From the NCBI RefSeq assembly GCF_025420485.1, contig NZ_JAOEFD010000001.1:248001-312000 (forward strand): DNA of 64,000 nt, written 5' to 3'. Source of the DNA: Nesterenkonia marinintestina (GTDB taxonomy: Bacteria > Actinomycetota > Actinomycetes > Actinomycetales > Micrococcaceae). The translations under genes and the position numbers were made by a program. Positions 1-64,000 of the stretch are shown one piece after another. The notes under the pieces are model-generated. The model was given only the letters and a program-made list of their open reading frames with translations, had not been told where the DNA came from and did no database searches. Position 1 is the stretch's first letter. Every line of letters begins with the position of its first letter.

Positions 1-298
1 GTTCGTACTCCAGGTCCTGCGGACCCCTGAGCCCCTTGACCACGGCGGTCGCCCCCTGGGCCCTGCAGAAGTCGGTGAGCAGTCCGCCGCCGAGCGGCTT
101 CACCGTGATGCCCCGGAAGTAGGAGAACGTCTCCTGGGCCATGGCGATCCGCTCGTCGAGGGAGAACAGCGGAGACTTGTGCATGTTCGCCGAGACCGCG
201 ACGATCACCTCGTCGAAGAGGTTGGACGCACGTGCGATGACCTCCACATGGCCGTTGTGGAGCGGATCGAAGGAGCCGGGGCACACTGCGGACTGCAT
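1..298 (-). CDS. coaD: Phosphopantetheine adenylyltransferase (3' end outside window)
   Basis: This encodes the enzyme that transfers AMP from ATP to 4'-phosphopantetheine, the penultimate step of coenzyme A synthesis in the cytoplasm. The visible N-terminal 99 residues begin MQSAVCPGSFDPLHNGH. They contain the nucleotidyltransferase signature GSFDP..NGH (residues 8-17) and the HKSPLFSLDER segment typical of CoaD. The family is about 160 residues long, so roughly 60 C-terminal residues lie beyond the window. The ATG at 298 is the only good start; a TAGTGT hexamer 7 nt upstream suggests a leaderless message. In many actinobacteria coaD directly follows rsmD, but here a plus-strand gene pair lies between them. 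Confidence 0.95.
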   Translation of the reverse strand, partial: MQSAVCPGSFDPLHNGHVEVIARASNLFDEVIVAVSANMHKSPLFSLDERIAMAQETFSYFRGITVKPLGGGLLTDFCRAQGATAVVKGLRGPQDLEYE

Positions 299-305
299 GT
301 AGAGG

Positions 306-311
306 ACACTA
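306..311 (-). promoter_or_regulatory. Putative -10 box of coaD (leaderless)
   Basis: TAGTGT on the minus strand matches the actinobacterial TANNNT -10 pattern and ends 7 nt before the coaD ATG. This spacing would put the transcription start at or next to the start codon. It is inferred from sequence only. Confidence 0.5.
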
Positions 312-389
312 CTGCACGCCGTGAGCGACCGGCGAGGAACATCGGTCATCGGACGTCTCGGTGTCGCCCCGAGGGCGGTGGGGACTGTC

Positions 390-395
390 TACGAT
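390..395 (+). promoter_or_regulatory. Putative -10 box of the dapC-like gene (leaderless)
   Basis: TACGAT lies 7 nt before the ATG at 403. This supports 403 as the start rather than the GTG at 361 or the ATG at 394, which overlaps the hexamer itself. There is no Shine-Dalgarno sequence in front of 403, consistent with a leaderless transcript. Confidence 0.55.
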
Positions 396-402
396 GGTGG
401 TC

Positions 403-1728
403 ATGTCTCCGTCGCACAGCACCGGTCCGCATCCCGACGACGCCGTCACGCGTCCCCCGTCACCCTCACGGGTTCCGCTGGAGCATCGAGAGCTGTGGAC
501 CAAGGCCGCGGTGGGTGCGAACACCTATGACTTCGACTCCGGCCGGGTCACGCCGACCATCTATGAGCGGACGACCGCCGCCGCGCTGCGGCACGATGCG
601 CTGAACCTCGGCCAGGGCTTCACCGACCACGAGGGCCCGCAGTGGATGCTGGAGACCGCCGCCGCGGCGATCACCGATCCCCGCCGCGGGCCCGGCAACC
701 AGTACCCTCCCGGCCCGGGACTTCCGGTCCTGCGGGAGGCCGTCGCCGAGGACCAGCGGCGCCGCTGGGACATCGACCTCGACCCGGCCTCGGAGGTGCT
801 GGTGACCACCGGCGCCACCGAAGGCATCACCGCGGCCATCCTCGCATTCGCCGCACCGGGCACCCAGGTGCTGACCTTCGAACCGCACTACGACTCCTAC
901 GGCGCGGTCACCGCCATCGCCGGCGCAGAGCTGGTCGGCGTGCCGCTGCGGGGCCCGGACTTCCGCCCCGACGTCGACGCCCTCGAAGCGGCGGTCACCG
1001 AGCGGACCTCGCTGATCCTGCTGAACACCCCGCACAACCCCACCGGCACGGTGTTCAGCACCGAGGAGCTTCGGCGTGTCGTCGACATCGCCCAACGCCA
1101 CGACCTGCGGATCATGTGCGACGGCGTCTATGAGCAGCTGGTCTTCGACGACGCCGCCGAGCCCCACCACCCGATCCTCTCCGTCCCCGGGGCCGACGAG
1201 GTGGCCGTGGCCATCGGTTCGGCCGGCAAGTCGTTCTCCCTGACCGGGTGGAAGGTCGGCTGGGTCATGGGTCGGGCGGAGCTGGTCAATCAGGTGCTGG
1301 GGATCAAGCAGTTCCTGAGCTTCTGCTCCGGGCCCGCGTATCAGTGGGCCGTCGCCGCGGGCCTGCAGGACGACCGCGGCTTCTACGCGGAGAACGTCGC
1401 CGGACTGCAGGCCGGCCGGGACATGCTCCACTCCGGGCTCGAGGCCGCAGGACTGCGGCCCAACCGGGCCGAGGCCGGCTACTTCGTCGTCGCCGACGTC
1501 CGGGGCCTCACCGACGTCGGCGACGTCGAGTTCTGTCGGATGCTGGTCGAGGAGGTCGGAGTCGCCGCGATCCCCGTCTCCTCGCTGACGGTGCAGCATC
1601 GGGCGAACCCGCAGGACGAGCTGCAGAACCTGGTGCGCTTCGCCTTCTGCAAGCGCCACGAGACCATCGAGGCCGCCATGGATCGGCTGGCCGAGCGTCT
1701 GCCCGCCGCCCTGGACCGCCTCGCGTGA
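403..1728 (+). CDS. dapC: Class I/II PLP-dependent aminotransferase, DapC-like
   Basis: This is a 441-residue fold-type I aminotransferase. The PLP-binding lysine is Lys276 in the motif SAGKSFSLTGWK, and NTPHNPTG and CDGVYEQLVFD are further hallmarks. The motifs LGQGF.D..GP and QYPPGPG, and the overall layout, resemble mycobacterial DapC (N-succinyldiaminopimelate aminotransferase) and the kynurenine/glutamine aminotransferase group. A role in lysine and peptidoglycan precursor synthesis is therefore likely but not proven. The first 25-30 residues are Pro/Ser-rich and probably disordered. The stop codon overlaps the next start as TGATG, so the downstream methyltransferase-like gene is probably co-translated. 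Kynurenine or methionine-related transamination remains possible. Confidence 0.85.
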   Translation: MSPSHSTGPHPDDAVTRPPSPSRVPLEHRELWTKAAVGANTYDFDSGRVTPTIYERTTAAALRHDALNLGQGFTDHEGPQWMLETAAAAITDPRRGPGNQYPPGPGLPVLREAVAEDQRRRWDIDLDPASEVLVTTGATEGITAAILAFAAPGTQVLTFEPHYDSYGAVTAIAGAELVGVPLRGPDFRPDVDALEAAVTERTSLILLNTPHNPTGTVFSTEELRRVVDIAQRHDLRIMCDGVYEQLVFDDAAEPHHPILSVPGADEVAVAIGSAGKSFSLTGWKVGWVMGRAELVNQVLGIKQFLSFCSGPAYQWAVAAGLQDDRGFYAENVAGLQAGRDMLHSGLEAAGLRPNRAEAGYFVVADVRGLTDVGDVEFCRMLVEEVGVAAIPVSSLTVQHRANPQDELQNLVRFAFCKRHETIEAAMDRLAERLPAALDRLA

Positions 1729-2513
1729 TGCCCGGCTCCCCCACCCCCTCCGCGGCGGGCGGGCGCATCCGGCTGGTGCCGGACGGACTCACCGACCGGG
1801 GCATGGTGCTGCTGCTCGACGGCGCCGAGCAGTCCCATGTGGACCCGGAACACCCGGACTTCCTGCTGCATGACTACGCCCTGAGGATCGCGGCCGCACT
1901 GGAGACCCTGCACCCGCAGGGGCCCGGGGCGGTGCTGCACCTGGGCGCCGGCGCACTGACCCTGCCCCGCTGGATCGACCATCGGTGGCCGTCGGCCGCT
2001 CAGACCGCGGTGGACCTCGAACCGGAGCTGATGGGATTCGTGCTGGAGCACCTTCCCATGGCCCGACCGCCGCGTCGGCTCGTCGGCGATGCGGCCGAGG
2101 TCCTGGTCGAGGACGGTCTGCTGTCCGGTGAGACCTTCGACGTGGTCGTCGCCGACCTCTTCAACTCGGCGCAGGCCCCCGCCGCACTGACCGCGCCGCC
2201 GTTCCTGGCCTCGCTGCTGCGTACCGCCCGGGAGGGCACGGTCATGATGAACCTCGGCGACGATCCGCCCATGGAGTTCGCCCGCGGTCTGGTGGCATCA
2301 GCGGCCCATCAGCTGCGCGGCCGCTGGGACCATCTCGTCCTCAGCGCACCGGCCGACGTCCTGGCCGCCGAGGCCGAGGGGAACCTCGTGCTGGTCGCGG
2401 CTCCGGGTCCGGAACCGATCCCGGAGGTGGCGATCGACGCCCTCTGGGCGCGCGGACCGCATCCGGGCGAGGTGCTCACCGGCGAGGACCTGCACATGTG
2501 GAGCCGCGGCTGA
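1728..2513 (+). CDS. Spermidine synthase-like SAM-binding protein
   Basis: This 261-residue protein has a Rossmann methyltransferase core of the spermine/spermidine synthase-like type. It has HLGAGALTLPRW (motif I, about residues 71-82), AVDLEPEL (motif II acidic loop, about 94-101) and DVVVADLFNS (motif IV). Actinobacteria encode many such proteins, usually annotated as fused-MFS or spermidine synthase-like, and most are uncharacterised. The ATG shares one base with the stop of the aminotransferase gene (TGATG), indicating coupled translation. No polyamine-specific residues could be confirmed, so the substrate is unknown. Confidence 0.75.
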   Translation: MPGSPTPSAAGGRIRLVPDGLTDRGMVLLLDGAEQSHVDPEHPDFLLHDYALRIAAALETLHPQGPGAVLHLGAGALTLPRWIDHRWPSAAQTAVDLEPELMGFVLEHLPMARPPRRLVGDAAEVLVEDGLLSGETFDVVVADLFNSAQAPAALTAPPFLASLLRTAREGTVMMNLGDDPPMEFARGLVASAAHQLRGRWDHLVLSAPADVLAAEAEGNLVLVAAPGPEPIPEVAIDALWARGPHPGEVLTGEDLHMWSRG

Positions 2514-2535
2514 GCGTCTGAGGGACCTCCGTCCC

Positions 2536-2575
2536 GACACACACCGGCACACACCGGCACACACCGGCACACACA
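2536..2575. repeat. 10-bp tandem repeat, four units
   Basis: The unit GGCACACACC is repeated about four times between two convergent genes (the methyltransferase-like gene and rsmD). The first and last units each differ by one base. A small GGGAC/GTCCC hairpin at 2522-2535 precedes it. It is probably a slippage-prone spacer; no function is apparent. Confidence 0.8.
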
Positions 2576-2583
2576 GAGGCGCC

Positions 2584-3135
2584 TCACTCCGGCTCGGCCA
2601 TCCAGATCCGGGTGCTTCCGTAGGTCTTCTCGTGGAACCGGGAGACTCCCGACGGCCAGGTGGGCTCCGGGGCGGCCGCGTCGCGCTCCACCACGATCGT
2701 GGCCGCCCGGTGCAGCTGGGGCGCGGCGGCGGCCAGCACCTCAGCGAGCTCCCGCTCGGCCACGCCGTAGGGAGGGTCCAGGAAGAGCAGCTCGATGGGC
2801 TCACCGTCGCGCTGCCGGAGGTAGGTCAGCGCCCGGCCCTTGTGCACGCTCACCGAGCCCGGCTCGAACAGTCCCGCACTGCGACGAAGGACCCTGACCG
2901 CGCCCTCAGCCAGGTCCACCGCCTCCAGCGACCGCGCTCCCCGGCTCAGCGATTCGAAGCCGAGCGCCCCGGAACCGGCGTAGGCGTCGACGACGACGGC
3001 GTCGACGAGCGCGTCATAGCCCTCCAACCGGGAGAACAGGGACTCCTTGACCCGGTCGCTGGTCGGCCGGGTGCCGTCCCCGGGGACGGACGCCAGTCGA
3101 CGGCCCCGGTGGGTGCCGGAGATGATGCGTGCCAT
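2584..3135 (-). CDS. rsmD: 16S rRNA (guanine966-N2)-methyltransferase
   Basis: RsmD methylates G966 of 16S rRNA during assembly of the small ribosomal subunit. The 183-residue protein begins MARIISGTHRGRRL, the typical RsmD N-terminus. It carries the SAM-binding loop DAYAGSGALGFE (residues 50-61) and the catalytic DPPY motif at 120-123. Its length matches the family. It lies 9 nt downstream of recG on the same strand, reproducing the common recG-rsmD order. The normal next gene, coaD, is displaced by the plus-strand pair at 403-2513. Confidence 0.95.
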   Translation of the reverse strand: MARIISGTHRGRRLASVPGDGTRPTSDRVKESLFSRLEGYDALVDAVVVDAYAGSGALGFESLSRGARSLEAVDLAEGAVRVLRRSAGLFEPGSVSVHKGRALTYLRQRDGEPIELLFLDPPYGVAERELAEVLAAAAPQLHRAATIVVERDAAAPEPTWPSGVSRFHEKTYGSTRIWMAEPE

Positions 3136-3144
3136 GGTGAGCTC

Positions 3145-5382
3145 CTATCCTCGGGTGACGAAGTCGCCGGCGTGGTCGCGCTCCGCGGTCCACGCCTCCA
3201 CGGCGGCCCGCAGTTCCGGGTGCCCCTCCCATCGGGGGTCTCGGTCCGTCAGGTCCCGCACATGGTCGGCGGTGCGCAGGATGAGCTCCTCGTCGCGGAG
3301 GACCCGGAGCAGCCGGAGGCTCGACCGCGCTCCCGCCTGCGAGGAGCCGAGCACGTCGCCCTCCCGTCGGCGCTCGAGATCGAGGCGGGCCAGCATCATG
3401 CCGTCGGTGTGCTCCGCGACCTCGGTGATCCTCTCGAGTGAGGGGTGGTCGTCCGGCAGCCGGGTCACCAGCAGACACAGGCTGGCCGCGCTCCCCCGCC
3501 CGATGCGTCCGCGCAGCTGGTGCAGGGTGGACATCCCGAAGGCGTCGGCGTCGAGGACGGCCATGAACGTGGCGTTGGGGACGTCCACGCCGACCTCGAC
3601 CACGGTGGTGGAGATCAGCACGTCGATCTCTCCGCGCTCGAAGGCCGTCATCACGCGCTCCTTCTCAGCGGCCTCCATGCGCCCGTGCAGCGTGCCCAGA
3701 CGCAGCCGCCCGATCAGGGGGTGCTCGGCCAACCGGGCGGCGAGGGTCTCGACCGAAGCGTCCTGCTCCACGGCCACTCCGCTCTCAGGATCCTCGCGGC
3801 GGTCGGACTCGCTGATCTTCGGGCACACCACGTAGCCCTGGCGTCCGGCGGCGACCTCCTCGGCCAGACGCTCCCACACCCGGCCGATGACCCGCGGCCC
3901 ATGGGTCATCCGTGCCACATGGGTCTCGATGGGACGTCGCCCGTCGGGCAGGCCCTCGAGCACGGTGAGCTCGAGGTCGCCGAACACCGTCATCGCCACC
4001 GACCGCGGGATGGGGGTGGCCGACATGACCAGCATGTGCGGGACCGGTGCGCCGCGGCGGCGCAGGGCGTCACGCTGCTCCACTCCGAAGCGATGCTGCT
4101 CGTCGACCACCACCAGCCCCAGGTCCGCGAACTGCACCTGTTCCCCCAGCAGGGCGTGGGTGCCCACCACGATGTCGGCGCGTCCCGAGGCGATCTCCAG
4201 CAGCGCCTCTCGGCGATCGGCCGTACTCAGAGACCCGGTGAGCAGCCGCAGGCGTGCGGTCGGCAGGTCCGACCCGTCGTCGTCCCTCGCCGCGGCGGTG
4301 AACAGGTCCCCCTCGACGAGTCCGCCGAGAAGACCCTGCAGCGACCGCATATGCTGGGCGGCCAGCACCTCGGTGGGCGCGATGAGAGCCGCCTGACCCC
4401 CGGCGTCGACCGTCTGCAGCATGGCGCGCAGGGCCACGACCGTCTTGCCGGAGCCGACCTCGCCCTGGAGCAGCCTGTTCATGGGTCGGGCGGCGGTGAG
4501 GTCGTCGGAGATCAGCCCCCCGGCCTCCCGCTGGCCCGTGGTGAGGGCGAAGGGGATCCGCTCGTCGAAGGCCGACAGCAGGCCCGTCCGAGAGGTCGGT
4601 CGCGGCGTCGACTGCCCCACCCCGGCCTCCGCCCGCCGGCGAGCGATCAGGGCGTTGAGCAGGTACGCCTCGTGCAGGCGCAGCGAGTGCAGGCCGCGGC
4701 GGGTGTCCTCGAGGGTGTCGGGGCGGTGCACCAGTCGATACGCCTCGGCCAGGGGGTCCGCCCCCTCAGAGAGGAGGAGGTCGGCCGGCACCGGATCGGG
4801 CCAACGGGTCAGGTCCGCGACCTCGAGCAGGGTCAAGACCGCGGATTCGATCTGCCACGACGTGATCCGTGCGTTCGCCGGATACAGCGGGGTGGGTCCT
4901 TCGCGCAGGCTCGCGTACAGTCCCGCCGCAGCGGCCTGCTCCTGTGCGGCGCCGACGTCCTCGGTCACCTGGGTCAGCACCGCGTACTGGGGGTTGTTCA
5001 GGGTGAGCCGCCCCCGGTAGCTGCCGACCTTCCCGTGGAACGTGGCCAGCGTCCCCCGCTGCAGCTCCCGGTGGGCCCGGTGCCCCTGGAAGAAGGCCAT
5101 CTGCAGGGTGCCGCCGGCGTCGTCCTCCACCACCACTTCGGTGAGGAAGCCCCGACGCCGCTGCATCTTCCGCTTGCTGCTGCTGTGCACCCGCGCGACG
5201 AAGCTGACGTGCTCGTCCTCGCGCAGCTCGGCCAGCGCGGAGAGCCGACCGTATTCGACCCACCGCCGCGGAAGGTGGTCCAGCAGCTCGCCCGCGGTCC
5301 GGATGTCCAGGGCCTCGGACAGGCCCGCGGCGCTCTCGCCGCCCAGCACGGAGTCCAGCGGCGTCTCGGGCCCGACGGTCAC
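3145..5382 (-). CDS. recG: ATP-dependent DNA helicase RecG
   Basis: RecG is a monomeric superfamily 2 helicase that remodels stalled replication forks and Holliday junctions. The 745-residue protein has the N-terminal OB-fold wedge region, Walker A GEVGSGKT (residues 307-314) and the DEQH box in VVVDEQHRFG. It also shows MSATPIPRS (motif III), the C-terminal helicase motifs STTVVEVGVDVPNA and QLRGRIGRG, and the TRG-like end. Translation starts with a GTG whose bases overlap the stop codon of the DAK2 gene (GTGA), so the two are coupled. Its size is normal for actinobacteria. Confidence 0.97.
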   Translation of the reverse strand: MTVGPETPLDSVLGGESAAGLSEALDIRTAGELLDHLPRRWVEYGRLSALAELREDEHVSFVARVHSSSKRKMQRRRGFLTEVVVEDDAGGTLQMAFFQGHRAHRELQRGTLATFHGKVGSYRGRLTLNNPQYAVLTQVTEDVGAAQEQAAAAGLYASLREGPTPLYPANARITSWQIESAVLTLLEVADLTRWPDPVPADLLLSEGADPLAEAYRLVHRPDTLEDTRRGLHSLRLHEAYLLNALIARRRAEAGVGQSTPRPTSRTGLLSAFDERIPFALTTGQREAGGLISDDLTAARPMNRLLQGEVGSGKTVVALRAMLQTVDAGGQAALIAPTEVLAAQHMRSLQGLLGGLVEGDLFTAAARDDDGSDLPTARLRLLTGSLSTADRREALLEIASGRADIVVGTHALLGEQVQFADLGLVVVDEQHRFGVEQRDALRRRGAPVPHMLVMSATPIPRSVAMTVFGDLELTVLEGLPDGRRPIETHVARMTHGPRVIGRVWERLAEEVAAGRQGYVVCPKISESDRREDPESGVAVEQDASVETLAARLAEHPLIGRLRLGTLHGRMEAAEKERVMTAFERGEIDVLISTTVVEVGVDVPNATFMAVLDADAFGMSTLHQLRGRIGRGSAASLCLLVTRLPDDHPSLERITEVAEHTDGMMLARLDLERRREGDVLGSSQAGARSSLRLLRVLRDEELILRTADHVRDLTDRDPRWEGHPELRAAVEAWTAERDHAGDFVTRG

Positions 5383-6395
5383 CGGGCGGCCCCGCCGGAG
5401 TGCAGCGGGCTGACGGTGCAGCCCTCCAGCCGTCCGGCGGCGGCCAGGGCCTCACGGGCGGCCTCCGGCTCCTCGGTGTGGACGTGGATCCGCCAGCGGT
5501 AGGTCCCGTCCCCCTCAGGTTCGGAGTCCACCGGGGTGACGATCACGGAGTCGCCCAGCTCGTCGAGGCGGTGGCGGACGCCCGCCGCACCCAACGGGTC
5601 CAGACGGACCGTGGCCATGAGCTCGCACGCGGCGTCGTCGTCCGGGTCGGCGGGGCCCTCCTGCGCACCGCTGCGGCGAGCCCCGCCGTCGTCCGCCCGG
5701 TGCCGTGCCGAGGCCCCGACGCCGTGCAGGCCGTCGAGCAGATCCTCGGTGAGGTCCTCGCCGCGGACCGCGGCGCGCAGGGCGTCGAAGACCAGCAGCA
5801 GACCCGTCCCCCCGGAGTCGACCACGCCGGCGGTGCGCAGCGCATCGAGCTGAGACTCTGTGGCCTCGACGGCGCGCCGCGCCTCGGCGACCACCTCGGG
5901 CAATGCGTCCTCCAGAGCCGCACGGCTCTCCGGCTCTTCGACCTCGGCGGCCCGGCGCGCGGCGAGGTCTCTGACGGCGTCGATGATCGAGAGCATGGTT
6001 CCCGACACGGGGCCGGAGAGCGCCGACCAGGCACGCACGGAGGCCGAATCCAGGGCTGCGGCGAACGTGGTGATCGTCAGACGGTCGCATCCGCGCAGCG
6101 GTGCGGCCAGGCCGGTGAGCAACACGGCCAGCAGGGTGCCCGAGTTGCCCCGAGCCTCGACCATGGCCTCGGCACCGGCGCCGGCCAGCAGCTCGCCGAA
6201 GTCGTCCGAGTCGACGACGGCGGCCGCACGTCGGCTCGCCACGGCGGTGGCGAGCATGTTGTCCCCGGTGTCCGAATCGGGCACGGGGAAGACGTTGAGG
6301 CGGTTCAGCGCCGTCCTGTGGTCACCCAGTGCCTGCTCGCTGAGGTCGAACCACCGCAGCATCGCCGCTCGGCCGCGGAAGCGCCGCTTCGCCAT
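5379..6395 (-). CDS. DAK2-domain (FakA/DhaL-like) kinase protein
   Basis: The N-terminal domain is the ATP-binding DhaL fold, with the nucleotide/metal signature NVFPVPDSDTGDNM (residues 34-47) and EARGNSGTLLAVLL further on. In Firmicutes, FakA proteins of this family phosphorylate fatty acids with a FakB partner. Actinobacterial homologues commonly sit next to recG, as here. At 338 residues the protein is clearly shorter than the roughly 550 residues of classic FakA, and the middle and C-terminal parts look reduced. An acidic, low-complexity linker (around residues 232-252) separates the kinase domain from a small C-terminal domain. The start is fixed by AGGAGG 8 nt upstream. Substrate is unproven. 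Confidence 0.8.
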   Translation of the reverse strand: MAKRRFRGRAAMLRWFDLSEQALGDHRTALNRLNVFPVPDSDTGDNMLATAVASRRAAAVVDSDDFGELLAGAGAEAMVEARGNSGTLLAVLLTGLAAPLRGCDRLTITTFAAALDSASVRAWSALSGPVSGTMLSIIDAVRDLAARRAAEVEEPESRAALEDALPEVVAEARRAVEATESQLDALRTAGVVDSGGTGLLLVFDALRAAVRGEDLTEDLLDGLHGVGASARHRADDGGARRSGAQEGPADPDDDAACELMATVRLDPLGAAGVRHRLDELGDSVIVTPVDSEPEGDGTYRWRIHVHTEEPEAAREALAAAGRLEGCTVSPLHSGGAAR

Positions 6396-6415
6396 GGCCG
6401 GTCCCTCCTCGGATC

Positions 6416-7450
6416 TCAGAGGTCGTTGTCCTCGACGTACTCCTTCAGCGAGTCCTCGCGCATGGCCTCGCCGATCTCGTCGATCGCCTGGTCGTCACGC
6501 AGCAGGATCGACTGGCCGTCGCCCGAGCGTCCGAAGCCGTCCACCGGAAGGGTGAACATGGTGACGTCGCCGGAGCGGACGCTGCGCATGTTCCAGCCCA
6601 TCTGGGCCAGCTCCCAGGAGCTGAGCGTGTCGTCCACCGTGATGTACGGGGCCAGGTCGTCGACCAGGTCTTGGACGCGGGCCGGGTTCGCGAGGTTCGA
6701 CGGGGTCAGGACCTCGTCCATGACTCCCTCCATGAAGGCCTGCTGGTTGCGCACGCGCTGGAAGTCGCCGTCGTCGAAGGAGTAGCGCTCCCGGACGAAC
6801 TGCATGGCCTGGTCGGAGTCGAGGTCCTGCTCCCCCTCGGCGAAGGAGTAGTCGTTGGTCTCGAAGGCGGTCGGCGAGTCCACGGTGACGCCGTCGAGGG
6901 TGTCGACGAGACCGGTGAAGCCCTCCAGGTCGATCGCGGCGACGTGGTCCACGCGGACGTCGAACATCGACTCCACGGTCTCCACGGTCAGCGGCACGCC
7001 GCCCAGCGACAGGGCCGCGTTGATCTTGTGCTCGCCGTGCCCCGGGACCTCCACCCACGTGTCGCGCATGATCGACATGAGCTGCACGTCATCGCCGTCC
7101 TCAGGCACGTGGATGAGCATCATCGTGTCCGACCGCCCGCTGTTGGGGACCATCGGCAGGTCTTCGTCCTCGCCGGAGCCGCCCCCGGAGTCCGAACCGA
7201 GCAGGAGGATGTTGGTGGCCTCCCCGTCCTCGGGGCGGTCCTCCTCGGCGGGGAAGGATTCGTCGAAGTTCTGGGCCTGCTGGTCGAAGGAGCGCCCGAT
7301 CGAGGTCAGGTACAGCCCGGCGGCCACCAGCGCGCCGATGACGAGCACCGCCGCGATCACCAGGACGATGCAGCCGCCCCGACGGCGACGTCGGCCCCCT
7401 CTCTCCGGGGCGTCGTCCTCGTAGTACTCGTGTGAGTCGTGGGTGGCCAT
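6416..7450 (-). CDS. LytR-CpsA-Psr family cell-wall glycopolymer ligase
   Basis: LCP proteins attach undecaprenyl-linked glycopolymers (teichoic acid or arabinogalactan-type) to peptidoglycan outside the membrane. The 344-residue protein has an acidic/arginine-rich cytoplasmic tail, one transmembrane helix (about residues 27-49) and an extracellular LCP domain. The domain shows ILLLGSDSGGG, the conserved SDTMMLIHV and MSIMRDTWVEVPGHGEHKINAA, and the RERYSFDDGDFQRVRNQQ region. The ATG at 7450 is preferred over an upstream ATG because AGGAG lies 7 nt before it. It precedes the DAK2-recG-rsmD genes on the same strand and may be transcribed with them. Confidence 0.9.
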   Translation of the reverse strand: MATHDSHEYYEDDAPERGGRRRRRGGCIVLVIAAVLVIGALVAAGLYLTSIGRSFDQQAQNFDESFPAEEDRPEDGEATNILLLGSDSGGGSGEDEDLPMVPNSGRSDTMMLIHVPEDGDDVQLMSIMRDTWVEVPGHGEHKINAALSLGGVPLTVETVESMFDVRVDHVAAIDLEGFTGLVDTLDGVTVDSPTAFETNDYSFAEGEQDLDSDQAMQFVRERYSFDDGDFQRVRNQQAFMEGVMDEVLTPSNLANPARVQDLVDDLAPYITVDDTLSSWELAQMGWNMRSVRSGDVTMFTLPVDGFGRSGDGQSILLRDDQAIDEIGEAMREDSLKEYVEDNDL

Positions 7451-7579
7451 GCGTCTCCTCCTGCCGGACAGGCTCATTCCCCCCGAGCGAGCCGCACCCT
7501 AGGCCGTGCTCACCGTGCTCAGGCATCCTCACCAGAATAGGCCATGGTCATCGCGACCTCCGGCAACCGGGACCTCCAC

Positions 7580-7585
7580 TACCCT
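7580..7585 (+). promoter_or_regulatory. Putative -10 box of the DUF3515 lipoprotein gene (leaderless)
   Basis: TACCCT ends 6 nt before the ATG at 7592 and fits TANNNT. It favours this start over an in-frame ATG at 7544, and starting here also gives a proper lipoprotein signal peptide. Confidence 0.5.
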
Positions 7586-7591
7586 GGACCC

Positions 7592-8062
7592 ATGCCCCAG
7601 ACTCCTCCTCCCGGCGCTCGGCCTGCACGGGCGACGGCCCTCGCCGGTGCCGCCGCGCTGCTCGTCGGCTGCGGCTCCACCGCCGCGGTGGAGGCCGCAC
7701 CCCACGCCGCCGATCCCGAATGCGCCGAGGTGATGCTGAGCCTTCCGGACAGCATCGGCGACTTCGACCTGCGCGAGACCACCTCCCAGGCCACCGCCGC
7801 CTTCGGCGAGCCCAGCGCCGTCGTGGTCCGCTGCGGCGTGGAGCCTCCCGGACCGTCTCCCGAGCACTGCGTCACCGCCGAGGGCGTGGACTGGCTGGCG
7901 ATCGAGCGCGAGGACGACTGGCAGCTGGTCAGCTACGGACGTGATCCCGCGGTCGAAGTCCTGCTCGACGTCGACAGGGTCGCCTCGTCCACCGCGATGG
8001 TCGCCCTGGCCGGGCCTGCGGAGAACGTCGAGCAGACGCGCGAGTGCACCGTCGACGGCTGA
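7592..8062 (+). CDS. DUF3515 family lipoprotein
   Basis: This is a small (156-residue) exported protein of unknown function. The N-terminus has an arginine-containing n-region, a hydrophobic stretch and a lipobox LVGC ending at Cys27, the predicted lipid-modified residue. The mature part carries four further cysteines and the DUF3515 pattern (ADPECAEVMLSLP, RCGVEPPGP, DWLAIE). In actinobacteria DUF3515 genes are commonly found between thiL/rpmB and ddl, and here the gene lies convergent with ddl. It probably acts in the envelope. Anchoring requires Lgt, which is encoded at 43372-44448. Confidence 0.85.
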   Translation: MPQTPPPGARPARATALAGAAALLVGCGSTAAVEAAPHAADPECAEVMLSLPDSIGDFDLRETTSQATAAFGEPSAVVVRCGVEPPGPSPEHCVTAEGVDWLAIEREDDWQLVSYGRDPAVEVLLDVDRVASSTAMVALAGPAENVEQTRECTVDG

Positions 8063-8092
8063 TCGTCCGGTTTCGGGTCGGCGTGCCCGCGC

Positions 8093-9244
8093 TCAGCGCA
8101 GCCCGGTGCTCCGTTCGGCGGCGAGGGTGATCAGCTCGGTGATCAGCTCCGGATAGGTGACGCCGGAGGCCTGCCACATCTGCGGGTACATGCTGATGGG
8201 AGTGAAGCCGGGCATGGTGTTGATCTCGTTGATGATCGGCTCTCCGGCCTCGGTGACGAAGAAGTCGACCCGGGAGATGCCCTCGGCGTCGACGGCCTCG
8301 AAGCCGACCACCGCCTGACGCCGCACCTCTTCGAGGACCGCCTCGGGCAGGTCCGCCGGGCAGGAGAGGTCGGCGGCCGTGCCGTCGGTGTACTTCGCCG
8401 AGAAGTCGTAGAACTGGTGGGACTCGCCGCCGTCGTGGACGTCGATCTCTCCGGGCAGCGAGGCCCGGGGCGCGGCGCCGTCGCGGCCGCCCAGGACCGC
8501 ACATTCGATCTCGCGGCCGTCGATGCCCTCCTCGACCACGACCTTCGGGTCGTGCTCGCGGGCCTCCTGCATCGCCCGGTCGAGCTCCGCCCAGTCGTCC
8601 ACGCGGGTGATGCCCACCGAGGAGCCGCCGCGGGCCGGCTTGACGAAGACCGGCAGACGCAGCCGGCGCACCCGCTCGAGGGCGGCCGAGCGGTCCTCGG
8701 TCCACTGGCGGGCGGTGACGGTCTCGAAGTCGCCGACCCGCAGGCCGGCGGCGGAGAAGGCCATCTTCATGAAGTGCTTGTCCATGCCGACGGCGGAGGC
8801 GAGGATCCCTGCGCCGACGTAGGGGACTCCGGCGGCCTCGAGCAGGCCCTGGATGCTGCCGTCCTCCCCGAACGGACCGTGCAGCAGCGGGAAGACCACG
8901 TCCACGTGTCCCCATGAGGTCGCCTCGCCGGCGGCCGAGATCTCGAGCAGCTCGGCGCCCCGCTCGGAGGTGCCCTCCGGTCCGGAATGGAGGACCACGC
9001 GGGAGTCTGCCGCGACGACCTCGGGCAGGGGCTCGCCGGGCACGAACGCATGGGTGCGCGGATCGGTGGTCGGCAGCGTCCACTGGCCGTCCCGGGTGAT
9101 GCCCACCGGCACCATCTCGAAGCGGTCGCCGTCGACGGCGCCCAGCACCCCCGCGGCGGTGACGCAGGAGACGGGGTGCTCGGCGGACTGGCCTCCGTAG
9201 AGGACCAGTACGCGGAGCCGGTCAGCGGTGGACTGCTCGGTCAT
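8093..9244 (-). CDS. ddl: D-alanine--D-alanine ligase
   Basis: Ddl joins two D-alanines with ATP to supply the terminal dipeptide of peptidoglycan precursors. The 383-residue protein has the N-terminal VLYGGQSAEHPVS (ATP-grasp substrate loop) and PLLHGPFGEDG. It also shows FVKPARGGSSVG for nucleotide binding and the C-terminal SRVDFFV...INEINTMPGFTPISMYPQ, which binds metal and the second substrate. All are family hallmarks. It sits 4 nt downstream of gpsA on the same strand in a plausible murA-plsC-gpsA-ddl operon. Vancomycin-type D-lactate ligases usually differ in the omega loop, and nothing suggests that here. Confidence 0.96.
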   Translation of the reverse strand: MTEQSTADRLRVLVLYGGQSAEHPVSCVTAAGVLGAVDGDRFEMVPVGITRDGQWTLPTTDPRTHAFVPGEPLPEVVAADSRVVLHSGPEGTSERGAELLEISAAGEATSWGHVDVVFPLLHGPFGEDGSIQGLLEAAGVPYVGAGILASAVGMDKHFMKMAFSAAGLRVGDFETVTARQWTEDRSAALERVRRLRLPVFVKPARGGSSVGITRVDDWAELDRAMQEAREHDPKVVVEEGIDGREIECAVLGGRDGAAPRASLPGEIDVHDGGESHQFYDFSAKYTDGTAADLSCPADLPEAVLEEVRRQAVVGFEAVDAEGISRVDFFVTEAGEPIINEINTMPGFTPISMYPQMWQASGVTYPELITELITLAAERSTGLR

Positions 9245-9248
9245 GGTG

Positions 9249-10295
9249 TCACTTTCCTTCGGACTTCAGATCTCTGGCCAGCAGCAGGGTGGCCAGGCGC
9301 TCCACGGGCAGCGCCCCGTCGAGCACGGCGACCACGGCCTCGGCGATGGGCATCTCCACCCCGTGGCGCTGGGCCAGCTCGACCACGGCCGATGCGGACT
9401 TCATCCCCTCGGCGGTCTGCGTCATCTCACGCGAGGTCTCCTCGGCGCTGAGCCCGGTTCCGAGCAGCCGCCCGGCGCTGCGGTTGCGCGACAGCGGCGA
9501 GGCGCAGGTGGCCACGACGTCTCCCAGCCCGGCGAGGCCGGCCAGCGTCTCGACCTCGCCGCCCAGGGCGGCGGTGAGGCGGCGCGTCTCGGCCAGTCCG
9601 CGGGTGATCACGGAGGCCTTGGAGTTGTCGCCGAGGTCCTGGCCGTCGCAGAAGCCCACGGCCAGAGCGATCACGTTCTTGACGATGCCGGCCAGCTCCA
9701 CGCCGACGACGTCGTCGTTGGTGTAGGGCCGGAAGTATCCGGTGCTGCACAGCGCGGTGATGCGTTCGGCGGTGGTCGCGTCGGCGGAGGCCACCACCGA
9801 GGCGGTGGGCTCACCACGGGCGATCTCCATCGCGAGGTTCGGGCCGGAGACCACTGCGACCCGGGCCGGAGGCACACTGAGCTCCTCAGCGATGATCTCC
9901 GACATCCGCATGTCGGTGCCCCGCTCGAGTCCCTTGATCAGTGAGACGAACACCGTCTGTGCCCCCACGACGTCGCGGACCGCGTGGAGGTGCTCACGCA
10001 GGGACTGCGCCGGGACGGCCAGGACGACGACGTCGGCCTCGGCCACCACCGCTGAGAGGTCGGTGGAGGCGGTGACGTTCCCCGGCAGGCGGAGCTCCCC
10101 CAGGTAGGTGCTGTTGGTGCCGTGGGTGCGGATCTCCTCGGCGACCTCCTGCCGGCGGGCCCACAGGGTGATCCGGGTGGGAGCCGACGACGCCTCGGCG
10201 GAGTCGCCGAGGATCTTGGCGAAGGTCGTCCCCCAGCTGCCGGCGCCGAGCACGGCCACCCGGGCCGGAGCGTCGGCGAGGTGCGGTTCCCTCAT
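9249..10295 (-). CDS. gpsA: Glycerol-3-phosphate dehydrogenase [NAD(P)+]
   Basis: GpsA reduces dihydroxyacetone phosphate to sn-glycerol-3-phosphate, the backbone for phospholipids. The 348-residue protein carries the NAD-binding GAGSWGTTFA (residues 17-26), NLAMEIARGEPTASVVA and the catalytic lysine in VELAGIVKNVIALAVG. The GLGDVVATCASPLSRNRSAG segment is also characteristic. Its ATG overlaps the plsC stop codon (TGATG), so lipid backbone supply (GpsA) and acylation (PlsC) are translationally coupled. The length is normal; about ten extra N-terminal residues precede the Rossmann strand. Confidence 0.96.
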   Translation of the reverse strand: MREPHLADAPARVAVLGAGSWGTTFAKILGDSAEASSAPTRITLWARRQEVAEEIRTHGTNSTYLGELRLPGNVTASTDLSAVVAEADVVVLAVPAQSLREHLHAVRDVVGAQTVFVSLIKGLERGTDMRMSEIIAEELSVPPARVAVVSGPNLAMEIARGEPTASVVASADATTAERITALCSTGYFRPYTNDDVVGVELAGIVKNVIALAVGFCDGQDLGDNSKASVITRGLAETRRLTAALGGEVETLAGLAGLGDVVATCASPLSRNRSAGRLLGTGLSAEETSREMTQTAEGMKSASAVVELAQRHGVEMPIAEAVVAVLDGALPVERLATLLLARDLKSEGK

Positions 10296-11080
10296 CACCG
10301 GTTCTCCTCCCTGCCGCGCCGACGCGGTGCGTAGCCGCCTTCGGCGGGGTCCCAGATGCCCTCGGGCGGAGTCTCGCCGCGCAGCGCGGCCACTTCGTCC
10401 GTCAGGGCCGACTCGATGCGTTCGGTGGCCTCGATCAGCGTGGACCGGGTGACCGGACCTCCGCGCAGGTCCTCGAGGTCCACCGGTGCGCCGAACTGCA
10501 GCTCGTAGCGCTTCCGGGGGAACGGGCGCGGCACCTTCTCGTAGTGGCCGAGCAGCTCCTGCACCCCCCAGTGCGCGACCGGCACCACCGGGTGTCCCGT
10601 CTTCAGCGCCAGGCGCGCAGCCCCGGTCTTGGCCCGCATCGGCCACAGGTCCGGGTCCCGGGTCAGCGTCCCCTCGGGGTAGACGACGATCGCACCGCCC
10701 AGGCGCAGCACCTCATGGGCGGCCTCCAGGGAGGCGCCGCCGTCGCGGGTCCCCCGGGCCACCGGGACCTGTCGCAGGCCGCGCAGCATCCCGCCCAGTC
10801 CACGGACGCGGAAGAGCGAGTCCTTCGCCAGGAAGTGGGGCGTCCGACCGGTGCGGTACACCGCGTGGGCGACGGCGAGCGGGTCGATCATGGTGACATG
10901 GTTGGCCACGCCGATGAAGCCGCCCGCGGGCAGACGGTCGGCCCCGCGCCAGGTCTTGCCGACGCTGAGGTTCATCGTGGGCAGCACGACCGAGGCCGCG
11001 GCGCGGAAGCCGATCCGGGTGGCCAGGGGGAGCCGGTCGGCGTCCCCCCGGTCGTCGGATTCGGGGTCCTGAGTGGTCAT
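10295..11080 (-). CDS. plsC: 1-acyl-sn-glycerol-3-phosphate acyltransferase
   Basis: This membrane-associated acyltransferase makes phosphatidic acid from lysophosphatidic acid. The 261-residue protein has the catalytic NHVTMID (HX4D motif at residues 61-66), the substrate-binding block VARGTRDGG and YPEGTLT (EGT near 136-138). The third block, TGHPVVPVAHWG, is also present. The C-terminus is arginine-rich. The ATG at 11080 lies 8 nt after the murA stop. It is placed between murA and gpsA, an arrangement found in other Micrococcales by recall. Other lysophospholipid acyltransferase specificities cannot be excluded. Confidence 0.9.
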   Translation of the reverse strand: MTTQDPESDDRGDADRLPLATRIGFRAAASVVLPTMNLSVGKTWRGADRLPAGGFIGVANHVTMIDPLAVAHAVYRTGRTPHFLAKDSLFRVRGLGGMLRGLRQVPVARGTRDGGASLEAAHEVLRLGGAIVVYPEGTLTRDPDLWPMRAKTGAARLALKTGHPVVPVAHWGVQELLGHYEKVPRPFPRKRYELQFGAPVDLEDLRGGPVTRSTLIEATERIESALTDEVAALRGETPPEGIWDPAEGGYAPRRRGREENR

Positions 11081-11088
11081 CCGTCGTG

Positions 11089-12411
11089 TCAGCGTTCGGA
11101 GAGCTCGACGTCGGCGCCGAGACCGGTGAGCTTGTCCAGGAACTTCTCGTAGCCGCGGTTGATCACCTCGATGCCGGTGACCCGGGAGGTGCCCTCCGCC
11201 GCCAGTGCGGCGATCAGATGGGAGAACCCGCCCCGAAGGTCGGGGACGTCGATGTCGGCGCCGTGGAGCTTCGAGGGGCCCGAGATCACCGCCGAGTGGA
11301 GGAAGTTCCGCTGGCCGAAGCGGCAGGGGTTCGAGCCCAGGCACTCGCGGTGCAGCTGGATCGAGGCGCCCATGCGCTGCAGGGCGTGGGTGAAGCCGAA
11401 TCGGTTCTCATACACGGTCTCGTGGACGATGGAGACTCCGGCGGCCTGGGTGAGTGCGACCACCATGGGCTGCTGCCAGTCGGTCATGAATCCGGGGTGG
11501 ACGTCGGTCTCCAGCACGAGCGGCTGCAGTGCGCCGCCTCCGTGCCAGAAGCGGATCCCGTCGTCGTAGACCTCGAACTCCCCGCCGATCTTGCGGTACG
11601 TGTTGAGGAACGCGGTGAGGTCCCGCTGTGCGGCGCCCTCGACGTAGATGTCGCCCTGGGTCACCAGCGCCGCGGAGGCCCAGGAGGCGGACTCGTTGCG
11701 GTCGGGGATGGCGCGGTGGCGATACCCGGAGAGCCGCTCCACCCCTTCGATGCGGATGGTGCGGTCGGTGTTGACCGAGATGATCGCACCCATCTGCTGG
11801 AGGATCTGGATGAGGTCGTGGATCTCGGGCTCCACGGCGGCGTTCTTCAGCTCGGTGATCCCCTCGGCGAGGACTGCGGTGAGCAGCACCTGCTCGGTGG
11901 CGCCGACCGAGGGGTAGGGCAGCTCGAGCTTCGCCCCGAGCAGTCCCTTCGGGGCGGAGATCCGGATGCCGCTGGGCTGCTTGTCCACCACGGCCCCGAA
12001 GTTGCGCAGCACTTCGAGGTGGTAGTCGATGGGGCGGTCGCCGATGCGGCAGCCGCCGAGGTCCGGGATGAAGGCCTCACCGTTCTTGTGCATCAGGGGG
12101 CCGCAGAAGAGGATCGGGATGCGCGAGTCCCCGGCGTGGGTGTCGATCTCCGAGTAGGTGGCGTTGCGGGTCTCCCGCGGGTCCATGGTCAGGCTGCCGG
12201 CCTCGAGGTCGTGGTCGACCTTCACCCCGTGGATCGCCAGCAGGCTGGTGACGATCTCGACGTCCCTGATCTCCGGGATGTTGCGCAGTTCGGAGGGCTC
12301 ACTGCCGAGCAGAGAGGCCACCATCGCCTTGGGGACCAGGTTCTTCGCACCGCGGACGCGGACGCGCCCCTGCAGCGGTTTGCCGCCCTGGATGGTGAGG
12401 AGTGTTGCCAT
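11089..12411 (-). CDS. murA: UDP-N-acetylglucosamine 1-carboxyvinyltransferase
   Basis: MurA transfers enolpyruvate from PEP to UDP-GlcNAc, the first committed step of peptidoglycan synthesis. The 440-residue protein shows the two-domain EPSP-synthase-like repeat. The active-site GAKN motif is near residue 22, and LGGCRIGDRPID places the catalytic cysteine at about residue 121. Mycobacteria have Asp at that position and are naturally resistant to fosfomycin; Cys here predicts the usual sensitive form (inference). The start at 12411 gives the family's normal N-terminus. It heads a compact murA-plsC-gpsA-ddl run. Confidence 0.95.
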   Translation of the reverse strand: MATLLTIQGGKPLQGRVRVRGAKNLVPKAMVASLLGSEPSELRNIPEIRDVEIVTSLLAIHGVKVDHDLEAGSLTMDPRETRNATYSEIDTHAGDSRIPILFCGPLMHKNGEAFIPDLGGCRIGDRPIDYHLEVLRNFGAVVDKQPSGIRISAPKGLLGAKLELPYPSVGATEQVLLTAVLAEGITELKNAAVEPEIHDLIQILQQMGAIISVNTDRTIRIEGVERLSGYRHRAIPDRNESASWASAALVTQGDIYVEGAAQRDLTAFLNTYRKIGGEFEVYDDGIRFWHGGGALQPLVLETDVHPGFMTDWQQPMVVALTQAAGVSIVHETVYENRFGFTHALQRMGASIQLHRECLGSNPCRFGQRNFLHSAVISGPSKLHGADIDVPDLRGGFSHLIAALAAEGTSRVTGIEVINRGYEKFLDKLTGLGADVELSER

Positions 12412-12470
12412 GGTGTCTCGTCGATCCCTTCGTGGTGCGCTTCTCGCGTGCCCGCACGGACGCATGCGGA

Positions 12471-12499
12471 CATGCCACTGTAGCGGCCATGCCACTCTA
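12471..12499 (-). promoter_or_regulatory. Putative murA promoter region with direct repeat
   Basis: On the minus strand two TANNNT hexamers, TAGAGT (12494-12499) and TACAGT (12477-12482), are each followed by GGCATG. The 9-mer AGTGGCATG occurs twice, 18 bp apart start to start. Either hexamer could be the -10 element for murA, with a leader of about 60 nt. Confidence 0.4.
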
Positions 12500-12555
12500 A
12501 CGGAGGCTCCCCCCGCCTCACACGACGGCGTGCCGGACCGCCGACAGGTCGTGCC

Positions 12556-13155
12556 TCACGTCCGGGCCGGCAGCGTCTTGGGTCGGAACCGGTGCCGTGT
12601 GGCCTCGTAGGCGGAGATGGCGTCCTCGTGCTGCAGGGTCAGGCTGATGTCGTCGTGGCCCTCGAGCAGGCGCCACCGGGTGTAGTCGTCGATCTCGAAG
12701 CTCGTCTCCACGGACCCGCAGCGCACGGTGCGCTCGACCAGGTCCACGGCGACCTCCAGCCCCGGGTCGTTCTCCAGCTCCTTCCAGATGAGCTCGACCT
12801 CGGCCTGCGGCACCTGCGCGGTCAGCAGCCCCTGCTTGCCGGAGTTGCCGCGGAAGATGTCGGCGAACCGCGCGGCGATGACCACGCGGAATCCGTAGTC
12901 CTTCAGCGCCCAGACCGCGTGCTCGCGCGAGGAGCCGGTGCCGAAGTCGGGTCCTGCCACGAGCACCGACCCGTCGGCATACTCCGGACGGTTCAGCACG
13001 AAGTCGGGGTTCCGACGCCAGGAGGAGAACAGCGCGTCCTCGAATCCGGTCCGGGTGATCCGCTTGAGGTACACGGCGGGGATGATCTGGTCGGTGTCGA
13101 CGTTCGAGGCCCGCAGCGGGACTCCGACGCCGGTGTGGGTGGTGATGGGTTCCAT
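12556..13155 (-). CDS. leuD: 3-isopropylmalate dehydratase small subunit
   Basis: LeuD is the swivelling small subunit that pairs with LeuC to isomerise 2- to 3-isopropylmalate in leucine synthesis. The 199-residue protein starts [32 protein letters not shown] and contains [21 protein letters not shown] and [10 protein letters not shown], all typical. AGGAG lies 6 nt before the ATG. It follows leuC after 61 nt, so the two form a leuCD transcription unit. That unit is probably controlled from the palindrome at 14770-14800. Confidence 0.96.
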
Positions 13156-13216
13156 CGATGGCTCCTGTGTCGTGTGTGCCGTCGGGCCGATCGGCAGGTC
13201 CGCCGTGCGGCCCGGC

Positions 13217-14689
13217 TCAGGCCGGCTGCGGGGCGGGGCTGAGGACGTCGGAGGGCGCGGAGAGGGTGCCGCGCACCGCAGTCGCCGCGGCCACCACCGG
13301 TGAGACCAGGTGGGTGCGTCCGCCCTTGCCCTGCCGTCCTTCGAAGTTGCGGTTCGACGTCGAGGCGCACCGCTCCCCCTCGGCGAGCTGGTCGGGGTTC
13401 ATGCCCAGACACATCGAGCATCCGGCGAAGCGCCATTCGGCGCCGAACTCCGTGAAGATCCGGTCGAGACCCTCGGCCTCGGCCTCCAGGCGCACCCTGT
13501 CCGAGCCGGGTACCACGATCATGCGCACATCGGGGTCCTTGCTCCGTCCACGGATGATCTCCGCGGCGGCCCTCAGGTCCTCCATCCGCGAGTTGGTGCA
13601 GGAGCCGAGGAAGACCGTGTCGACGCGGATGTCGCGCATCGGGGTGCCCGGCTCCAGAGCCATGTACTCCAGGGCACGCTCGGCCGCGTCGCGGGCGGCC
13701 GGGTCGTCGAAGTCGGTGGGCTGCGGGACGCTGCCCGACAGCGAGACGCCCTGACCGGGGTTGGTGCCCCAGGTGACGAAGGGCTCGAGCTCGTCGGCGT
13801 CGATGACGACCTCGGCGTCGAAGACCGCGTCCTCGTCGGTGCGCAGGGTCTTCCAGTACTCGACCGCCTCGTCCCACTCGGCCCCCTGCGGGGCGTGCGG
13901 GCGACCGGCGATGAAGTCGAAGGTCGTCTGATCCGGTGCGATCATGCCCGCGCGGGCTCCGGCCTCGATGGACATGTTGCAGATGGTCATGCGGGCGTCC
14001 ATCGACAGCTTCTCGACGGCCTCGCCGCGGTACTCCAGCACGTAGCCCTGCCCGCCGCCGGTGCCGATCTTCGCGATCACGGCGAGGATGACGTCCTTGG
14101 AGCTCACTCCGGGACGCAGCGTCCCGTTCACCGTGATCGCCATCGTCCGGAACGGCTTCAGGGGCAGGGTCTGGGTGGCCAGGACATGCTCGACCTCCGA
14201 GGTGCCGATCCCCATGGCCAGGGCGCCGAAGGCGCCGTGGGTCGAGGTGTGGGAGTCTCCGCAGACCACAGTCATCCCGGGCTGGGTGAGCCCCAGCTGC
14301 GGACCGATCACATGGACGATCCCCTGGTCGGCGTCGCCGAGCGAGTGCAGACGCACACCGAACTCCTCGGCGTTGGTGCGCAGCGTGTCGACCTGCTTCC
14401 GGCTGGTCGGGTCGGCGATCGGCCGGTCGATGTCGACCGTCGGAGTGTTGTGGTCCTCGGTGGCGATGGTGTGCTCGGTGCGGCGCACGCCGCGTCCGGC
14501 CAGCCGAAGCCCCTCGAAGGCCTGAGGACTGGTGACCTCGTGGACCAGGTGCAGGTCGATGTAGAGCAGGTCCGGAGTGCGGTGCCCGTCCTGTTCGCTC
14601 CCGGCGACGACGACGTGCTCGCGCCACACCTTCTCGGCCATCGTCATGGGCGCCGGCGACACGGAGTCGGCGGTCTCGTTCGCGGCCAT
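13217..14689 (-). CDS. leuC: 3-isopropylmalate dehydratase large subunit
   Basis: LeuC is the [4Fe-4S] aconitase-type subunit of isopropylmalate isomerase. The 490-residue protein shows [22 protein letters not shown], the iron-sulfur ligand motif GSCTNSR and the pair CSMCLGMN. The ATG at 14689 is chosen over an upstream in-frame start because a perfect AGGAGG sits 5 nt before it; the resulting N-terminus MAANET precedes the conserved [13 protein letters not shown]. The gene is divergent from an IclR-family regulator. In Streptomyces and Corynebacterium the orthologous regulator (NdgR/LtbR) controls leuCD, so the same circuit is expected here. Confidence 0.97.
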
Positions 14690-14769
14690 GGCAACCTCCT
14701 GATGTCTGCACTGCCGCTGCAGGATGTCCTTCCACCGAACCACCGTCGCGGGAGGGAGACCAGAGCCAC

Positions 14770-14800
14770 GATCCGGTTCTCAGTATCTGAGACCCGGATC
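14770..14800. promoter_or_regulatory. 31-bp palindrome, probable IclR-family operator
   Basis: Two 14-bp arms separated by 3 bp (GATCCGGTTCTCAG, then TAT, then CTGAGACCCGGATC) are complementary except at one position. It lies between the divergent leuC and iclR starts. It overlaps a possible -35 region of the iclR promoter (TGAGAC at 14788-14793). Position and symmetry suit a dimeric or tetrameric IclR repressor controlling both directions. Binding is inferred. Confidence 0.65.
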
Positions 14801-14811
14801 TGCGGCTCGAC

Positions 14812-14817
14812 TACCAT
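14812..14817 (+). promoter_or_regulatory. Putative -10 box of the iclR gene (leaderless)
   Basis: TACCAT ends 7 nt before the ATG at 14825, fitting TANNNT. A weak -35 (TGAGAC, 18 bp upstream) falls inside the palindrome at 14770-14800, suggesting autoregulation. Confidence 0.5.
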
Positions 14818-14824
14818 GGGCACC

Positions 14825-15673
14825 ATGTCGCGACCGGCCCGCCACCCACGCCCCGCCGACCCGTCGGCCGACCCGTCCACCGATACGGCGGCGCGTCCGG
14901 CCTCCCGGTCGGTCTCCGGAAGGCCGCTGCGGTCCCCCTCGGGCATCGGCGTGGTCGACAAGTCGGTGATGATCCTCGACGCCCTGGAGGGCGGCCCGGC
15001 GACGCTCGCCCAGTTGGTGGAGATCACCGGGCTGGCGCGCCCCACCGCCCACCGACTGGCCGGGGCGCTGGTGCACCACCGCTTCGTCAGCCGCGACGTC
15101 CGAGGGCGCTACGTGATCGGCTCGCGGCTGGCCGAGCTGGCCTCCGCCGCCGTGGACGACCGGCTGGTCTCCGCGGCGGGCCCTATACTGCTCCAGCTGC
15201 GGGACTTCACCGGCGAGAGCTCCCAGCTCTACCGCCGCCAGGGTCAGTCGCGGATCTGCGTGGCCTCCGCGGAGCGGCCCATCGGACTGCGGGACTCCAT
15301 CCCGGTCGGCACCCAGCTGTCGATGAAGGCCGGCTCCGCCGCACAGGTGCTGCTCGCCTGGGAGGACCATCAGCGCCTGGTGGAGGGGCTGCAGGGGGCG
15401 CGCTTCACCCCCACCGTGCTGGCCGGGGTCCGACGGCGCGGCTGGGGCGAGTCCCTGGGTGAGCGGGAGGCCGGGGTGGCCTCTGTGTCGGCCCCTGTGC
15501 GCGGCCCCTCGGGTCGGGTGATCGCCGCAGTGTCGATCTCGGGGCCGATCGAGCGGCTGACCCGCCAGCCCGGCCGACTCCATGCGGAGGTCGTGGTGCA
15601 GGCCTCCCACCAGCTGACCGAGATGCTGCGGAAGAATCCCGAGGCCATGGAACAGGGTCTGGGCGACGCCTGA
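14825..15673 (+). CDS. IclR-family transcriptional regulator, NdgR/LtbR-like
   Basis: This 282-residue regulator has a disordered Pro/Ser/Arg-rich N-terminus (about 1-38). A winged helix-turn-helix follows (about 41-95, with GVVDKSVMILDAL and LARPTAHRLAGALV), then the IclR effector domain (IPVGTQLSMKAGSAAQVLLAW; VASVSAPVRGPSGRVIAAVSISGP). Being divergent from leuCD is the signature arrangement of NdgR (Streptomyces), LtbR (Corynebacterium) and the mycobacterial homologue. These control leucine and related amino acid genes. The likely effector is leucine or a pathway intermediate, but nothing in the sequence proves this. The operator candidate lies in the shared intergenic region. Confidence 0.88.
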   Translation: MSRPARHPRPADPSADPSTDTAARPASRSVSGRPLRSPSGIGVVDKSVMILDALEGGPATLAQLVEITGLARPTAHRLAGALVHHRFVSRDVRGRYVIGSRLAELASAAVDDRLVSAAGPILLQLRDFTGESSQLYRRQGQSRICVASAERPIGLRDSIPVGTQLSMKAGSAAQVLLAWEDHQRLVEGLQGARFTPTVLAGVRRRGWGESLGEREAGVASVSAPVRGPSGRVIAAVSISGPIERLTRQPGRLHAEVVVQASHQLTEMLRKNPEAMEQGLGDA

Positions 15674-15696
15674 GCCGGAGGGCGCCCGGCACCGCC

Positions 15697-15702
15697 TAGG
15701 AT
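15697..15702 (+). promoter_or_regulatory. Putative -10 box of ugd (leaderless)
   Basis: TAGGAT ends 7 nt before a GTG at 15710. This decides the start: the ATG at 15701 overlaps the hexamer itself, while the GTG gives the usual short N-terminus before the Rossmann strand. Confidence 0.55.
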
Positions 15703-15709
15703 GTGGACC

Positions 15710-17038
15710 GTGGTCAAGAACATCAGCGTCATCGGCACCGGATACCTGGGCGCCACGCATGCAGCCGGCATGGCCGAGCTGGGATTCGACGTCCTCGGCG
15801 TCGACGTGGACCCCGAGAAGATCGAGAAGCTCTCCCGCGGCGACCTGCCGTTCCATGAGCCCGGCCTGCCGGAGCTCATCCGACGGCACGTGGACTCCGG
15901 GCGGCTGCGCTTCACCGCCGACGTCTCCGAGGTCGGAGACTGGGCGGACGTGCACTTCGTCGCCGTCGGGACGCCCCAGCTGCCCGGCAGCAACGGCGCG
16001 GACATGACCTACGTCGACGCGGCGATCACCGACCTCGCCCGGGTCATCACCAGGGATTCGCTGATCGTGGGCAAGTCCACCGTCCCGGTCGGCACGGCCC
16101 GACGCCTGGCCGACCTGCTGCACGAGCGCTCCCGCGACGACGTCGACGTCGCCCTGGCCTGGAACCCGGAGTTCCTGCGCGAGGGTCTGGCGGTGCAGGA
16201 CACGCTCCGTCCCGACCGCCTGGTGGTCGGTGCCGAGCGGGACGAGGACGTGGAGACCCTGCGGGAGGTCTACGCCGAGGCGCTGGGTCGGGAGACTCCG
16301 TGGATCGCGACGGACTTCGAGACCGCCGAGCTGGTCAAGGTCGCGGCGAACGCCTTCCTCGCGACGAAGATCTCCTTCATCAACGCCTTCTCCGAGGTCA
16401 CCGAGACCGTCGGCGGCGACATCCGCACGCTGGCCGACGCGCTGGGCCACGACACACGGATCGGCCGGAAGTTCCTCAACGCCGGCGTCGGATTCGGCGG
16501 CGGCTGCCTGCCCAAGGACATCAGGGCGCTGCAGTCGAGGGTCTCCGAGCTGGGCCTGGACCACACGATGCGCTTCCTCTCCGAGATGGACCAGATCAAT
16601 CTGCGCCGACGCGAACGGGCGGTGACCCTCTCGGAGCAGATGCTCGGAGGCGACCTCGAGGACCGCAGGGTCGCCGTGCTGGGCGTGTCCTTCAAACCGC
16701 TCTCCGACGATGTGCGCGACTCCCCCGGCCTCGACGTGGCGAACCGTCTCTACGTCGCCGGAGCGCATGTCGCCGTCTACGACCCCGAGGGCGGCGCCAA
16801 TGCGGCCAAGCGCTTCCCGCGGCTGGACTACTGCCCCTCCATGGAGGACGCGGTCCGTGAGGCCGACCTGGTGGTGCTGACCACCGAATGGGACGAGTTC
16901 AAGGCGCTGACCCCGGCCGACCTCGACGGTCTCGTCGCCCAGCGCCGACTCCTCGACGCCCGCAACGTCCTGACCTCGGCCGAGTGGAAGGACGCCGGCT
17001 GGGACTTCGCCCAGCTGGGGCGGCTGTACGAGGGCTGA
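15710..17038 (+). CDS. UDP-glucose 6-dehydrogenase family protein
   Basis: This family oxidises UDP-glucose to UDP-glucuronate with two NAD+, supplying envelope polysaccharides. The 442-residue protein starts MVKNISVIGTGYLG, with the NAD-binding GTGYLG at 9-14. It has the conserved STVPVGTA and NPEFLREG. The catalytic cysteine is Cys266 in FGGGCLPKD, and the C-terminal UDP-binding domain includes SFKPLSDDVRDSP. Length and motifs agree with Ugd. Related UDP-ManNAc dehydrogenases share the fold, so the exact sugar is inferred. It follows the iclR gene by 36 nt but appears to have its own promoter, and it converges on thiL with only 12 nt between them. Confidence 0.9.
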   Translation: MVKNISVIGTGYLGATHAAGMAELGFDVLGVDVDPEKIEKLSRGDLPFHEPGLPELIRRHVDSGRLRFTADVSEVGDWADVHFVAVGTPQLPGSNGADMTYVDAAITDLARVITRDSLIVGKSTVPVGTARRLADLLHERSRDDVDVALAWNPEFLREGLAVQDTLRPDRLVVGAERDEDVETLREVYAEALGRETPWIATDFETAELVKVAANAFLATKISFINAFSEVTETVGGDIRTLADALGHDTRIGRKFLNAGVGFGGGCLPKDIRALQSRVSELGLDHTMRFLSEMDQINLRRRERAVTLSEQMLGGDLEDRRVAVLGVSFKPLSDDVRDSPGLDVANRLYVAGAHVAVYDPEGGANAAKRFPRLDYCPSMEDAVREADLVVLTTEWDEFKALTPADLDGLVAQRRLLDARNVLTSAEWKDAGWDFAQLGRLYEG

Positions 17039-17050
17039 GGCCGAGGAGCC

Positions 17051-18127
17051 TCAGCGCAGTGAGTCCCACCCCGTCGTCCCGAGGAGCGCGGCGGGGTCCT
17101 CACCGTCGAGCAGCACGGCGCCGGCCGGGCTCGAGTCCGTTCCCTGCACCGAGCCCACCACGGTGAGGCCTTCCGGGACCTCGGAACCGGCCGGGAGCGT
17201 CACCAGCAGGACATAGTCCTCTCCCCCGGTGAGCATCCACCGCAGGGCCTGGGCTTCGGCCGCCTCGCCGCTGGTCGCCCCGAGGGCGCGGGCGGCGGAG
17301 AGCAGGCCCCGCCCCATGGGCCGGAGGGCGGAGGACCGCAGGTCGAGCACGACGTCCGAGGCCGCGGCGAGACGCCGAGCATCCCGCAGGAGCCCGTCCG
17401 AGACGTCCATGCCCGCCGCGGCGCCGGCCCCACGGGCACGTGTCCCCGCCCCGAGGTCGACGACGGGGCGGAGCTGGGCCCGGAGCACGTCTCGATGCTC
17501 TGCGGCGTCGGCGGGATGTCCCGCCTCCAGCAGCGCCAGGCCCGCTGCGGCGCGTCCGAGGGGCCCGACGGCGATCATGTCGCCGGGGCGTGCTGCGCTG
17601 CGCAGCAGCGGTGGGTCGGCCGCCTCCCCGACGGCGGTGACGGTGACGGTCACGACGGGTCCGGATCCGAGGTCGCCGCCGGCCACGCGCACTGCGGCGT
17701 CGTCGGTCTCCAGCGCCCGTCGCACTCCGGAGCCGAAGCCCTCGATCCACTCGATCTCCAGCGCCGGCGGAAGCACGAGGCTCAGCAGCAGGGCGGTGGG
17801 GCGGGCCCCCATGGCGACGACGTCGGAGAGGTTCTGCGCCACCGCCTTGTGTCCGACCGAGGTGCCGCACGCAGAGTCTGAGGCGAACCACGCACGCCGG
17901 AAGTCCTGGTCCTCGGTCAGGGTGTCGGTGGTCAGCACGGCACGGCCCGAGGGGACCTCGAGCAGCGCCGCGTCGTCGCCCGCGCCGAGCGTCACTGCGC
18001 CGCCCTCGGATGCGACGGGCCCCAGTGCGTCGAGGAGCAGGCTGAGGATCCGGTCCTCCCCGAGGGATGCGACCGTCGCCCTCTCGCTGCAGACATGGTC
18101 ACCGGCGGCATCAGACACAGTAGACAT
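17051..18127 (-). CDS. thiL: Thiamine-monophosphate kinase
   Basis: ThiL phosphorylates thiamine monophosphate to the cofactor thiamine pyrophosphate, which the acetolactate synthase encoded nearby (ilvB) requires. The 358-residue protein has the N-terminal GEDRILSLLLD and GAGDDAALLE. TTDTLTEDQDF, SVGHKAVAQNLSDVVAMGARPTA and the glycine-rich VAGGDLGSG follow. The C-terminal AGMDVSDGLLRDARRLA and LTGGEDYVLL are AIRS/ThiL-type ATP and metal motifs. It lies downstream of the tRNA-Glu gene but is separated from it by a strong terminator. An AT-rich TATTCT (minus strand, 18150-18155) may be its -10 element. Confidence 0.95.
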   Translation of the reverse strand: MSTVSDAAGDHVCSERATVASLGEDRILSLLLDALGPVASEGGAVTLGAGDDAALLEVPSGRAVLTTDTLTEDQDFRRAWFASDSACGTSVGHKAVAQNLSDVVAMGARPTALLLSLVLPPALEIEWIEGFGSGVRRALETDDAAVRVAGGDLGSGPVVTVTVTAVGEAADPPLLRSAARPGDMIAVGPLGRAAAGLALLEAGHPADAAEHRDVLRAQLRPVVDLGAGTRARGAGAAAGMDVSDGLLRDARRLAAASDVVLDLRSSALRPMGRGLLSAARALGATSGEAAEAQALRWMLTGGEDYVLLVTLPAGSEVPEGLTVVGSVQGTDSSPAGAVLLDGEDPAALLGTTGWDSLR

Positions 18128-18155
18128 CGTGCCAGATCAGGCGAGATGGAGAATA

Positions 18156-18199
18156 GAGAAAGTCCCCCAGATCTCAGTCGAGATCTGGGGGACTTTCTC
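18156..18199 (-). terminator. Strong hairpin after tRNA-Glu
   Basis: A perfect 20-bp inverted repeat (18156-18175 and 18180-18199) with a 4-nt loop starts 5 nt after the tRNA-Glu gene. On the minus strand its distal arm ends in ACTTTCTC, followed by TATTCTCC, giving a modest U-rich tail. It should end the tRNA transcript and insulate thiL. Confidence 0.8.
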
Positions 18200-18204
18200 A
18201 GTCG

Positions 18205-18277
18205 TGACCCCAGCGGGATTCGAACCCGCGTTACCGCCGTGAGAGGGCGGCGTACTAGGCCGCTATACGATGGGGCC
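18205..18277 (-). tRNA. tRNA-Glu (CUC anticodon)
   Basis: The 73-nt cloverleaf has acceptor stem GGCCCCA/TGGGGTC. The anticodon loop CCCTCTCAC carries CTC, and the T-loop is GGTTCGAATCC. No CCA is encoded. It lies downstream of gltX and tRNA-Gln on the same strand, so the charging enzyme and its substrates are genetically linked. Confidence 0.95.
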
Positions 18278-18358
18278 CTGAATTGTTCTTTCATCCTCGG
18301 CTCGAGGACCTATTCACCCTAGCAGGGCGAATCTCAGCTCCGCAAATCGGAGTCTGCG

Positions 18359-18430
18359 CTGGGCTACTAGGACTCGAACCTAGAATAACGGTACCAGAAA
18401 CCGTCGTGTTGCCGATTACACCATAGCCCA
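18359..18430 (-). tRNA. tRNA-Gln (CUG anticodon)
   Basis: The 72-nt cloverleaf has acceptor stem TGGGCTA/TAGCCCA. The loop TTCTGGT carries anticodon CTG, and GGTTCGAGTCC is the T-loop. The U1-A72 pair is a known feature of tRNA-Gln. It lies about 150 nt downstream of gltX. In actinobacteria without GlnRS, this tRNA is first charged with glutamate by GltX and then amidated by GatCAB. Confidence 0.95.
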
Positions 18431-18581
18431 TTGCGGAGATCATCTATGTGATTTCCCGCACCTCGCCGCATGCACTGCGGCGGGCAACGATCCACTACTC
18501 TACACGAGCCCCGGGCCGCAGCACAAAACTGCGGACCGGGGTTCGGGCGGAGATGTTCGTCACCCCGCGGCCACGAGGCCG

Positions 18582-20114
18582 TCAGCTCCGCGCGGCCAGC
18601 TCTTCGCGGAAACGACGCAGGCGGGACAGCGACGACTCCCGCCCCAGCAGCTCCATCGATTCGAACAGCGGCGGCGAGACCTTCCGCCCCGAGATCGCTG
18701 AGCGCACCGCGCCGAAGGCCTTGCGGGGCTTGAGCTCCATGCCCTCGATCAGCGCCCCGCGCAGCGCCTCCTCCACCGACTCCGTGGACCACTCGGTCAC
18801 CGCCTCCAGCGCCTCCAGTGCGGCGTCGACGGTCTCCACCGCCTGCTCTCCGAGTCCGGAGAAGGCCTTGTCCTCGATGACCAGCTCCTCGTCGTCCACG
18901 AACAGGAAGGCCGTCATGTCCGCTCCTTCGCGGAGCAGGGCGATCCGTTCCTGCACCAGCGGAGCCGCACCGTCGAGCAGGGCCGACTGCCGCTCCGTCA
19001 GCTCGTCGCCGACCAGGCCGAGGGCCTGCAGGTGCGGCACGAGGCGGTCGCGGAAGTCCTCCGGCTCCAGCATCCGGATGTGGGTGCCGTTGATCGCCTC
19101 GGCCTTCTTCACATCGAACCGTGCCGGGTTGGCCAGCACATCGGCGACGTCGAAGGCCTCGACGAGCTGGTCCACGGTGAAGACGTCCTCGTCGGCCGAG
19201 AGCGACCAGCCGAGGAGGGCGAGGTAGTTGAGCAGACCTTCGGGGACGAATCCGCGGTCACGATGGTGGAAGAGGTCGGACTCCGGGTCCCGCTTCGACA
19301 GCTTCCGGTTCCCCTCCCCCATGACATAGGGCAGGTGGCCGAACCGCGGCAGGGCTTCGGCGACGCCGACGGCGTGCAGCGCCCGATACAGGGCGATCTG
19401 CCGCGGCGTCGAGGAGAGGATGTCCTCACCGCGGAGCACGTGGGTGATGCCCATCATCGCGTCGTCGACCGGATTCACCAAGGTGTAGAGCGGCTGTCCG
19501 TCCCCTCGGGCGACGACGAAGTCGGGGCTGGAGCCCGCCGCGAAGGTGATCTCCCCGCGCACGAGGTCGGTGAAGGTGATGTCCTCGTCGGGCATTCGCA
19601 GACGCAGCACCGGCTGCCGTCCTTCGGCCCGGAAGGCCGCGATCTGGTCCTCGCTGAGGTCGCGGTCATAGTTGTCGTAGCCCAGCTTGGGGTCTCGACC
19701 CGCCGCACGGTGGCGCTCCTCGACCTCGTCGGGCGTGGAGAAGGCCTCGTAGACGAAGCCGGCGTCCTGCAGCCGGGAGAGCACGTCGGCGTAGATCTCC
19801 GCCCGCTGGGACTGTCGGTAGGGGCCGTGGTCTCCCCCGGCCTCCACACCTTCGTCCCAGTCGATGCCGAGCCACCGCAGCGCCCGGAGCAGCTGCTGGT
19901 AGGACTCTTCGGAGTCACGCTTGGCGTCGGTGTCCTCGATCCGGAACACCATGGTGCCCCCGGTGTGGCGGGCGTAGGCCCAGTTGAACAGGGCGGTGCG
20001 GATCAGTCCGACGTGCGGCACTCCGGTCGGCGAGGGGCAGAACCGGACGCGCACGGCGACGTCGTCGGCCACCGTGGGGATCGAGGGGGCGGCGGAGGGC
20101 GAGGGGGTGCTCAT
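18582..20114 (-). CDS. gltX: Glutamate--tRNA ligase
   Basis: GluRS charges tRNA-Glu and, in organisms lacking GlnRS, also mischarges tRNA-Gln. The 510-residue class I synthetase has the HIGH-equivalent PTGVPHVG near residues 29-36 and [10 protein letters not shown]. The KLSKR loop lies in [13 protein letters not shown], and a helical C-terminal anticodon-binding domain follows. The N-terminus has a short Ser/Pro-rich extension of about 20 residues. The two cognate tRNA genes follow immediately downstream on the same strand. A weak AGGAG lies 12 nt before the start. The upstream FAH-family gene is only 46 nt away and may be co-transcribed. Confidence 0.97.
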
Positions 20115-20160
20115 CGGTGCGGGGGTCTCCTGAAGGGTCGTGATGGGGTCCGCGGACGGG

Positions 20161-20934
20161 TCAGCGCCGGAAGGTGTTGGACAGGACGCCGATGCCTTCG
20201 ACCTCGGCCTCGAACCGGTCTCCGTCGGTCACCGGTCCGACGCCGGCCGGCGTCCCGGTGAAGATCACGTCGCCGGGCAGCAGGGTGAAGGCCTGGGAGG
20301 CGTAGGAGACCAGCTCGGGGACGCCGAAGACCATCTCGGAGGTGGAGCTGTCCTGCACGGTCTCGCCGTTGAGCCGTCCGGTGATCCTCAGCCCCTCGGG
20401 GTCGAGCTCCGTCTCGATCCACGGGCCGATGGGCGCCGACCCGTCGAAGCCCTTGGCCCGAGCCCACTGGCCGTCGGTGCGCTGAGCGTCGCGGGCCGAG
20501 ACGTCGTTGCCCACCGTGTAGCCGAAGATGACCTCCGAGACCCGGTCCAGCGGCACGTCCCTGCAGATGCGGCCGATGACCACGCACAGCTCGGTCTCGT
20601 AGTGGACCTCGTCCGAGAAGCTGGGCAGGGTGATGGGGTCGCCGGGGCCGGCGACGGCGGTGTTGGGGACGAAGAACATCATCGGGGACGCCGGGAGCTC
20701 GCTGCCCATCTCGGCGGCATGGTCGGCGTAGTTGCGGCCGATGCCGACCGCCTTCGACCGGGGGATGATCGGTGCGACCAGCCGCACGTCCTCCAGCCGG
20801 TGGGTGGTGGAGGTCTGCTGGACGCCGACGAAGAACGGATCCCCGGCGAGTTCGGTGACGGTCTCCTCGCCCGGATCGCCGGTGACGACTCCGTAGACGG
20901 GCTCTTCCTCGGTGACGAATCGTGCGATGCGCAT
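20161..20934 (-). CDS. Fumarylacetoacetate hydrolase family protein
   Basis: This 257-residue protein belongs to the FAH/HpcE superfamily, whose members hydrolyse or decarboxylate beta-keto acids in aromatic or oxaloacetate metabolism. Typical features are [14 protein letters not shown] and the metal-binding glutamates in [39 protein letters not shown] and [18 protein letters not shown] complete the pattern. Actinobacteria commonly encode such a protein immediately upstream of gltX, as here. Its physiological substrate is generally unknown; oxaloacetate decarboxylase or acylpyruvase activity is possible. A leaderless-type -10 box precedes it. Confidence 0.88.
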
Positions 20935-20941
20935 GACGGCC

Positions 20942-20947
20942 AGTCTA
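20942..20947 (-). promoter_or_regulatory. Putative -10 box of the FAH gene (leaderless)
   Basis: TAGACT on the minus strand ends 7 nt before the ATG at 20934 and fits TANNNT. It lies in the 48-nt gap after ilvE, suggesting that FAH-gltX is a transcription unit separate from ilvE. Confidence 0.55.
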
Positions 20948-20982
20948 TCCGCCGCGGACCCGGCCGGTGACCGGACCGACGA

Positions 20983-22065
20983 TCAGACGAGCCGGTGGAG
21001 CCATCCGTGCCGGTCCTCGACGGCTCCGGTCTGGATGCCCAGCAGCTCCTCACGGATGGCGGAGGTCACCTCTCCGGTGCCCGGGGAGGCGATGACCGCG
21101 TCTCCGTCGACCAGCTCACCGATCGGGGTGATGACCGCGGCGGTGCCGCAGGCGAAGGCTTCGGTGATGGTGCCGTCCTCGACCCCGCGGGCCCATTCGT
21201 CGAGGGTGACCCTCCGCTCCTCGACCGGCATTCCGCGGTCCCGACCCAGCCGGATCACCGAGTCCCGGGTGATGCCCTCGAGGATCGTGCCGGTCAGCTC
21301 GGGGGTGATGAGACGACCGTCGGAGGTGACCAGGAAGACGTTCATCCCGCCGAGCTCCTCGACGGCGTTGTCCTGCAGCGGGTCGAGGAACAGCACCTGG
21401 GCGCAGCCGTTGTCCGCGGCCTGCTGCTGGGCCACCAGGGAACCGGCGTAGTTCCCCCCGGTCTTGGCCGACCCGGTGCCTCCGGGTGCGGCACGGGTGT
21501 AGTCGCGGGAGACCCAGATCCGCACCGGCCTGAGCTCGCCGCCGAAGTAGTTGCCGGCAGGCGACGCGATCACGCGGTAGCTGACCTCATGGGCGGCGCG
21601 CACCCCGAGGAAGGCTTCCGAGGCGTACATGAACGGCCTCAGGTACAGAGCCTCTCCGTCGCCGTCGGGGACCCACCGGTGGTCCGCGGCGAGCAGCTGC
21701 TCCAGGGAGGCCAGGAAGGTGGCGTCGTCGAGCTCCGGCAGCGCCATGCGTCGGGCGGAGCGCCGCAGCCGGGCGGCGTTGGCCGTCGGGCGGAACGTGT
21801 AGATGCCTCCGTCGGAGTGCCTGTAGGCCTTCATGCCCTCGAAGACCTCCTGGGCGTAGTGCAGCACCGACGCCGCCGGGTCGAGGGAGATGGGGCCGTA
21901 GGCCTCCACCCGCGCACTGTGCCAGCGTCCCCCGTCCTCATCCCAGCTCCAGTCCACCGCGGCGATGTGGTCGGTGAAGTGGGAGCCGAAGCCCGGGTCG
22001 GCCAGGATCTCGCGGAGGCGGGTCTCGTCGACGGGCTGCGGATTCGGGGTGACGTCGAACTGCAT
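20983..22065 (-). CDS. ilvE: Branched-chain-amino-acid aminotransferase
   Basis: IlvE catalyses the last step of valine, isoleucine and leucine synthesis, transferring the amino group from glutamate. The 360-residue fold-type IV enzyme has YAQEVFEGMKAYR and LYLRPFMYAS. The PLP lysine lies in GSAKTGGNYAGSL, and the later motifs EELGGMNVF and EAFACGTAAVITPI are present. The motif set matches the longer, IlvE-II type common in actinobacteria. It lies 66 nt downstream of leuB, the preceding pathway gene, with AAAGG before the start. No hairpin was seen between them, so it may be the tail of the serA-metG-leuB unit. Confidence 0.96.
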   Translation of the reverse strand: MQFDVTPNPQPVDETRLREILADPGFGSHFTDHIAAVDWSWDEDGGRWHSARVEAYGPISLDPAASVLHYAQEVFEGMKAYRHSDGGIYTFRPTANAARLRRSARRMALPELDDATFLASLEQLLAADHRWVPDGDGEALYLRPFMYASEAFLGVRAAHEVSYRVIASPAGNYFGGELRPVRIWVSRDYTRAAPGGTGSAKTGGNYAGSLVAQQQAADNGCAQVLFLDPLQDNAVEELGGMNVFLVTSDGRLITPELTGTILEGITRDSVIRLGRDRGMPVEERRVTLDEWARGVEDGTITEAFACGTAAVITPIGELVDGDAVIASPGTGEVTSAIREELLGIQTGAVEDRHGWLHRLV

Positions 22066-22131
22066 CGGAGGAACCTTTCGCCGCCGCGCCGAGTGTGGCG
22101 CGGATCATCATGTCAGGTTCACCCTAACGCC

Positions 22132-23214
22132 TCAGCCGCGCAGGCGCGCGGCGACCGCCTCCCCCCGTTCGCGGGTGGACGGCGCAGGCGCCCCCTCGGG
22201 CGTCTGCGCCCATTCGGCCAGCTGTTCGTGCACGGCCCGCTCGACCTGCGCCGCCGCCTCTCCCAGGCCCAGGTGGTCGAGCATCAGCGCCGCGGAGAGG
22301 ATCGCCGCCGTGGGGTCGGCGAGGTCCCGGCCTGCGATGTCGGGGGCCGAACCGTGGACCGGTTCGAACATCGACGGCGCCGTGCCCTCGGTGTTGATCG
22401 ACGCCGAGGCGGCCAGTCCGATCCCCCCGGTCACCGCCGCGGCCAGGTCGGTGAGGATGTCCCCGAAGAGGTTGTCGGTGACGATCACGTCGAAGCGGCC
22501 GGGGTCGGCGACCATGTGGATGGTGGCGGCGTCGACGTGCATGTAGTCCCATTCGACCTCGGGGTGCTCGGCGGCGACCTCCTCGGTGAGGCGGCGCCAC
22601 AGGGATCCGGCGTGGGTGAGCACGTTGTGCTTGTGCACCAGGGTCACGTGTCGGCGCCGCGCGGCGGCGCGGACGAAGGCGTCCTCGACGACGCGACGGA
22701 CCCCGTAGGCGGTGTTCAGTGAGGTCTCGGTGGCGATCTCCTGGGGGGTTCCGCGACGGACGGCGCCGCCGTTGCCCACGTAGGGACCCTCGGTCCCTTC
22801 GCGGACCACCACGAAGTCGATGTCCGGGGAGCCCGCCAGCGGCGTGGCCGTGCCCGGGTAGGTGCGGGAGGGTCGCAGGTTCACGCAGTGGTCGAGGGCG
22901 AAGCGCATCCTCAGCAGAACCTCACGCTCGAGCAGCCCGGACGGGACCTTCTCGTCCTGGGGATGGGCCCCGACGGCGCCGAACAGGATCGCGTCGAATC
23001 CGCGGAGCCGGTCGAGGGTCTCCTCGCTCAGGGTCTCGCCGGTCGCCAGCCAGTGGGCGGCGCCGAGGTCGAACTCGGTGTACTCGAGCACCGCAGCCGC
23101 CCCGTCGCCGAGTGCGGCCTCCAGGACCCGACGGGCCTCGGTCACGACTTCCGGTCCGATGCCGTCGCCGCCGATCACGGCGATGCGGAACGTCTGGGTC
23201 ATCGAAGAGTTCAC
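22132..23214 (-). CDS. leuB: 3-isopropylmalate dehydrogenase
   Basis: LeuB oxidatively decarboxylates 3-isopropylmalate, the third specific step of leucine synthesis. The protein (360 residues from the GTG at 23214) has [33 protein letters not shown] and [13 protein letters not shown]. The metal-binding [23 protein letters not shown] and the C-terminal [29 protein letters not shown] are also present. The GTG overlaps the metG stop (GTGA) and has GAGGA 6 nt upstream. An ATG 12 nt further in is an alternative start. Lying directly behind metG rather than leuCD is unusual and implies coupled translation with the synthetase gene. Confidence 0.95.
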
Positions 23215-24815
23215 TCCTCGTCCTCGTGGCGTGGGAACACCGGTTCAGGCTTGGCGATCGCAGTCCCCGGGGTCAGCGACCGCTCGAAGGCGGCGAAGCT
23301 GCGCGGCCCGGAGCCGGAGGCACCGGAGGCGCCGGCGTCGCCCGCGGCGGGCTGACCGAGCGCGTCGAGCAGCTTCGTCGCCGAGGTCGGCATGACCGGC
23401 TGGGCCAGCAGCGCCACCCGCCGCAGCACCTCGGCGGTGACGTAGAGCACGGTGGCCATCCGGTCCTGGTCGGTCCTGCGCAGCACCCAGGGCTGCTGCT
23501 CCGCGAAGTAGGCGTTGGTCTCCCCCAGGACGTACCACGTGCGCTCCAGCGCCCGGTGGAAGTCCTGCTTGGCGTAGGCCGTGCGTGAGATCTCGAGCAG
23601 TCCCGCCGCCTGGTCCAGGATCGCCCGGTCGTCCTCGGTCAGCTCTCCGGGCTGCGGGATCGCGCCGTCGCAGTTCTTCACGATCATCGACAGCGACCGC
23701 TGGGCGAGGTTCCCCAGATTGTTCGCCAGGTCGGCGTTCTTCCGCCCCACCACGGCCTCATGGCTGTAGGAGCCGTCCTGGCCGAAGGGGAACTCACGCA
23801 TCAGGAAGAACCGCACGGCGTCGAGGCCGTACTCGGCGACCCACTCGGCCGGAGCGACGACGTTGCCCACCGACTTGGACATCTTCTCCCCCCGGTTGTG
23901 CAGGAATCCGTGGATCATGACCCGCTTCGGCAGCTCGAGCCCCGCGCTCATGAGGAAGGCCGGCCAGAAGATGCAGTGGAAGCGCGAGATGTCCTTGCCG
24001 ATGATGTGCACATCGGCCGGCCACCACCTGTCGAACTCCGGCGACTCGGTGTCGGGGAAGCCGACGCCGGTGAGGTAGTTGGTCAGGGCGTCCACCCAGA
24101 CGTACATCACGTGGTGCAGGTCCGAGTCCTCCTGGCCCGGCGCCTCCGGAACGGGGATGCCCCAGTCCATGGTGGTCCGGGAGATCGACAGGTCCTCGAG
24201 TCCGTCCTCGACGAAGCGGATGACCTCGTTGAACCGTGAGGCCGGTCCGGCGAACTCCGGATTCGCCCGGTAGAGCTCCAGGAGACGGTCCTGGTAGCCG
24301 GAGAGGCGGAAGAAGTACGACTGCTCCTCGGTCCAGGTGACCTCGGTGCCCGTCTCGGCGGCTCGTCGGACCCCGTCCTCGCCGACCTCGGTCTCGTCCG
24401 AGGTGAAGAAGCGTTCGTCACGCACCGAGTACCAGCCGGCGTAGGTGTCGAGGTAGATGTCTCCGGACTCGGCCATGCGGGTCCAGATGGCCTTCGACGC
24501 CGCGTAGTGGTCGTCATCGGTGGTGCGGATGAAGCGGTCGCAGGTGACGCCTGCGACGTCGTCGCCCATGCGCCGGAACCGCTCGGAGTTCTGCGTGGCC
24601 AGCTCCATCGGAGTGATGCCCAGCTTCTGGGCGGTCTGCTGCATCTTCGACCCGTGCTCGTCGGTTCCCGTGAGGAAGAAGACGTCGTAGCCGTCCAGGC
24701 GCTGGAACCGGGCCAGCACGTCGGCGGCGATGACCTCGTAGGCGTGGCCGATGTGCGGATCCCCGTTGGGATAGTGGATCGCCGTGGTGAGGTAGTACGG
24801 CGGGGCCGGGGTCAT
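23211..24815 (-). CDS. metG: Methionine--tRNA ligase
   Basis: This class I synthetase charges initiator and elongator tRNA-Met. The 534-residue protein has [18 protein letters not shown] (HIGH at residues 21-24), TGTDEHG and [23 protein letters not shown] and EKMSKSVGN (KMSKS) follow, then a helical anticodon-binding domain. There is no zinc-knuckle cysteine quartet and no C-terminal EMAP-like tRNA-binding domain. This matches the mycobacterial MetS type, so it is likely the regular house copy. The ATG overlaps the serA stop (TGATG). A low-complexity Gly/Ala/Ser stretch lies near the C-terminus. Confidence 0.96.
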
Positions 24816-26416
24816 CAGCGGTGTTCCTCCAGGTCGATCTCGGCGGCGCGCACGGCGTCGATCTCCGCGCGGAGAGTGTCCAGGATACCGGCGGGCAGCG
24901 GGCCGTCGATCGCCAGCACCGCGAGCGCGGAGCCCCGGTCGGCCTTCTGCGAGACCTGCATCCCGGCGATGTTCACCGAATGCTCGCCCAGGATCCGCCC
25001 GAGGGTGCCGATGACGCCCGGGCGGTCCGAGTACTCCAGCATGACCAGGTGCTCGGTCAGCGGCAGCTCGAACTCGTAGCCGTCGATGCCGACGAGCTTC
25101 TCGACCTGCTTCGGTCCCGTCAGCGTGCCGCGGACCTCGATCTGGGCGCCCGAGCCCGTCGCCGCGCGGATGGTGAGCGCATTGCGGTAGTCGTCGATCC
25201 CGGCGGCGGTGATCAGCCGGGCCTCGATGCCGCGTGCGGCGGCGAGCACGGGGGCGTTGACGTGGGAGACCTGTTCGGAGACGACGTCGGTGAGGATCCC
25301 CTTCAGTGCGGCCAGCTGGAGGGCGTCGATCTTGTAGTCGGCGATCTCCCCCGCGGCCTCGGTCTCCACGTCGGTCAGCGCGTCCGGGGCCAGTGCGGTG
25401 ACGGTCCGACCGAGCTTCTCCATCAGCGGGATCCCGGGCCGCACGTACTCGTCGATCGCCCCTCCGACGACGTTGACCGCGTCGGGCACCAGCTCTCCGG
25501 CCAGGGCCAGGCGCACCGAGCGGGCCACGGCGACCCCGGCCTTCTCCTGGGCCTCGGAGGTGGAGGCGCCGAGGTGGGGGGTGACCACCACGGACTCGTG
25601 GCCGAAGAGGTCGAGGTCGGTGGCCGGCTCGGACGCGAATACGTCGACCGCGGCCCCGGCGATCGCGCCGTCGGACAGCGCGGTGTGCAGGTCGTCCTCG
25701 TCGATGAGGCCGCCGCGCGCCACGTTGACCACCAGTGCGGTGTCGCGCATCTTGGCGAAGGCCTCGCGGTTGAGCATCCCGAGGGTCTCGGGGGTCTTGG
25801 GCATGTGGATGGTGATGACGTCGGCGGCCGCGTAGAGCTCGTCCAGGGTGACCAGCTGTGCTCCGAGCTGGTGGGCCCGCGCCGAGGTCACGTAGGGGTC
25901 GTAGGCGACGATCTCCATCCCGAAGGCGCGCATGCGCTCGGCGACGAGGCCGCCGATCCGTCCCAGACCGATGACGCCGAGGGTCTTGCCCTGAAGCTCG
26001 ACGCCGGTGTACTTCGATCGCTTCCACTCGCCGCCCTTCAGTGCGACGGCGGCCGGCACCACGTGACGGGCCAGGCCCAGGATGTGGGCGCAGGTCAGCT
26101 CCGCGGCCGAGGTGATGTTCGAGGTCGGCGCGTTGACGACCATCACCCCGGCCTCGGTGGAGGCGGGGATGTCGACGTTGTCGAGTCCCACGCCGGCGCG
26201 GGCGACGATCTTCAGCCGCGGTGCGGCGGCGAGGACCTCGGCGTCGACCGTGGTGGCCGAGCGGACCATCAGGGCATCGGCTTCGGCCAGGTCCTGCTTC
26301 AGGCGCGGACGGTCGGTGCCGTCAGACTGGATGATCTCGAAGTCGGGGCCCAGGGCCTCGACGGTGGCGGGGGACAGCTCCTCGGCGAGTACGACGACGG
26401 GGCGGGCGGCGGTCAC
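24815..26416 (-). CDS. serA: D-3-phosphoglycerate dehydrogenase
   Basis: SerA oxidises 3-phosphoglycerate, the first step of serine synthesis. At 533 residues it is the long type I form with an intervening allosteric (ASB) domain and a C-terminal ACT domain ([20 protein letters not shown]), so serine feedback control is expected. The catalytic part shows [10 protein letters not shown], the NAD-binding [26 protein letters not shown] and the active-site [10 protein letters not shown]. The GTG at 26416 gives the usual N-terminus. A GC-rich hairpin at 26492-26528 separates it from ilvC, so it may have its own promoter in the 118-nt gap. Confidence 0.96.
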
Positions 26417-26491
26417 GGTGGGCGGGATCCTTCTGTCGGGGGAGCGTGCTGGAGGCGTGTCGGGCGGGCGCTGAGACCGTGCGGGCAGACG

Positions 26492-26528
26492 GACGTCGGA
26501 CGGACCCGCAGGGGGCCCGTCCGACGTC
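26492..26528 (-). terminator. GC-rich hairpin between ilvC and serA
   Basis: Perfect 12-bp arms (GACGTCGGACGG and its complement at 26517-26528) enclose a 13-nt loop, beginning 6 nt after the ilvC stop. There is no U-tract on the minus strand. It may act as a weak or U-less terminator, or stabilise the ilvBNC message end. Confidence 0.6.
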
Positions 26529-26534
26529 GCCGGG

Positions 26535-28160
<1,626 letters not shown>

Positions 28161-28174
<14 letters not shown>

Positions 28175-30017
28175 CGGGGGCCTCCTCGTCGTCCCATTCG
28201 GGCTTGATGTTGTGGGCGACCTGGATGTCGGAGTTCGACACCCCGGCGGGGACCATTGGCCAGACCATGGAGTCGCGGGAGACCACGAAGTCCACGACGA
28301 CGGGCCGGTCGGTCACGGCCATCGCCTGGGCGATGACGTCGTCGAGGTCCTCGTCACGCTCGCAGCGCAGTCCGACGCAGCCGTAGGCCTCGGCCAGCGC
28401 CACGAAGTCGGGGATGCGCACGACGTCGGCGCCGTCGGGGGTCAGGGCGGTGTTCAGATGCGTGTGGGAGTAGCGCGAGTCGTAGAACAGCGTCTGCCAC
28501 TGTCGGACCATCCCCAGCGAGGAGTTGTTGATGACGGCGACCTTGATGGGGATCCCGTTGATCGCGCAGGTGGCCAGCTCCTGGTTGGTCATCTGGAAGC
28601 AGCCGTCGCCGTCGATGGCCCACACGGTGCGCTCGGGTGCCGCGACCTGCGCGCCCATCGCCGCGGGGACCGCGTAGCCCATCGTGCCCAGGCCGCCGGA
28701 GTTCAGCCACTGGCGCGGCCGTTCGTACTTCACGAACTGCGCGGCCCACATCTGGTGCTGGCCGACTCCGGCCGCGTACACGGCCTCCGGGCCGGCGGCG
28801 TCGCTGATCCTCTCGATGACCTTCTGCGGAGCCATCCCGCCGTCCTCCGGGGGCGTGTACCCCAGCGGATAGGTCGTCTGGAAGCGACGGATCTGACTCA
28901 TCCAGGGGTCGAGGTCCGGACGACCGTGGCGAGCGGTGCGGTCCTCCACTGCGGCGGTCAGCTCCGGAACGACCTCCTTCAGAGATCCGACGATCGGCAC
29001 GTCGGCCCGCCGATTCTTCCCGATCTCGGCGGGGTCGACGTCGGCGTGGATCACGCGGGCGCCGGGGGCGAAGGTGTCCAGCTGGCCGGTGACCCGGTCG
29101 TCGAATCGGGCGCCGAGGGTGATCAGCAGGTCCGAGCGCTGCATGGCCGCCACGGCGGCGACCGTGCCGTGCATCCCGGGCATCCCGATGTTCAGCTCGT
29201 GCGAGTCGGGGAAGGCGCCGCGGGCCATCAGCGTGGTGACCACGGGGGCGCCCACCGTCTCGGCCAGGCGGCGGAACTCGTCGAACGCTCCGGCCTTCAC
29301 CAGTCCCCCGCCGACGTAGAACACCGGCCGTCGGGACTCACCGATCAGCTTCGCCGCTTCGCGGACCTGCTTGGCGTGGCCGCGCGTGACGGGCCGGTAG
29401 CCCGGCAGGTCGACCTTTGGCGGCCAGGAGAACGTGGTCCGCGCGTTCTGAGCCGACTTGGTGACGTCGACCAGCACCGGTCCGGGACGCCCGGTGGAGG
29501 CCAGGTGGAACGCCTCGGCCATCACCCGCGGGATCTCGTCGGCGTCGGTGACGAGGTAGGAGTGCTTGGTGATCGGGGTGGTGATCCCGACGATGTCCGC
29601 CTCCTGGAAGGCGTCGGTGCCGATCACCTGGGCATTGACCTGCCCGGTGATCGCGACCATCGGCACCGAGTCCATGTGCGCGTCCGCCAGCGGCGTCACC
29701 AGGTTCGTGGCCCCCGGGCCGGAGGTGGCGAAGCAGACGCCCACCTCACCCGTGGCCATCGCGTACCCCTGGGCCGCGTGGCCGGCGCCCTGCTCATGGC
29801 GCACCAGGATGTGGTTCACCTCGGCGGAGTCCATCAGCGGGTCGTAGGTCGGCAGGATGGCTCCGCCGGGGATCCCGAACACATCGGTCACCCCGAGGGC
29901 CTCGAGGCTGCGGATGATCGACTCCGAGCCGGTCACCGGGACCGGCTCGACCGGTCGGCCGGGACCATAGATGCGCGGGGCCGCGGATGCGGTGCGGGTC
30001 GCTGCTGGGCTGCTCAT
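28161..30017 (-). CDS. ilvB: Acetolactate synthase large (catalytic) subunit
   Basis: IlvB is the TPP- and FAD-dependent enzyme that condenses pyruvate (or pyruvate with 2-oxobutyrate), the first common step of branched-chain synthesis. The 618-residue protein shows [14 protein letters not shown] and the TPP glutamate in [40 protein letters not shown]-like loops and the TPP/Mg motif [12 protein letters not shown] continuing to [12 protein letters not shown] are also seen. The pyruvate comes from Pyk, encoded at 35432-36946. About 30 N-terminal residues are Ala/Pro-rich. Expression is preceded by a 200-nt leader with a leader peptide and a terminator hairpin. Confidence 0.97.
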
Positions 30018-30084
30018 GTCATCGTTCCTGTGTGCGCTCGGCGGGCCTGCGCCCGATGCCTGTGTGGACTCGTCGTCGCCCCGG

Positions 30085-30134
30085 GACAGAGAAACCCCGA
30101 CAGAGGAGCGTCCCTGCTGGGATCTCTGCCGGGG
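30085..30134 (-). promoter_or_regulatory. Attenuator terminator in the ilvB leader
   Basis: On the minus strand an 11-bp stem (30124-30134 with 30095-30105, one G-U pair) encloses a smaller hairpin (30111-30122). It is followed by TTTCTCTGT. It lies between the leader peptide stop (30222) and the ilvB start (30017). This is the layout of ribosome-mediated attenuation known for ilvB leaders in actinobacteria. The alternative antiterminator pairing in 30135-30220 was not resolved. Confidence 0.75.
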
Positions 30135-30221
30135 TGAGCGATGTGCGTCGACTCGGTGCGACCTGGTCTCCTGCCCCTGACGACGAGCAGGCCCTGGGCC
30201 GCCCAGAGGGCTGTGATCGGA

Positions 30222-30281
30222 TCACACTCCCCCGGCGGTGAGTACGGGTACTCCTCGTAGCAGGTGACGCATGACTGTCAT
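30222..30281 (-). CDS. ilvB leader peptide (19 residues)
   Basis: This short reading frame encodes MTVMRHLLRGVPVLTAGGV and stops about 200 nt before ilvB. Seven of its 19 residues are Leu or Val (no Ile), as expected for a peptide whose translation speed senses charged tRNA-Leu and tRNA-Val. AGGA lies 4-7 nt before the first ATG. The internal ATG at 30272 (16-residue form) could instead be the start of a leaderless transcript. The peptide itself is presumed to have no other role. Combined with the downstream terminator hairpin, this is a convincing attenuation system for ilvBNC. Confidence 0.75.
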   Translation of the reverse strand: MTVMRHLLRGVPVLTAGGV

Positions 30282-30303
30282 ATTTCCTGCGAGCCGCGTC
30301 ACG

Positions 30304-30309
30304 TGTCAA
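30304..30309 (-). promoter_or_regulatory. Putative -35 element of the ilvB promoter
   Basis: A consensus TTGACA on the minus strand is followed, 17-18 bp later, by a weak AT-rich -10 (GAAATA/AAATAT, 30280-30286). The predicted transcription start falls close to the leader-peptide ATG at 30272. Confidence 0.5.
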
Positions 30310-30343
30310 CGGATGGGGTGCCCGTCTCAGGATCTGGACGGTT

Positions 30344-30369
30344 GGTGATGGTCGGTGGTGATGGTCGGT
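30344..30369. repeat. Two tandem copies of a 13-bp unit
   Basis: GGTGATGGTCGGT is repeated twice head to tail, with degenerate flanking copies, in the intergenic space between the ilvD stop and the ilvB promoter. No function is evident. Confidence 0.75.
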
Positions 30370-30383
30370 GATGATGGTGCCTA

Positions 30384-32126
30384 TCAGCCGCAGTAGGCGC
30401 CCTCCGCGGCCGAGCGCACCAGCTTGGCGTACTTGCCCAGCACTCCGGTGGTCACATAGGGGGCCATCGGCGTCCAAGACTCGCGTCGTCGGGCCAGCTC
30501 GTCCTCGTCCACGTCGAGTTCGATGCTGCGCGAGCCGATGTCCACCCGGATGGCGTCACCGTCGGCCAGGTAGGCGATGGGCCCGCCGTCGACCGCCTCC
30601 GGCGCGATGTGGCCGATGCACAGCCCCGTGGTCCCGCCGGAGAAGCGCCCGTCGGTGATGAGCAGGACGTCCTTGCCCAGGCCCGCACCCTTGATCGCCC
30701 CGGTGATGGCGAGCATCTCACGCATCCCCGGGCCGCCCTTGGGGCCCTCATAGCGGATGACGACGACGTCGCCGGCGCTGATCCTCCCCTCCTCCAGGGC
30801 CTTCAGCGCGCTCTGCTCACGGTCGAACACCCGAGCCGTGCCCTCGAAGACCTCGGCGTCGAAGCCGGCCGACTTCACCACAGCGCCCTCCGGGGCGAGC
30901 GAACCCCGCAGCACCGCGATGCCGCCGTTGTGGTGCATCGGGTCGTCCAGGGCGCGGATGATCTGACCGTCGATGTCCGGCGGGTCGACCTCGGCGAGGT
31001 TCTCGGCCACGGTGCCTCCGGTCACCGTGAGGCAGTCGCCGTGGATCAGGCCGGCGTCGAGCAGCGCCCGCATGACCACCGGCACCCCTCCGACCTTGTC
31101 CACATCAGCCATCACGTACTGACCGAAGGGCTTGAGGTCCCCCAGGTGGGGCACACGGTCCCCGATCCGGTTGAAGTCGTCCAGGCTCAGATCCACTCCG
31201 GCCTCGCGCGCGATGGCGAGCAGGTGGAGCACCGCATTGGTGGAGCCGCCGAACGCCATGGTCACCGCGATCGCGTTCTCGAAGGCCTCGCGGGTGAGGA
31301 TGTCGCGGGTGGTGATGCCGCGGCGGAGCAGCTCGACCACGGCCTGGCCGGAGCGGTGGGCGTAGTGGTCACGACGACGGTCCGCGCTGGGCGGGGCGGC
31401 CGATCCGGGCAGCGACATCCCCAGCGCCTCGGCGATGCAGGCCATGGTGTTGGCCGTGTACATCCCTCCGCAGGCGCCCTCACCGGGGCAGATCGCCCGC
31501 TCGATGACGTCGAGGTCCTCTTCACTCATCGTGCCCCGTGCGCAGGCGCCCACACCCTCGAAGGCGTCGATGAGGGTGACCTCCTTCTCCGACCCGTCGG
31601 CGAACCGTGCGACGCCGGGCATGATCGATCCGGCGTAGAGGAACACGGAGGAGAGGTCGAGCCGCGCCGCGGCCATGAGCATGCCGGGCAGGGACTTGTC
31701 GCAACCGGCCAGCAGGATGGAGCCGTCGAGGCGCTCGGCCTGCATCACCGTCTCGACCGAGTCGGCGATCACTTCGCGCGAGACCAGCGAGTAGTGCATG
31801 CCCTCGTGACCCATGGAGATCCCGTCGGAGACGGAGATCGTGCCGAACTCCAACGGGTAGCCGCCTCCGGCGTGCACGCCCTCCTTCGTCGCCCGCGCCA
31901 GCCGGTCGAGGGACAGGTTGCAGGGCGTGATCTCGTTCCACGAGCTCGCGATGCCGATCTGCGCCTTGGCGAAGTCCTCGTCGCCCATTCCTACGGCGCG
32001 CAGCATGCCGCGGGCGGGAGCACGGGTGTAGCCGTCTGTGACCTGCCAGCTGCGCGGCTTCTCCGCAGTGGACGGGCCGGTCACGGCCTGGGGCGGGGTA
32101 CGGTCCTCAGGGGTGCGCTGTGCCAT
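30384..32126 (-). CDS. ilvD: Dihydroxy-acid dehydratase
   Basis: IlvD dehydrates dihydroxy-isovalerate and dihydroxy-methylvalerate, between IlvC and IlvE. The 580-residue iron-sulfur enzyme has the cluster cysteines in [17 protein letters not shown] and [33 protein letters not shown] and the C-terminal substrate region are also present. Its start lies 20 nt inside the 3' end of the EamA transporter gene, and a TAGAAT box 6 nt before the ATG suggests an independent leaderless transcript. It precedes ilvB on the same strand, but 366 nt of leader region separate the two coding regions. Confidence 0.97.
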
Positions 32127-33087
32127 GGCCAGATTCTATGCCGGTGTCAGCCTGCGCGGGGGCCCGACCACGGGGCGTCTCGGATTGTGACACCGGCCTC
32201 AGACGTCGAAGACTGTTCGGACCATGAGGACGCCCGTTGGCCCAGAGCACTCCGCCCACGACGAGCACCCCGCCGAGCACCTCCCAGCCGGTGGGCCGTT
32301 CCCCCAGCACCGCCCAGGCCGTGAGGATCCCGACCACGGGAACCAGCATGGAGAACGGGGCCACCGTGCCGGCCGGATGGCGGCCCATGAGCCAGACCCA
32401 GACGGCGGAGCCGACGAGGGTGCCCAGCACCACCGTGTACGCCAGGCCGGCCCAGGCCGGGATCGCCGCAGCCGTCAGCGACGTCGTCAGAGCCTCACGG
32501 ATCGTGGCCGGGCCCTCAATCGTGAGGGACAGCGCCAGCATGGGCAGCGGCGGGACGACCGACATCCACAGCACCAGGTGCATGGGGCGCGCGGCGCGGG
32601 CCTGACGCGACGCGAGGTTGCCCAGCGCCCAGCCGAACCCGCCGAGGACGACCAGCAGGAACGGGCCCCAACCGTCCAGGCCTCCGCGGGAGACTCCCAC
32701 GACGGCCAGGCCCGCTGCGGCGACGCCGACACCGATCCCACGACGCGGAGTGAGGGACTCCCTCAGCAGCAGCGCTCCGAGCAGCACGGTGAACGGCGCC
32801 GAAGACTGCAGCACCAACGACGCCAGGCCTGTGGGGAAACCCGCCGCCATCCCCAGATAGAGACCGAAGAACTGCAGGGTCCCGAAACCGAGCCCGTAAC
32901 CGATCAGGAACCGCATCGGGACCTGCGGCCTCGGCACCAGCAGCAGCGCCGGCAGAGCCATCACGGCGAAGCGCACGGCGACGAGGAACATCGGTGGGAA
33001 GTGCTCCAACGACAGGTGGATGGCCAGGAAGTTCACTCCCCAGAGGACCGCCACGCAGAGGGCGAGGATGACATGACGTGCGGGCAT
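32107..33087 (-). CDS. EamA/DMT-family transporter
   Basis: This 326-residue integral membrane protein has two EamA repeats with about ten hydrophobic helices, starting [23 protein letters not shown]. It is of the drug/metabolite transporter (RhaT/YdcZ-like) type, with LWGVNF and [13 protein letters not shown] typical of helices 1 and 4. Members export amino acids or metabolites; the substrate here is unknown. The C-terminus has a hydrophilic extension of about 35 residues that overlaps the ilvD start by 20 nt. It is divergent from a LysR-type regulator, its likely controller. The leaderless-type -10 box and a palindrome lie between them. Confidence 0.88.
32133..32138 (-). promoter_or_regulatory. 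Putative -10 box of ilvD (leaderless)
   Basis: TAGAAT ends 6 nt before the ilvD ATG at 32126. It sits inside the coding region of the upstream EamA gene, so ilvD can be transcribed independently of that gene. Confidence 0.55.
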
Positions 33088-33093
33088 GCGATC

Positions 33094-33099
33094 AGCCTA
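33094..33099 (-). promoter_or_regulatory. Putative -10 box of the eamA gene (leaderless)
   Basis: TAGGCT on the minus strand ends 6 nt before the ATG at 33087 and fits TANNNT. The palindrome at 33109-33126 lies 9 bp upstream of it, where a regulator could affect polymerase binding. Confidence 0.5.
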
Positions 33100-33108
33100 G
33101 GAAGGACC

Positions 33109-33126
33109 TCACTGAAGGACCAGTGA
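33109..33126. promoter_or_regulatory. Palindrome between eamA and lysR, probable regulator site
   Basis: TCACTG and CAGTGA form a perfect 6-bp inverted repeat with a 6-bp spacer. The flanks also contain a direct repeat of GAAGGACC at 33101 and 33114. It lies in the 70-bp divergent promoter region, the classic position of a LysR-type operator. Confidence 0.5.
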
Positions 33127-33157
33127 CTTCTCCTACACCATCTGTGAAGCTGGACTG

Positions 33158-34363
33158 ATGAATCAGTCCTCCGGCCGTCTGCGGATGGCCCACCTCGAGC
33201 TGCTGCGGGAGATCGCCGCGCGCGGCACGCTGGCCTCCGTGGCCGAGGCGACCCACCGTTCCCCCTCGGCGGTCTCGCAGCAGGTCCGCGCGGCTGAGCG
33301 TCAACTCGGTGTGCGTCTGGTCGAGCCGGCATCACGCAGCGTCCGTCTGACCCCGGAGGGCGAGCTGCTGGCCCGGGGCGCCGTGGAGATCGGCGAACGG
33401 TTGGCGGCCCTGAGCGCGACGCTGGACGCCGCACGCGGGGAGCCCGCGGGAGAGGTGAGCATCGGCACGCTGCCCAGCGCAGGCCAGGCTCTGCTGCCGG
33501 GACTGCTCCGTCGCACAGAGGGCGGCGAGCTGGCCCTCAGCCTCGACGACTTCGATCTGGCTGAGGACGACTTCGCCGTGCGAGCCCACGACGTCGACGT
33601 CGTACTGGCGCACAGCGCCGACCCGCAGGTCCCCCGGGGGACGGAGGGACTGGTGGTGACACCGATCGTCGTCGAACCGCTGGTGGCCGCCGTGCCCCGG
33701 AACCACCCGGTCGCCGTCTGCGAATCCCTCGGCCCCGAAGCGGCGGGCGAGGTGCCGTGGATCGGTGTCCCTGAGGGATACCCCTTCGACGGCGTCCTGA
33801 TCGCGATGGAGAACACTCTCGGTCGATCGCTGGATCGCCGGATCCGGCTGCGCGACAATCGGCTGGTCGAAAGCCTGGTCGGCGCCGGCATGGGCGCCGC
33901 TCTGCTCCCGAAGTTCACCACCGCTCCGACCCCATCGATGGTGCTCCGACCGGTCACGGGCGTGCGGGCGGTGCGGACGATCGTGGCCTTGAGCAGACCG
34001 GAGCGTCACGCGCGGCTGGCTGTGGGCGCGGTGACACGCATGCTGGTCGAATCTGGGCGGGACCTGAACCGTCCGCGGGGGGAGATCCGCTGCGGGCACC
34101 ACACAGGCCCCACCGATGTGCTCACCATCCGGTTCCACTGCTGCGGCGCATGGTATCCGTGCCTGCACTGCCATGCGGACCACGAGTCGCATGCGATCGA
34201 AGCGTGGCCCAGGACCATGCATCGGGCGATCGCCCTGATGTGCCGGGTCTGTGATCGTCGGTTCAGCATCGAGGAGTATCTCGGCACACCGGAGTGCCGG
34301 GGGTGCGGTGCGACGTTCAATCCGGGGTGCGAGGCCCATCATCCGACCTACTTCGAGATGTGA
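33158..34363 (+). CDS. LysR-type regulator with C-terminal CHY zinc finger
   Basis: Residues 1-65 form the LysR winged helix-turn-helix (LELLREIAARGTLASVAEATHRSPSAVSQQVRAAERQLG). Residues about 95-295 form a periplasmic-binding-protein-like effector domain ending in the usual LSRPERHARLAVGAV. Without a stop the frame continues into about 95 residues with the pattern of a CHY zinc finger. Cysteines and histidines are at 312, 314/315, 328, 329, 335, 338, 339, 362, 365, 380, 383, 391 and 394/395, with FHCCGAWYPC and FNPGCEAHHPTYFE. CHY fingers bind several zinc ions and are usually stand-alone proteins. A run of six G at 34077-34082 lies exactly at the junction, so a sequence error fusing two genes cannot be excluded. 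Divergent eamA is the likely target. Confidence 0.85.
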   Translation: MNQSSGRLRMAHLELLREIAARGTLASVAEATHRSPSAVSQQVRAAERQLGVRLVEPASRSVRLTPEGELLARGAVEIGERLAALSATLDAARGEPAGEVSIGTLPSAGQALLPGLLRRTEGGELALSLDDFDLAEDDFAVRAHDVDVVLAHSADPQVPRGTEGLVVTPIVVEPLVAAVPRNHPVAVCESLGPEAAGEVPWIGVPEGYPFDGVLIAMENTLGRSLDRRIRLRDNRLVESLVGAGMGAALLPKFTTAPTPSMVLRPVTGVRAVRTIVALSRPERHARLAVGAVTRMLVESGRDLNRPRGEIRCGHHTGPTDVLTIRFHCCGAWYPCLHCHADHESHAIEAWPRTMHRAIALMCRVCDRRFSIEEYLGTPECRGCGATFNPGCEAHHPTYFEM

Positions 34364-34403
34364 GCGTCACGCCGAAGGGACCCGCGGCCTACAGGTCTCG
34401 CCG

Positions 34404-35027
34404 TCAGGACATCTGGTCGACGACGGTCTCGGCGACCTCGCGCATCGACAGACGCCGGTCCATCGACGTCTTCTGGATCCAGCGGAACGCCTCCGGCTCC
34501 GAGAGTCCCATCTTGGAGGTCAGCAGCGACTTCGCCCGTTCGACGAGCTTTCGGGTCTCGAACTTCTCGGCCAGCGAGCTGACCTCATCCTCCAGCGCCC
34601 GGATCTCGTCGAAGCGGGCGGCCGCGACCTCGATCGCGGGGATGAGGTCGTTCTCGGAGAACGGCTTCACCACATAGGCCATGGCCCCGGCCTCGCGAGC
34701 CGACTCGACGAGGTCCCGCTGGGAGAAGGCGGTGAGCATGACCACCGGTGCGATGCGCTCCTCGGCGATCTCCCGGGCCGCGGTGATCCCGTCCTTGACG
34801 GGCATCTTCACGTCCATCACGACCAGGTCGGGGCGGTGCTCGGCGGCCAGCTCCACGGCACGTTCGCCGTTCTCCGCCTCGCCGACCACCTCGTAGCCGG
34901 CCCCGGTGAGGATCTCGACGATGTCGAGGCGGATGAGCGTCTCATCCTCCGCGACGACGACCCGCCGACGCGTCCCGCCCTCGTCGTCGACGCCGACGGG
35001 CTCGACCGACTGCTGCTCTTCGCTCAC
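34404..35027 (-). CDS. pdtaR: ANTAR-domain response regulator, PdtaR-like
   Basis: This is a transcription antitermination regulator. The 207-residue protein has a receiver domain (residues about 21-140) with the acidic pair in AEDE, phospho-acceptor Asp72 in VMDVKMP and conserved Lys121 in VVKPFSE. A C-terminal ANTAR RNA-binding domain (about 145-205) shows ERAKSLLTSKMGLSEPEAFRWIQK. Size and sequence match mycobacterial Rv1626 (PdtaR), which is activated by the histidine kinase PdtaS. The kinase is not encoded in this window. The GTG at 35027 is chosen because GAGGAG lies directly upstream. It converges with the LysR gene. Confidence 0.92.
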   Translation of the reverse strand: MSEEQQSVEPVGVDDEGGTRRRVVVAEDETLIRLDIVEILTGAGYEVVGEAENGERAVELAAEHRPDLVVMDVKMPVKDGITAAREIAEERIAPVVMLTAFSQRDLVESAREAGAMAYVVKPFSENDLIPAIEVAAARFDEIRALEDEVSSLAEKFETRKLVERAKSLLTSKMGLSEPEAFRWIQKTSMDRRLSMREVAETVVDQMS

Positions 35028-35127
35028 GATTCTCCTCGGGATTCGGACGGTCTCGGCACCGGCTTCGGGGCGACCGGTCGGATACGGCCTCCAGCCTATC
35101 GGGCGGTATGCTGTGGGGGCATTCTGC

Positions 35128-35208
35128 GCCCGAATGGCGGAATCGGTAGACGCGCCGCACTCAAAATGCGGTACCTCAGGTGTGTGGGTTCGAGTCCCAC
35201 TTCGGGCA
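35128..35208 (+). tRNA. tRNA-Leu (CAA anticodon)
   Basis: The 81-nt class II tRNA has acceptor stem GCCCGAA/TTCGGGC and D-arm GGCGGAATCGGTAGACGC. The anticodon loop CTCAAAA carries CAA, and the variable arm is short. A TATGCT hexamer at 35107-35112 is a plausible -10 element. It is the only stable RNA gene on the plus strand here. Confidence 0.93.
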
Positions 35209-35244
35209 CCGCAGGGCCGTGGACGGCCACCTCCACGCACGACG

Positions 35245-35279
35245 CCGCCCCCACTGCCTCGACGAGGTGGTGGGGGCGG
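35245..35279 (+). terminator. Hairpin downstream of tRNA-Leu
   Basis: Perfect 10-bp arms (CCGCCCCCAC and its complement at 35270-35279) enclose a nested 4-bp CCTC/GAGG hairpin. It begins 37 nt after the tRNA. It lacks a U-tract but is the only strong structure before the convergent pyk gene. The rest of 35280-35431 holds no gene; it contains a separated inverted repeat of ACCGTTCGGT (35335 and 35405) of unknown meaning. Confidence 0.6.
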
Positions 35280-35431
35280 ATCACTCAGTGCGCGGCCGGT
35301 CTCACCCGATGCCCGTTCGGAGTCACCGGGGACCGCACCGTTCGGTTCGCACAGAAAAAGCCTAGTCAGCCGGTCATCGAATGGCCAGGGCCGCCGACCA
35401 TCCGATACCGAACGGTGACCTGCGTCTCAGC

Positions 35432-36946
35432 TCAGGCGCTGCCGGCCGAGGGTGCCGGCCACGGACGGATGGGTTCGCGGCGGTGCGACGGGAGCCCCTC
35501 CTCCGATCCGACGGCGGCCACGTCGGGGGTCGCCGCCGCGTCACCGATCCGGTGCACCTTCACCATGTTCGTGGTGCCGGCCTGACCGGGGGGCGAACCG
35601 GCGGCGATCACCACCAGGTCGTCGGGCTGGGCCACACCCTCCTCCAGCAGCAGCTTGTCCACCTGCGCGGTCATCTTGTCCGTGTGGGAGGCGAACTCCA
35701 CCCACCTCGGCTGCACGCCCCAGCTCAGGCACATGATGTTGTGGGTGTGCTCGACGTGGGTGAACGCGAAGATGGGCTGACGCGGCCGCAGACGGGACAG
35801 GCGCCGGGCCGAATCCCCGGAGCGGGTGAAGGTGGCCAGGTAGTCGATGCTCAGCTGGTCGGCCATCTGTGCGGCGGCACGGGTGATCGCCCCGCCGCGC
35901 GTCCTGGGCGTCGACCCCAGCGGCGGGATCTCCGCCAGGCTGCGACGCTCCGTGGCGTGGATGATCTTCGCCATCGTCTCGACGGCCTCGACCGGGTACT
36001 CCCCCACGGAGGTCTCTCCGGAGAGCATCACCGCGTCCGCGCCGTCGAGCACGGCGTTCGCGCAGTCCGAGGCCTCGGCGCGGGTCGGCCGCGGGTTCTC
36101 GATCATCGACTCCAGGACCTGCGTCGCGACGATGACCGGCTTCGCCCAGCGTCGAGCCAGCCGCACCGCCTGCTTCTGCACGACGGGGACCTCCTCGAGC
36201 GGAAGCTCCACGCCCAGGTCGCCGCGGGCGACCATCACCGCGTCGAAGGCGTCGACGACGTCCTGCAGCGCCTCGACGGCCTGCGGCTTCTCCACCTTCG
36301 CGATGACCGGGACGTAGCGCCCCTCCTCCTCCATCACACGGTGCACGGTTTCGATGTCGGCGGCGTCGCGGACGAAGGACAGGGCGATCATGTCGAACCC
36401 GGTGCGCAGCGCCCAGCGCAGATCCTCCTCGTCCTTCTCGCTCAGAGCGGGGACCGAGACGGCCACCCCGGGGAGGTTGATGCCCTTGTTGTTCGAGACC
36501 GTGCCGGCGACCTCCACCTCGGTGATGACTTCGGTGTCGGTGACCTCCACGGCGCGCAGGCTGACCTTGCCGTCGTCGATGAGCAGCGTGTCGCCGGGTG
36601 AGACGTCCCCGGGCAGGCCCCGGAACGTGGTGGAGCAGCGGTCCTTCGTGCCCTCCACATCCTCGACGGTGATGGTGAAGCGGTCACCGACCTCCAGGTC
36701 GTGGGCCCCCTCGGCGAACCGTCCCAGTCGGATCTTCGGACCCTGCAGATCGGCGAAGATCGCGACGGCCTGACGCAGATCGCGGGAGACCTCGCGGACG
36801 GTGCGGTAGGTCTCGGCGTGGACCTCGTGGTCCCCGTGGCTCATGTTGACCCGGGCGACGTCGACACCCGCCCCGATGAGCTCCCGGGTCTTCTCGTAGC
36901 CGGCCGTGGACGGGCCGAATGTGGCAACGATCTTCGCGTGTCTCAT
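35432..36946 (-). CDS. pyk: Pyruvate kinase
   Basis: Pyk converts PEP and ADP to pyruvate and ATP, supplying pyruvate for the acetolactate synthase encoded upstream. The 504-residue protein begins MRHAKIVATFGPST. It has the ADP/K+ site NMSHGDHE, DLQGPKIRLG, the catalytic lysine region VIAKVEKPQAVEAL and MVARGDLGVELPLE. ATQVLESMIENPRPTRAE is diagnostic, and a C-terminal domain follows. About 30 residues extend beyond the usual end. In mycobacteria pykA lies a few genes from lgt and pdtaR, and the same neighbourhood is seen here with gltBD in between. Confidence 0.97.
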   Translation of the reverse strand: MRHAKIVATFGPSTAGYEKTRELIGAGVDVARVNMSHGDHEVHAETYRTVREVSRDLRQAVAIFADLQGPKIRLGRFAEGAHDLEVGDRFTITVEDVEGTKDRCSTTFRGLPGDVSPGDTLLIDDGKVSLRAVEVTDTEVITEVEVAGTVSNNKGINLPGVAVSVPALSEKDEEDLRWALRTGFDMIALSFVRDAADIETVHRVMEEEGRYVPVIAKVEKPQAVEALQDVVDAFDAVMVARGDLGVELPLEEVPVVQKQAVRLARRWAKPVIVATQVLESMIENPRPTRAEASDCANAVLDGADAVMLSGETSVGEYPVEAVETMAKIIHATERRSLAEIPPLGSTPRTRGGAITRAAAQMADQLSIDYLATFTRSGDSARRLSRLRPRQPIFAFTHVEHTHNIMCLSWGVQPRWVEFASHTDKMTAQVDKLLLEEGVAQPDDLVVIAAGSPPGQAGTTNMVKVHRIGDAAATPDVAAVGSEEGLPSHRREPIRPWPAPSAGSA

Positions 36947-36978
36947 GACTCACCCTCGTCGTTCGGAATCTGCGGATC

Positions 36979-37005
36979 ATCGTAGGAAGCGCATGATCGG
37001 ATCAA
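36979..37005 (-). promoter_or_regulatory. Putative pyk promoter
   Basis: On the minus strand TTGATC (37000-37005) and TACGAT (36979-36984) are separated by 15 bp, followed by a leader of about 30 nt before the ATG. The spacing is short, so the -35 assignment is uncertain. Confidence 0.4.
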
Positions 37006-37067
37006 CCCTGGCACGACACTGGGCCAGCTGGTACGTCACGAGCCTATCGCAGAAGCCCGGCCCAGGA

Positions 37068-38534
37068 TCAGAGTCCCAGCGCGATCCCGTGGTCGGAGGG
37101 ACGCACCGGGGCCGGCAGGCGTGAGGAGCCCTCGAGGTACTCGTCGACCTCCTTGGCCGCCGCTCGGCCCTCAGCGATCGCCCACACCACCAGGGAGGCG
37201 CCGCGGCCGGCGTCGCCGACGACGAACACGCCCTCCCGGGTGGCCTGGTAGTCCTCCGTCCGGGTCACGTTCCCCCGCCGGTCGAATCCGAGGTCGAGCT
37301 GTTCGGTCAGCAGTTCCTGCTCCGGTCCGGTGAAGCCCAGGGCCAGCAGCACCAGGTCGGCGGGGATCTCCTCCTCCGTGCCGGGCTTCGGGCTGCGCGA
37401 GCCGTCCTCGTGGTACTCGGTCTCGGCGACCTTCAGCGCACGGACCCGACCGTTCTCGTCACCGAGGAACTCGACCGTCGACGCCAGGTACGTCCGTTCG
37501 CCGCCCTCCTCGTCGGCGCTGGTGACCTCCAGCACCTTGGGGTCCACCGGCCAGGGCTGGTGCTCGGGGCGCTCCTGGGGCGGCTCCACACCGATGGCCA
37601 GCGTGGTCACCGACTCGGCGCCGTGGCGATGTGCGGTGCCGATGCAGTCGGCGCCGGTGTCGCCGCCGCCGAGGATCACCACGTGGCGTCCCTCCCCGTG
37701 GATCTGGTCCGGCAGCTCGTCCCCGGCCAGGACCCGGTTGGACTGCACCAGGTACTCCATGGCGTAGTGGACCCCGGTCAGGCCTCGGCCCGGGATGGGC
37801 AGATCGCGCGGGACCATCGCTCCGGTGGCCGCCACCACGGCATCGTAGGAGTCGCACAGGGCGTCCCACGTGATGTCCTCGCCGACTGCGGTGGACGGGT
37901 AGAAGCGCGTCCCCTCGGCCTGCATCTGATCGATGCGGAAGTCGATGTGGTGCTTCTCCATCTTGAAGTCAGGGATGCCGTACCGCAGGAGTCCGCCGAG
38001 TCGGTCGTCGCGCTCGTACACGGCGACGGTGTGTCCGGCGCGGGTCAGCTGCTGAGCGGCGGCCAGTCCTGCGGGCCCCGACCCGACGACGGCGACGGTC
38101 TTGCCGGTGAGCCGCTTGGGCGGGACGGGTTCGACCCAGCCTCCCGCGATCGCCTCGTCGGCGATCTCCACCTCGGACTGCTTGATGGTGACCGCCGGCT
38201 GGTTGATGGCCAGCACGCAGGAGGTCTCACACGGTGCCGGGCAGATCCGCCCGGTGAACTCCGGGAAGTTGTTGGTCATGTGCAGGCGTCGGGAGGCCTC
38301 CTCCATCTGGTCGCGCCAGACGAGGTCGTTCCACTCGGGGATCAGGTTGCCCAGCGGGCAGCCCTGGTGGCAGAACGGGATGCCGCAGTCCATGCAGCGG
38401 CTGGCCTGGGTCTGGGTGACGCCTCTGTCCTGCCGCTCGTGGACCTCCTTGAAGTCCATGATGCGCACCGGGACCGGGCGCGAGGGGCGGGACCTGCGCT
38501 CACGGTGCTTGAGGAATCCGCGCGGGTCAGCCAT
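37068..38534 (-). CDS. gltD: Glutamate synthase small subunit
   Basis: GltD is the FAD-containing beta subunit that passes electrons from NADPH to GltB. The 488-residue protein has N-terminal iron-sulfur cysteines ([26 protein letters not shown]). The FAD-binding [15 protein letters not shown], the NADPH-binding [15 protein letters not shown] and the C-terminal [23 protein letters not shown] follow. It overlaps the gltB 3' end by 8 nt, so the two subunits are translated together. The next gene on this strand, pyk, is 121 nt away with its own promoter candidate. Confidence 0.97.
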
Positions 38535-41500
38535 TGGTCACCTCCAGGATCCTCTGCCACGTGTCGTCGCCGTCGGGGTCCAGACCGGAGTCCATGGCCT
38601 CGGCGCGGGCCCGCAGCACGGCGTCGAAGTTGCGCGGGAGCACCTTGGTGAGCCGCGCGACGGTCTCGTCGGGGTCCTCCAGCAGGCGCGCGGCCAGCGG
38701 CGAACCGGTCTCCTCGGCGTGGCGGCGCAGCAGGTCGAGCACGATCTGCCGGTCCTCCTCGTCGAGCTCGGAGAACAGCAGGTCGTCGGCCGTCAGCGCC
38801 TGGGAGTTGACCCGGGAGGAGTCGAAGTCCAGCACGTAGGCCGTACCTCCGGACATCCCGGCGCCGAAGTTGCGCCCGGTGGGCCCCAGGATCAGCGCCT
38901 GTCCGCCGGTCATGTACTCGCAGCCGTGGTCGCCGATGCCCTCGACGACGGCGGTCGCTCCGGAGTTGCGGACCAGGAACCGTTCGCCGACGCGCCCGGA
39001 GATCAGCATCTCCCCCGAGGTGGCGCCGTAGCCCACCACGTTGCCCGCGATGGTGTTCTCCTCGGCGACCAGCGCAGCCGTCTCGTACGGACGTACGACG
39101 ATGCGTCCGCCGGAGAGTCCCTTGCCCACGTAGTCGTTGGCGTCGCCGGTGAGACGCAGGGTGACCCCGTGGGGGACGAAGGCGCCCAGGGACTGGCCGG
39201 CCTCGCCGACGAGGTCGACCTCGACGGTGTCGGTCTCCAGCTGGTCGAGCCCCTTGGCCTTGGTGATCTCGTGGCCCAGCATGGTGCCGACGGAGCGGTC
39301 GGTGTTGATGATCCGCCGCTCGACGCGCACGTGCTGTCCGTGTCGGATCGCCGACCGGGCGTCGTCGATGACGGACACGTCGAAGTGCTGCTCCAGCTCG
39401 TGGTCCTGGTCTGTGGTCCGACGCAGGGACCCGGCGACCTCCGGATCGTTCGGGTCGTAGCCGCCGAGCACGGAGTCCAGGTCCAGCCCCTCGGTCTTCC
39501 AGTGGCGGCGGGCCTCGTCGAAGTCCAGCGAGTCGATGTGTCCGATCGCCTCGTCCAGGCTGCGGAAGCCCAGTTCGGCGAGCAGCTCGCGGACCTCCTG
39601 GGCGATGAACTCGAAGAAGTTCACCACGTGGTCGGCCTGACCGGTGAAGCGGGCGCGCAGGGTGGGGTTCTGGGTGGCCACCCCCACCGGACAGGTGTCC
39701 AGGTGGCACACCCGCATCATGACGCACCCGGAGACCACCAGCGGCGCGGTCGCGAAGCCGTACTCCTCGGCGCCCAGCAGGGCGGCGATGACCACGTCGC
39801 GACCGGTCTTCAGCTGCCCGTCGACCTGGACGGTGACCCGTTCCCGCAGCCCGTTGAGCATCAGCGTCTGCTGCGTCTCGGCCAGCCCGAGCTCCCAGGG
39901 GGCGCCGGCGTGCTTCAGCGAGTTCAGCGGCGAGGCTCCGGTGCCGCCGTCGTGGCCGGAGATGAGCACCACGTCGGCCTTGGCCTTGGTGACCCCGGCG
40001 GCGACGGTGCCCACGCCCTTGAGCGAGACCAGTTTGACGTGGACCCGTGCCCCGGTGTTGGAGCGCTTGAGGTCGTAGATCAGCTGAGCCAGGTCTTCGA
40101 TGGAGTAGATGTCGTGGTGCGGCGGCGGGGAGACCAGGGAGACCCCGGGTGTGGAGTGCCGGGTCTCCGCGACCCACGGATAGACCTTCTTGCCCATCAG
40201 CTGACCGCCCTCGCCGGGCTTCGCCCCCTGGGCCATCTTGATCTGCAGGTCGTCGGCGTGCGTGAGGTACTGGCTGGTCACCCCGAACCGGCCGGAGGCG
40301 ATCTGCTTGATCGCCGAACGCCGCTCCGGATCCACCAGCCGCGCGGGATGTTCGCCGCCCTCGCCGGTGTTCGAGCGGCCGCCGAGGCGGTTCATCGCCA
40401 CGGCGAGCGTCTCGTGGGCCTCCTGGGAGATCGACCCGTAGCTCATCGCCCCGGTGTTGAAGCGTCGGACGATCTCGCTGACCGGTTCGACCTCCTGGAT
40501 CGGCACCGGTCGACGTGAGGGGCGCAGCCTCATCAGCCCGCGCAGGGTCATCAGCTCCTCGGTCTGGTCGTCGACCGCCCGGGTGTACTGCTTGAAGATG
40601 TCGTAGCGTCGGTGCTTCGTGGAGTGCTGGAGCTTGAACACCGTCTCCGGGTTGAACAGGTGCGGCGGGCCCTCCCGGCGCCACTGGTACTCGCCGCCGA
40701 CCTCCAGCTCGTCGCCGCGGCCCAGGTCGTTGCCGTCGGAGCTGTAGGCGTCGGCGTGCCGGCGTCGGACCTCCTCGGAGATCTCACCGAGTCCGACCCC
40801 GCCCATCGGTGAGTGCGTGCCGGAGAAGTACTGGTCCACCACGTTCTGCGCCAGGCCGACGGCTTCGAAGGTCTGGGCGCCGCAGTAGGAGGCGACCGTG
40901 GAGATGCCCATCTTGGACATGATCTTCAGCACGCCCTTGCCCAGGGCGCGGATGAGGTTCTCCACGGCCTGCTCCTGGGTGACGCCGGTGAGCTCTCCGC
41001 GGCGCACCATATCCTCCGCAGTCTCCATGGCCAGGTAGGGGTTCACCGCGGCGGCGCCGTACCCGATCAGGGCGGCGACGTGATGGACCTCGCGCACGTC
41101 GCCGGCCTCGACGACGAGTGAGGCACGGGTGCGGTTGGCGGACTTGAGCAGGTGATGATGGACCGCCGAGAGCAGCAGAAGGGACGGGATCGGCGCCCAC
41201 TGGGCGTTGGAGTCGCGGTCGGAGAGCACGATGTAGCCGACGCCGCGGTTCACCGCCGCCGAGACCTGCTCGCAGAGGTCGCGGATGCGCTGCCGCAGCT
41301 CCTCCTCGGTGCTCCCCACCCGATAGAGTCCGCGGACCTTCAGGGTGATCCGGTGTCCGTCCTCACGGATGTTGGACACCTTGGCGAGCTGGTCGTTGTC
41401 GATGACCGGGAAGTCCAGCGCGACCTGCCGGGCCCTGACCCGCCCGGGGGCGAGCAGGTTCCCGTTGGGGCCGAGGTGGATGCCCATCGAGGTGACGAGC

Positions 41501-43155
41501 TCCTCGCGGATGGCGTCCAGCGGCGGGTTGGTCACCTGGGCGAAGTTCTGCACGAAGTAGTCGAACAGCAGCCGAGGCCGCTCCGCCAGCACGGCGATCG
41601 GGGTGTCGGTCCCCATCGCGCCGAGCGGCTCGGCGCCGGAGGCCGCCATCGGACCGATGAGGATCTTCAGCTCCTCGTGGGTGTAGCCGAAGGTCTGCTG
41701 GCGCCGCCGCACCGAATCCCCGGGGTGCCGGACGTGCAGCCGCTCGGGCAGATCCTGAAGCTGGATGAGGTTCTCCTCGACCCACTCCTCCCAGGGCTCG
41801 GCGGAGGCCAGCGACTCCTTGATCTCCGAGTCCTCGATGATGCGTCCTTCGACGGTGTCCAGCAGGAACATCATGCCCGGGGCGACCCGGCCCTTCCGGA
41901 CCACGGTGGCGGGGTCGAGGTCGACCACGCCGACCTCCGAGGCCAGCACGACGAGCCCCTCGTCGGTGACCCAGTAGCGGGCCGGACGCAGCCCGTTGCG
42001 GTCCAGCACGGCGCCGACCTGGCGTCCGTCGGTGAAGGCGATCGCGGCCGGCCCGTCCCACGCCTCCATCAGCATCGCGTGGTAGTGGTAGAACGCCCGC
42101 AGCGCAGGGTCCATCGTCTCGTGGTTCTCCCAGGCCTCGGGGACCATCATGCGCATCGACTGGGCCAGCGGACGGCCCGAGAGCATCAGCAGCTCGGCCG
42201 CCTCGTCGAAGGCGGTGGAGTCCGAGGCCTCCGGCGTGCAGATCGGGTAGAGGAACTCGGGCGACTCCCCCAGGACCTCCCCGGACATCATGGACTGCCG
42301 TGCCCGCATCCAGTTGCGGTTGCCCTGCACGGTGTTGATCTCCCCGTTGTGGGCGATGTTGCGCAGCGGCTGGGCCAGCGGCCACGACGGGAACGTGTTG
42401 GTGGAGAACCGCGAGTGGACGATCCCGAGGGTGGTCTTGAACCGAGGATCCGAGAGGTCCGGGTAGAAGGGCTCCAGCTGCGCGGTGGTGAGCATCCCCT
42501 TATAGGTGATGGTCTTCGACGACAGGGAGGGGAAGTACGCGCCGAGCCGGTTCTGCGACCGCTTGCGCAGCCGCCAGGCGCGCTGGTCGAGAGTGCCCTC
42601 GGAGGAGTCCGCGTAGGACTTGGTCTCCTCGTCGGCGTCTCCGAGGAAGAGCTGGCTGAAGAACGGCATGGATCGGCGGGCCATCGCACCGATCATCGAG
42701 TCGTCGTACGGCACGTCGCGCCAGCCGAGGACCACCAGCCCCTGGTCGGCGGCCATCTCGGCCAGGGACTCGACCATGTCGGCCCGCTCCCCCGCGTCCT
42801 GGGGCAGGAAGCAGATGCCGACGACGTACTCACCGACGGCCGGGAGCTCGAAGTCCACCGCTGCTCGGAGGAACTCGTCGGGGATCTGGGTCAGCAGGCC
42901 CGCACCGTCCCCGGTCCCCGGCTCGGCGCCCACGGCGCCGCGATGCTCCAGCTTGCGCAGCGCGTGCAGGGCGTGTTCGACGATGTCATGGCCGGGCTCG
43001 CCGCGCAGGGTGGCGACGGCCGCCATGCCGCAGTTCTCGTGCTCGTGGGCGGGGTCGTAGAGGCCGGCCTTCTCCGGGAACGCCGCGAAGCGACGGTAGG
43101 GGCTCTGCACCTCCGGGGCGCTCTGAGCCTCTGCGGTCAGCACGTGCTCGGACAT
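38527..43155 (-). CDS. gltB: Glutamate synthase large subunit
   Basis: GltB makes two glutamates from glutamine and 2-oxoglutarate, the main nitrogen-assimilation reaction feeding the aminotransferases encoded here. The 1542-residue protein has a class II glutamine amidotransferase domain whose nucleophile is expected to be Cys42 (HENCGMAAV) after removal of a 41-residue propeptide. A central domain, the FMN/2-oxoglutarate synthase domain ([19 protein letters not shown]; 3Fe-4S cysteines in [15 protein letters not shown]) and the C-terminal beta-helix ([20 protein letters not shown]) follow. AGGA lies 7-8 nt before the ATG. It forms an operon with gltD. Confidence 0.98.
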
Positions 43156-43251
43156 GGCAGGTTCCTTCCCCGCGGTCGGCGCGGTCGACGGGAGGAGACG
43201 TCTTCGGCTCCGGGGACGGATGTGCTCCGCAGCTCGAGGCTGATGACGACA

Positions 43252-43269
43252 CCCCTCGGGTGCGAGGGG
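43252..43269 (-). promoter_or_regulatory. Small hairpin upstream of gltB
   Basis: CCCCTCG and CGAGGGG form a 7-bp stem with a GGTG loop about 100 nt before gltB, followed on the minus strand by TGTCGTCATC. It lies in the probable 5' leader. A regulatory role is only a possibility. Confidence 0.35.
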
Positions 43270-43338
43270 CGGGCGGTGCGCCGCCGGTGAGGGCGACCGC
43301 CGGGGAGCTCAGCGGGTGGGCTGCTCGGGAGACCATCC

Positions 43339-43363
43339 TTGCGCCGGCACCGTGCCGGCGCAA
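43339..43363 (-). terminator. Hairpin at the end of the his-trp-lgt run
   Basis: A perfect 11-bp inverted repeat (TTGCGCCGGCA and complement) with a 3-nt loop lies 8 nt after the lgt stop. It is a symmetric GC-rich stem without a long U-tract. It is the best candidate for ending the long transcript that includes trp and lgt. Confidence 0.65.
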
Positions 43364-43371
43364 ATCTCATC

Positions 43372-44448
43372 TCAGGATGTGGAACGGCCCCGGCCCCCGG
43401 TGAGGTGCTCACCGCTCTGTTCCCCAGTGGTCCCGTCGGCGTCCTCGTCGGCGTCCTCGTCGGTCTTCTCCTCGATCTCTCGGTCGGCATCGTCAGCGGT
43501 CTCGTCGGCCGGCCCGTCGACGTCCTCCGCGGCCGACCGGTCCTGCGGGAGTCGCTCAGGCGCGTCGGGACGGTAGATCTCCGCCTCCTCGGCCCGTCCG
43601 GCCGCCGTCCGCGGCCGACGGGACCAGAGCAGCAGGATCATCACCACCGCCACGGCGAACAGGAGCAGGGAGATCCACATATTCAGCCGCCACGAGACTC
43701 CGAAGAGGCTGATCCACTGGGTGGACTTGTCGAGCTCGTCGATGCGCAGGGACTCGATCCAGAAGCGACCCAGCGAGTAGTAGGCCACATAGGTCCAGGT
43801 CAGGAGACCCGCCTTGACCTGGAACCGCCGATACAGCAGCAGCAGTCCGACCACGCCCAGCAGGTTCCAGACGCTCTCATAGAGGAACGTCGGGTGGAAG
43901 AGGGTGGCCTCCGACATGTGTCGGACGGCGCTGACCCGGGACTCGGGGTCCACGTTCAGTCCCCACGGCAGGTCGGTGGGGCGACCGTAGAGCTCCTGGT
44001 TGAAGTAGTTGCCCCAGCGGCCCACCGCCTGGGCGAGCAGCACGCCCGGGACGACCGCGTCGGTGAAGGCCGGGAACTTCATCCCGTAGCGGCGGCAGCC
44101 GATCCACACGCCGACCGCGCCCAGGATCACCGCGCCGATGATGCCGAGGCCGCCCAGCCAGATCTGGGGTATCCGGGAGATGTCGCCCCCCTCCCCGAAG
44201 TACGCGTCCGGCGAGGTGATGACGTGGTAGAGGCGCCCGCCGACGATGCCCAGCAGCACGGCCCAGATGCCGGCGTCGAGGACGTTCTCCGGCCGTCCGC
44301 CGCGGGAGGTCCAGAGGCGACGGGTCAGCAGGACCGCGAGCGCGATGCCCACGGCGATGCAGAGTCCGTACATGGTCAGCCGGAACGGACCGACGACGTC
44401 GACGCCTTCGAAGGGCGGCGCCGGGATGCCTGCGGCGATGTGGAGCAC
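43372..44448 (-). CDS. lgt: Prolipoprotein diacylglyceryl transferase
   Basis: Lgt transfers diacylglycerol from phosphatidylglycerol to the lipobox cysteine of prolipoproteins, such as the DUF3515 protein of this window. The 358-residue protein has about seven membrane helices and the diagnostic GGRLYHVI and GRWGNYFNQELYGRP. HPTFLYESVWNL and SLGRFWIESLR also match. The last 70 residues are a hydrophilic, very acidic cytoplasmic tail, common in actinobacterial Lgt. The start is a GTG at 44448 with AGAGGA just upstream. It follows trpA after 48 nt, the same order as in mycobacteria. Confidence 0.96.
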   Translation of the reverse strand: MLHIAAGIPAPPFEGVDVVGPFRLTMYGLCIAVGIALAVLLTRRLWTSRGGRPENVLDAGIWAVLLGIVGGRLYHVITSPDAYFGEGGDISRIPQIWLGGLGIIGAVILGAVGVWIGCRRYGMKFPAFTDAVVPGVLLAQAVGRWGNYFNQELYGRPTDLPWGLNVDPESRVSAVRHMSEATLFHPTFLYESVWNLLGVVGLLLLYRRFQVKAGLLTWTYVAYYSLGRFWIESLRIDELDKSTQWISLFGVSWRLNMWISLLLFAVAVVMILLLWSRRPRTAAGRAEEAEIYRPDAPERLPQDRSAAEDVDGPADETADDADREIEEKTDEDADEDADGTTGEQSGEHLTGGRGRSTS

Positions 44449-44496
44449 GGTGTCCTCTCGGTTCGGGGCGGGATCTCCGTCGCGGAGTCCCTCAGG

Positions 44497-45300
44497 TCAG
44501 TCGCGGCCCTCTCGGCCGGAGAGTTCGGCCGCGAGGCGGCCCACGGCCTCGGGGCCGCCGTCGCGCAGGGCGGCCACCAGGGCGGTGCCGACGATGACGC
44601 CGTCGGCGTAGCGGCCGATCTCCTCGACGTGCCGCCGGGCGGAGACGCCCAGGCCGACGCACACGCGGGGGGCGCCGGCGCCGTGCGCCGCGGCCACCAC
44701 CCGTTCGGCGGCGTCCGAGACGCTGGACCGGGCACCGGTGACCCCCATCAGGGAGACCCCGTAGACGAAGCCCCGGGTGGCCTCGACGATGCGGGCCACC
44801 CGCTCCGGCGACGAGGTCGGCGCGGTCAGGAAGACCCGGTCGAGGCCGTAGCGGTCGGTGGCCTCGAGCCAGGGCCGGGCCTCGTCGGGGGTCAGGTCCG
44901 GGGTGATCGCCCCGGCGCCCCCGGCCTCGGCCAGCCGACGGGCGAACTCGTCGGGGCCCATGCGGTCGATGATGTTCCAGTACGTCATCACCAGCACCGC
45001 GGCATCGGTCTTCGCGGCGACGGCGGCGACGATCTCGAAGACCTCGTCGATGCGGAATCCGCGGCCGAGCACCTCCGAGGTGGCCTGCTGGATGACGGGC
45101 CCGTCCATGACCGGGTCGGAGTAGGGGATCCCGATCTCGATGACGTCGGCCCCGTTCTCGGCCAGCGCGACGGCGGCGGCGATCGACGAGTCACGGTCGG
45201 GGTATCCGGCGGGCAGGTACCCGATGAACGCCGTGCGGCCGGCGGCGCGTGCGGCCTCTATGGCCTCGGCGGTCCGCGAGGTCGTGGGCTGCGCACTCAT
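44497..45300 (-). CDS. trpA: Tryptophan synthase alpha subunit
   Basis: TrpA cleaves indole-3-glycerol phosphate and channels indole to TrpB. The 267-residue TIM-barrel protein has [11 protein letters not shown], the catalytic glutamate in [16 protein letters not shown] (with the catalytic aspartate in DPVMDG) and [29 protein letters not shown] and the phosphate-binding GVIVGTALV complete the set. The ATG overlaps the trpB stop (ATGA), giving strict coupling of the two subunits of the alpha2-beta2 enzyme. Confidence 0.97.
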
Positions 45301-46586
45301 GCCTGGACTCCCGTCTGGGGAGCGTCCCCGGTCTCGTCGGTCGGATCGTTCTCCTGTCCGGGCAGGAGCCCGAACCAGTCGGCGGCCGTGGCCACGTCCT
45401 TGTCCCCCCGTCCGGACAGGCTGATGAGGATGATCCGTTCGGCCGCCGCGTCGGCGTCCTCCGCCGTCCAGGCGGCAGAGAGGCGCCCGGCTCCGGCCAG
45501 CGCGTGGGCCGACTCGATCGCCGGGATGATGCCCTCGGTGCGGCACAGCGACTCGAAGGCCCTCATGCACTCGGCGTCGGTGACCGGCTCATAGGTGACC
45601 CTGCCGACGTCTGCCAGGTGGGCGTGCTCGGGACCCACAGAGGGGTAGTCCAGGCCTGCTGAGATCGAGTGGGAGTCCACGGTCTGCCCGTCCTCGTCCT
45701 GCATGAGGAAGGAGCGGGCGCCGTGCAGCACCCCGGACCGGCCCAGGGTGATCGCCGCGGCGTGGCGTCCGCTCTCCACCCCGTCCCCCCCGGCCTCGTA
45801 GCCGTACAGCGCGACGTCGTCGTCGAGGAAGGCGTGGAAGATCCCGATGGCGTTGGAACCGCCTCCTACGCAGGCGGCGACGGCGTCGGGCAGCCTCCCC
45901 TGAGTGTCGAGGAGCTGGGCCCGGGCCTCGTCGCCGATCACCTCGTGGAAGTGGCGGACCATCGACGGAAACGGGTGCGGCCCGGCCACGGTGCCGAGCA
46001 GGTAGTGGGTGTTCTCCACGGAGGCGACCCAGTCGCGCAGCGCCTCGTTGATCGCGTCCTTCAGCGTCTGTGCGCCGTTCTCCACGGGGACGACGGTTGC
46101 GCCGAGCAGGTTCATCCGCGCCACGTTGAGCGCCTGTCGGCGGGTGTCCTCGGCGCCCATGTAGATCACGCACTCCATACCCATCAGGGCGGCGGCGGTG
46201 GCCGTGGCGACACCGTGCTGGCCGGCTCCGGTCTCGGCGATGAGGCGGGTCTTGCCCATCCGGCGCGCGATCAGCGCCTGACCGAGCACGTTGTTGATCT
46301 TGTGCGATCCGGTGTGGTTGAGGTCCTCCCGCTTGAGGAACATCCGGGCCGCACCGTGCTCGCCGGCGAAGCGCGGCACCTCGGTGATCAGCGAGGGCCG
46401 TCCGGTGTAGTCCCGGCACAGGCGCAGATACTCGGCGGCGAAGTCCTCGTCCTCGCGCGCCGCCCGGAAGGCCTCGTCGAGCTCGTCCAGGGCGGCGACC
46501 AGCGACTCGGGCATCCACCGTCCGCCGAAGCGGCCGAAGTACGGTCCGGCGGCATGGCGGTGGGAGACGGACTCGGTCTCAGACAT
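45297..46586 (-). CDS. trpB: Tryptophan synthase beta subunit
   Basis: TrpB condenses indole with serine using PLP. The 429-residue protein shows [16 protein letters not shown], the PLP lysine in [10 protein letters not shown] and [18 protein letters not shown]. The phosphate-binding [10 protein letters not shown] and SVGPEHAHL follow. The ATG at 46586 is preferred because AGGAG lies 7 nt upstream. A GTG at 46619 overlapping the trpC stop would add 11 residues and is possible. Serine for this reaction is made via SerA, encoded in the same window. Confidence 0.96.
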
Positions 46587-46615
46587 CGGGGCTCTCCTGT
46601 CGGGATGGGCCGGAG

Positions 46616-47419
46616 TCACCGGCCGCGCGAGGCCGCGCGGAACCGACGCACCGCGGCCGTGGGGTCTCCGTCACGGACCAGAGCTTCGCCGACCAGCACG
46701 GCGTCGGCACCGTCGCGCGCATAGTCGGCCACGACGCCGGGGCCGTCGACTCCGGACTCGGCCACACGGACGACGTCGTCGGGCAGGTGCCGCGCCATCG
46801 CGGCGTAGTGGGAGACGTCGACGTCGAGGGTCTTCAGGTTCCGCACGTTGACCCCGACGATGCGCGCGCCGACGTCGACCGCCTGGGCGATCTCCTCCTC
46901 GGTGTGCGCCTCGACCAGCGCCTCCATCCCCAGCTCGCGGGTCAGTCCCAGATAGTGGGCCAGTTCGTCCCGCTCCAGGGCTGCGACGATGAGCAGCACG
47001 AGGTCCGCACCGTAGGCCCGCGCCTCGTAGAACTGGTACTCGTCGACCATGAAGTCCTTGCGCAGCACGGGCACGTCGACGGCCGCGCGGACGGCGTCGA
47101 GGTCGCCGAGCGAGCCGCGGAAGCGGCGACGTTCGGTGAGCACGCTGATCGCGGAGGCGCCTCCGTCCCGGTACGAACGGGCCAGCTCGGCCGGGTCGGG
47201 GATGTCGCCCAGCTCCCCCTTCGACGGGGAGGCCCGCTTGACCTCGGCGATGATGCGGACTCCGGCGCCGTCTCCGCGTCCCCCACGCAGCGCGGCCAGG
47301 GCGTCGAGCGGGGCGGCGGCCGCGGCGGCCCGCGCCTCCATCTCCCGCTGCGGGCTCTCCGCGCGGGTCTGCTCGAGGTCCTCGCGGACTCCCTCGATGA
47401 TGCTGCCGAGTACGGTCAT
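46616..47419 (-). CDS. trpC: Indole-3-glycerol phosphate synthase
   Basis: TrpC closes the indole ring, decarboxylating CdRP to indole-3-glycerol phosphate. The 267-residue TIM barrel has [15 protein letters not shown] (catalytic lysine region), [14 protein letters not shown] and [27 protein letters not shown] and the phosphate-binding [10 protein letters not shown]...[11 protein letters not shown] complete the pattern. It is a monofunctional enzyme with no fused TrpF. It lies between the HGxxPAAW membrane gene (7 nt) and trpB. trpD, trpG and a priA/trpF function must be elsewhere. Confidence 0.96.
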
Positions 47420-47426
47420 CCGGACG

Positions 47427-47771
47427 TCAGGAGTCCAGGTGTGTGGTGGCGGGCCCGCGGTGGGACCGAGGGTCGTCGCCGCGGCGGAGGACGGCCTCGG
47501 AGTCCATCTCGACCCCGTAGCCCATCCGCTTCATGACCATGCCGATGATCAGGGCGACGGGGATCAGGGCGATGCCGATCCAGGCCATGACCCAGCTCTC
47601 CGCGATCAGCGACAGACCGATGAGGAGGGAGCCCAGGACCACGGTGGCGCACAGGGCCCAGGCGGCCGGTGTGGATCCGTGGCCGACGTGGTCGTAGTGG
47701 ATGAAGGCGTCGGCCTCTCCGCCGGTCGTCTGCTGCTCGACGTCGACGTGCTGGGGGGCGGTGCTGCTCAT
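47427..47771 (-). CDS. HGxxPAAW-family small membrane protein
   Basis: This 114-residue protein of unknown function has the family signature HGSTPAAW near residues 31-38, followed by two membrane helices separated by a short loop. A basic/polar C-terminal tail ends the protein. HGxxPAAW proteins are conserved in Micrococcales and related actinobacteria next to trpC. AGAGGA lies 5-6 nt before the ATG. The 136-nt stretch between it and the next gene upstream (47772-47907) shows no gene or clear terminator. Confidence 0.85.
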   Translation of the reverse strand: MSSTAPQHVDVEQQTTGGEADAFIHYDHVGHGSTPAAWALCATVVLGSLLIGLSLIAESWVMAWIGIALIPVALIIGMVMKRMGYGVEMDSEAVLRRGDDPRSHRGPATTHLDS

Positions 47772-47907
47772 CGGTTTCCTCTCTGGCGCCGGATACGTCC
47801 TGCGGACTCCCATTCTGCCACGTGGGTGGCCCCGCCCGGCCAAGGTGTCGGGCCGATGTGTTGGGCTCAGGTGTGGGGAACGTCTCTCGGGTGGGAGCTC
47901 GTCGTAC

Positions 47908-48519
47908 TCAGGGGCCCGTGCGCCCCTCCGTCGGATCCTCACCGGCGGAGAGCCCGTCCCACAGGTCGAACTCGTCCGCCTCGTCCGCGGCTGCGTCGCC
48001 CTCGGGCTCCCCTTCGCCCGGCCCCGGGGCGGCCGAGGCCTGCGAGTCGTAGCGCCGGGACTCCTCCCATCGGGAGGAGCCCAGCAGCAGGACCAGGGCG
48101 GCGGCGAGCAGCAGGACCGAGGCCGCGAGGGCCGCCCACACGGCAGGCGCCAGCTCATAGGACTGCGCCTGTTCCGTGGTACCGGTGACTTCGCCCAATG
48201 CGGCCAGTGAGGCCTCTTCGGGTTCGAGGATCACCTGCAGGACCGACCAGCCGGAGACGACGGCGGCGCCGACCATGAGCAGACCGATGATCAACCGAGC
48301 GACGCGGCGTGCGATCGTCACCGCCACCGCGCCCGCCAGCACGACCAGCCCCATGGCGGCCACGCCCTGGGCGATGTCCGAACCGGCGATCTCCACCGAC
48401 TGCAGGGCGGAGGTCTCACCGAGTCCGGAGGCGCGGACCCAGGTCTGTGTGGTGGTCAGCAGCAGGACGATGCCCGCGAGCAGAGCGGCGAGCACCACGG
48501 TGCGGCGGCTGAGGCGCAT
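47908..48519 (-). CDS. Trp operon-associated membrane protein
   Basis: This 203-residue protein has four predicted membrane helices. The N-terminal helix starts MRLSRRTVVLAALLAGIVLLL, two helices lie in the middle, and the last is before a long acidic tail. It corresponds to the conserved actinobacterial protein lying between trpE and trpC (mycobacterial Rv1610-like, annotated as tryptophan-associated transmembrane protein). Its role is not established; transport or membrane tethering of the pathway has been only guessed at. The ATG overlaps the trpE stop (TGATG). Confidence 0.85.
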   Translation of the reverse strand: MRLSRRTVVLAALLAGIVLLLTTTQTWVRASGLGETSALQSVEIAGSDIAQGVAAMGLVVLAGAVAVTIARRVARLIIGLLMVGAAVVSGWSVLQVILEPEEASLAALGEVTGTTEQAQSYELAPAVWAALAASVLLLAAALVLLLGSSRWEESRRYDSQASAAPGPGEGEPEGDAAADEADEFDLWDGLSAGEDPTEGRTGP

Positions 48520-50099
48520 CAGGACTCCTGGTCGGTGGACTCGGTCTCGAGGATCAGGCGGTCGGCGGCCAGCACGGCCCGCAGCGGAGCCGCGGCCTTG
48601 TCGACGGTCTCCCGACGCTCGGCGTCTTCGTCGGAGTCGGCGACGATCCCGCCGCCGGACTGGACGTGGGCGAGGCCCTCCTTGAGCAGGGCGGAACGGA
48701 TCGCGATGGCGGCGTCCATGCGCCCGGTGAGGTCGAAGTAGCCGACGACGCCGCCGTAGACCCCGCGGCGGGTCGGCTCCCAGGAGTCGAGCAGCTGGAG
48801 GGCCCGGGGCTTCGGCGCCCCGGAGAGGGTCCCGGCGGGGAAGGTGGCCGCCAGAGCGTCGTAGGCCGTCGCCTCGGAGTCGAGCTCCCCCTGGACGTGG
48901 GAGGTCAGGTGCATCACGTGGCTGAAGCGTTCGATCTCCATGAACCGGGTGACCTCCACGGTGCCGGGGCGGCAGACCTTGGCGAGGTCGTTGCGCGCCA
49001 GATCGACGAGCATCAGGTGCTCGGCGCGCTCCTTCTCGTCGGCGAGCAGGTCCTCCGCGAGGTCTTCGTCCTGACGGGGGGTCTGACCGCGGGGGCGGGT
49101 GCCGGCGATGGGGTGGGTCACCACCGTGCCCTCCTCCACCGTGACCAGCGCCTCGGGCGAGGCGCCCACCAGCTGATAGGGCACGCCGTCGGGCGTCTCG
49201 AAGGAGTGCAGGAACATATAGGGGCTCGGATTGAGAAGCCGCAGCATCCGGTAGACCGCCAGGCCGTCCACGTCGGTGGCGACCTGGAACCGCCGCGAGA
49301 CCACGATCTGGAAGACCTCGCCGTCGACGATCGCCTCCTTGGCCCGGGCGATCGTCTCCAGGTACTCCTGCTCGTCCCAGGCATGGACGACGCGGGCCTC
49401 GAGGTCGTAGTCGACGGTATCCGCCCAGTCGGAGGGCGCTGAGGCCGGCTGCGGGGGCGCAGGATCGGCCAGAGAGCGGCGCATGCCCTCCAGACGGGCG
49501 ACGGCGGCGTCGTAGGCGGCCTCCGCACCGGTGTCCCGACCGTCGGTGTTGATCGCGTTGGCGACCAGCGTCACGGTCGAGTCCCTGTTGTCGTGGACGG
49601 CGAGGTCGGCCACGAGGTTCATCGCCAGCTCGGGCACACGCAGGTCGTCCCGCGGCGGCGAAGGCAGGCGCTCCCAGTGCCGGACCATGTCCCATCCGAG
49701 GTAGCCCACCAGTCCGGAGGTCAGGTGCGGCAGCGTGGTCGCCCGAGCCCGACCGGCGTCGCCCGAGAGGTATCGGAGCGTCTCCCGCAGCACTTCGGCG
49801 GCGCCGCCCTCGGCGGGGGTGCCGGCCGGCGGATCGCCCATCCAGTGGGCGCGGCCGTCGCGTTCGGTGAGGGTGGCCTGCGACCGGACGCCGATGAACG
49901 AGTGCCGGGACCAGGCCGCGCCGGGCGCGGCGGACTCCAGCAGGAAGCTGCCCGGACGCCCGTCGGCCAGGGTCCGATAGATGCTCAGCGGAGTGTGGTC
50001 GTCGGCCAGCAGCCGCATCGTGACCGGGATGACCCGATGCTCGGCGGTCAGGCGGAGGAACTCCTCCCGCGAGGGGGTGACGACTCCGAGGGCACGCAT
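48519..50099 (-). CDS. trpE: Anthranilate synthase component I
   Basis: TrpE converts chorismate and ammonia (from TrpG) to anthranilate. The 526-residue protein has the N-terminal feedback domain with LLESAAPG (the LLES tryptophan-site element) and SFIGVRSQATL. The chorismate-binding domain shows FQIVVSRRF, THPIAGTRPRG, MLVDLARND and the C-terminal FPAGTLSGAPKPRA. TrpG is not encoded here. The ATG shares a base with the hisI stop (TGATG). The LLES element suggests direct inhibition by tryptophan. Confidence 0.97.
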   Translation of the reverse strand: MRALGVVTPSREEFLRLTAEHRVIPVTMRLLADDHTPLSIYRTLADGRPGSFLLESAAPGAAWSRHSFIGVRSQATLTERDGRAHWMGDPPAGTPAEGGAAEVLRETLRYLSGDAGRARATTLPHLTSGLVGYLGWDMVRHWERLPSPPRDDLRVPELAMNLVADLAVHDNRDSTVTLVANAINTDGRDTGAEAAYDAAVARLEGMRRSLADPAPPQPASAPSDWADTVDYDLEARVVHAWDEQEYLETIARAKEAIVDGEVFQIVVSRRFQVATDVDGLAVYRMLRLLNPSPYMFLHSFETPDGVPYQLVGASPEALVTVEEGTVVTHPIAGTRPRGQTPRQDEDLAEDLLADEKERAEHLMLVDLARNDLAKVCRPGTVEVTRFMEIERFSHVMHLTSHVQGELDSEATAYDALAATFPAGTLSGAPKPRALQLLDSWEPTRRGVYGGVVGYFDLTGRMDAAIAIRSALLKEGLAHVQSGGGIVADSDEDAERRETVDKAAAPLRAVLAADRLILETESTDQES

Positions 50100-50488
50100 C
50101 AGCGGTCCTCCTCGTCCTCGCCGTCGGCCGTGATCTCGCCGTCGGCCCAGATCTCGCCGTCGGTGAAGCATGTCGCCGCTCCGGTGTGGCAGGCCGGACC
50201 GACCTGGTCGACCTCGAGGAGCAGGGCGTCGCCGTCGCAGTCGAGGCGGAGCCGTCGCACCTGCTGGGTGTTCCCCGAGGTCGCGCCCTTGCGCCACAGC
50301 TCCCGGCGGGAGCGGGACCAGTACGTCGCCTGACCGGTCCGCAGGGTGGCGGCGAGGGCGGTCTCGTCCATCCACGCCAGCATCAGGACCTCCCCGGTGG
50401 CGGCCTCCTGGGCGATGGCCGGGATGAGCCCGTCGGCGGTGAGGCACAGCCGCGAGCGCAGCGCCTCGGGAAGCTCGGTGTCGTTCAT
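50099..50488 (-). CDS. hisI: Phosphoribosyl-AMP cyclohydrolase
   Basis: HisI opens the purine ring of PR-AMP, the third step of histidine synthesis. The 129-residue protein has [12 protein letters not shown] and [18 protein letters not shown]. The zinc/magnesium cysteines lie in [14 protein letters not shown] and [12 protein letters not shown]. It is monofunctional; the pyrophosphohydrolase HisE is a separate gene 1.7 kb upstream. The C-terminal 20 residues are an acidic imperfect repeat ([15 protein letters not shown]). The chosen ATG has AGGA 6 nt upstream. Confidence 0.96.
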
Positions 50489-50546
50489 CGGAGGTCCTGT
50501 GGGGTCGTGTCGGTGCGGTCTCGGCATCTCAGGGTTCGGTACAGGG

Positions 50547-51329
50547 TCAGCGCACGATGTGCCCGGCGGAGCGCATCGCGTCCTTCACGCGGGCGATCAT
50601 ATCCGTCGGCCCGAAGTGGAAGACGGAGGCCGCCAGCACCGCGTCGGCCCCGGCGTCGACCGCTTCGGGGAAGTGCTGCACCCGCCCGGCGCCGCCGGAG
50701 GCGATGAGCGGGACACGGGTCACGGCCCGGACGGCGCGGATCATCTCCAGGTCGAAGCCGGCCTGCGTGCCGTCGGCGTCGATGGAGTTCAGGAGGATCT
50801 CGCCGACGCCCCGCTCGGCGGCCTCACGGCACCAGCCCAGGGCGTCGACGCCGGTGCCGCGTCGGCCGCCGTGGGTGGTGACCTCGAATCCGGAGGCGCA
50901 CCCCGGGTCATCGGTGCGGCGGGCGTCCAGCGAGAGGACCAGCACCTGGGACCCGAAGCGTGAGGTGATCTCGTCGATCAGCTCCGGGCGCGCCGCCGCC
51001 GCCGTGTTGACCGAAGCCTTGTCGGCGCCGCAGCGCAGCAGTCGGGCGACGTCCTCGACGGTCCGTACTCCCCCGCCGACGGTCAGCGGGATGAAGACCT
51101 CCTCGGCGGTGCGTGTGACCATCTCGAAGGTGGTCTCCCGGTCGGAGGATGAGGCGGTGACGTCGAGGAAGGTGAGTTCGTCGGCGCCGACCTCGTTGTA
51201 GCGTCGCGCCAGCTCCACCGGATCCCCGGCGTCGCGGAGGTTCTCGAAGTTGACCCCCTTGACCACGCGGCCGGCGTCGATGTCGAGGCAGGGGATGACG
51301 CGGACCGCCAGGGTGCTCGCTGCAGACAT
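50547..51329 (-). CDS. hisF: Imidazole glycerol phosphate synthase cyclase subunit
   Basis: HisF, with the glutaminase HisH (not in this window), forms the imidazole ring and releases AICAR. The 260-residue TIM barrel has the catalytic aspartate in [29 protein letters not shown] and [38 protein letters not shown] and the phosphate-binding IASGGAG follow. The ATG at 51329 lies 10 nt after the hisG stop. Confidence 0.97.
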
Positions 51330-51339
51330 CCGGTGCCCC

Positions 51340-52191
51340 TCAGATCCGGCAGGCGTGGATCGACGAGACGAGGATGGCCCGAGCCCCGAGCTCATAGAGG
51401 TCGTCCATGAGCCGGTTGGTGTCCTCGGCCCTGATCATCGAACGCACTGCGACCCAGCCCTCGTCGGCCAGCGGGGAGATCGTCGGCGACTCCAGTCCCG
51501 GTGTGAGCTCGGAGACCTGGTCGATCAGGTGCTTGGGGATGTCGTAGTCGAGCATCAGGTACTGCCGTGCGACGAGCACCCCCTCCAGGCGCCGCATGAT
51601 GCGGCTGATCCCTTCGGGGCGTTCGCCGCGGCGGGAGATGATGATCGCCTCGGAACGCATGATCGGTTCTCCGAAGGTCTCCATACCGGCCGCCTTGAGG
51701 GTGTTGCCGGTCTCCACGACGTCGGCGATGGCGTCGGCGACCCCCAGCCGCACCGCGGACTCCACGGCGCCGTCGAGGTGGACCACTTCGACGTCGTCGA
51801 GCCGCTGATCCTCGAGCCATCGGGTCAGCAGACCGTCGTAGCTGGTGGCCACCCGACGGCCGACCAGCTGCTCGGCCGCGGAGAAGCGTCCGGCCGGTGC
51901 GGCCAGACGGAAGGTCGCGCCGCCGAAGCCCAGGCCCATGACCTCTTCCGCCCCGTGGTCCACCCTCGCGTCCTGGAACAGGTCCCGGCCGGTGATCCCC
52001 AGGTCCAGGGTGCCCGATCCGACGTAGACGGCGACGTCGCGGGGACGGAGATAGAAGAACTCGACGCCGTTCGCCTCGTCGAGCATGACCAGCTCACGAC
52101 GATCACGGCGCTGGACGTATCCGGCCTCGGTGAGCATGGCCATCGAAGCCTCGGACAGGGCGCCCTTGTTCGGGACGGCGACGCGCAGCAT
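51340..52191 (-). CDS. hisG: ATP phosphoribosyltransferase, long form
   Basis: HisG starts histidine synthesis by joining ATP and PRPP. The 283-residue protein is the long form, with a catalytic domain ([29 protein letters not shown]; the PRPP loop [18 protein letters not shown]) and a C-terminal regulatory domain (about 210-283). The regulatory domain is where histidine binds to inhibit. No HisZ is needed for this form. AGGAG lies 9 nt before the ATG. The gap to hisE is 53 nt. Confidence 0.97.
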
Positions 52192-52244
52192 AGGGGGTGC
52201 TCCTCGGTGAGGGACGGGACGTGACGGATGCCGGGGGTGCGGAC

Positions 52245-52508
52245 TCAGAGATGTCGGTAGACGTCCTCGGGGGCGATGCCGACGGCCAGCATCATCACCT
52301 GCACGTGGTAGAGCAGCTGGGAGATCTCCTCCGCGGCCGCCTCCTCGGACTCATACTCCGCGGCCATCCACACCTCGGCCGCCTCTTCGACGACCTTCTT
52401 GCCGATCTGATGGACGCCGGCGTCCAGTGCGGCGACGGTCCCCGAGCCCTCGGGGCGCGAGGCGGCCTTCTCGGCGAGTTCGGCGTAGAGCTGGTCGAAG
52501 GTCTTCAC
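52245..52508 (-). CDS. hisE: Phosphoribosyl-ATP pyrophosphohydrolase
   Basis: HisE removes pyrophosphate from PR-ATP, the second histidine step. The 87-residue MazG-like all-alpha protein contains [22 protein letters not shown] and the metal-binding [28 protein letters not shown]. It is a separate protein rather than a HisIE fusion. The start is a GTG at 52508; a TACTCT box 6 nt upstream suggests a leaderless transcript for the his genes, separate from the rib genes. Confidence 0.95.
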
Positions 52509-52514
52509 CCCACC

Positions 52515-52520
52515 AGAGTA
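52515..52520 (-). promoter_or_regulatory. Putative -10 box of hisE (leaderless)
   Basis: TACTCT on the minus strand ends 6 nt before the GTG at 52508. It lies in the 59-nt gap after ribH, so his-trp expression could be initiated here independently of the FMN-controlled rib genes. Confidence 0.5.
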
Positions 52521-52567
52521 TGCCCTCGGTCCGGGAGGGCACGATTCGACGACGGCGTCCGGAGGGG

Positions 52568-53059
52568 TCACCGCAGGCGGGCGATCTCCGCGGCCGCGGC
52601 CACCGCCGCATGGGCGGCCTCGAAGCCCTTGTCCTCCCGGGACCCCTCCAGGCCGGCACGGTCGAGGGCCTGCTGCTCGTCGTCGCAGGTCAGCACCCCG
52701 AATCCGACGGGCACCCCTGTGGTGACGGCCACCTGGGTGAGTCCCTCCGCAGCCGCTCGGCAGACATAGTCGAAGTGGGGCGTGCCCCCGCGGACGACGA
52801 CGCCGAGTGCGACGACGACGTCGTGCTCCTCGGCTGCGTGCCGCGCCAGCACGGGCAGCTCGAAGCTGCCGGGGGCGTCGATCAGGGTGAGCTCTGCGAC
52901 GCCGACCTGGTCGAGCAGGCGGCGGGCTCCGGCGAGCAGCCCCTCGCGGACGCGGGCGTGCCAGCGTCCGGCGACCACTGCCACCCGCAGGCCTCGGGCG
53001 GCCTCGCGCAGCGCCCGGAGCTCTTCGTCGTCGATCGTCGGGGTTCCGGTGGCGCTCAT
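52568..53059 (-). CDS. ribH: 6,7-dimethyl-8-ribityllumazine synthase
   Basis: RibH condenses the RibB and RibD-pathway products to lumazine, the substrate of riboflavin synthase. The 163-residue protein has [32 protein letters not shown] and [19 protein letters not shown] (catalytic histidine region). [19 protein letters not shown] also matches. The ATG overlaps the stop of the preceding fusion gene (ATGA), so all enzymes acting after lumazine formation are translationally linked. It is the last rib gene before his. Confidence 0.96.
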
Positions 53060-55131
53060 CGTGTCTCTCCCTGTTCGTCCTCGGTGGGCAGGTGGTCGGT
53101 GCACAGATCGTCGGTGGGCAGGTGGTCCGTGGGCAGGTCCTCGGGCGGGACGTCGTCGACGGGGACTGTTCGGACGGAGGAGTCCTCGTCGAGGTCCCCC
53201 CGGTGGTCCAACATATGACGCATCCGGTCCCGCTTGGTGCGCAGATAGCGTCGGTTCTCCTCGTGGACGACGCCGTCGGAGGGCACCTGGGTGACGTCGA
53301 GTCCGGCCCGGCGCAGCGCCTCGACCTTCTCCGGGTTGTTCGTCAGAAGTCGGAGCCTGGTGATGCCCCGGCGACGCAGCACGGCCGCGGCCCCGGCGTA
53401 GTCGCGCAGCTCAGCGGCGAGCCCGAGCATCTCGTTGGCCTCGACGGTGTCGGCGCCGTCCTCCTGGAGCCTGTAGGCACGCAGCTTGTTCACCAGCCCG
53501 ATCCCCCGGCCTTCATGTCCGCGCAGGTAGAGCAGGTGGCCGCCGTCGCGGTGCAGGGTCTGCAGCGCCGAGTCGAGCTGTGTGCCGCAGTCGCAGCGGT
53601 GCGAGCCCAGGACGTCGCCGGTCAGGCACTCCGAGTGCAGTCGGACCAGGGGTCCGTCGCGTCGGGCCTCGGCCTGCACACCGGGAGCGGTCAGCAGCAG
53701 GTGCTCGTGCCCGGTGGTGTGCTCGGTCCAGGCCTGGGCCACGAACGTCCCGTAGTCGGTGGGCAGGGTCACCTCCGGTCCCCCGGTGACCGGAGGGGCC
53801 TCGGATGCGCCGTCGGACACGCCGCTCGGCTCCGCACCTCCGCGGTGGGCGATGAGGTCCGCGATGGAGATGAGCGCGAGTCCGTGGGTGTCGGCGAACC
53901 TGCGCAGGGCCGGCAGGCGCATCATGGCGCCGTCGTCGTGGACCAGTTCTGCGATCACCCCGACCTCGGGGGCTCCGGCCAGTCGGCACAGGTCGATCGC
54001 GGCCTCGGTGTGGCCCGGGCGGCCCAGCACGCCGTGCGGGTCGGCGATGAGCGGGAGCATGTGGCCGGGGCGGGTGAGGTCCTCGGCCGCGGCGGCGTCG
54101 GAGGCGATCAGGCGGGCTGTGGTCGCCCGGTCCGCCGCGCTGATGCCGGTGCTCACTCCGGCGGCGGCGTCGCAGGTCACCGTGTAGGCGGTGCCCTTCG
54201 GATCCTGGTTCCGGACCACCATCGGTGGCAGGTCGAGATGTGCGGCCCGCGACGGCGTCATCGGCACGCAGACCACGCCGGAGGTGTGACGCACGGTGAA
54301 CCCCATGAGCTCCTCGGTGGCCGAGGAGGCGGGGAAGACGAGGTCTCCCTCGTTCTCGCGGTCGGCGTCGTCGACCACCACCACGGGGCGCCCCGCGGTC
54401 AGCTGGGCGACGGCGTCGGCGATCGGATCCAGCGTCGGCTCGGGTGCCGGGTCCAGCATCGGATCCGACGGGCCGGTGTCACCTGCGGTCTCGGTGACGG
54501 GGGCGGCTGCGGCTCCGACCCTCTCCTCGGCCTCGACCATCCGACGGGCGTACTTGGCGAGGATGTCATACTCCACGTTCACCTCGTCGCCGAGTCCGAG
54601 CCCGCCCAGGGTGGTCTCCCGCAGCGTGGTGGGGATGAGCCCGACCTCGAACCACGGGGTGCCGTCCACGCCCACGGCCGTCACGGTCAGGGACACCCCG
54701 TCGACGGCCACCGAGCCCTTCTCGACCACGGGAGGAAGCGGGGTCCCGTCCTCTCCGGAGAGGGCGAACCGATGACGTCCCTCGGCGGTGTCACGGTCGA
54801 CGAGCCGGGCGCGACGATCGACGTGGCCCTGGACGATGTGACCGTCCAGCCGCGCCCCGGCGGGGAGGCACCGCTCCAGGTTGACGCGGTGCCCCGGGGC
54901 CAGACCGCCCATCGTGGTGCGCCGGAGGGTCTCGTCGATGAGGTCCACCGCGATCTCGTCGCCGTCGATCTCCGTGGCCGAGACGCACACCCCGTTCACG
55001 GCGACGGATCCGCCCGGGGTGAGGCCGTCGGTGTGGCCGGGGGCGGCGAACCGCAGACGGACGACGCCGCGTGCGGGGTCCTCGCTGCGCTCGAGCACGG
55101 TCCCGAGGCCGGTGACGATTCCTGTGAACAT
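53056..55131 (-). CDS. Trifunctional riboflavin synthase / DHBP synthase / GTP cyclohydrolase II
   Basis: One 691-residue frame contains three complete enzymes. Residues 1-205 are riboflavin synthase with two lumazine-binding repeats ([41 protein letters not shown]). Residues about 235-430 are DHBP synthase RibB (DRENE at 257-261; [34 protein letters not shown]). Residues about 452-640 are GTP cyclohydrolase II RibA, with zinc ligands Cys502, Cys513 and Cys515 in [18 protein letters not shown]. RibBA fusion is common, but riboflavin synthase is normally a separate gene. The linker (206-236) is Ala/Pro/Asp-rich, and the last 35 residues are an acidic repeat. All active-site motifs are intact, so each activity is expected. 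It lies between ribD (4 nt) and ribH (overlap). Confidence 0.93.
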
Positions 55132-55135
55132 GGGG

Positions 55136-56296
55136 TCAGTCGCTCCTGTCGGTCTGGTCGCAGGGTGTCGACGGTGACTCGGGCGTCGGCGCCAGGTGGG
55201 TGCAGACGTCCTGGTCGAGCAGCCGCACCGGGCCGGATTCCGCCGGGTCCAGGCGGAACCGCGGCGCATCGTCCAGGGTGCCGACGCCGAGGTCCCCGAC
55301 GCTGGAGGGTCCGGCCCCCAGCAGCAGGGGAGCCTGGTAGACGAAGACCTCGTCGACGAGGTCGGCCGCGAAGAAGGACCCCATCACCCGGGCGCCGCCC
55401 TCGACGAGGAGATGGCGGACCGGTCGGCCCCGGTGATCGGTCTCGGCGAGCATCCGAAGAGCCTCGGAGGGATCGCGGGTGGCCAGATGGCGCCACCCCT
55501 CCCCCTCGGGCCGATCCTGACGCAGGCGCGCGGCGGCCGGAACCCCGCGCAGCCCCATCACGCACCGCAGGGGCTGCCTGTCGCTGGGCCGGCCGTCCGG
55601 CCCGCGGGCGGTCAGCCGGGGGTCGTCGACGCGGACGGTCTCGGTGCCCACGAGTATCGCGTCGATGCGTTCCCGGATCATGTGGGTGTGGCGACGCGAG
55701 GCCGGTGAGGTGATCCACATGCTGGTCCCGTCGGCGGCGGCGATCCGTCCGTCGAGGGTCTGCGCCAGGTGCACGGTCACGAAGGGACGGTCCTCGTGCT
55801 GGGCCCGGCGCCACCGATGGTTCAGATCTCGGCATCGGTCCTCGAGGACACCGGAGTCGACTCCGACGCCGGCCTCGGCGAGGAGCCGGCCTCCTCCCCC
55901 GGCCCGCCGGGTCGGATCGGTGTCGCCGTAGACGACGCGCCCGACCCCCGCCTCAAGGATCGCCTCGGTGCACGGGGGCTGCCGTCCGTGGTGCCGGCAG
56001 GGCTCCAGGGTGGAGTAGAGCACCGCGTCGGCGAGGTCCGCCTCGGCGAGGTCGGTCCCTGCGTGCTCGCCCGCAGCCTGCGACGCGGCGAAGGTCTCCA
56101 GGGCCTGCCGCTCAGCATGCAGGCTGCCGGCCCCTCGGTGGTGCCCGACCGCCAGCACGCGGTCACCGAGCGCCAGCACGGCGCCCACCAGCGGATTCGA
56201 CCCGCGGTGCCCAGCCGCGGCGGCCTCCAGCGCCGCCTCCATGTGGGTCTCGTCCGCCCGGATGAGACCGGAACGGCTGTGACGGTCCGCCGTCAT
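55136..56296 (-). CDS. ribD: Riboflavin biosynthesis deaminase/reductase
   Basis: RibD deaminates and then reduces the pyrimidine produced by GTP cyclohydrolase II. The 386-residue protein has the N-terminal zinc deaminase domain (HAERQAL; LEPCRHHGRQPPCTEAIL) and a C-terminal NADPH reductase domain. The reductase domain includes RPFVTVHLAQTLDGRIAAADG and LLVEGGARVMGSFF. The ATG overlaps the stop of the transporter gene upstream (ATGA). It is 4 nt from the fusion gene, so the rib genes form a tightly coupled operon. Confidence 0.96.
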   Translation of the reverse strand: MTADRHSRSGLIRADETHMEAALEAAAAGHRGSNPLVGAVLALGDRVLAVGHHRGAGSLHAERQALETFAASQAAGEHAGTDLAEADLADAVLYSTLEPCRHHGRQPPCTEAILEAGVGRVVYGDTDPTRRAGGGGRLLAEAGVGVDSGVLEDRCRDLNHRWRRAQHEDRPFVTVHLAQTLDGRIAAADGTSMWITSPASRRHTHMIRERIDAILVGTETVRVDDPRLTARGPDGRPSDRQPLRCVMGLRGVPAAARLRQDRPEGEGWRHLATRDPSEALRMLAETDHRGRPVRHLLVEGGARVMGSFFAADLVDEVFVYQAPLLLGAGPSSVGDLGVGTLDDAPRFRLDPAESGPVRLLDQDVCTHLAPTPESPSTPCDQTDRSD

Positions 56297-57015
56297 CCTC
56301 GCTCCCCTCCCTCGTCGGCGGGGTGGATGCGCGGGTCCAGATGCAGGGTCTCCACCTGCGGCTTGGCCCGCACGTGCGCCGACCACCAGACGAAGAATCC
56401 GACGAGGGTGAAGACCCCGTAGAAGAGGTACATGAACGCCGAGGCGTAGTATCCGGCCGACCACAGCAGGGGCACCCCGACGATGTCGACGGCGACCCAG
56501 ATGAGCCAGAACTCCACCCACCCGCGCGCCATCCCGTAGGTCGCCAGGAGGGATCCCACGAACGTCCAGGCGTCGGCCCAGACCGGCTCCCAGCTGCCGA
56601 GGGCGCGGAACAGCGGGGTGAGTGCGAGGGTGCCGAGTATGAGACCGGCCGCCAGGCCGATCCGTGCCCGCGCCCCGGCCCACTGCGGGGTGATGGCGCC
56701 GGCGTCGTGCCCGTCCGCCTCGGCACGGCTCCGGTGCCAGCGCACCCAGCCGTAGACGGATACCGCGAGGAACATGATCTGACGTCCGGCCTGACCGAGG
56801 AGAGCGGGGTTCTCGTCGACGCCGAGGAAGGATCCGAGGAAGACGGTCAGCAGGATGAGGTTTCCGATGATCCCCACGGGCCAGGCCCAGACGCGTCGGA
56901 GCATCCCTCCCAGCGCGCAGGCGAGTCCGAACGCGTTGCCGATCACCTCACGGAGCAGCAGCGCTCCCCCGGCGACCGGGATCTCAGCCTCGAGCAGCCA
57001 CTGGAGCACATCCAT
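56293..57015 (-). CDS. ribM: PnuC-family transporter, probable riboflavin transporter RibM
   Basis: This 240-residue membrane protein has about six to seven hydrophobic helices. It shows PnuC-family motifs (GNAFGLACALGGM; WPVGIIGNLIL; the C-terminal WVAVDIVGVPLLWSAGYYASAFMYL). PnuC proteins carry nicotinamide riboside or, in the actinobacterial RibM/PnuX branch, riboflavin. Being the first gene after an FMN riboswitch and co-translated with ribD argues for riboflavin uptake. The N-terminus is chosen at 57015. The 145-nt stretch between riboswitch and start contains a hairpin that may be the expression platform. Confidence 0.88.
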   Translation of the reverse strand: MDVLQWLLEAEIPVAGGALLLREVIGNAFGLACALGGMLRRVWAWPVGIIGNLILLTVFLGSFLGVDENPALLGQAGRQIMFLAVSVYGWVRWHRSRAEADGHDAGAITPQWAGARARIGLAAGLILGTLALTPLFRALGSWEPVWADAWTFVGSLLATYGMARGWVEFWLIWVAVDIVGVPLLWSAGYYASAFMYLFYGVFTLVGFFVWWSAHVRAKPQVETLHLDPRIHPADEGGERG

Positions 57016-57046
57016 GCCGGCACCTGGTCCTCTCGGCCGCCGTCGG

Positions 57047-57090
57047 GCCCTCGTCCGTGTCATCGGACTCCGGGGGCGGACGACGAGGGC
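57047..57090 (-). promoter_or_regulatory. Hairpin in the riboswitch expression platform
   Basis: GACGAGGGC and its complement (57047-57055 and 57082-57090) form a 9-bp stem between the FMN aptamer and ribM. It could be the FMN-dependent terminator or part of a sequestering structure. No U-tract follows, so translational or Rho-dependent control is possible. Confidence 0.45.
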
Positions 57091-57161
57091 TCGGCAGAGC
57101 CTCGGACGCGGTGCGTCGCGGCGTGGACCGCGCGGTGAGGCGGGACCCGACGCCGCAGACT

Positions 57162-57298
57162 CGTGCTGCCTCCCATCCAGACTGTGACTGTCGGTACCGG
57201 AGTTCCACCGGTTCGGCCGCCGTCTGTCCCCACTCGGAGGTGACTGCGGGTCGCGGACTGTTACCGCCGGTTCGGACTTTCACCGACCCCGGAGCACG
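57162..57298 (-). ncRNA. FMN riboswitch (RFN element)
   Basis: The minus-strand sequence contains the conserved RFN core: GGTCGGTGAAAGTCCGAACC, CGGCGGTAACAGTCCGCGA and GGTGGAACTCCGGTACCGAC. AGTCACAGTCTGGATGGGAG follows. It is closed by a terminal stem of CGTGCT with AGCACG. FMN binding to such elements lowers rib gene expression. It precedes ribM-ribD-fusion-ribH. Confidence 0.95.
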
Positions 57299-57347
57299 AT
57301 GCGTGTCGCAGACAAGTGTGCCACACCTGCCCGATGTGGGCGGAGAC

Positions 57348-57387
57348 GACTGCGGGGCCGGCACCCGTAGGTGCCGGCCCCGCAGTC
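57348..57387 (-). terminator. Strong hairpin after the tRNA cluster
   Basis: A perfect 18-bp inverted repeat (57348-57365 and 57370-57387) with a 4-nt loop starts 12 nt after the last tRNA-Gly. It has no U-tract on the minus strand. It probably ends the tRNA transcript and separates it from the riboswitch-controlled rib genes. Confidence 0.75.
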
Positions 57388-57398
57388 CCGTCGTACTG

Positions 57399-57472
57399 AG
57401 CGGATGACGAGATTCGAACTCGCGACCCTCACCATGGCAAGGTGATGCTCTAGCCAGCTGAGCTACATCCGC
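57399..57472 (-). tRNA. tRNA-Gly (GCC anticodon), copy 1
   Basis: The 74-nt tRNA has acceptor GCGGATG/CATCCGC, a loop carrying GCC and the T-loop GTTCGAATC. It is identical to the copy at 57773-57846. It is the last gene of the Gly-Cys-Val-Gly cluster in transcription order. Confidence 0.95.
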
Positions 57473-57504
57473 ATCGGAACGGCCCGTCACGGACCTCTTC
57501 CGAG

Positions 57505-57576
57505 TGCGCGATACTGGGATCGAACCAGTGACCTCTTCCGTGTCAGGGAAGCGCGCTACCGCTGCGCCAATCGCGC
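57505..57576 (-). tRNA. tRNA-Val (GAC anticodon)
   Basis: The 72-nt tRNA has acceptor GCGCGAT/ATCGCGC, an anticodon loop CTGACAC carrying GAC and the T-loop GTTCGATCC. It is third in the cluster. Confidence 0.95.
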
Positions 57577-57619
57577 CTATTCTGCTGTCCGTCACGGGCG
57601 GGCCCGCTCCGGTCCTGCG

Positions 57620-57690
57620 AGGTGGGGACGGGAATCGAACCCGCGTATACGGCTTTGCAGGCCGCTGCCTCGCCACTCGGCCACCCCACC
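57620..57690 (-). tRNA. tRNA-Cys (GCA anticodon)
   Basis: The 71-nt tRNA has acceptor GGTGGGG/CCCCACC, an anticodon loop CTGCAAA carrying GCA and the T-loop GTTCGATTC. It is second in the cluster. Confidence 0.95.
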
Positions 57691-57772
57691 GTATCCGTGA
57701 TCGGAGGATTCCCGCCGCTCGAGCAGGTCCCCCACACAACGGGGACCGCCGAGGTGAGGCGGTCCCGATGCG

Positions 57773-57846
57773 AGCGGATGACGAGATTCGAACTCGCGAC
57801 CCTCACCATGGCAAGGTGATGCTCTAGCCAGCTGAGCTACATCCGC
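57773..57846 (-). tRNA. tRNA-Gly (GCC anticodon), copy 2
   Basis: The 74-nt tRNA is identical in sequence to the gene at 57399-57472, including a few flanking bases. It is first in transcription order. The identical pair brackets tRNA-Cys and tRNA-Val. Confidence 0.95.
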
Positions 57847-57909
57847 ATCCGTCGTCTGCGATCCTCGGCGGCCCGAAGGCGGGCCCGTCTCTCGCTCCGA
57901 CGAACAGTC

Positions 57910-57940
57910 ACTCTAGCCCAGGCTCTGCAGACACGTCCAA
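57910..57940 (-). promoter_or_regulatory. Putative promoter of the tRNA cluster
   Basis: On the minus strand TTGGAC (57935-57940) and TAGAGT (57910-57915) are separated by 19 bp, about 60 nt before the first tRNA. The remaining bases up to 58010 show no gene. The divergent nuclease gene starts at 58011. Confidence 0.45.
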
Positions 57941-58010
57941 TCGACACGGAGCCCGCGCGCCGGAGGCGGACGAGCGCCCACAGGGGCGGCATGACACACT
58001 GAATCCCGCC

Positions 58011-58907
58011 ATGACACAGCCCTCCCTCGCCCACGCCACCGCCTACGGGCGCATGTACTCCCGCTCGACGGCCTCCGCCCCCGAGGTCCCCTCGATCACC
58101 ACGATCATCGGCCAGGAGGCCAAGGACCTGACCGGGTGGGCGGGGCACCTGGCGGCCTCGGAGCTCGCCGCCGACCGGCGGCTCTCGGGTGCGGTGGGCT
58201 CGGCCTCCCGGCTGCGGTCGCTGGCCCGTGACGCCTCCGATGCGGCCGCGCGCTTCCGGGACGCGGCGGCGGCGCGGGGCGACAGGGTCCACCACTATGC
58301 CGAGCAGGTCGCCCGGCGTGCCCTCGGCGAGCCGCACGAGGCCGAGTCGTCGCGGGCGCTGCTGGCCGAGCGTGGTGAGGATCGGTACGCGGACCGCTTC
58401 GACGAGTGGTGGGAGCTCTACGACGTGCGACCTCTGGCCGCCGAGGTCACGGTGTGGAACCACACCCTCGGATACGCGGGGACCCTGGACCTCGTCGCCG
58501 AGATCGGCGGACGCCGCTGCCTGATCGACTTCAAGACCAAGGGCCTGGACCGCTCGGGGCGCGCCAAGGCGCTGAGCGACTCGGTCGTCATGCAGCTGGT
58601 GGCGGGGCTGAAGGCCGAAGAGTCGCTGCACGACGCCGAGGCGGGCGTCTGGGAGCCGTGGGAGCACGGGCGGGACGCCGTCCTGCTGGCGGTGGCGATA
58701 TCCGAGGCCGAGACGGTGCCGGTCCAGGCCGTCCCCGAGGTGCTGCCCCGTCACTGGCACAAGTTCTGGGCGCTGCGGCAGGTCTGGGAGCACACCCGCG
58801 GTGCGGCCGAGGCGGGCCGGGCACTTCGTCCGATTCCGCCTCCTCCGGTCCCCAGACCGTCTGCGACCGAGACGGCGGGGTCGGATGCGGCCCCCGCCGC
58901 TGGTTAG
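58011..58907 (+). CDS. PD-(D/E)XK nuclease-like protein
   Basis: This 298-residue protein has the core of a RecB/Cas4-like PD-(D/E)XK nuclease: VTVWNHTLGYAGTLDLVAEIGGRRCLIDFKTKG. The GTLD aspartate, the D-F-K of DFKTK and a following Q in VVMQLVAGL fit the catalytic motifs. The N-terminal part resembles the exonuclease-like helical region with HHYAEQVAR, and the C-terminus is Pro/Ser-rich. Its cellular role is unknown; there is no helicase or Cas partner nearby. The stop codon TAG overlaps the -10 box of def, so the genes are physically locked together. Confidence 0.75.
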   Translation: MTQPSLAHATAYGRMYSRSTASAPEVPSITTIIGQEAKDLTGWAGHLAASELAADRRLSGAVGSASRLRSLARDASDAAARFRDAAAARGDRVHHYAEQVARRALGEPHEAESSRALLAERGEDRYADRFDEWWELYDVRPLAAEVTVWNHTLGYAGTLDLVAEIGGRRCLIDFKTKGLDRSGRAKALSDSVVMQLVAGLKAEESLHDAEAGVWEPWEHGRDAVLLAVAISEAETVPVQAVPEVLPRHWHKFWALRQVWEHTRGAAEAGRALRPIPPPPVPRPSATETAGSDAAPAAG

Positions 58908-58910
58908 GAT
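58905..58910 (+). promoter_or_regulatory. Putative -10 box of def (leaderless)
   Basis: TAGGAT ends 7 nt before the def ATG at 58918. Its TAG is also the stop codon of the nuclease gene, so one hexamer serves both roles. Confidence 0.55.
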
Positions 58911-58917
58911 CGGAGCC

Positions 58918-59535
58918 ATGACCGTGCTCAACATCCGGACCGTGGGAGACCCCGTCCTGCGCACCCCCTGCCGTCCGGCGTCCGGAACGCCGAGCGTGAC
59001 CGATGAGGGCCTGCGGCGACTGGTGGCCGACATGTACGAGACCATGGACGCCGCCGGTGGCATCGGCCTGGCCGCGAACCAGGTCGGGGCCGAGGTCCGG
59101 GTGTTCACCTTCGACGCCGCCGGGCGCCGCGGGGACGTGGTGGACCCCCACCTGGAGCTCCTCGCCCCCTCCGGCCCGGTCCCCCGCGATCCCGAGGACG
59201 GCCCCGCCCAGGGCGAGAACCTCCTGCAGGAGGGATGCCTCTCGGTCGCCTCCATCCACGGCCCGGTCGACCGGGCCCTTCGGGTGCGGCTGACCGGCAC
59301 CAGCGCCGCAGGTGACCCGGTGGACATCACCGCCGACGGGCTGCTGGCGGCCTGCTTCCAGCACGAGGTCGACCACCTCGACGGCCGGCTGTTCGTCGAC
59401 CGACTCCGCGGGGAGCATCGCCGGGAGGCGATGCGCACTCTGCGGGCGCGGGACTACGAGTCCGCCCAGGAGCAGATGCGCTCGGCGCGCACCGCCGCGA
59501 AGGGCGGCTCCGGCAGCTCCTTCTTCGCCACCTGA
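58918..59535 (+). CDS. def: Peptide deformylase
   Basis: Def removes the formyl group from new N-termini; its action mirrors that of Fmt, encoded next. The 205-residue metalloenzyme has all three motifs: GGIGLAANQVG, the metal cysteine in QEGCLSV and the metal histidines in CFQHEVDHLDG. An insert between motifs 1 and 2 (residues about 72-98) is rich in Pro, Asp and Gly. The C-terminal tail is basic and Ser/Gly-rich. fmt starts 46 nt downstream. Confidence 0.96.
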   Translation: MTVLNIRTVGDPVLRTPCRPASGTPSVTDEGLRRLVADMYETMDAAGGIGLAANQVGAEVRVFTFDAAGRRGDVVDPHLELLAPSGPVPRDPEDGPAQGENLLQEGCLSVASIHGPVDRALRVRLTGTSAAGDPVDITADGLLAACFQHEVDHLDGRLFVDRLRGEHRREAMRTLRARDYESAQEQMRSARTAAKGGSGSSFFAT

Positions 59536-59581
59536 CCACCACGTCCGCCGACGCTGATCCCGACACCGACCCAGGAGCCTC

Positions 59582-60634
59582 GTGCAGCACTTCACCGCCG
59601 AGACACTCGCCGCCGCCGTGTCGGCCGCGCCGACCGGAGTCGACGGTCGGGACCCCCGGCTGTCCGGACGTCCCCTCGTATTCGCCGGAACACCGGCTGT
59701 CGCGGCGACGGCGCTGCGCCGGCTGCACGCCGCCGGGGCCGAGTTCGCCGCCGTGCTCACCCGCCCCGATGCGCCGGTCGGCCGCCGTCGTCGGCTCACC
59801 CCCTCTCACGTGGCCCAGGCCGCTGAGGAGCTCGGCCTCCCCGTGCTGCGCGCCGAGCGGGTCGACCGGCAGGTCACCGGACAGCTCGCACGGACCGGCG
59901 CCGAGCTCGGCGTCGTCGTCGCCTACGGCGCCCTGCTGGATCAGCAGGCTCTGGAGGCATTGCCGAAGGGCTGGGTGAACCTGCACTTCTCCGCGCTGCC
60001 GGCCCACCGCGGAGCCGCCCCCGTCCAACACACGATCCTGGCCGGCGACAGCGTCACCGCCGCGACCGTCTTCCAGCTGGACGCCGGGATGGACACCGGG
60101 CCGATCCATGGGGTCTGCGAGCACCGGCTCGATCCGTCGACCTCGGCCGGCCAGCTGCTCGAGGAGCTGACAGACTCGGGCACCGACCTGCTCCGGGTGC
60201 TCCTGCCTGACCTGTTGGACGGCTCGTCCTCTCCGCAGCCCCAGCAGGGGACACCCAGCTACGCCGGAAAGCTGGGGCGCGCCGACGCATACGTCGATCC
60301 CGCCGGGGACGCCTCGGAGGTGGTCCGCCGCGCCAACGCCACGATTCCGGAGCCGGGGGCGTGGACGCTGCACGACGGACGTCGGATCAAGCTCGGCCCG
60401 CTGCGCCGCTTCGACGGATCGATCCCCTCCGCCGCACCGGGAGCAGTCATGCGTGTCGGTGCAGACGGTGATGGCCAAACTCCGAGCACCGTGATGATGA
60501 CAGGTTCCGGCGACGCTGTGGTGCTGAGTGCCGTGCAGCCGGAGGGCAGGAGGATGATGGAGGCCGAGGCCTGGCTCCGCGGCCAGCAGACCACGGTCGT
60601 CCTCGGGACCGGGCACGGGAGCACCGATGAGTGA
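59582..60634 (+). CDS. fmt: Methionyl-tRNA formyltransferase
   Basis: Fmt formylates initiator Met-tRNA using 10-formyl-THF. The 350-residue protein has the catalytic triad region NLHFSALPAHRGAAPVQ...LDAGMDTGPI and the C-terminal OB-like domain. The usual N-terminus (LVFAGTPAVAA) is preceded here by about 30 extra residues when the GTG at 59582 is used. That GTG has AGGAG 4 nt upstream, while a GTG at 59618 would halve the extension. The 3' end overlaps rsmB by 8 nt. Confidence 0.94.
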   Translation: MQHFTAETLAAAVSAAPTGVDGRDPRLSGRPLVFAGTPAVAATALRRLHAAGAEFAAVLTRPDAPVGRRRRLTPSHVAQAAEELGLPVLRAERVDRQVTGQLARTGAELGVVVAYGALLDQQALEALPKGWVNLHFSALPAHRGAAPVQHTILAGDSVTAATVFQLDAGMDTGPIHGVCEHRLDPSTSAGQLLEELTDSGTDLLRVLLPDLLDGSSSPQPQQGTPSYAGKLGRADAYVDPAGDASEVVRRANATIPEPGAWTLHDGRRIKLGPLRRFDGSIPSAAPGAVMRVGADGDGQTPSTVMMTGSGDAVVLSAVQPEGRRMMEAEAWLRGQQTTVVLGTGHGSTDE

Positions 60635-62240
60635 GCGGACAGGGTCCTCGGCCGGCCGAGACCGCCGCAGCGCGAAGGGTCGTCAGCGCCACAGAGGCGC
60701 CTCCGGTCCGAAGCGGCACAGCCGCAGCGCGCCCTCCCAGCGCGCCCGGCAGGCCGACCCCGCCCGGCTGACCGCATTCCGCGTGCTGCGCGCGGTCTCC
60801 CGCGACGACGCGTACGCCAATCTCGTCCTACCCGCTGAGATCCGCCGGGCTCGGCTGGATCGGCGCGACGCCGCCTTCGCGACGGAGCTGACCTACGGGG
60901 CGATCCGGGGTCAGGGCACCTACGACGCCGTCATCGCGTTCTGCATCGACCGTCGGCTGAAGGATCTGGACTTCCCCGTCCTGGACGCCCTGCGGCTGGG
61001 CGCCCATCAGCTGCTGGCCATGCGGGTCGAGGACCATGCGGCCGTCAGCGAGACGGTGGCCCTGGTCCGCGCCGAGATCGGGGCCGGACCGTCGGGCTTC
61101 GTCAACGCCGTGCTGCGGCGCATCGGCGAACACGACTGGGACGGCTGGGTCGACCGGCTGCTCGCCGAGTCCCCCGTCGACGCCGCCTCGGCCGACCACG
61201 CCCTGGCCCTGCGCCACGCCCATCCCCGCTGGGTGGTCCGAGCCATGCGCCAGGCGCTGCGGCAGAGCGGGCGCCTCGGCCCCGCCGACTCGACAGACGC
61301 CGCAGGCGGATCAGGCGGCTCAGGAGCTGAAGAGGAGCTGACGGCCCTGCTCGACGCCGACAACGCCTCTCCCGAAGTGCACCTGGTCGCCCTCCCGGGG
61401 CACGGGGAGGCGCACCTGCACGATGCGGAGCAGGCGGGTGCCGTGCGCTCCGGGCTGCTCGAGGGCGCCGCCCGCTTCCGCGGCGGGGACGTCGGACGAC
61501 TCCCCGGCATCCGTGCGGGCGAGCTGCGCGTCCAGGACATCGGGTCCCAGTGGATCGCCCGCGCACTGGCCGGAGCCCTCACCCCGGAGTCGGTCGACCC
61601 GGACGTGGCCGGGGAGCGGTGGCTGGACCTGTGCGCCGGCCCCGGTGGGAAGGCCGCGCTGCTCGCCGCGCTGGCGGCGCAGCACGAGGCGCATCTCACG
61701 GCCAACGAACCGGCCGAGCACCGGGCCGAGCTGGTGCGCACAGCCCTGAGCCCCGTCGAGGAGTCGGCCTACCGGATCAGGGTCGGCGACGGCCGGACCG
61801 TGGCCGAGGCGGTCGCCGGAGAGGACCTCTTCGACCGCATCCTGGTGGACGCCCCCTGCACGGGGCTGGGTGCCCTGCGCCGACGTCCCGAATCCCGGTG
61901 GCGGCGATCCCCGAAGGACCTCGGCGAGCTCGTCGCCCTGCAGGAGGAGCTGCTCGACGCCGCCGTCGACGTCCTCGCCCCCGGCGGCCTGCTGGCCTAC
62001 GTCACCTGCTCGCCGCACCCGGCCGAGACGGTGGTCCAGGTCGAGGACATGCGACGCAGACATCCCGAGCTGCGTCTGCTCGACGCCCATGAGGCCATGG
62101 CCGCGGTCGCCGAGCCCGACGGCGCACAGCTGATGAGCACCGACCCCTCCGCCGGACCGACCGTGCAGCTGTGGCCCCACGTGCACGGCACCGACGCCAT
62201 GTTCTTCGCCCTGTTCCACCGTCCGACACGACAGGAGTGA
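60627..62240 (+). CDS. rsmB: 16S rRNA (cytosine967-C5)-methyltransferase
   Basis: RsmB methylates C967 of 16S rRNA. The 537-residue protein has a basic N-terminal tail (about 1-45), a NusB-like RNA-binding domain (about 45-170) and the SAM methyltransferase domain. The latter shows [18 protein letters not shown]. The two catalytic cysteines lie in [20 protein letters not shown] and [10 protein letters not shown]. The region joining the domains contains a Gly/Ser-rich insertion. It is coupled to fmt by overlap and followed 2 nt later by rpe, an arrangement also found in mycobacteria. Confidence 0.96.
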
Positions 62241-62242
62241 CG

Positions 62243-62965
62243 ATGACCCCGTCCCCGACACCACCCTCGACGCCACCCTCGACATCACCCTCTGCGGCCG
62301 CCCCCTGCATCCACCCGAGCATCCTCAGCGCCGACTTCGCAAACCTCGCCTCCGAACTGTCCCGCATCGACGGTGCGGATGCGGTCCACGTCGACGTCAT
62401 GGACAACCACTTCGTCCCGAATCTGACCATCGGGCTGCCGGTGGTGCAGTCGCTCCGAGCAGCGACCGATCTGCCTATGGACGTCCACCTGATGATCGCC
62501 GACGCCGACGTCTGGGCTCCGCAGTACGCCGAGGTCGGATGCGAGTCGGTCACCTTCCACGTGGAGGCCGCGCAGGCCCCGATCCGCTTGGCCCGGACCC
62601 TGCGCTCCCACGGTTCCCGGGCGGCGATGGCGCTGAAGCCTGCGACCCCCGTCGAGCCCTACCTGGACATGCTCGGGGAGCTGGACATGCTCCTGCTGAT
62701 GACGGTGGAGCCCGGTTTCGGCGGTCAGTCCTTCCTGGACGTCATCCTGCCGAAGATCCGTCGGGCCCGCCGAGCGATCGACGACGTCGGCGGGCATCTG
62801 GCTCTGCAGGTCGACGGCGGCGTCAGCGCCGAGACCATCGGACGGGCGGCTGAGGCCGGGGCCGACACGTTCGTCGCCGGGTCGGCGGTGTACTCCGCCG
62901 AGGATCCGGCTCAGGCGGTGGCCGCACTGCGGTCGCAGGCCGCCCGGGCACAGCATGGCGGCTGA
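62243..62965 (+). CDS. rpe: Ribulose-phosphate 3-epimerase
   Basis: Rpe interconverts ribulose-5-phosphate and xylulose-5-phosphate in the pentose phosphate pathway; ribulose-5-phosphate is also the RibB substrate. The 240-residue TIM barrel has [33 protein letters not shown] and [18 protein letters not shown], the metal aspartate in [12 protein letters not shown] and VAGSAVY follow. The N-terminus carries a Pro/Ser/Thr-rich stretch of about 20 residues. AGGAG lies 5 nt before the ATG. Confidence 0.96.
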
Positions 62966-62984
62966 TCGGGCGTCCGGAGAGGGA

Positions 62985-63026
62985 CCGGCGGTGCCCTCGA
63001 CCTTCCCCTGAAGAGAGCACCGCCGG
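62985..63026. terminator. Bidirectional hairpin between rpe and nrdR
   Basis: CCGGCGGTGC (62985-62994) pairs perfectly with 63017-63026, extended by partly paired CTC/GAG. It begins 20 nt after the rpe stop, between convergent genes, so it may serve both transcripts. Confidence 0.7.
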
Positions 63027-63066
63027 AGATGTGATGCCGCGGACCCGCCGCGCGGCCCCGCGCGGG

Positions 63067-63570
63067 CTAGCGGAAGCCGAAGCGCGGCTGCACCACGCGG
63101 GCCGGGTCCGCGCTGGCGGGGGTGAGCTCCTCGCGGCGCAGCTCCGAGATGGCCTCCTCGAAGTCCGAGAGCCCGTCGAACCCGCGGTAGACGGAGGCGA
63201 AGCGGAGGTAGGCGACGACGTCCAGTCGCCGGAGCGGCCCCAGGATCGCCAGTCCGACGTCGTTGGCGTCGATCTCAGCATTGCCCGAGGCGCGCACGGC
63301 CTCCTCCACCTCCTGGGCCAGGACGGCGAGGTCGTCGCTGGAGACCGGACGGCCCTGGCAGGCCTTGCGCACGCCGTTGATGACCTTGGACCGGTCGAAG
63401 GGCTCAGCCGCTCCGGAGCGCTTGATCACGTTCAGCGCCGTGGTCTCCATCGTGGTGAAGCGCTTGGCGCACTGCGGACACTGGCGGCGGCGGCGGATCC
63501 CCGAGCCGTCCTCGAGCGTGCGCGAATCGACGACGCGGGACGCGTCATGCCGACAGTAGGGGCAGAACAT
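63067..63570 (-). CDS. nrdR: Transcriptional repressor NrdR
   Basis: NrdR represses ribonucleotide reductase genes according to dATP/ATP. The 167-residue protein has an N-terminal zinc ribbon (CPYC at 3-6 and CPQC at about 31-34, with [15 protein letters not shown]) and an ATP-cone domain. The ATP-cone includes [25 protein letters not shown] short C-terminal tail follows. The target nrd genes are not in this window. In many actinobacteria nrdR lies next to lexA or nrd genes; here the neighbour is dnaE, also a DNA replication gene. Confidence 0.96.
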
Positions 63571-63627
63571 CGCGGCACCGCTCCTCTCGTCCTCACTCCG
63601 GGTGCGCTGTGCCTCGCACTGTGGAGC

Positions 63628-63656
63628 AGTCTACCCACTACATATGGGCCGCCCAA
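63628..63656 (-). promoter_or_regulatory. Putative nrdR promoter
   Basis: On the minus strand TTGGGC (63651-63656) and TAGACT (63628-63633) are separated by 17 bp, giving a leader of about 50 nt with GAGGAG before the nrdR ATG. I did not recognise a convincing NrdR box overlapping it. Confidence 0.5.
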
Positions 63657-63694
63657 ATGCCGACGGCACCACATCTTGCGGCGATGCCGTGCGG

Positions 63695-64000
63695 TCAGGA
63701 CTCCAGACACCCGGGACCGAGCAGCACCTTGAGGTCGCCGTAGAGCGACGGCGAGGGCGTGACCTGGAAGTCCGTGCCCAGGCGCATCACCTCGATCCGG
63801 TCACCGTGGAGCAGCTTGAGGAACACATCGCTGGTGCCGCGATGGCGGCGCAGCGTCTCCCCCAGCTGTCGGACCAGGGGCTCGGCGGCCCGCTGCGACG
63901 GCACGGAGAGGACGACGGGGCCGCCGACGCCCTCGGCGTCGAGTTCGGGGACGGTCATCTCCTGGGCCGAGACGGACACCGCACCGTCGTCGCGGCGCTG
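63695..64000 (-). CDS. dnaE: DNA polymerase III alpha subunit, C-terminal end
   Basis: Only the last 101 residues are visible; the frame stays open to the window edge. The sequence VFLKLLHGDRIEVMRLGTDFQVTPSPSLYGDLKVLLGPGCL corresponds to the C-terminus of actinobacterial DnaE1, the replicative polymerase. There it usually ends in GDLK.LLGP.CL. The preceding segment (RDDGAV, VPELD, RAAEPLVRQLGETLRRHRG) matches the OB-fold/tau-binding region. The call rests on recall of this terminal pattern. Confidence 0.85.
   Translation of the reverse strand, partial: QRRDDGAVSVSAQEMTVPELDAEGVGGPVVLSVPSQRAAEPLVRQLGETLRRHRGTSDVFLKLLHGDRIEVMRLGTDFQVTPSPSLYGDLKVLLGPGCLES

Follow-up and report, generated by a model that had tools for sequence, protein, structure and literature searches.

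Riboflavin synthase (RibE), DHBP synthase (RibB) and GTP cyclohydrolase II (RibA), which usually come from two genes, are joined in a single reading frame, ribEBA, in the 64,000-nucleotide stretch of Nesterenkonia marinintestina DNA analysed here (the window), and this RibE-RibB-RibA fusion is real and genus-wide in the sampled Nesterenkonia. The enzymes themselves are well known; their arrangement is new. The account that very probably holds as a whole is that of one 73-kDa chain of single origin, created by a change of frame, in which independent domains would be held in a 1:1:1 ratio with no direct channelling of intermediates.

The ribEBA frame (53056..55131, minus strand) runs from an ATG at 55131, with AGGAG upstream, to a TGA at 53058-53056, and its 691 codons contain no internal stop, giving a protein of 691 aa with a computed mass of 73.2 kDa. 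A single uninterrupted RibE, RibB and RibA frame of this length had been proposed in the first-pass annotation of the window, and is borne out by the open frame and by the domains identified with Pfam and NCBIfam. The N-terminal RibE domain (residues 1-205; 54517..55131, minus strand), delimited using Pfam, PDB relatives and AlphaFold2, contains two Lum_binding repeats, the stronger one at residues 101-189. It is followed by an Ala/Pro/Thr-rich linker (residues 206-233; 54433..54516, minus strand), defined from the alignment and AlphaFold2 and predicted to be disordered. The RibB domain (residues 234-430; 53842..54432, minus strand), supported by Pfam, NCBIfam and an alignment to structure 4i14, includes the DHBP_synthase match (PF00926, residues 239-428, E 6.6e-78), and the RibA domain (residues 453-644; 53200..53775, minus strand), supported by Pfam, NCBIfam and alignment, includes the GTP_cyclohydro2 match (PF00925, residues 453-615, E 6.5e-55) and cysteines 502, 513 and 515. 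The chain ends in an acidic C-terminal tail (residues 645-691; 53056..53199, minus strand), with a net charge of about -14 over residues 646-691, and no tail of this form appears in the 24 other distinct fusions aligned. Part of the tail is coded by a 15-base tandem repeat of 3.9 copies at 53081-53138.

The 20 other Nesterenkonia fusions in the alignment of 21 are 65-70% identical to the ribEBA of the window, and C502, C513 and C515, together with many motif columns, are invariant across all 21, in agreement with the earlier view that the motifs, including these RibA cysteines, are intact. All three domains have intact motifs, and both RibBA activities would be expected. DHBP_synthase followed by GTP_cyclohydro2 in a single chain is the domain composition of RibBA, and ribEBA scores above the cut-offs of the RibB and RibA models TIGR00506 and TIGR00505 (NCBIfam), as well as those of the RibE models TIGR00187 (168.7 bits, cut-off 156.6) and NF006767 (191.2 bits, cut-off 155). 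Against the curated RibBA equivalog NF006803, whose cut-off is 569 bits, the whole protein falls short at 521.7 bits, and ribEBA is therefore filed as a RibBA-containing fusion and not as a plain RibBA. It resembles RibBA (NF006803 and 4i14, the latter presumably the M. tuberculosis enzyme) in domain order and zinc cysteines, with residues 4-413 of 4i14 aligning to residues 234-649 of ribEBA (E 3.8e-114), but differs from it in the N-terminal riboflavin synthase as well as in the equivalog score. It also resembles the RibE alpha chain (TIGR00187, NF006767) in its two lumazine-binding repeats and MFTGI start, and the riboflavin synthases 1i8d, 1kzl and 4e0f align to residues 1 to about 200, whereas here RibE is not free-standing, being followed by the linker and RibBA.

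The gene order on the minus strand of the window is an FMN riboswitch (RF00050, 57159..57301, 90.5 bits), a PnuC/RibM-like transporter gene (PF04973, 56293..57063), the deaminase/reductase gene ribD (55136..56266; Pfam and NCBIfam, start provisional), ribEBA, the lumazine synthase gene ribH (52568..53059; Pfam), whose start overlaps the ribEBA stop (ATGA) and whose product resembles mycobacterial lumazine synthase, and a hisE-like gene (PF01503). This is the layout of an FMN-riboswitch rib operon, with the RFN element upstream and ribD, ribE, ribBA and ribH in order, and the same-strand arrangement places the riboflavin biosynthesis genes together behind one riboswitch. The transporter is a probable riboflavin importer, from its family and its position in the operon; according to PMC4418817, riboflavin import is mediated by RibM in two Actinobacteria. 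Four tRNA genes (57399-57846, minus strand) lie just upstream of the riboswitch, and beyond this cluster is a 298-codon frame on the plus strand (58011-58907) without a Pfam match.

Matches to RibE, RibB and RibA lie in a common frame in 29/30 Nesterenkonia genomes, in which RibE is fused to RibBA instead of being free-standing; this count includes one genome (G043) in which the RibA part runs off the contig end. The sole unfused genome (G017, locus L151) is 62% complete and has frame-broken ribD, ribE, ribA and ribH, and because all four genes are broken this exception points to poor assembly. RibB was matched once in all 30 genomes, RibA once in 29/30 (with three pieces in G017), and exactly two Lum_binding repeats were present in each of the 30. 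No second copy of RibE, RibB or RibA was found in the 30 genomes examined, so a working pathway would require ribEBA to provide all three activities. Among the best 80 loci of at least 562 relatives, the nine from named Nesterenkonia are all fused (9/9) and none of the other 71 scored as fused, these including three loci (L070, L079 and L081) that show no RibE and a few non-actinobacterial loci, likewise without a fusion.

The distribution beyond Nesterenkonia was surveyed with the alignment of 21 fusions in 245 genomes of the family, 297 of the order and 296 of the phylum, these sets overlapping, and candidate loci were tested for a shared stop-free frame; frequencies outside the genus are lower bounds, among the matches listed. 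The count of this domain architecture suggested by the first-pass annotation gives, besides the 29/30 Nesterenkonia genomes, at least two further genomes of the family with RibE, RibB and RibA in one frame, G121 (genus g17) and G051 (g23). In g17, which is perhaps Rothia, 15/17 genomes were matched and 15/15 of these join RibE to RibB, the other two having no match among those listed; RibA is fused as well in G121 and is separate in 14 genomes (16 loci). Two g17 genomes, G237 (L132/L133) and G156 (L135/L136), each carry two complete and unlike rib operons, with RibE joined to RibB. Genus g20, probably Kocuria, includes RibE+RibB with a separate RibA in three genomes (G263, G102 and G158, the RibE of G158 being divergent), RibE separate from RibBA in four genomes, including G172, and all three separate in two. 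The RibE-RibB fusions of g17 and g20 are like ribEBA in having the same junction and a variable linker, but unlike it in having RibA in a separate frame.

RibE, RibB and RibA are all separate in nine further genera represented by one genome each (g19, g21, g22, g24, g33, g38, g42, g43 and g45), and at their loci (L185, L190-L192, L197, L200 and L202-L204) the usual RibBA is split into RibB and RibA frames, with operon order kept. The order survey involved fetching 19 loci, comprising 17 long frames and two spanning matches, of which 18 were unfused, so that very long frames over RibBA were rejected as fusions at these loci. The remaining one, G500 (L163; f6 g6, of the same order and another family), has RibD, RibE and RibB in one 879-codon frame, and the sole RibA of this genome lies on a different contig. 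In the phylum survey, long or spanning matches were also rejected as fusions, RibE being separate in 20/20 fetched loci. An apparent Micrococcus fusion (L134, in G213) was rejected as well, its ribE/ribBA junction consisting of 100 N, and was left out of the final change counts. All four sampled genomes of g26 (G054, G083, G106 and G128) gave no match to the fusion profile among the matches listed, and this genus may have lost riboflavin synthesis.

The operons of unfused relatives suggest how such a fusion could form. A four-base overlap (ATGA or GTGA) between the ribE stop and a candidate RibBA start is present in 20/26 of these relatives, and the ribE and RibBA frames differ in 25/26; with stop and start overlapping in different frames, a slight shift of frame close to the ribE stop would suffice to merge the two genes. 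In a tree of concatenated RibD, RibE, RibB, RibA and RibH pieces (91 rows), all 15 Nesterenkonia rows group in a single clade with a support of 100. The RibE/RibB junction requires 6 changes on this tree when the N-containing Micrococcus case is left out, and 5 when two long branches are left out too; these counts take gains and losses together. A clade uniting Nesterenkonia with g17 was rejected (p-AU 0.0057), as was one made up of all 38 rows scored as fused at that stage (p-AU 5e-05, with the N case still included), both groups having been picked after the tree was seen. Related bacteria have thus joined or split the same neighbouring rib genes several times, and horizontal transfer is possible because the tree rests on operon genes. 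For the ancestral order of events, we infer that the fusion would have had a single origin, predating the divergence of the sampled Nesterenkonia, in adjacent operon genes with the stop/start overlap of most unfused relatives examined, that a small frame change would have removed the ribE stop, and that the fusion would then have become fixed as the sole copy of the three activities.

A single ribosome start at 55131 would yield the 73-kDa chain, in which about 28 residues of putatively disordered linker would tether RibE to a RibBA that is ordinary in other respects. The AlphaFold2 model of the single chain, which is of moderate confidence (mean pLDDT 71.4, pTM 0.37), has the RibE C-terminal helix (residues 190-207) formed, and its pLDDT falls below 50 at residues 207-230 and 645-691 and in shorter stretches such as the catalytic-domain loop 505-508. 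Across 47 Nesterenkonia loci, some from the same genome, the linker measures 69 to 198 bases between matched domains. The domains would be expected to fold and work independently; within the fusion RibE would probably be trimeric and RibBA dimeric, with a linker long enough for both. That the fused parts form separate oligomers elsewhere had been pointed out from the start, and agrees with PMC8414670, which describes B. subtilis RibE as a homotrimer and takes RibAB to be dimeric. The heavy riboflavin synthase of B. subtilis, as described there, is like ribEBA in associating RibE with a second pathway enzyme, but unlike it in that the association is non-covalent, a RibE trimer lying inside a RibH capsid (PMC8414670). 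The RibH of the window aligns without gaps to the lumazine synthases 1w19 and 4j07; relative to 1rvv, which forms capsids, one of its loops has two extra residues and two other places each lack two. It is probably of the pentamer type, and a RibH capsid enclosing ribEBA would not be expected because 1w19 and 4j07 are mycobacterial and pentameric.

A false joining of two genes through an error of sequencing or assembly deserves consideration because the apparent fusion at L134 did turn out to be a 100-N run, but this Micrococcus locus is the only one with N inside among the 70 scored as RibE+RibB. The open frame is kept, without N, in 25 distinct Nesterenkonia fusions (window included), and the frameshift or stop in independent linker sequences that the first-pass annotation had named as grounds for refuting the fusion was not found in any of them; error was rejected, as conservation across the genus rules it out and makes this explanation virtually inconceivable. 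A second ribosome start in the linker, which would give the cell free RibBA alongside the fused enzyme, is improbable. GTG, TTG or ATG is present in the linker of most fusions, GTG codons occurring in most linkers and some having SD-like 4-mers, and residue 228 of L112, for example, has AGGAG upstream. SD-like 4-mers are nevertheless no more frequent at linker start codons (8/62) than at those in the rest of the gene (124/854), no start codon with an SD-like site is present in the linker of the window itself, and no conserved internal start was found in the linker over the 25 distinct fusions. The only start codon kept in 25/25 of them is an ATG inside the RibE C-terminal helix, without an SD-like site; an SD-like 4-mer is present at the ribE start in 22/25. 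The sequence thus favours translation of ribEBA as one chain in the cell, and since no internal start is visible, the RibE:RibB:RibA ratio would be 1:1:1, which upholds the previously proposed fixed stoichiometry on condition that no internal start is used. Minor internal initiation or proteolytic cleavage may occur.

The pathway itself bears on what the fusion could do. RibD takes up the pyrimidine precursor made by RibA, RibH takes up the four-carbon unit made by RibB, and RibE turns the RibH product into riboflavin. Direct channelling is unlikely because no fused domain hands its product to another, and with RibH absent from the fusion, channelling between domains was rejected as the main explanation, contrary to what the first-pass annotation had suggested. 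The channelling partner of RibE in B. subtilis is the RibH capsid, according to PMC8414670. The fusion might instead be adaptive, either through the assembly of RibE trimers with RibBA dimers or by keeping RibE near RibB and RibA and coupling by-product and substrates via RibH. This is rather unlikely, even though the fusion is fixed across the sampled Nesterenkonia, the tree calls for no fewer than 5-6 changes in RibE/RibB joining, a clade of Nesterenkonia and g17 is rejected at the p-AU given above, and RibE and RibAB of B. subtilis are described as a trimer and taken as a dimer, respectively, in PMC8414670. Against it, the fused enzymes are not consecutive in the pathway, linker length is not conserved, and both junctions of the operon fuse and split, with seven changes each (N case included), as tightly packed genes would. 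A stronger form, in which trimer and dimer build a defined particle, at least a hexamer and maybe a closed cage or network, that organises the pathway round free RibH pentamers and was reached independently more than once in the family, is a long shot. The best reading is that of a functional, flexible fusion that would hold the enzymes at 1:1:1 and may bring no benefit beyond that.

The first-pass annotation had allowed that the same fusion might already be well documented across many actinobacteria; it proved to be genus-wide with few loci beyond, and no description of a RibE-RibBA fusion was found in the open-licence full-text literature, an absence that is weak evidence. The available portions of PMC4418817, PMC3766115, PMC13028884, PMC8414670, PMC8222686 and PMC13373138 make no mention of the fusion, and the word "fused" is absent from PMC8222686 and PMC13373138, which deal with Nesterenkonia among other isolates. 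The interest of ribEBA lies in its domain architecture, which brings together three well-studied enzymes, was not found described and is fixed in the sampled Nesterenkonia. Because one family contains four arrangements of the RibE/RibB and RibB/RibA borders, the rib operon is a compact natural experiment on neutral versus selected fusion, and ribEBA offers a natural trimer-dimer fusion for structural work. It also calls for caution in annotation, as the riboflavin synthase would go unnoticed under a plain RibBA label. At L134, automatic fusion searches would count two Micrococcus genes as fused across the run of N.
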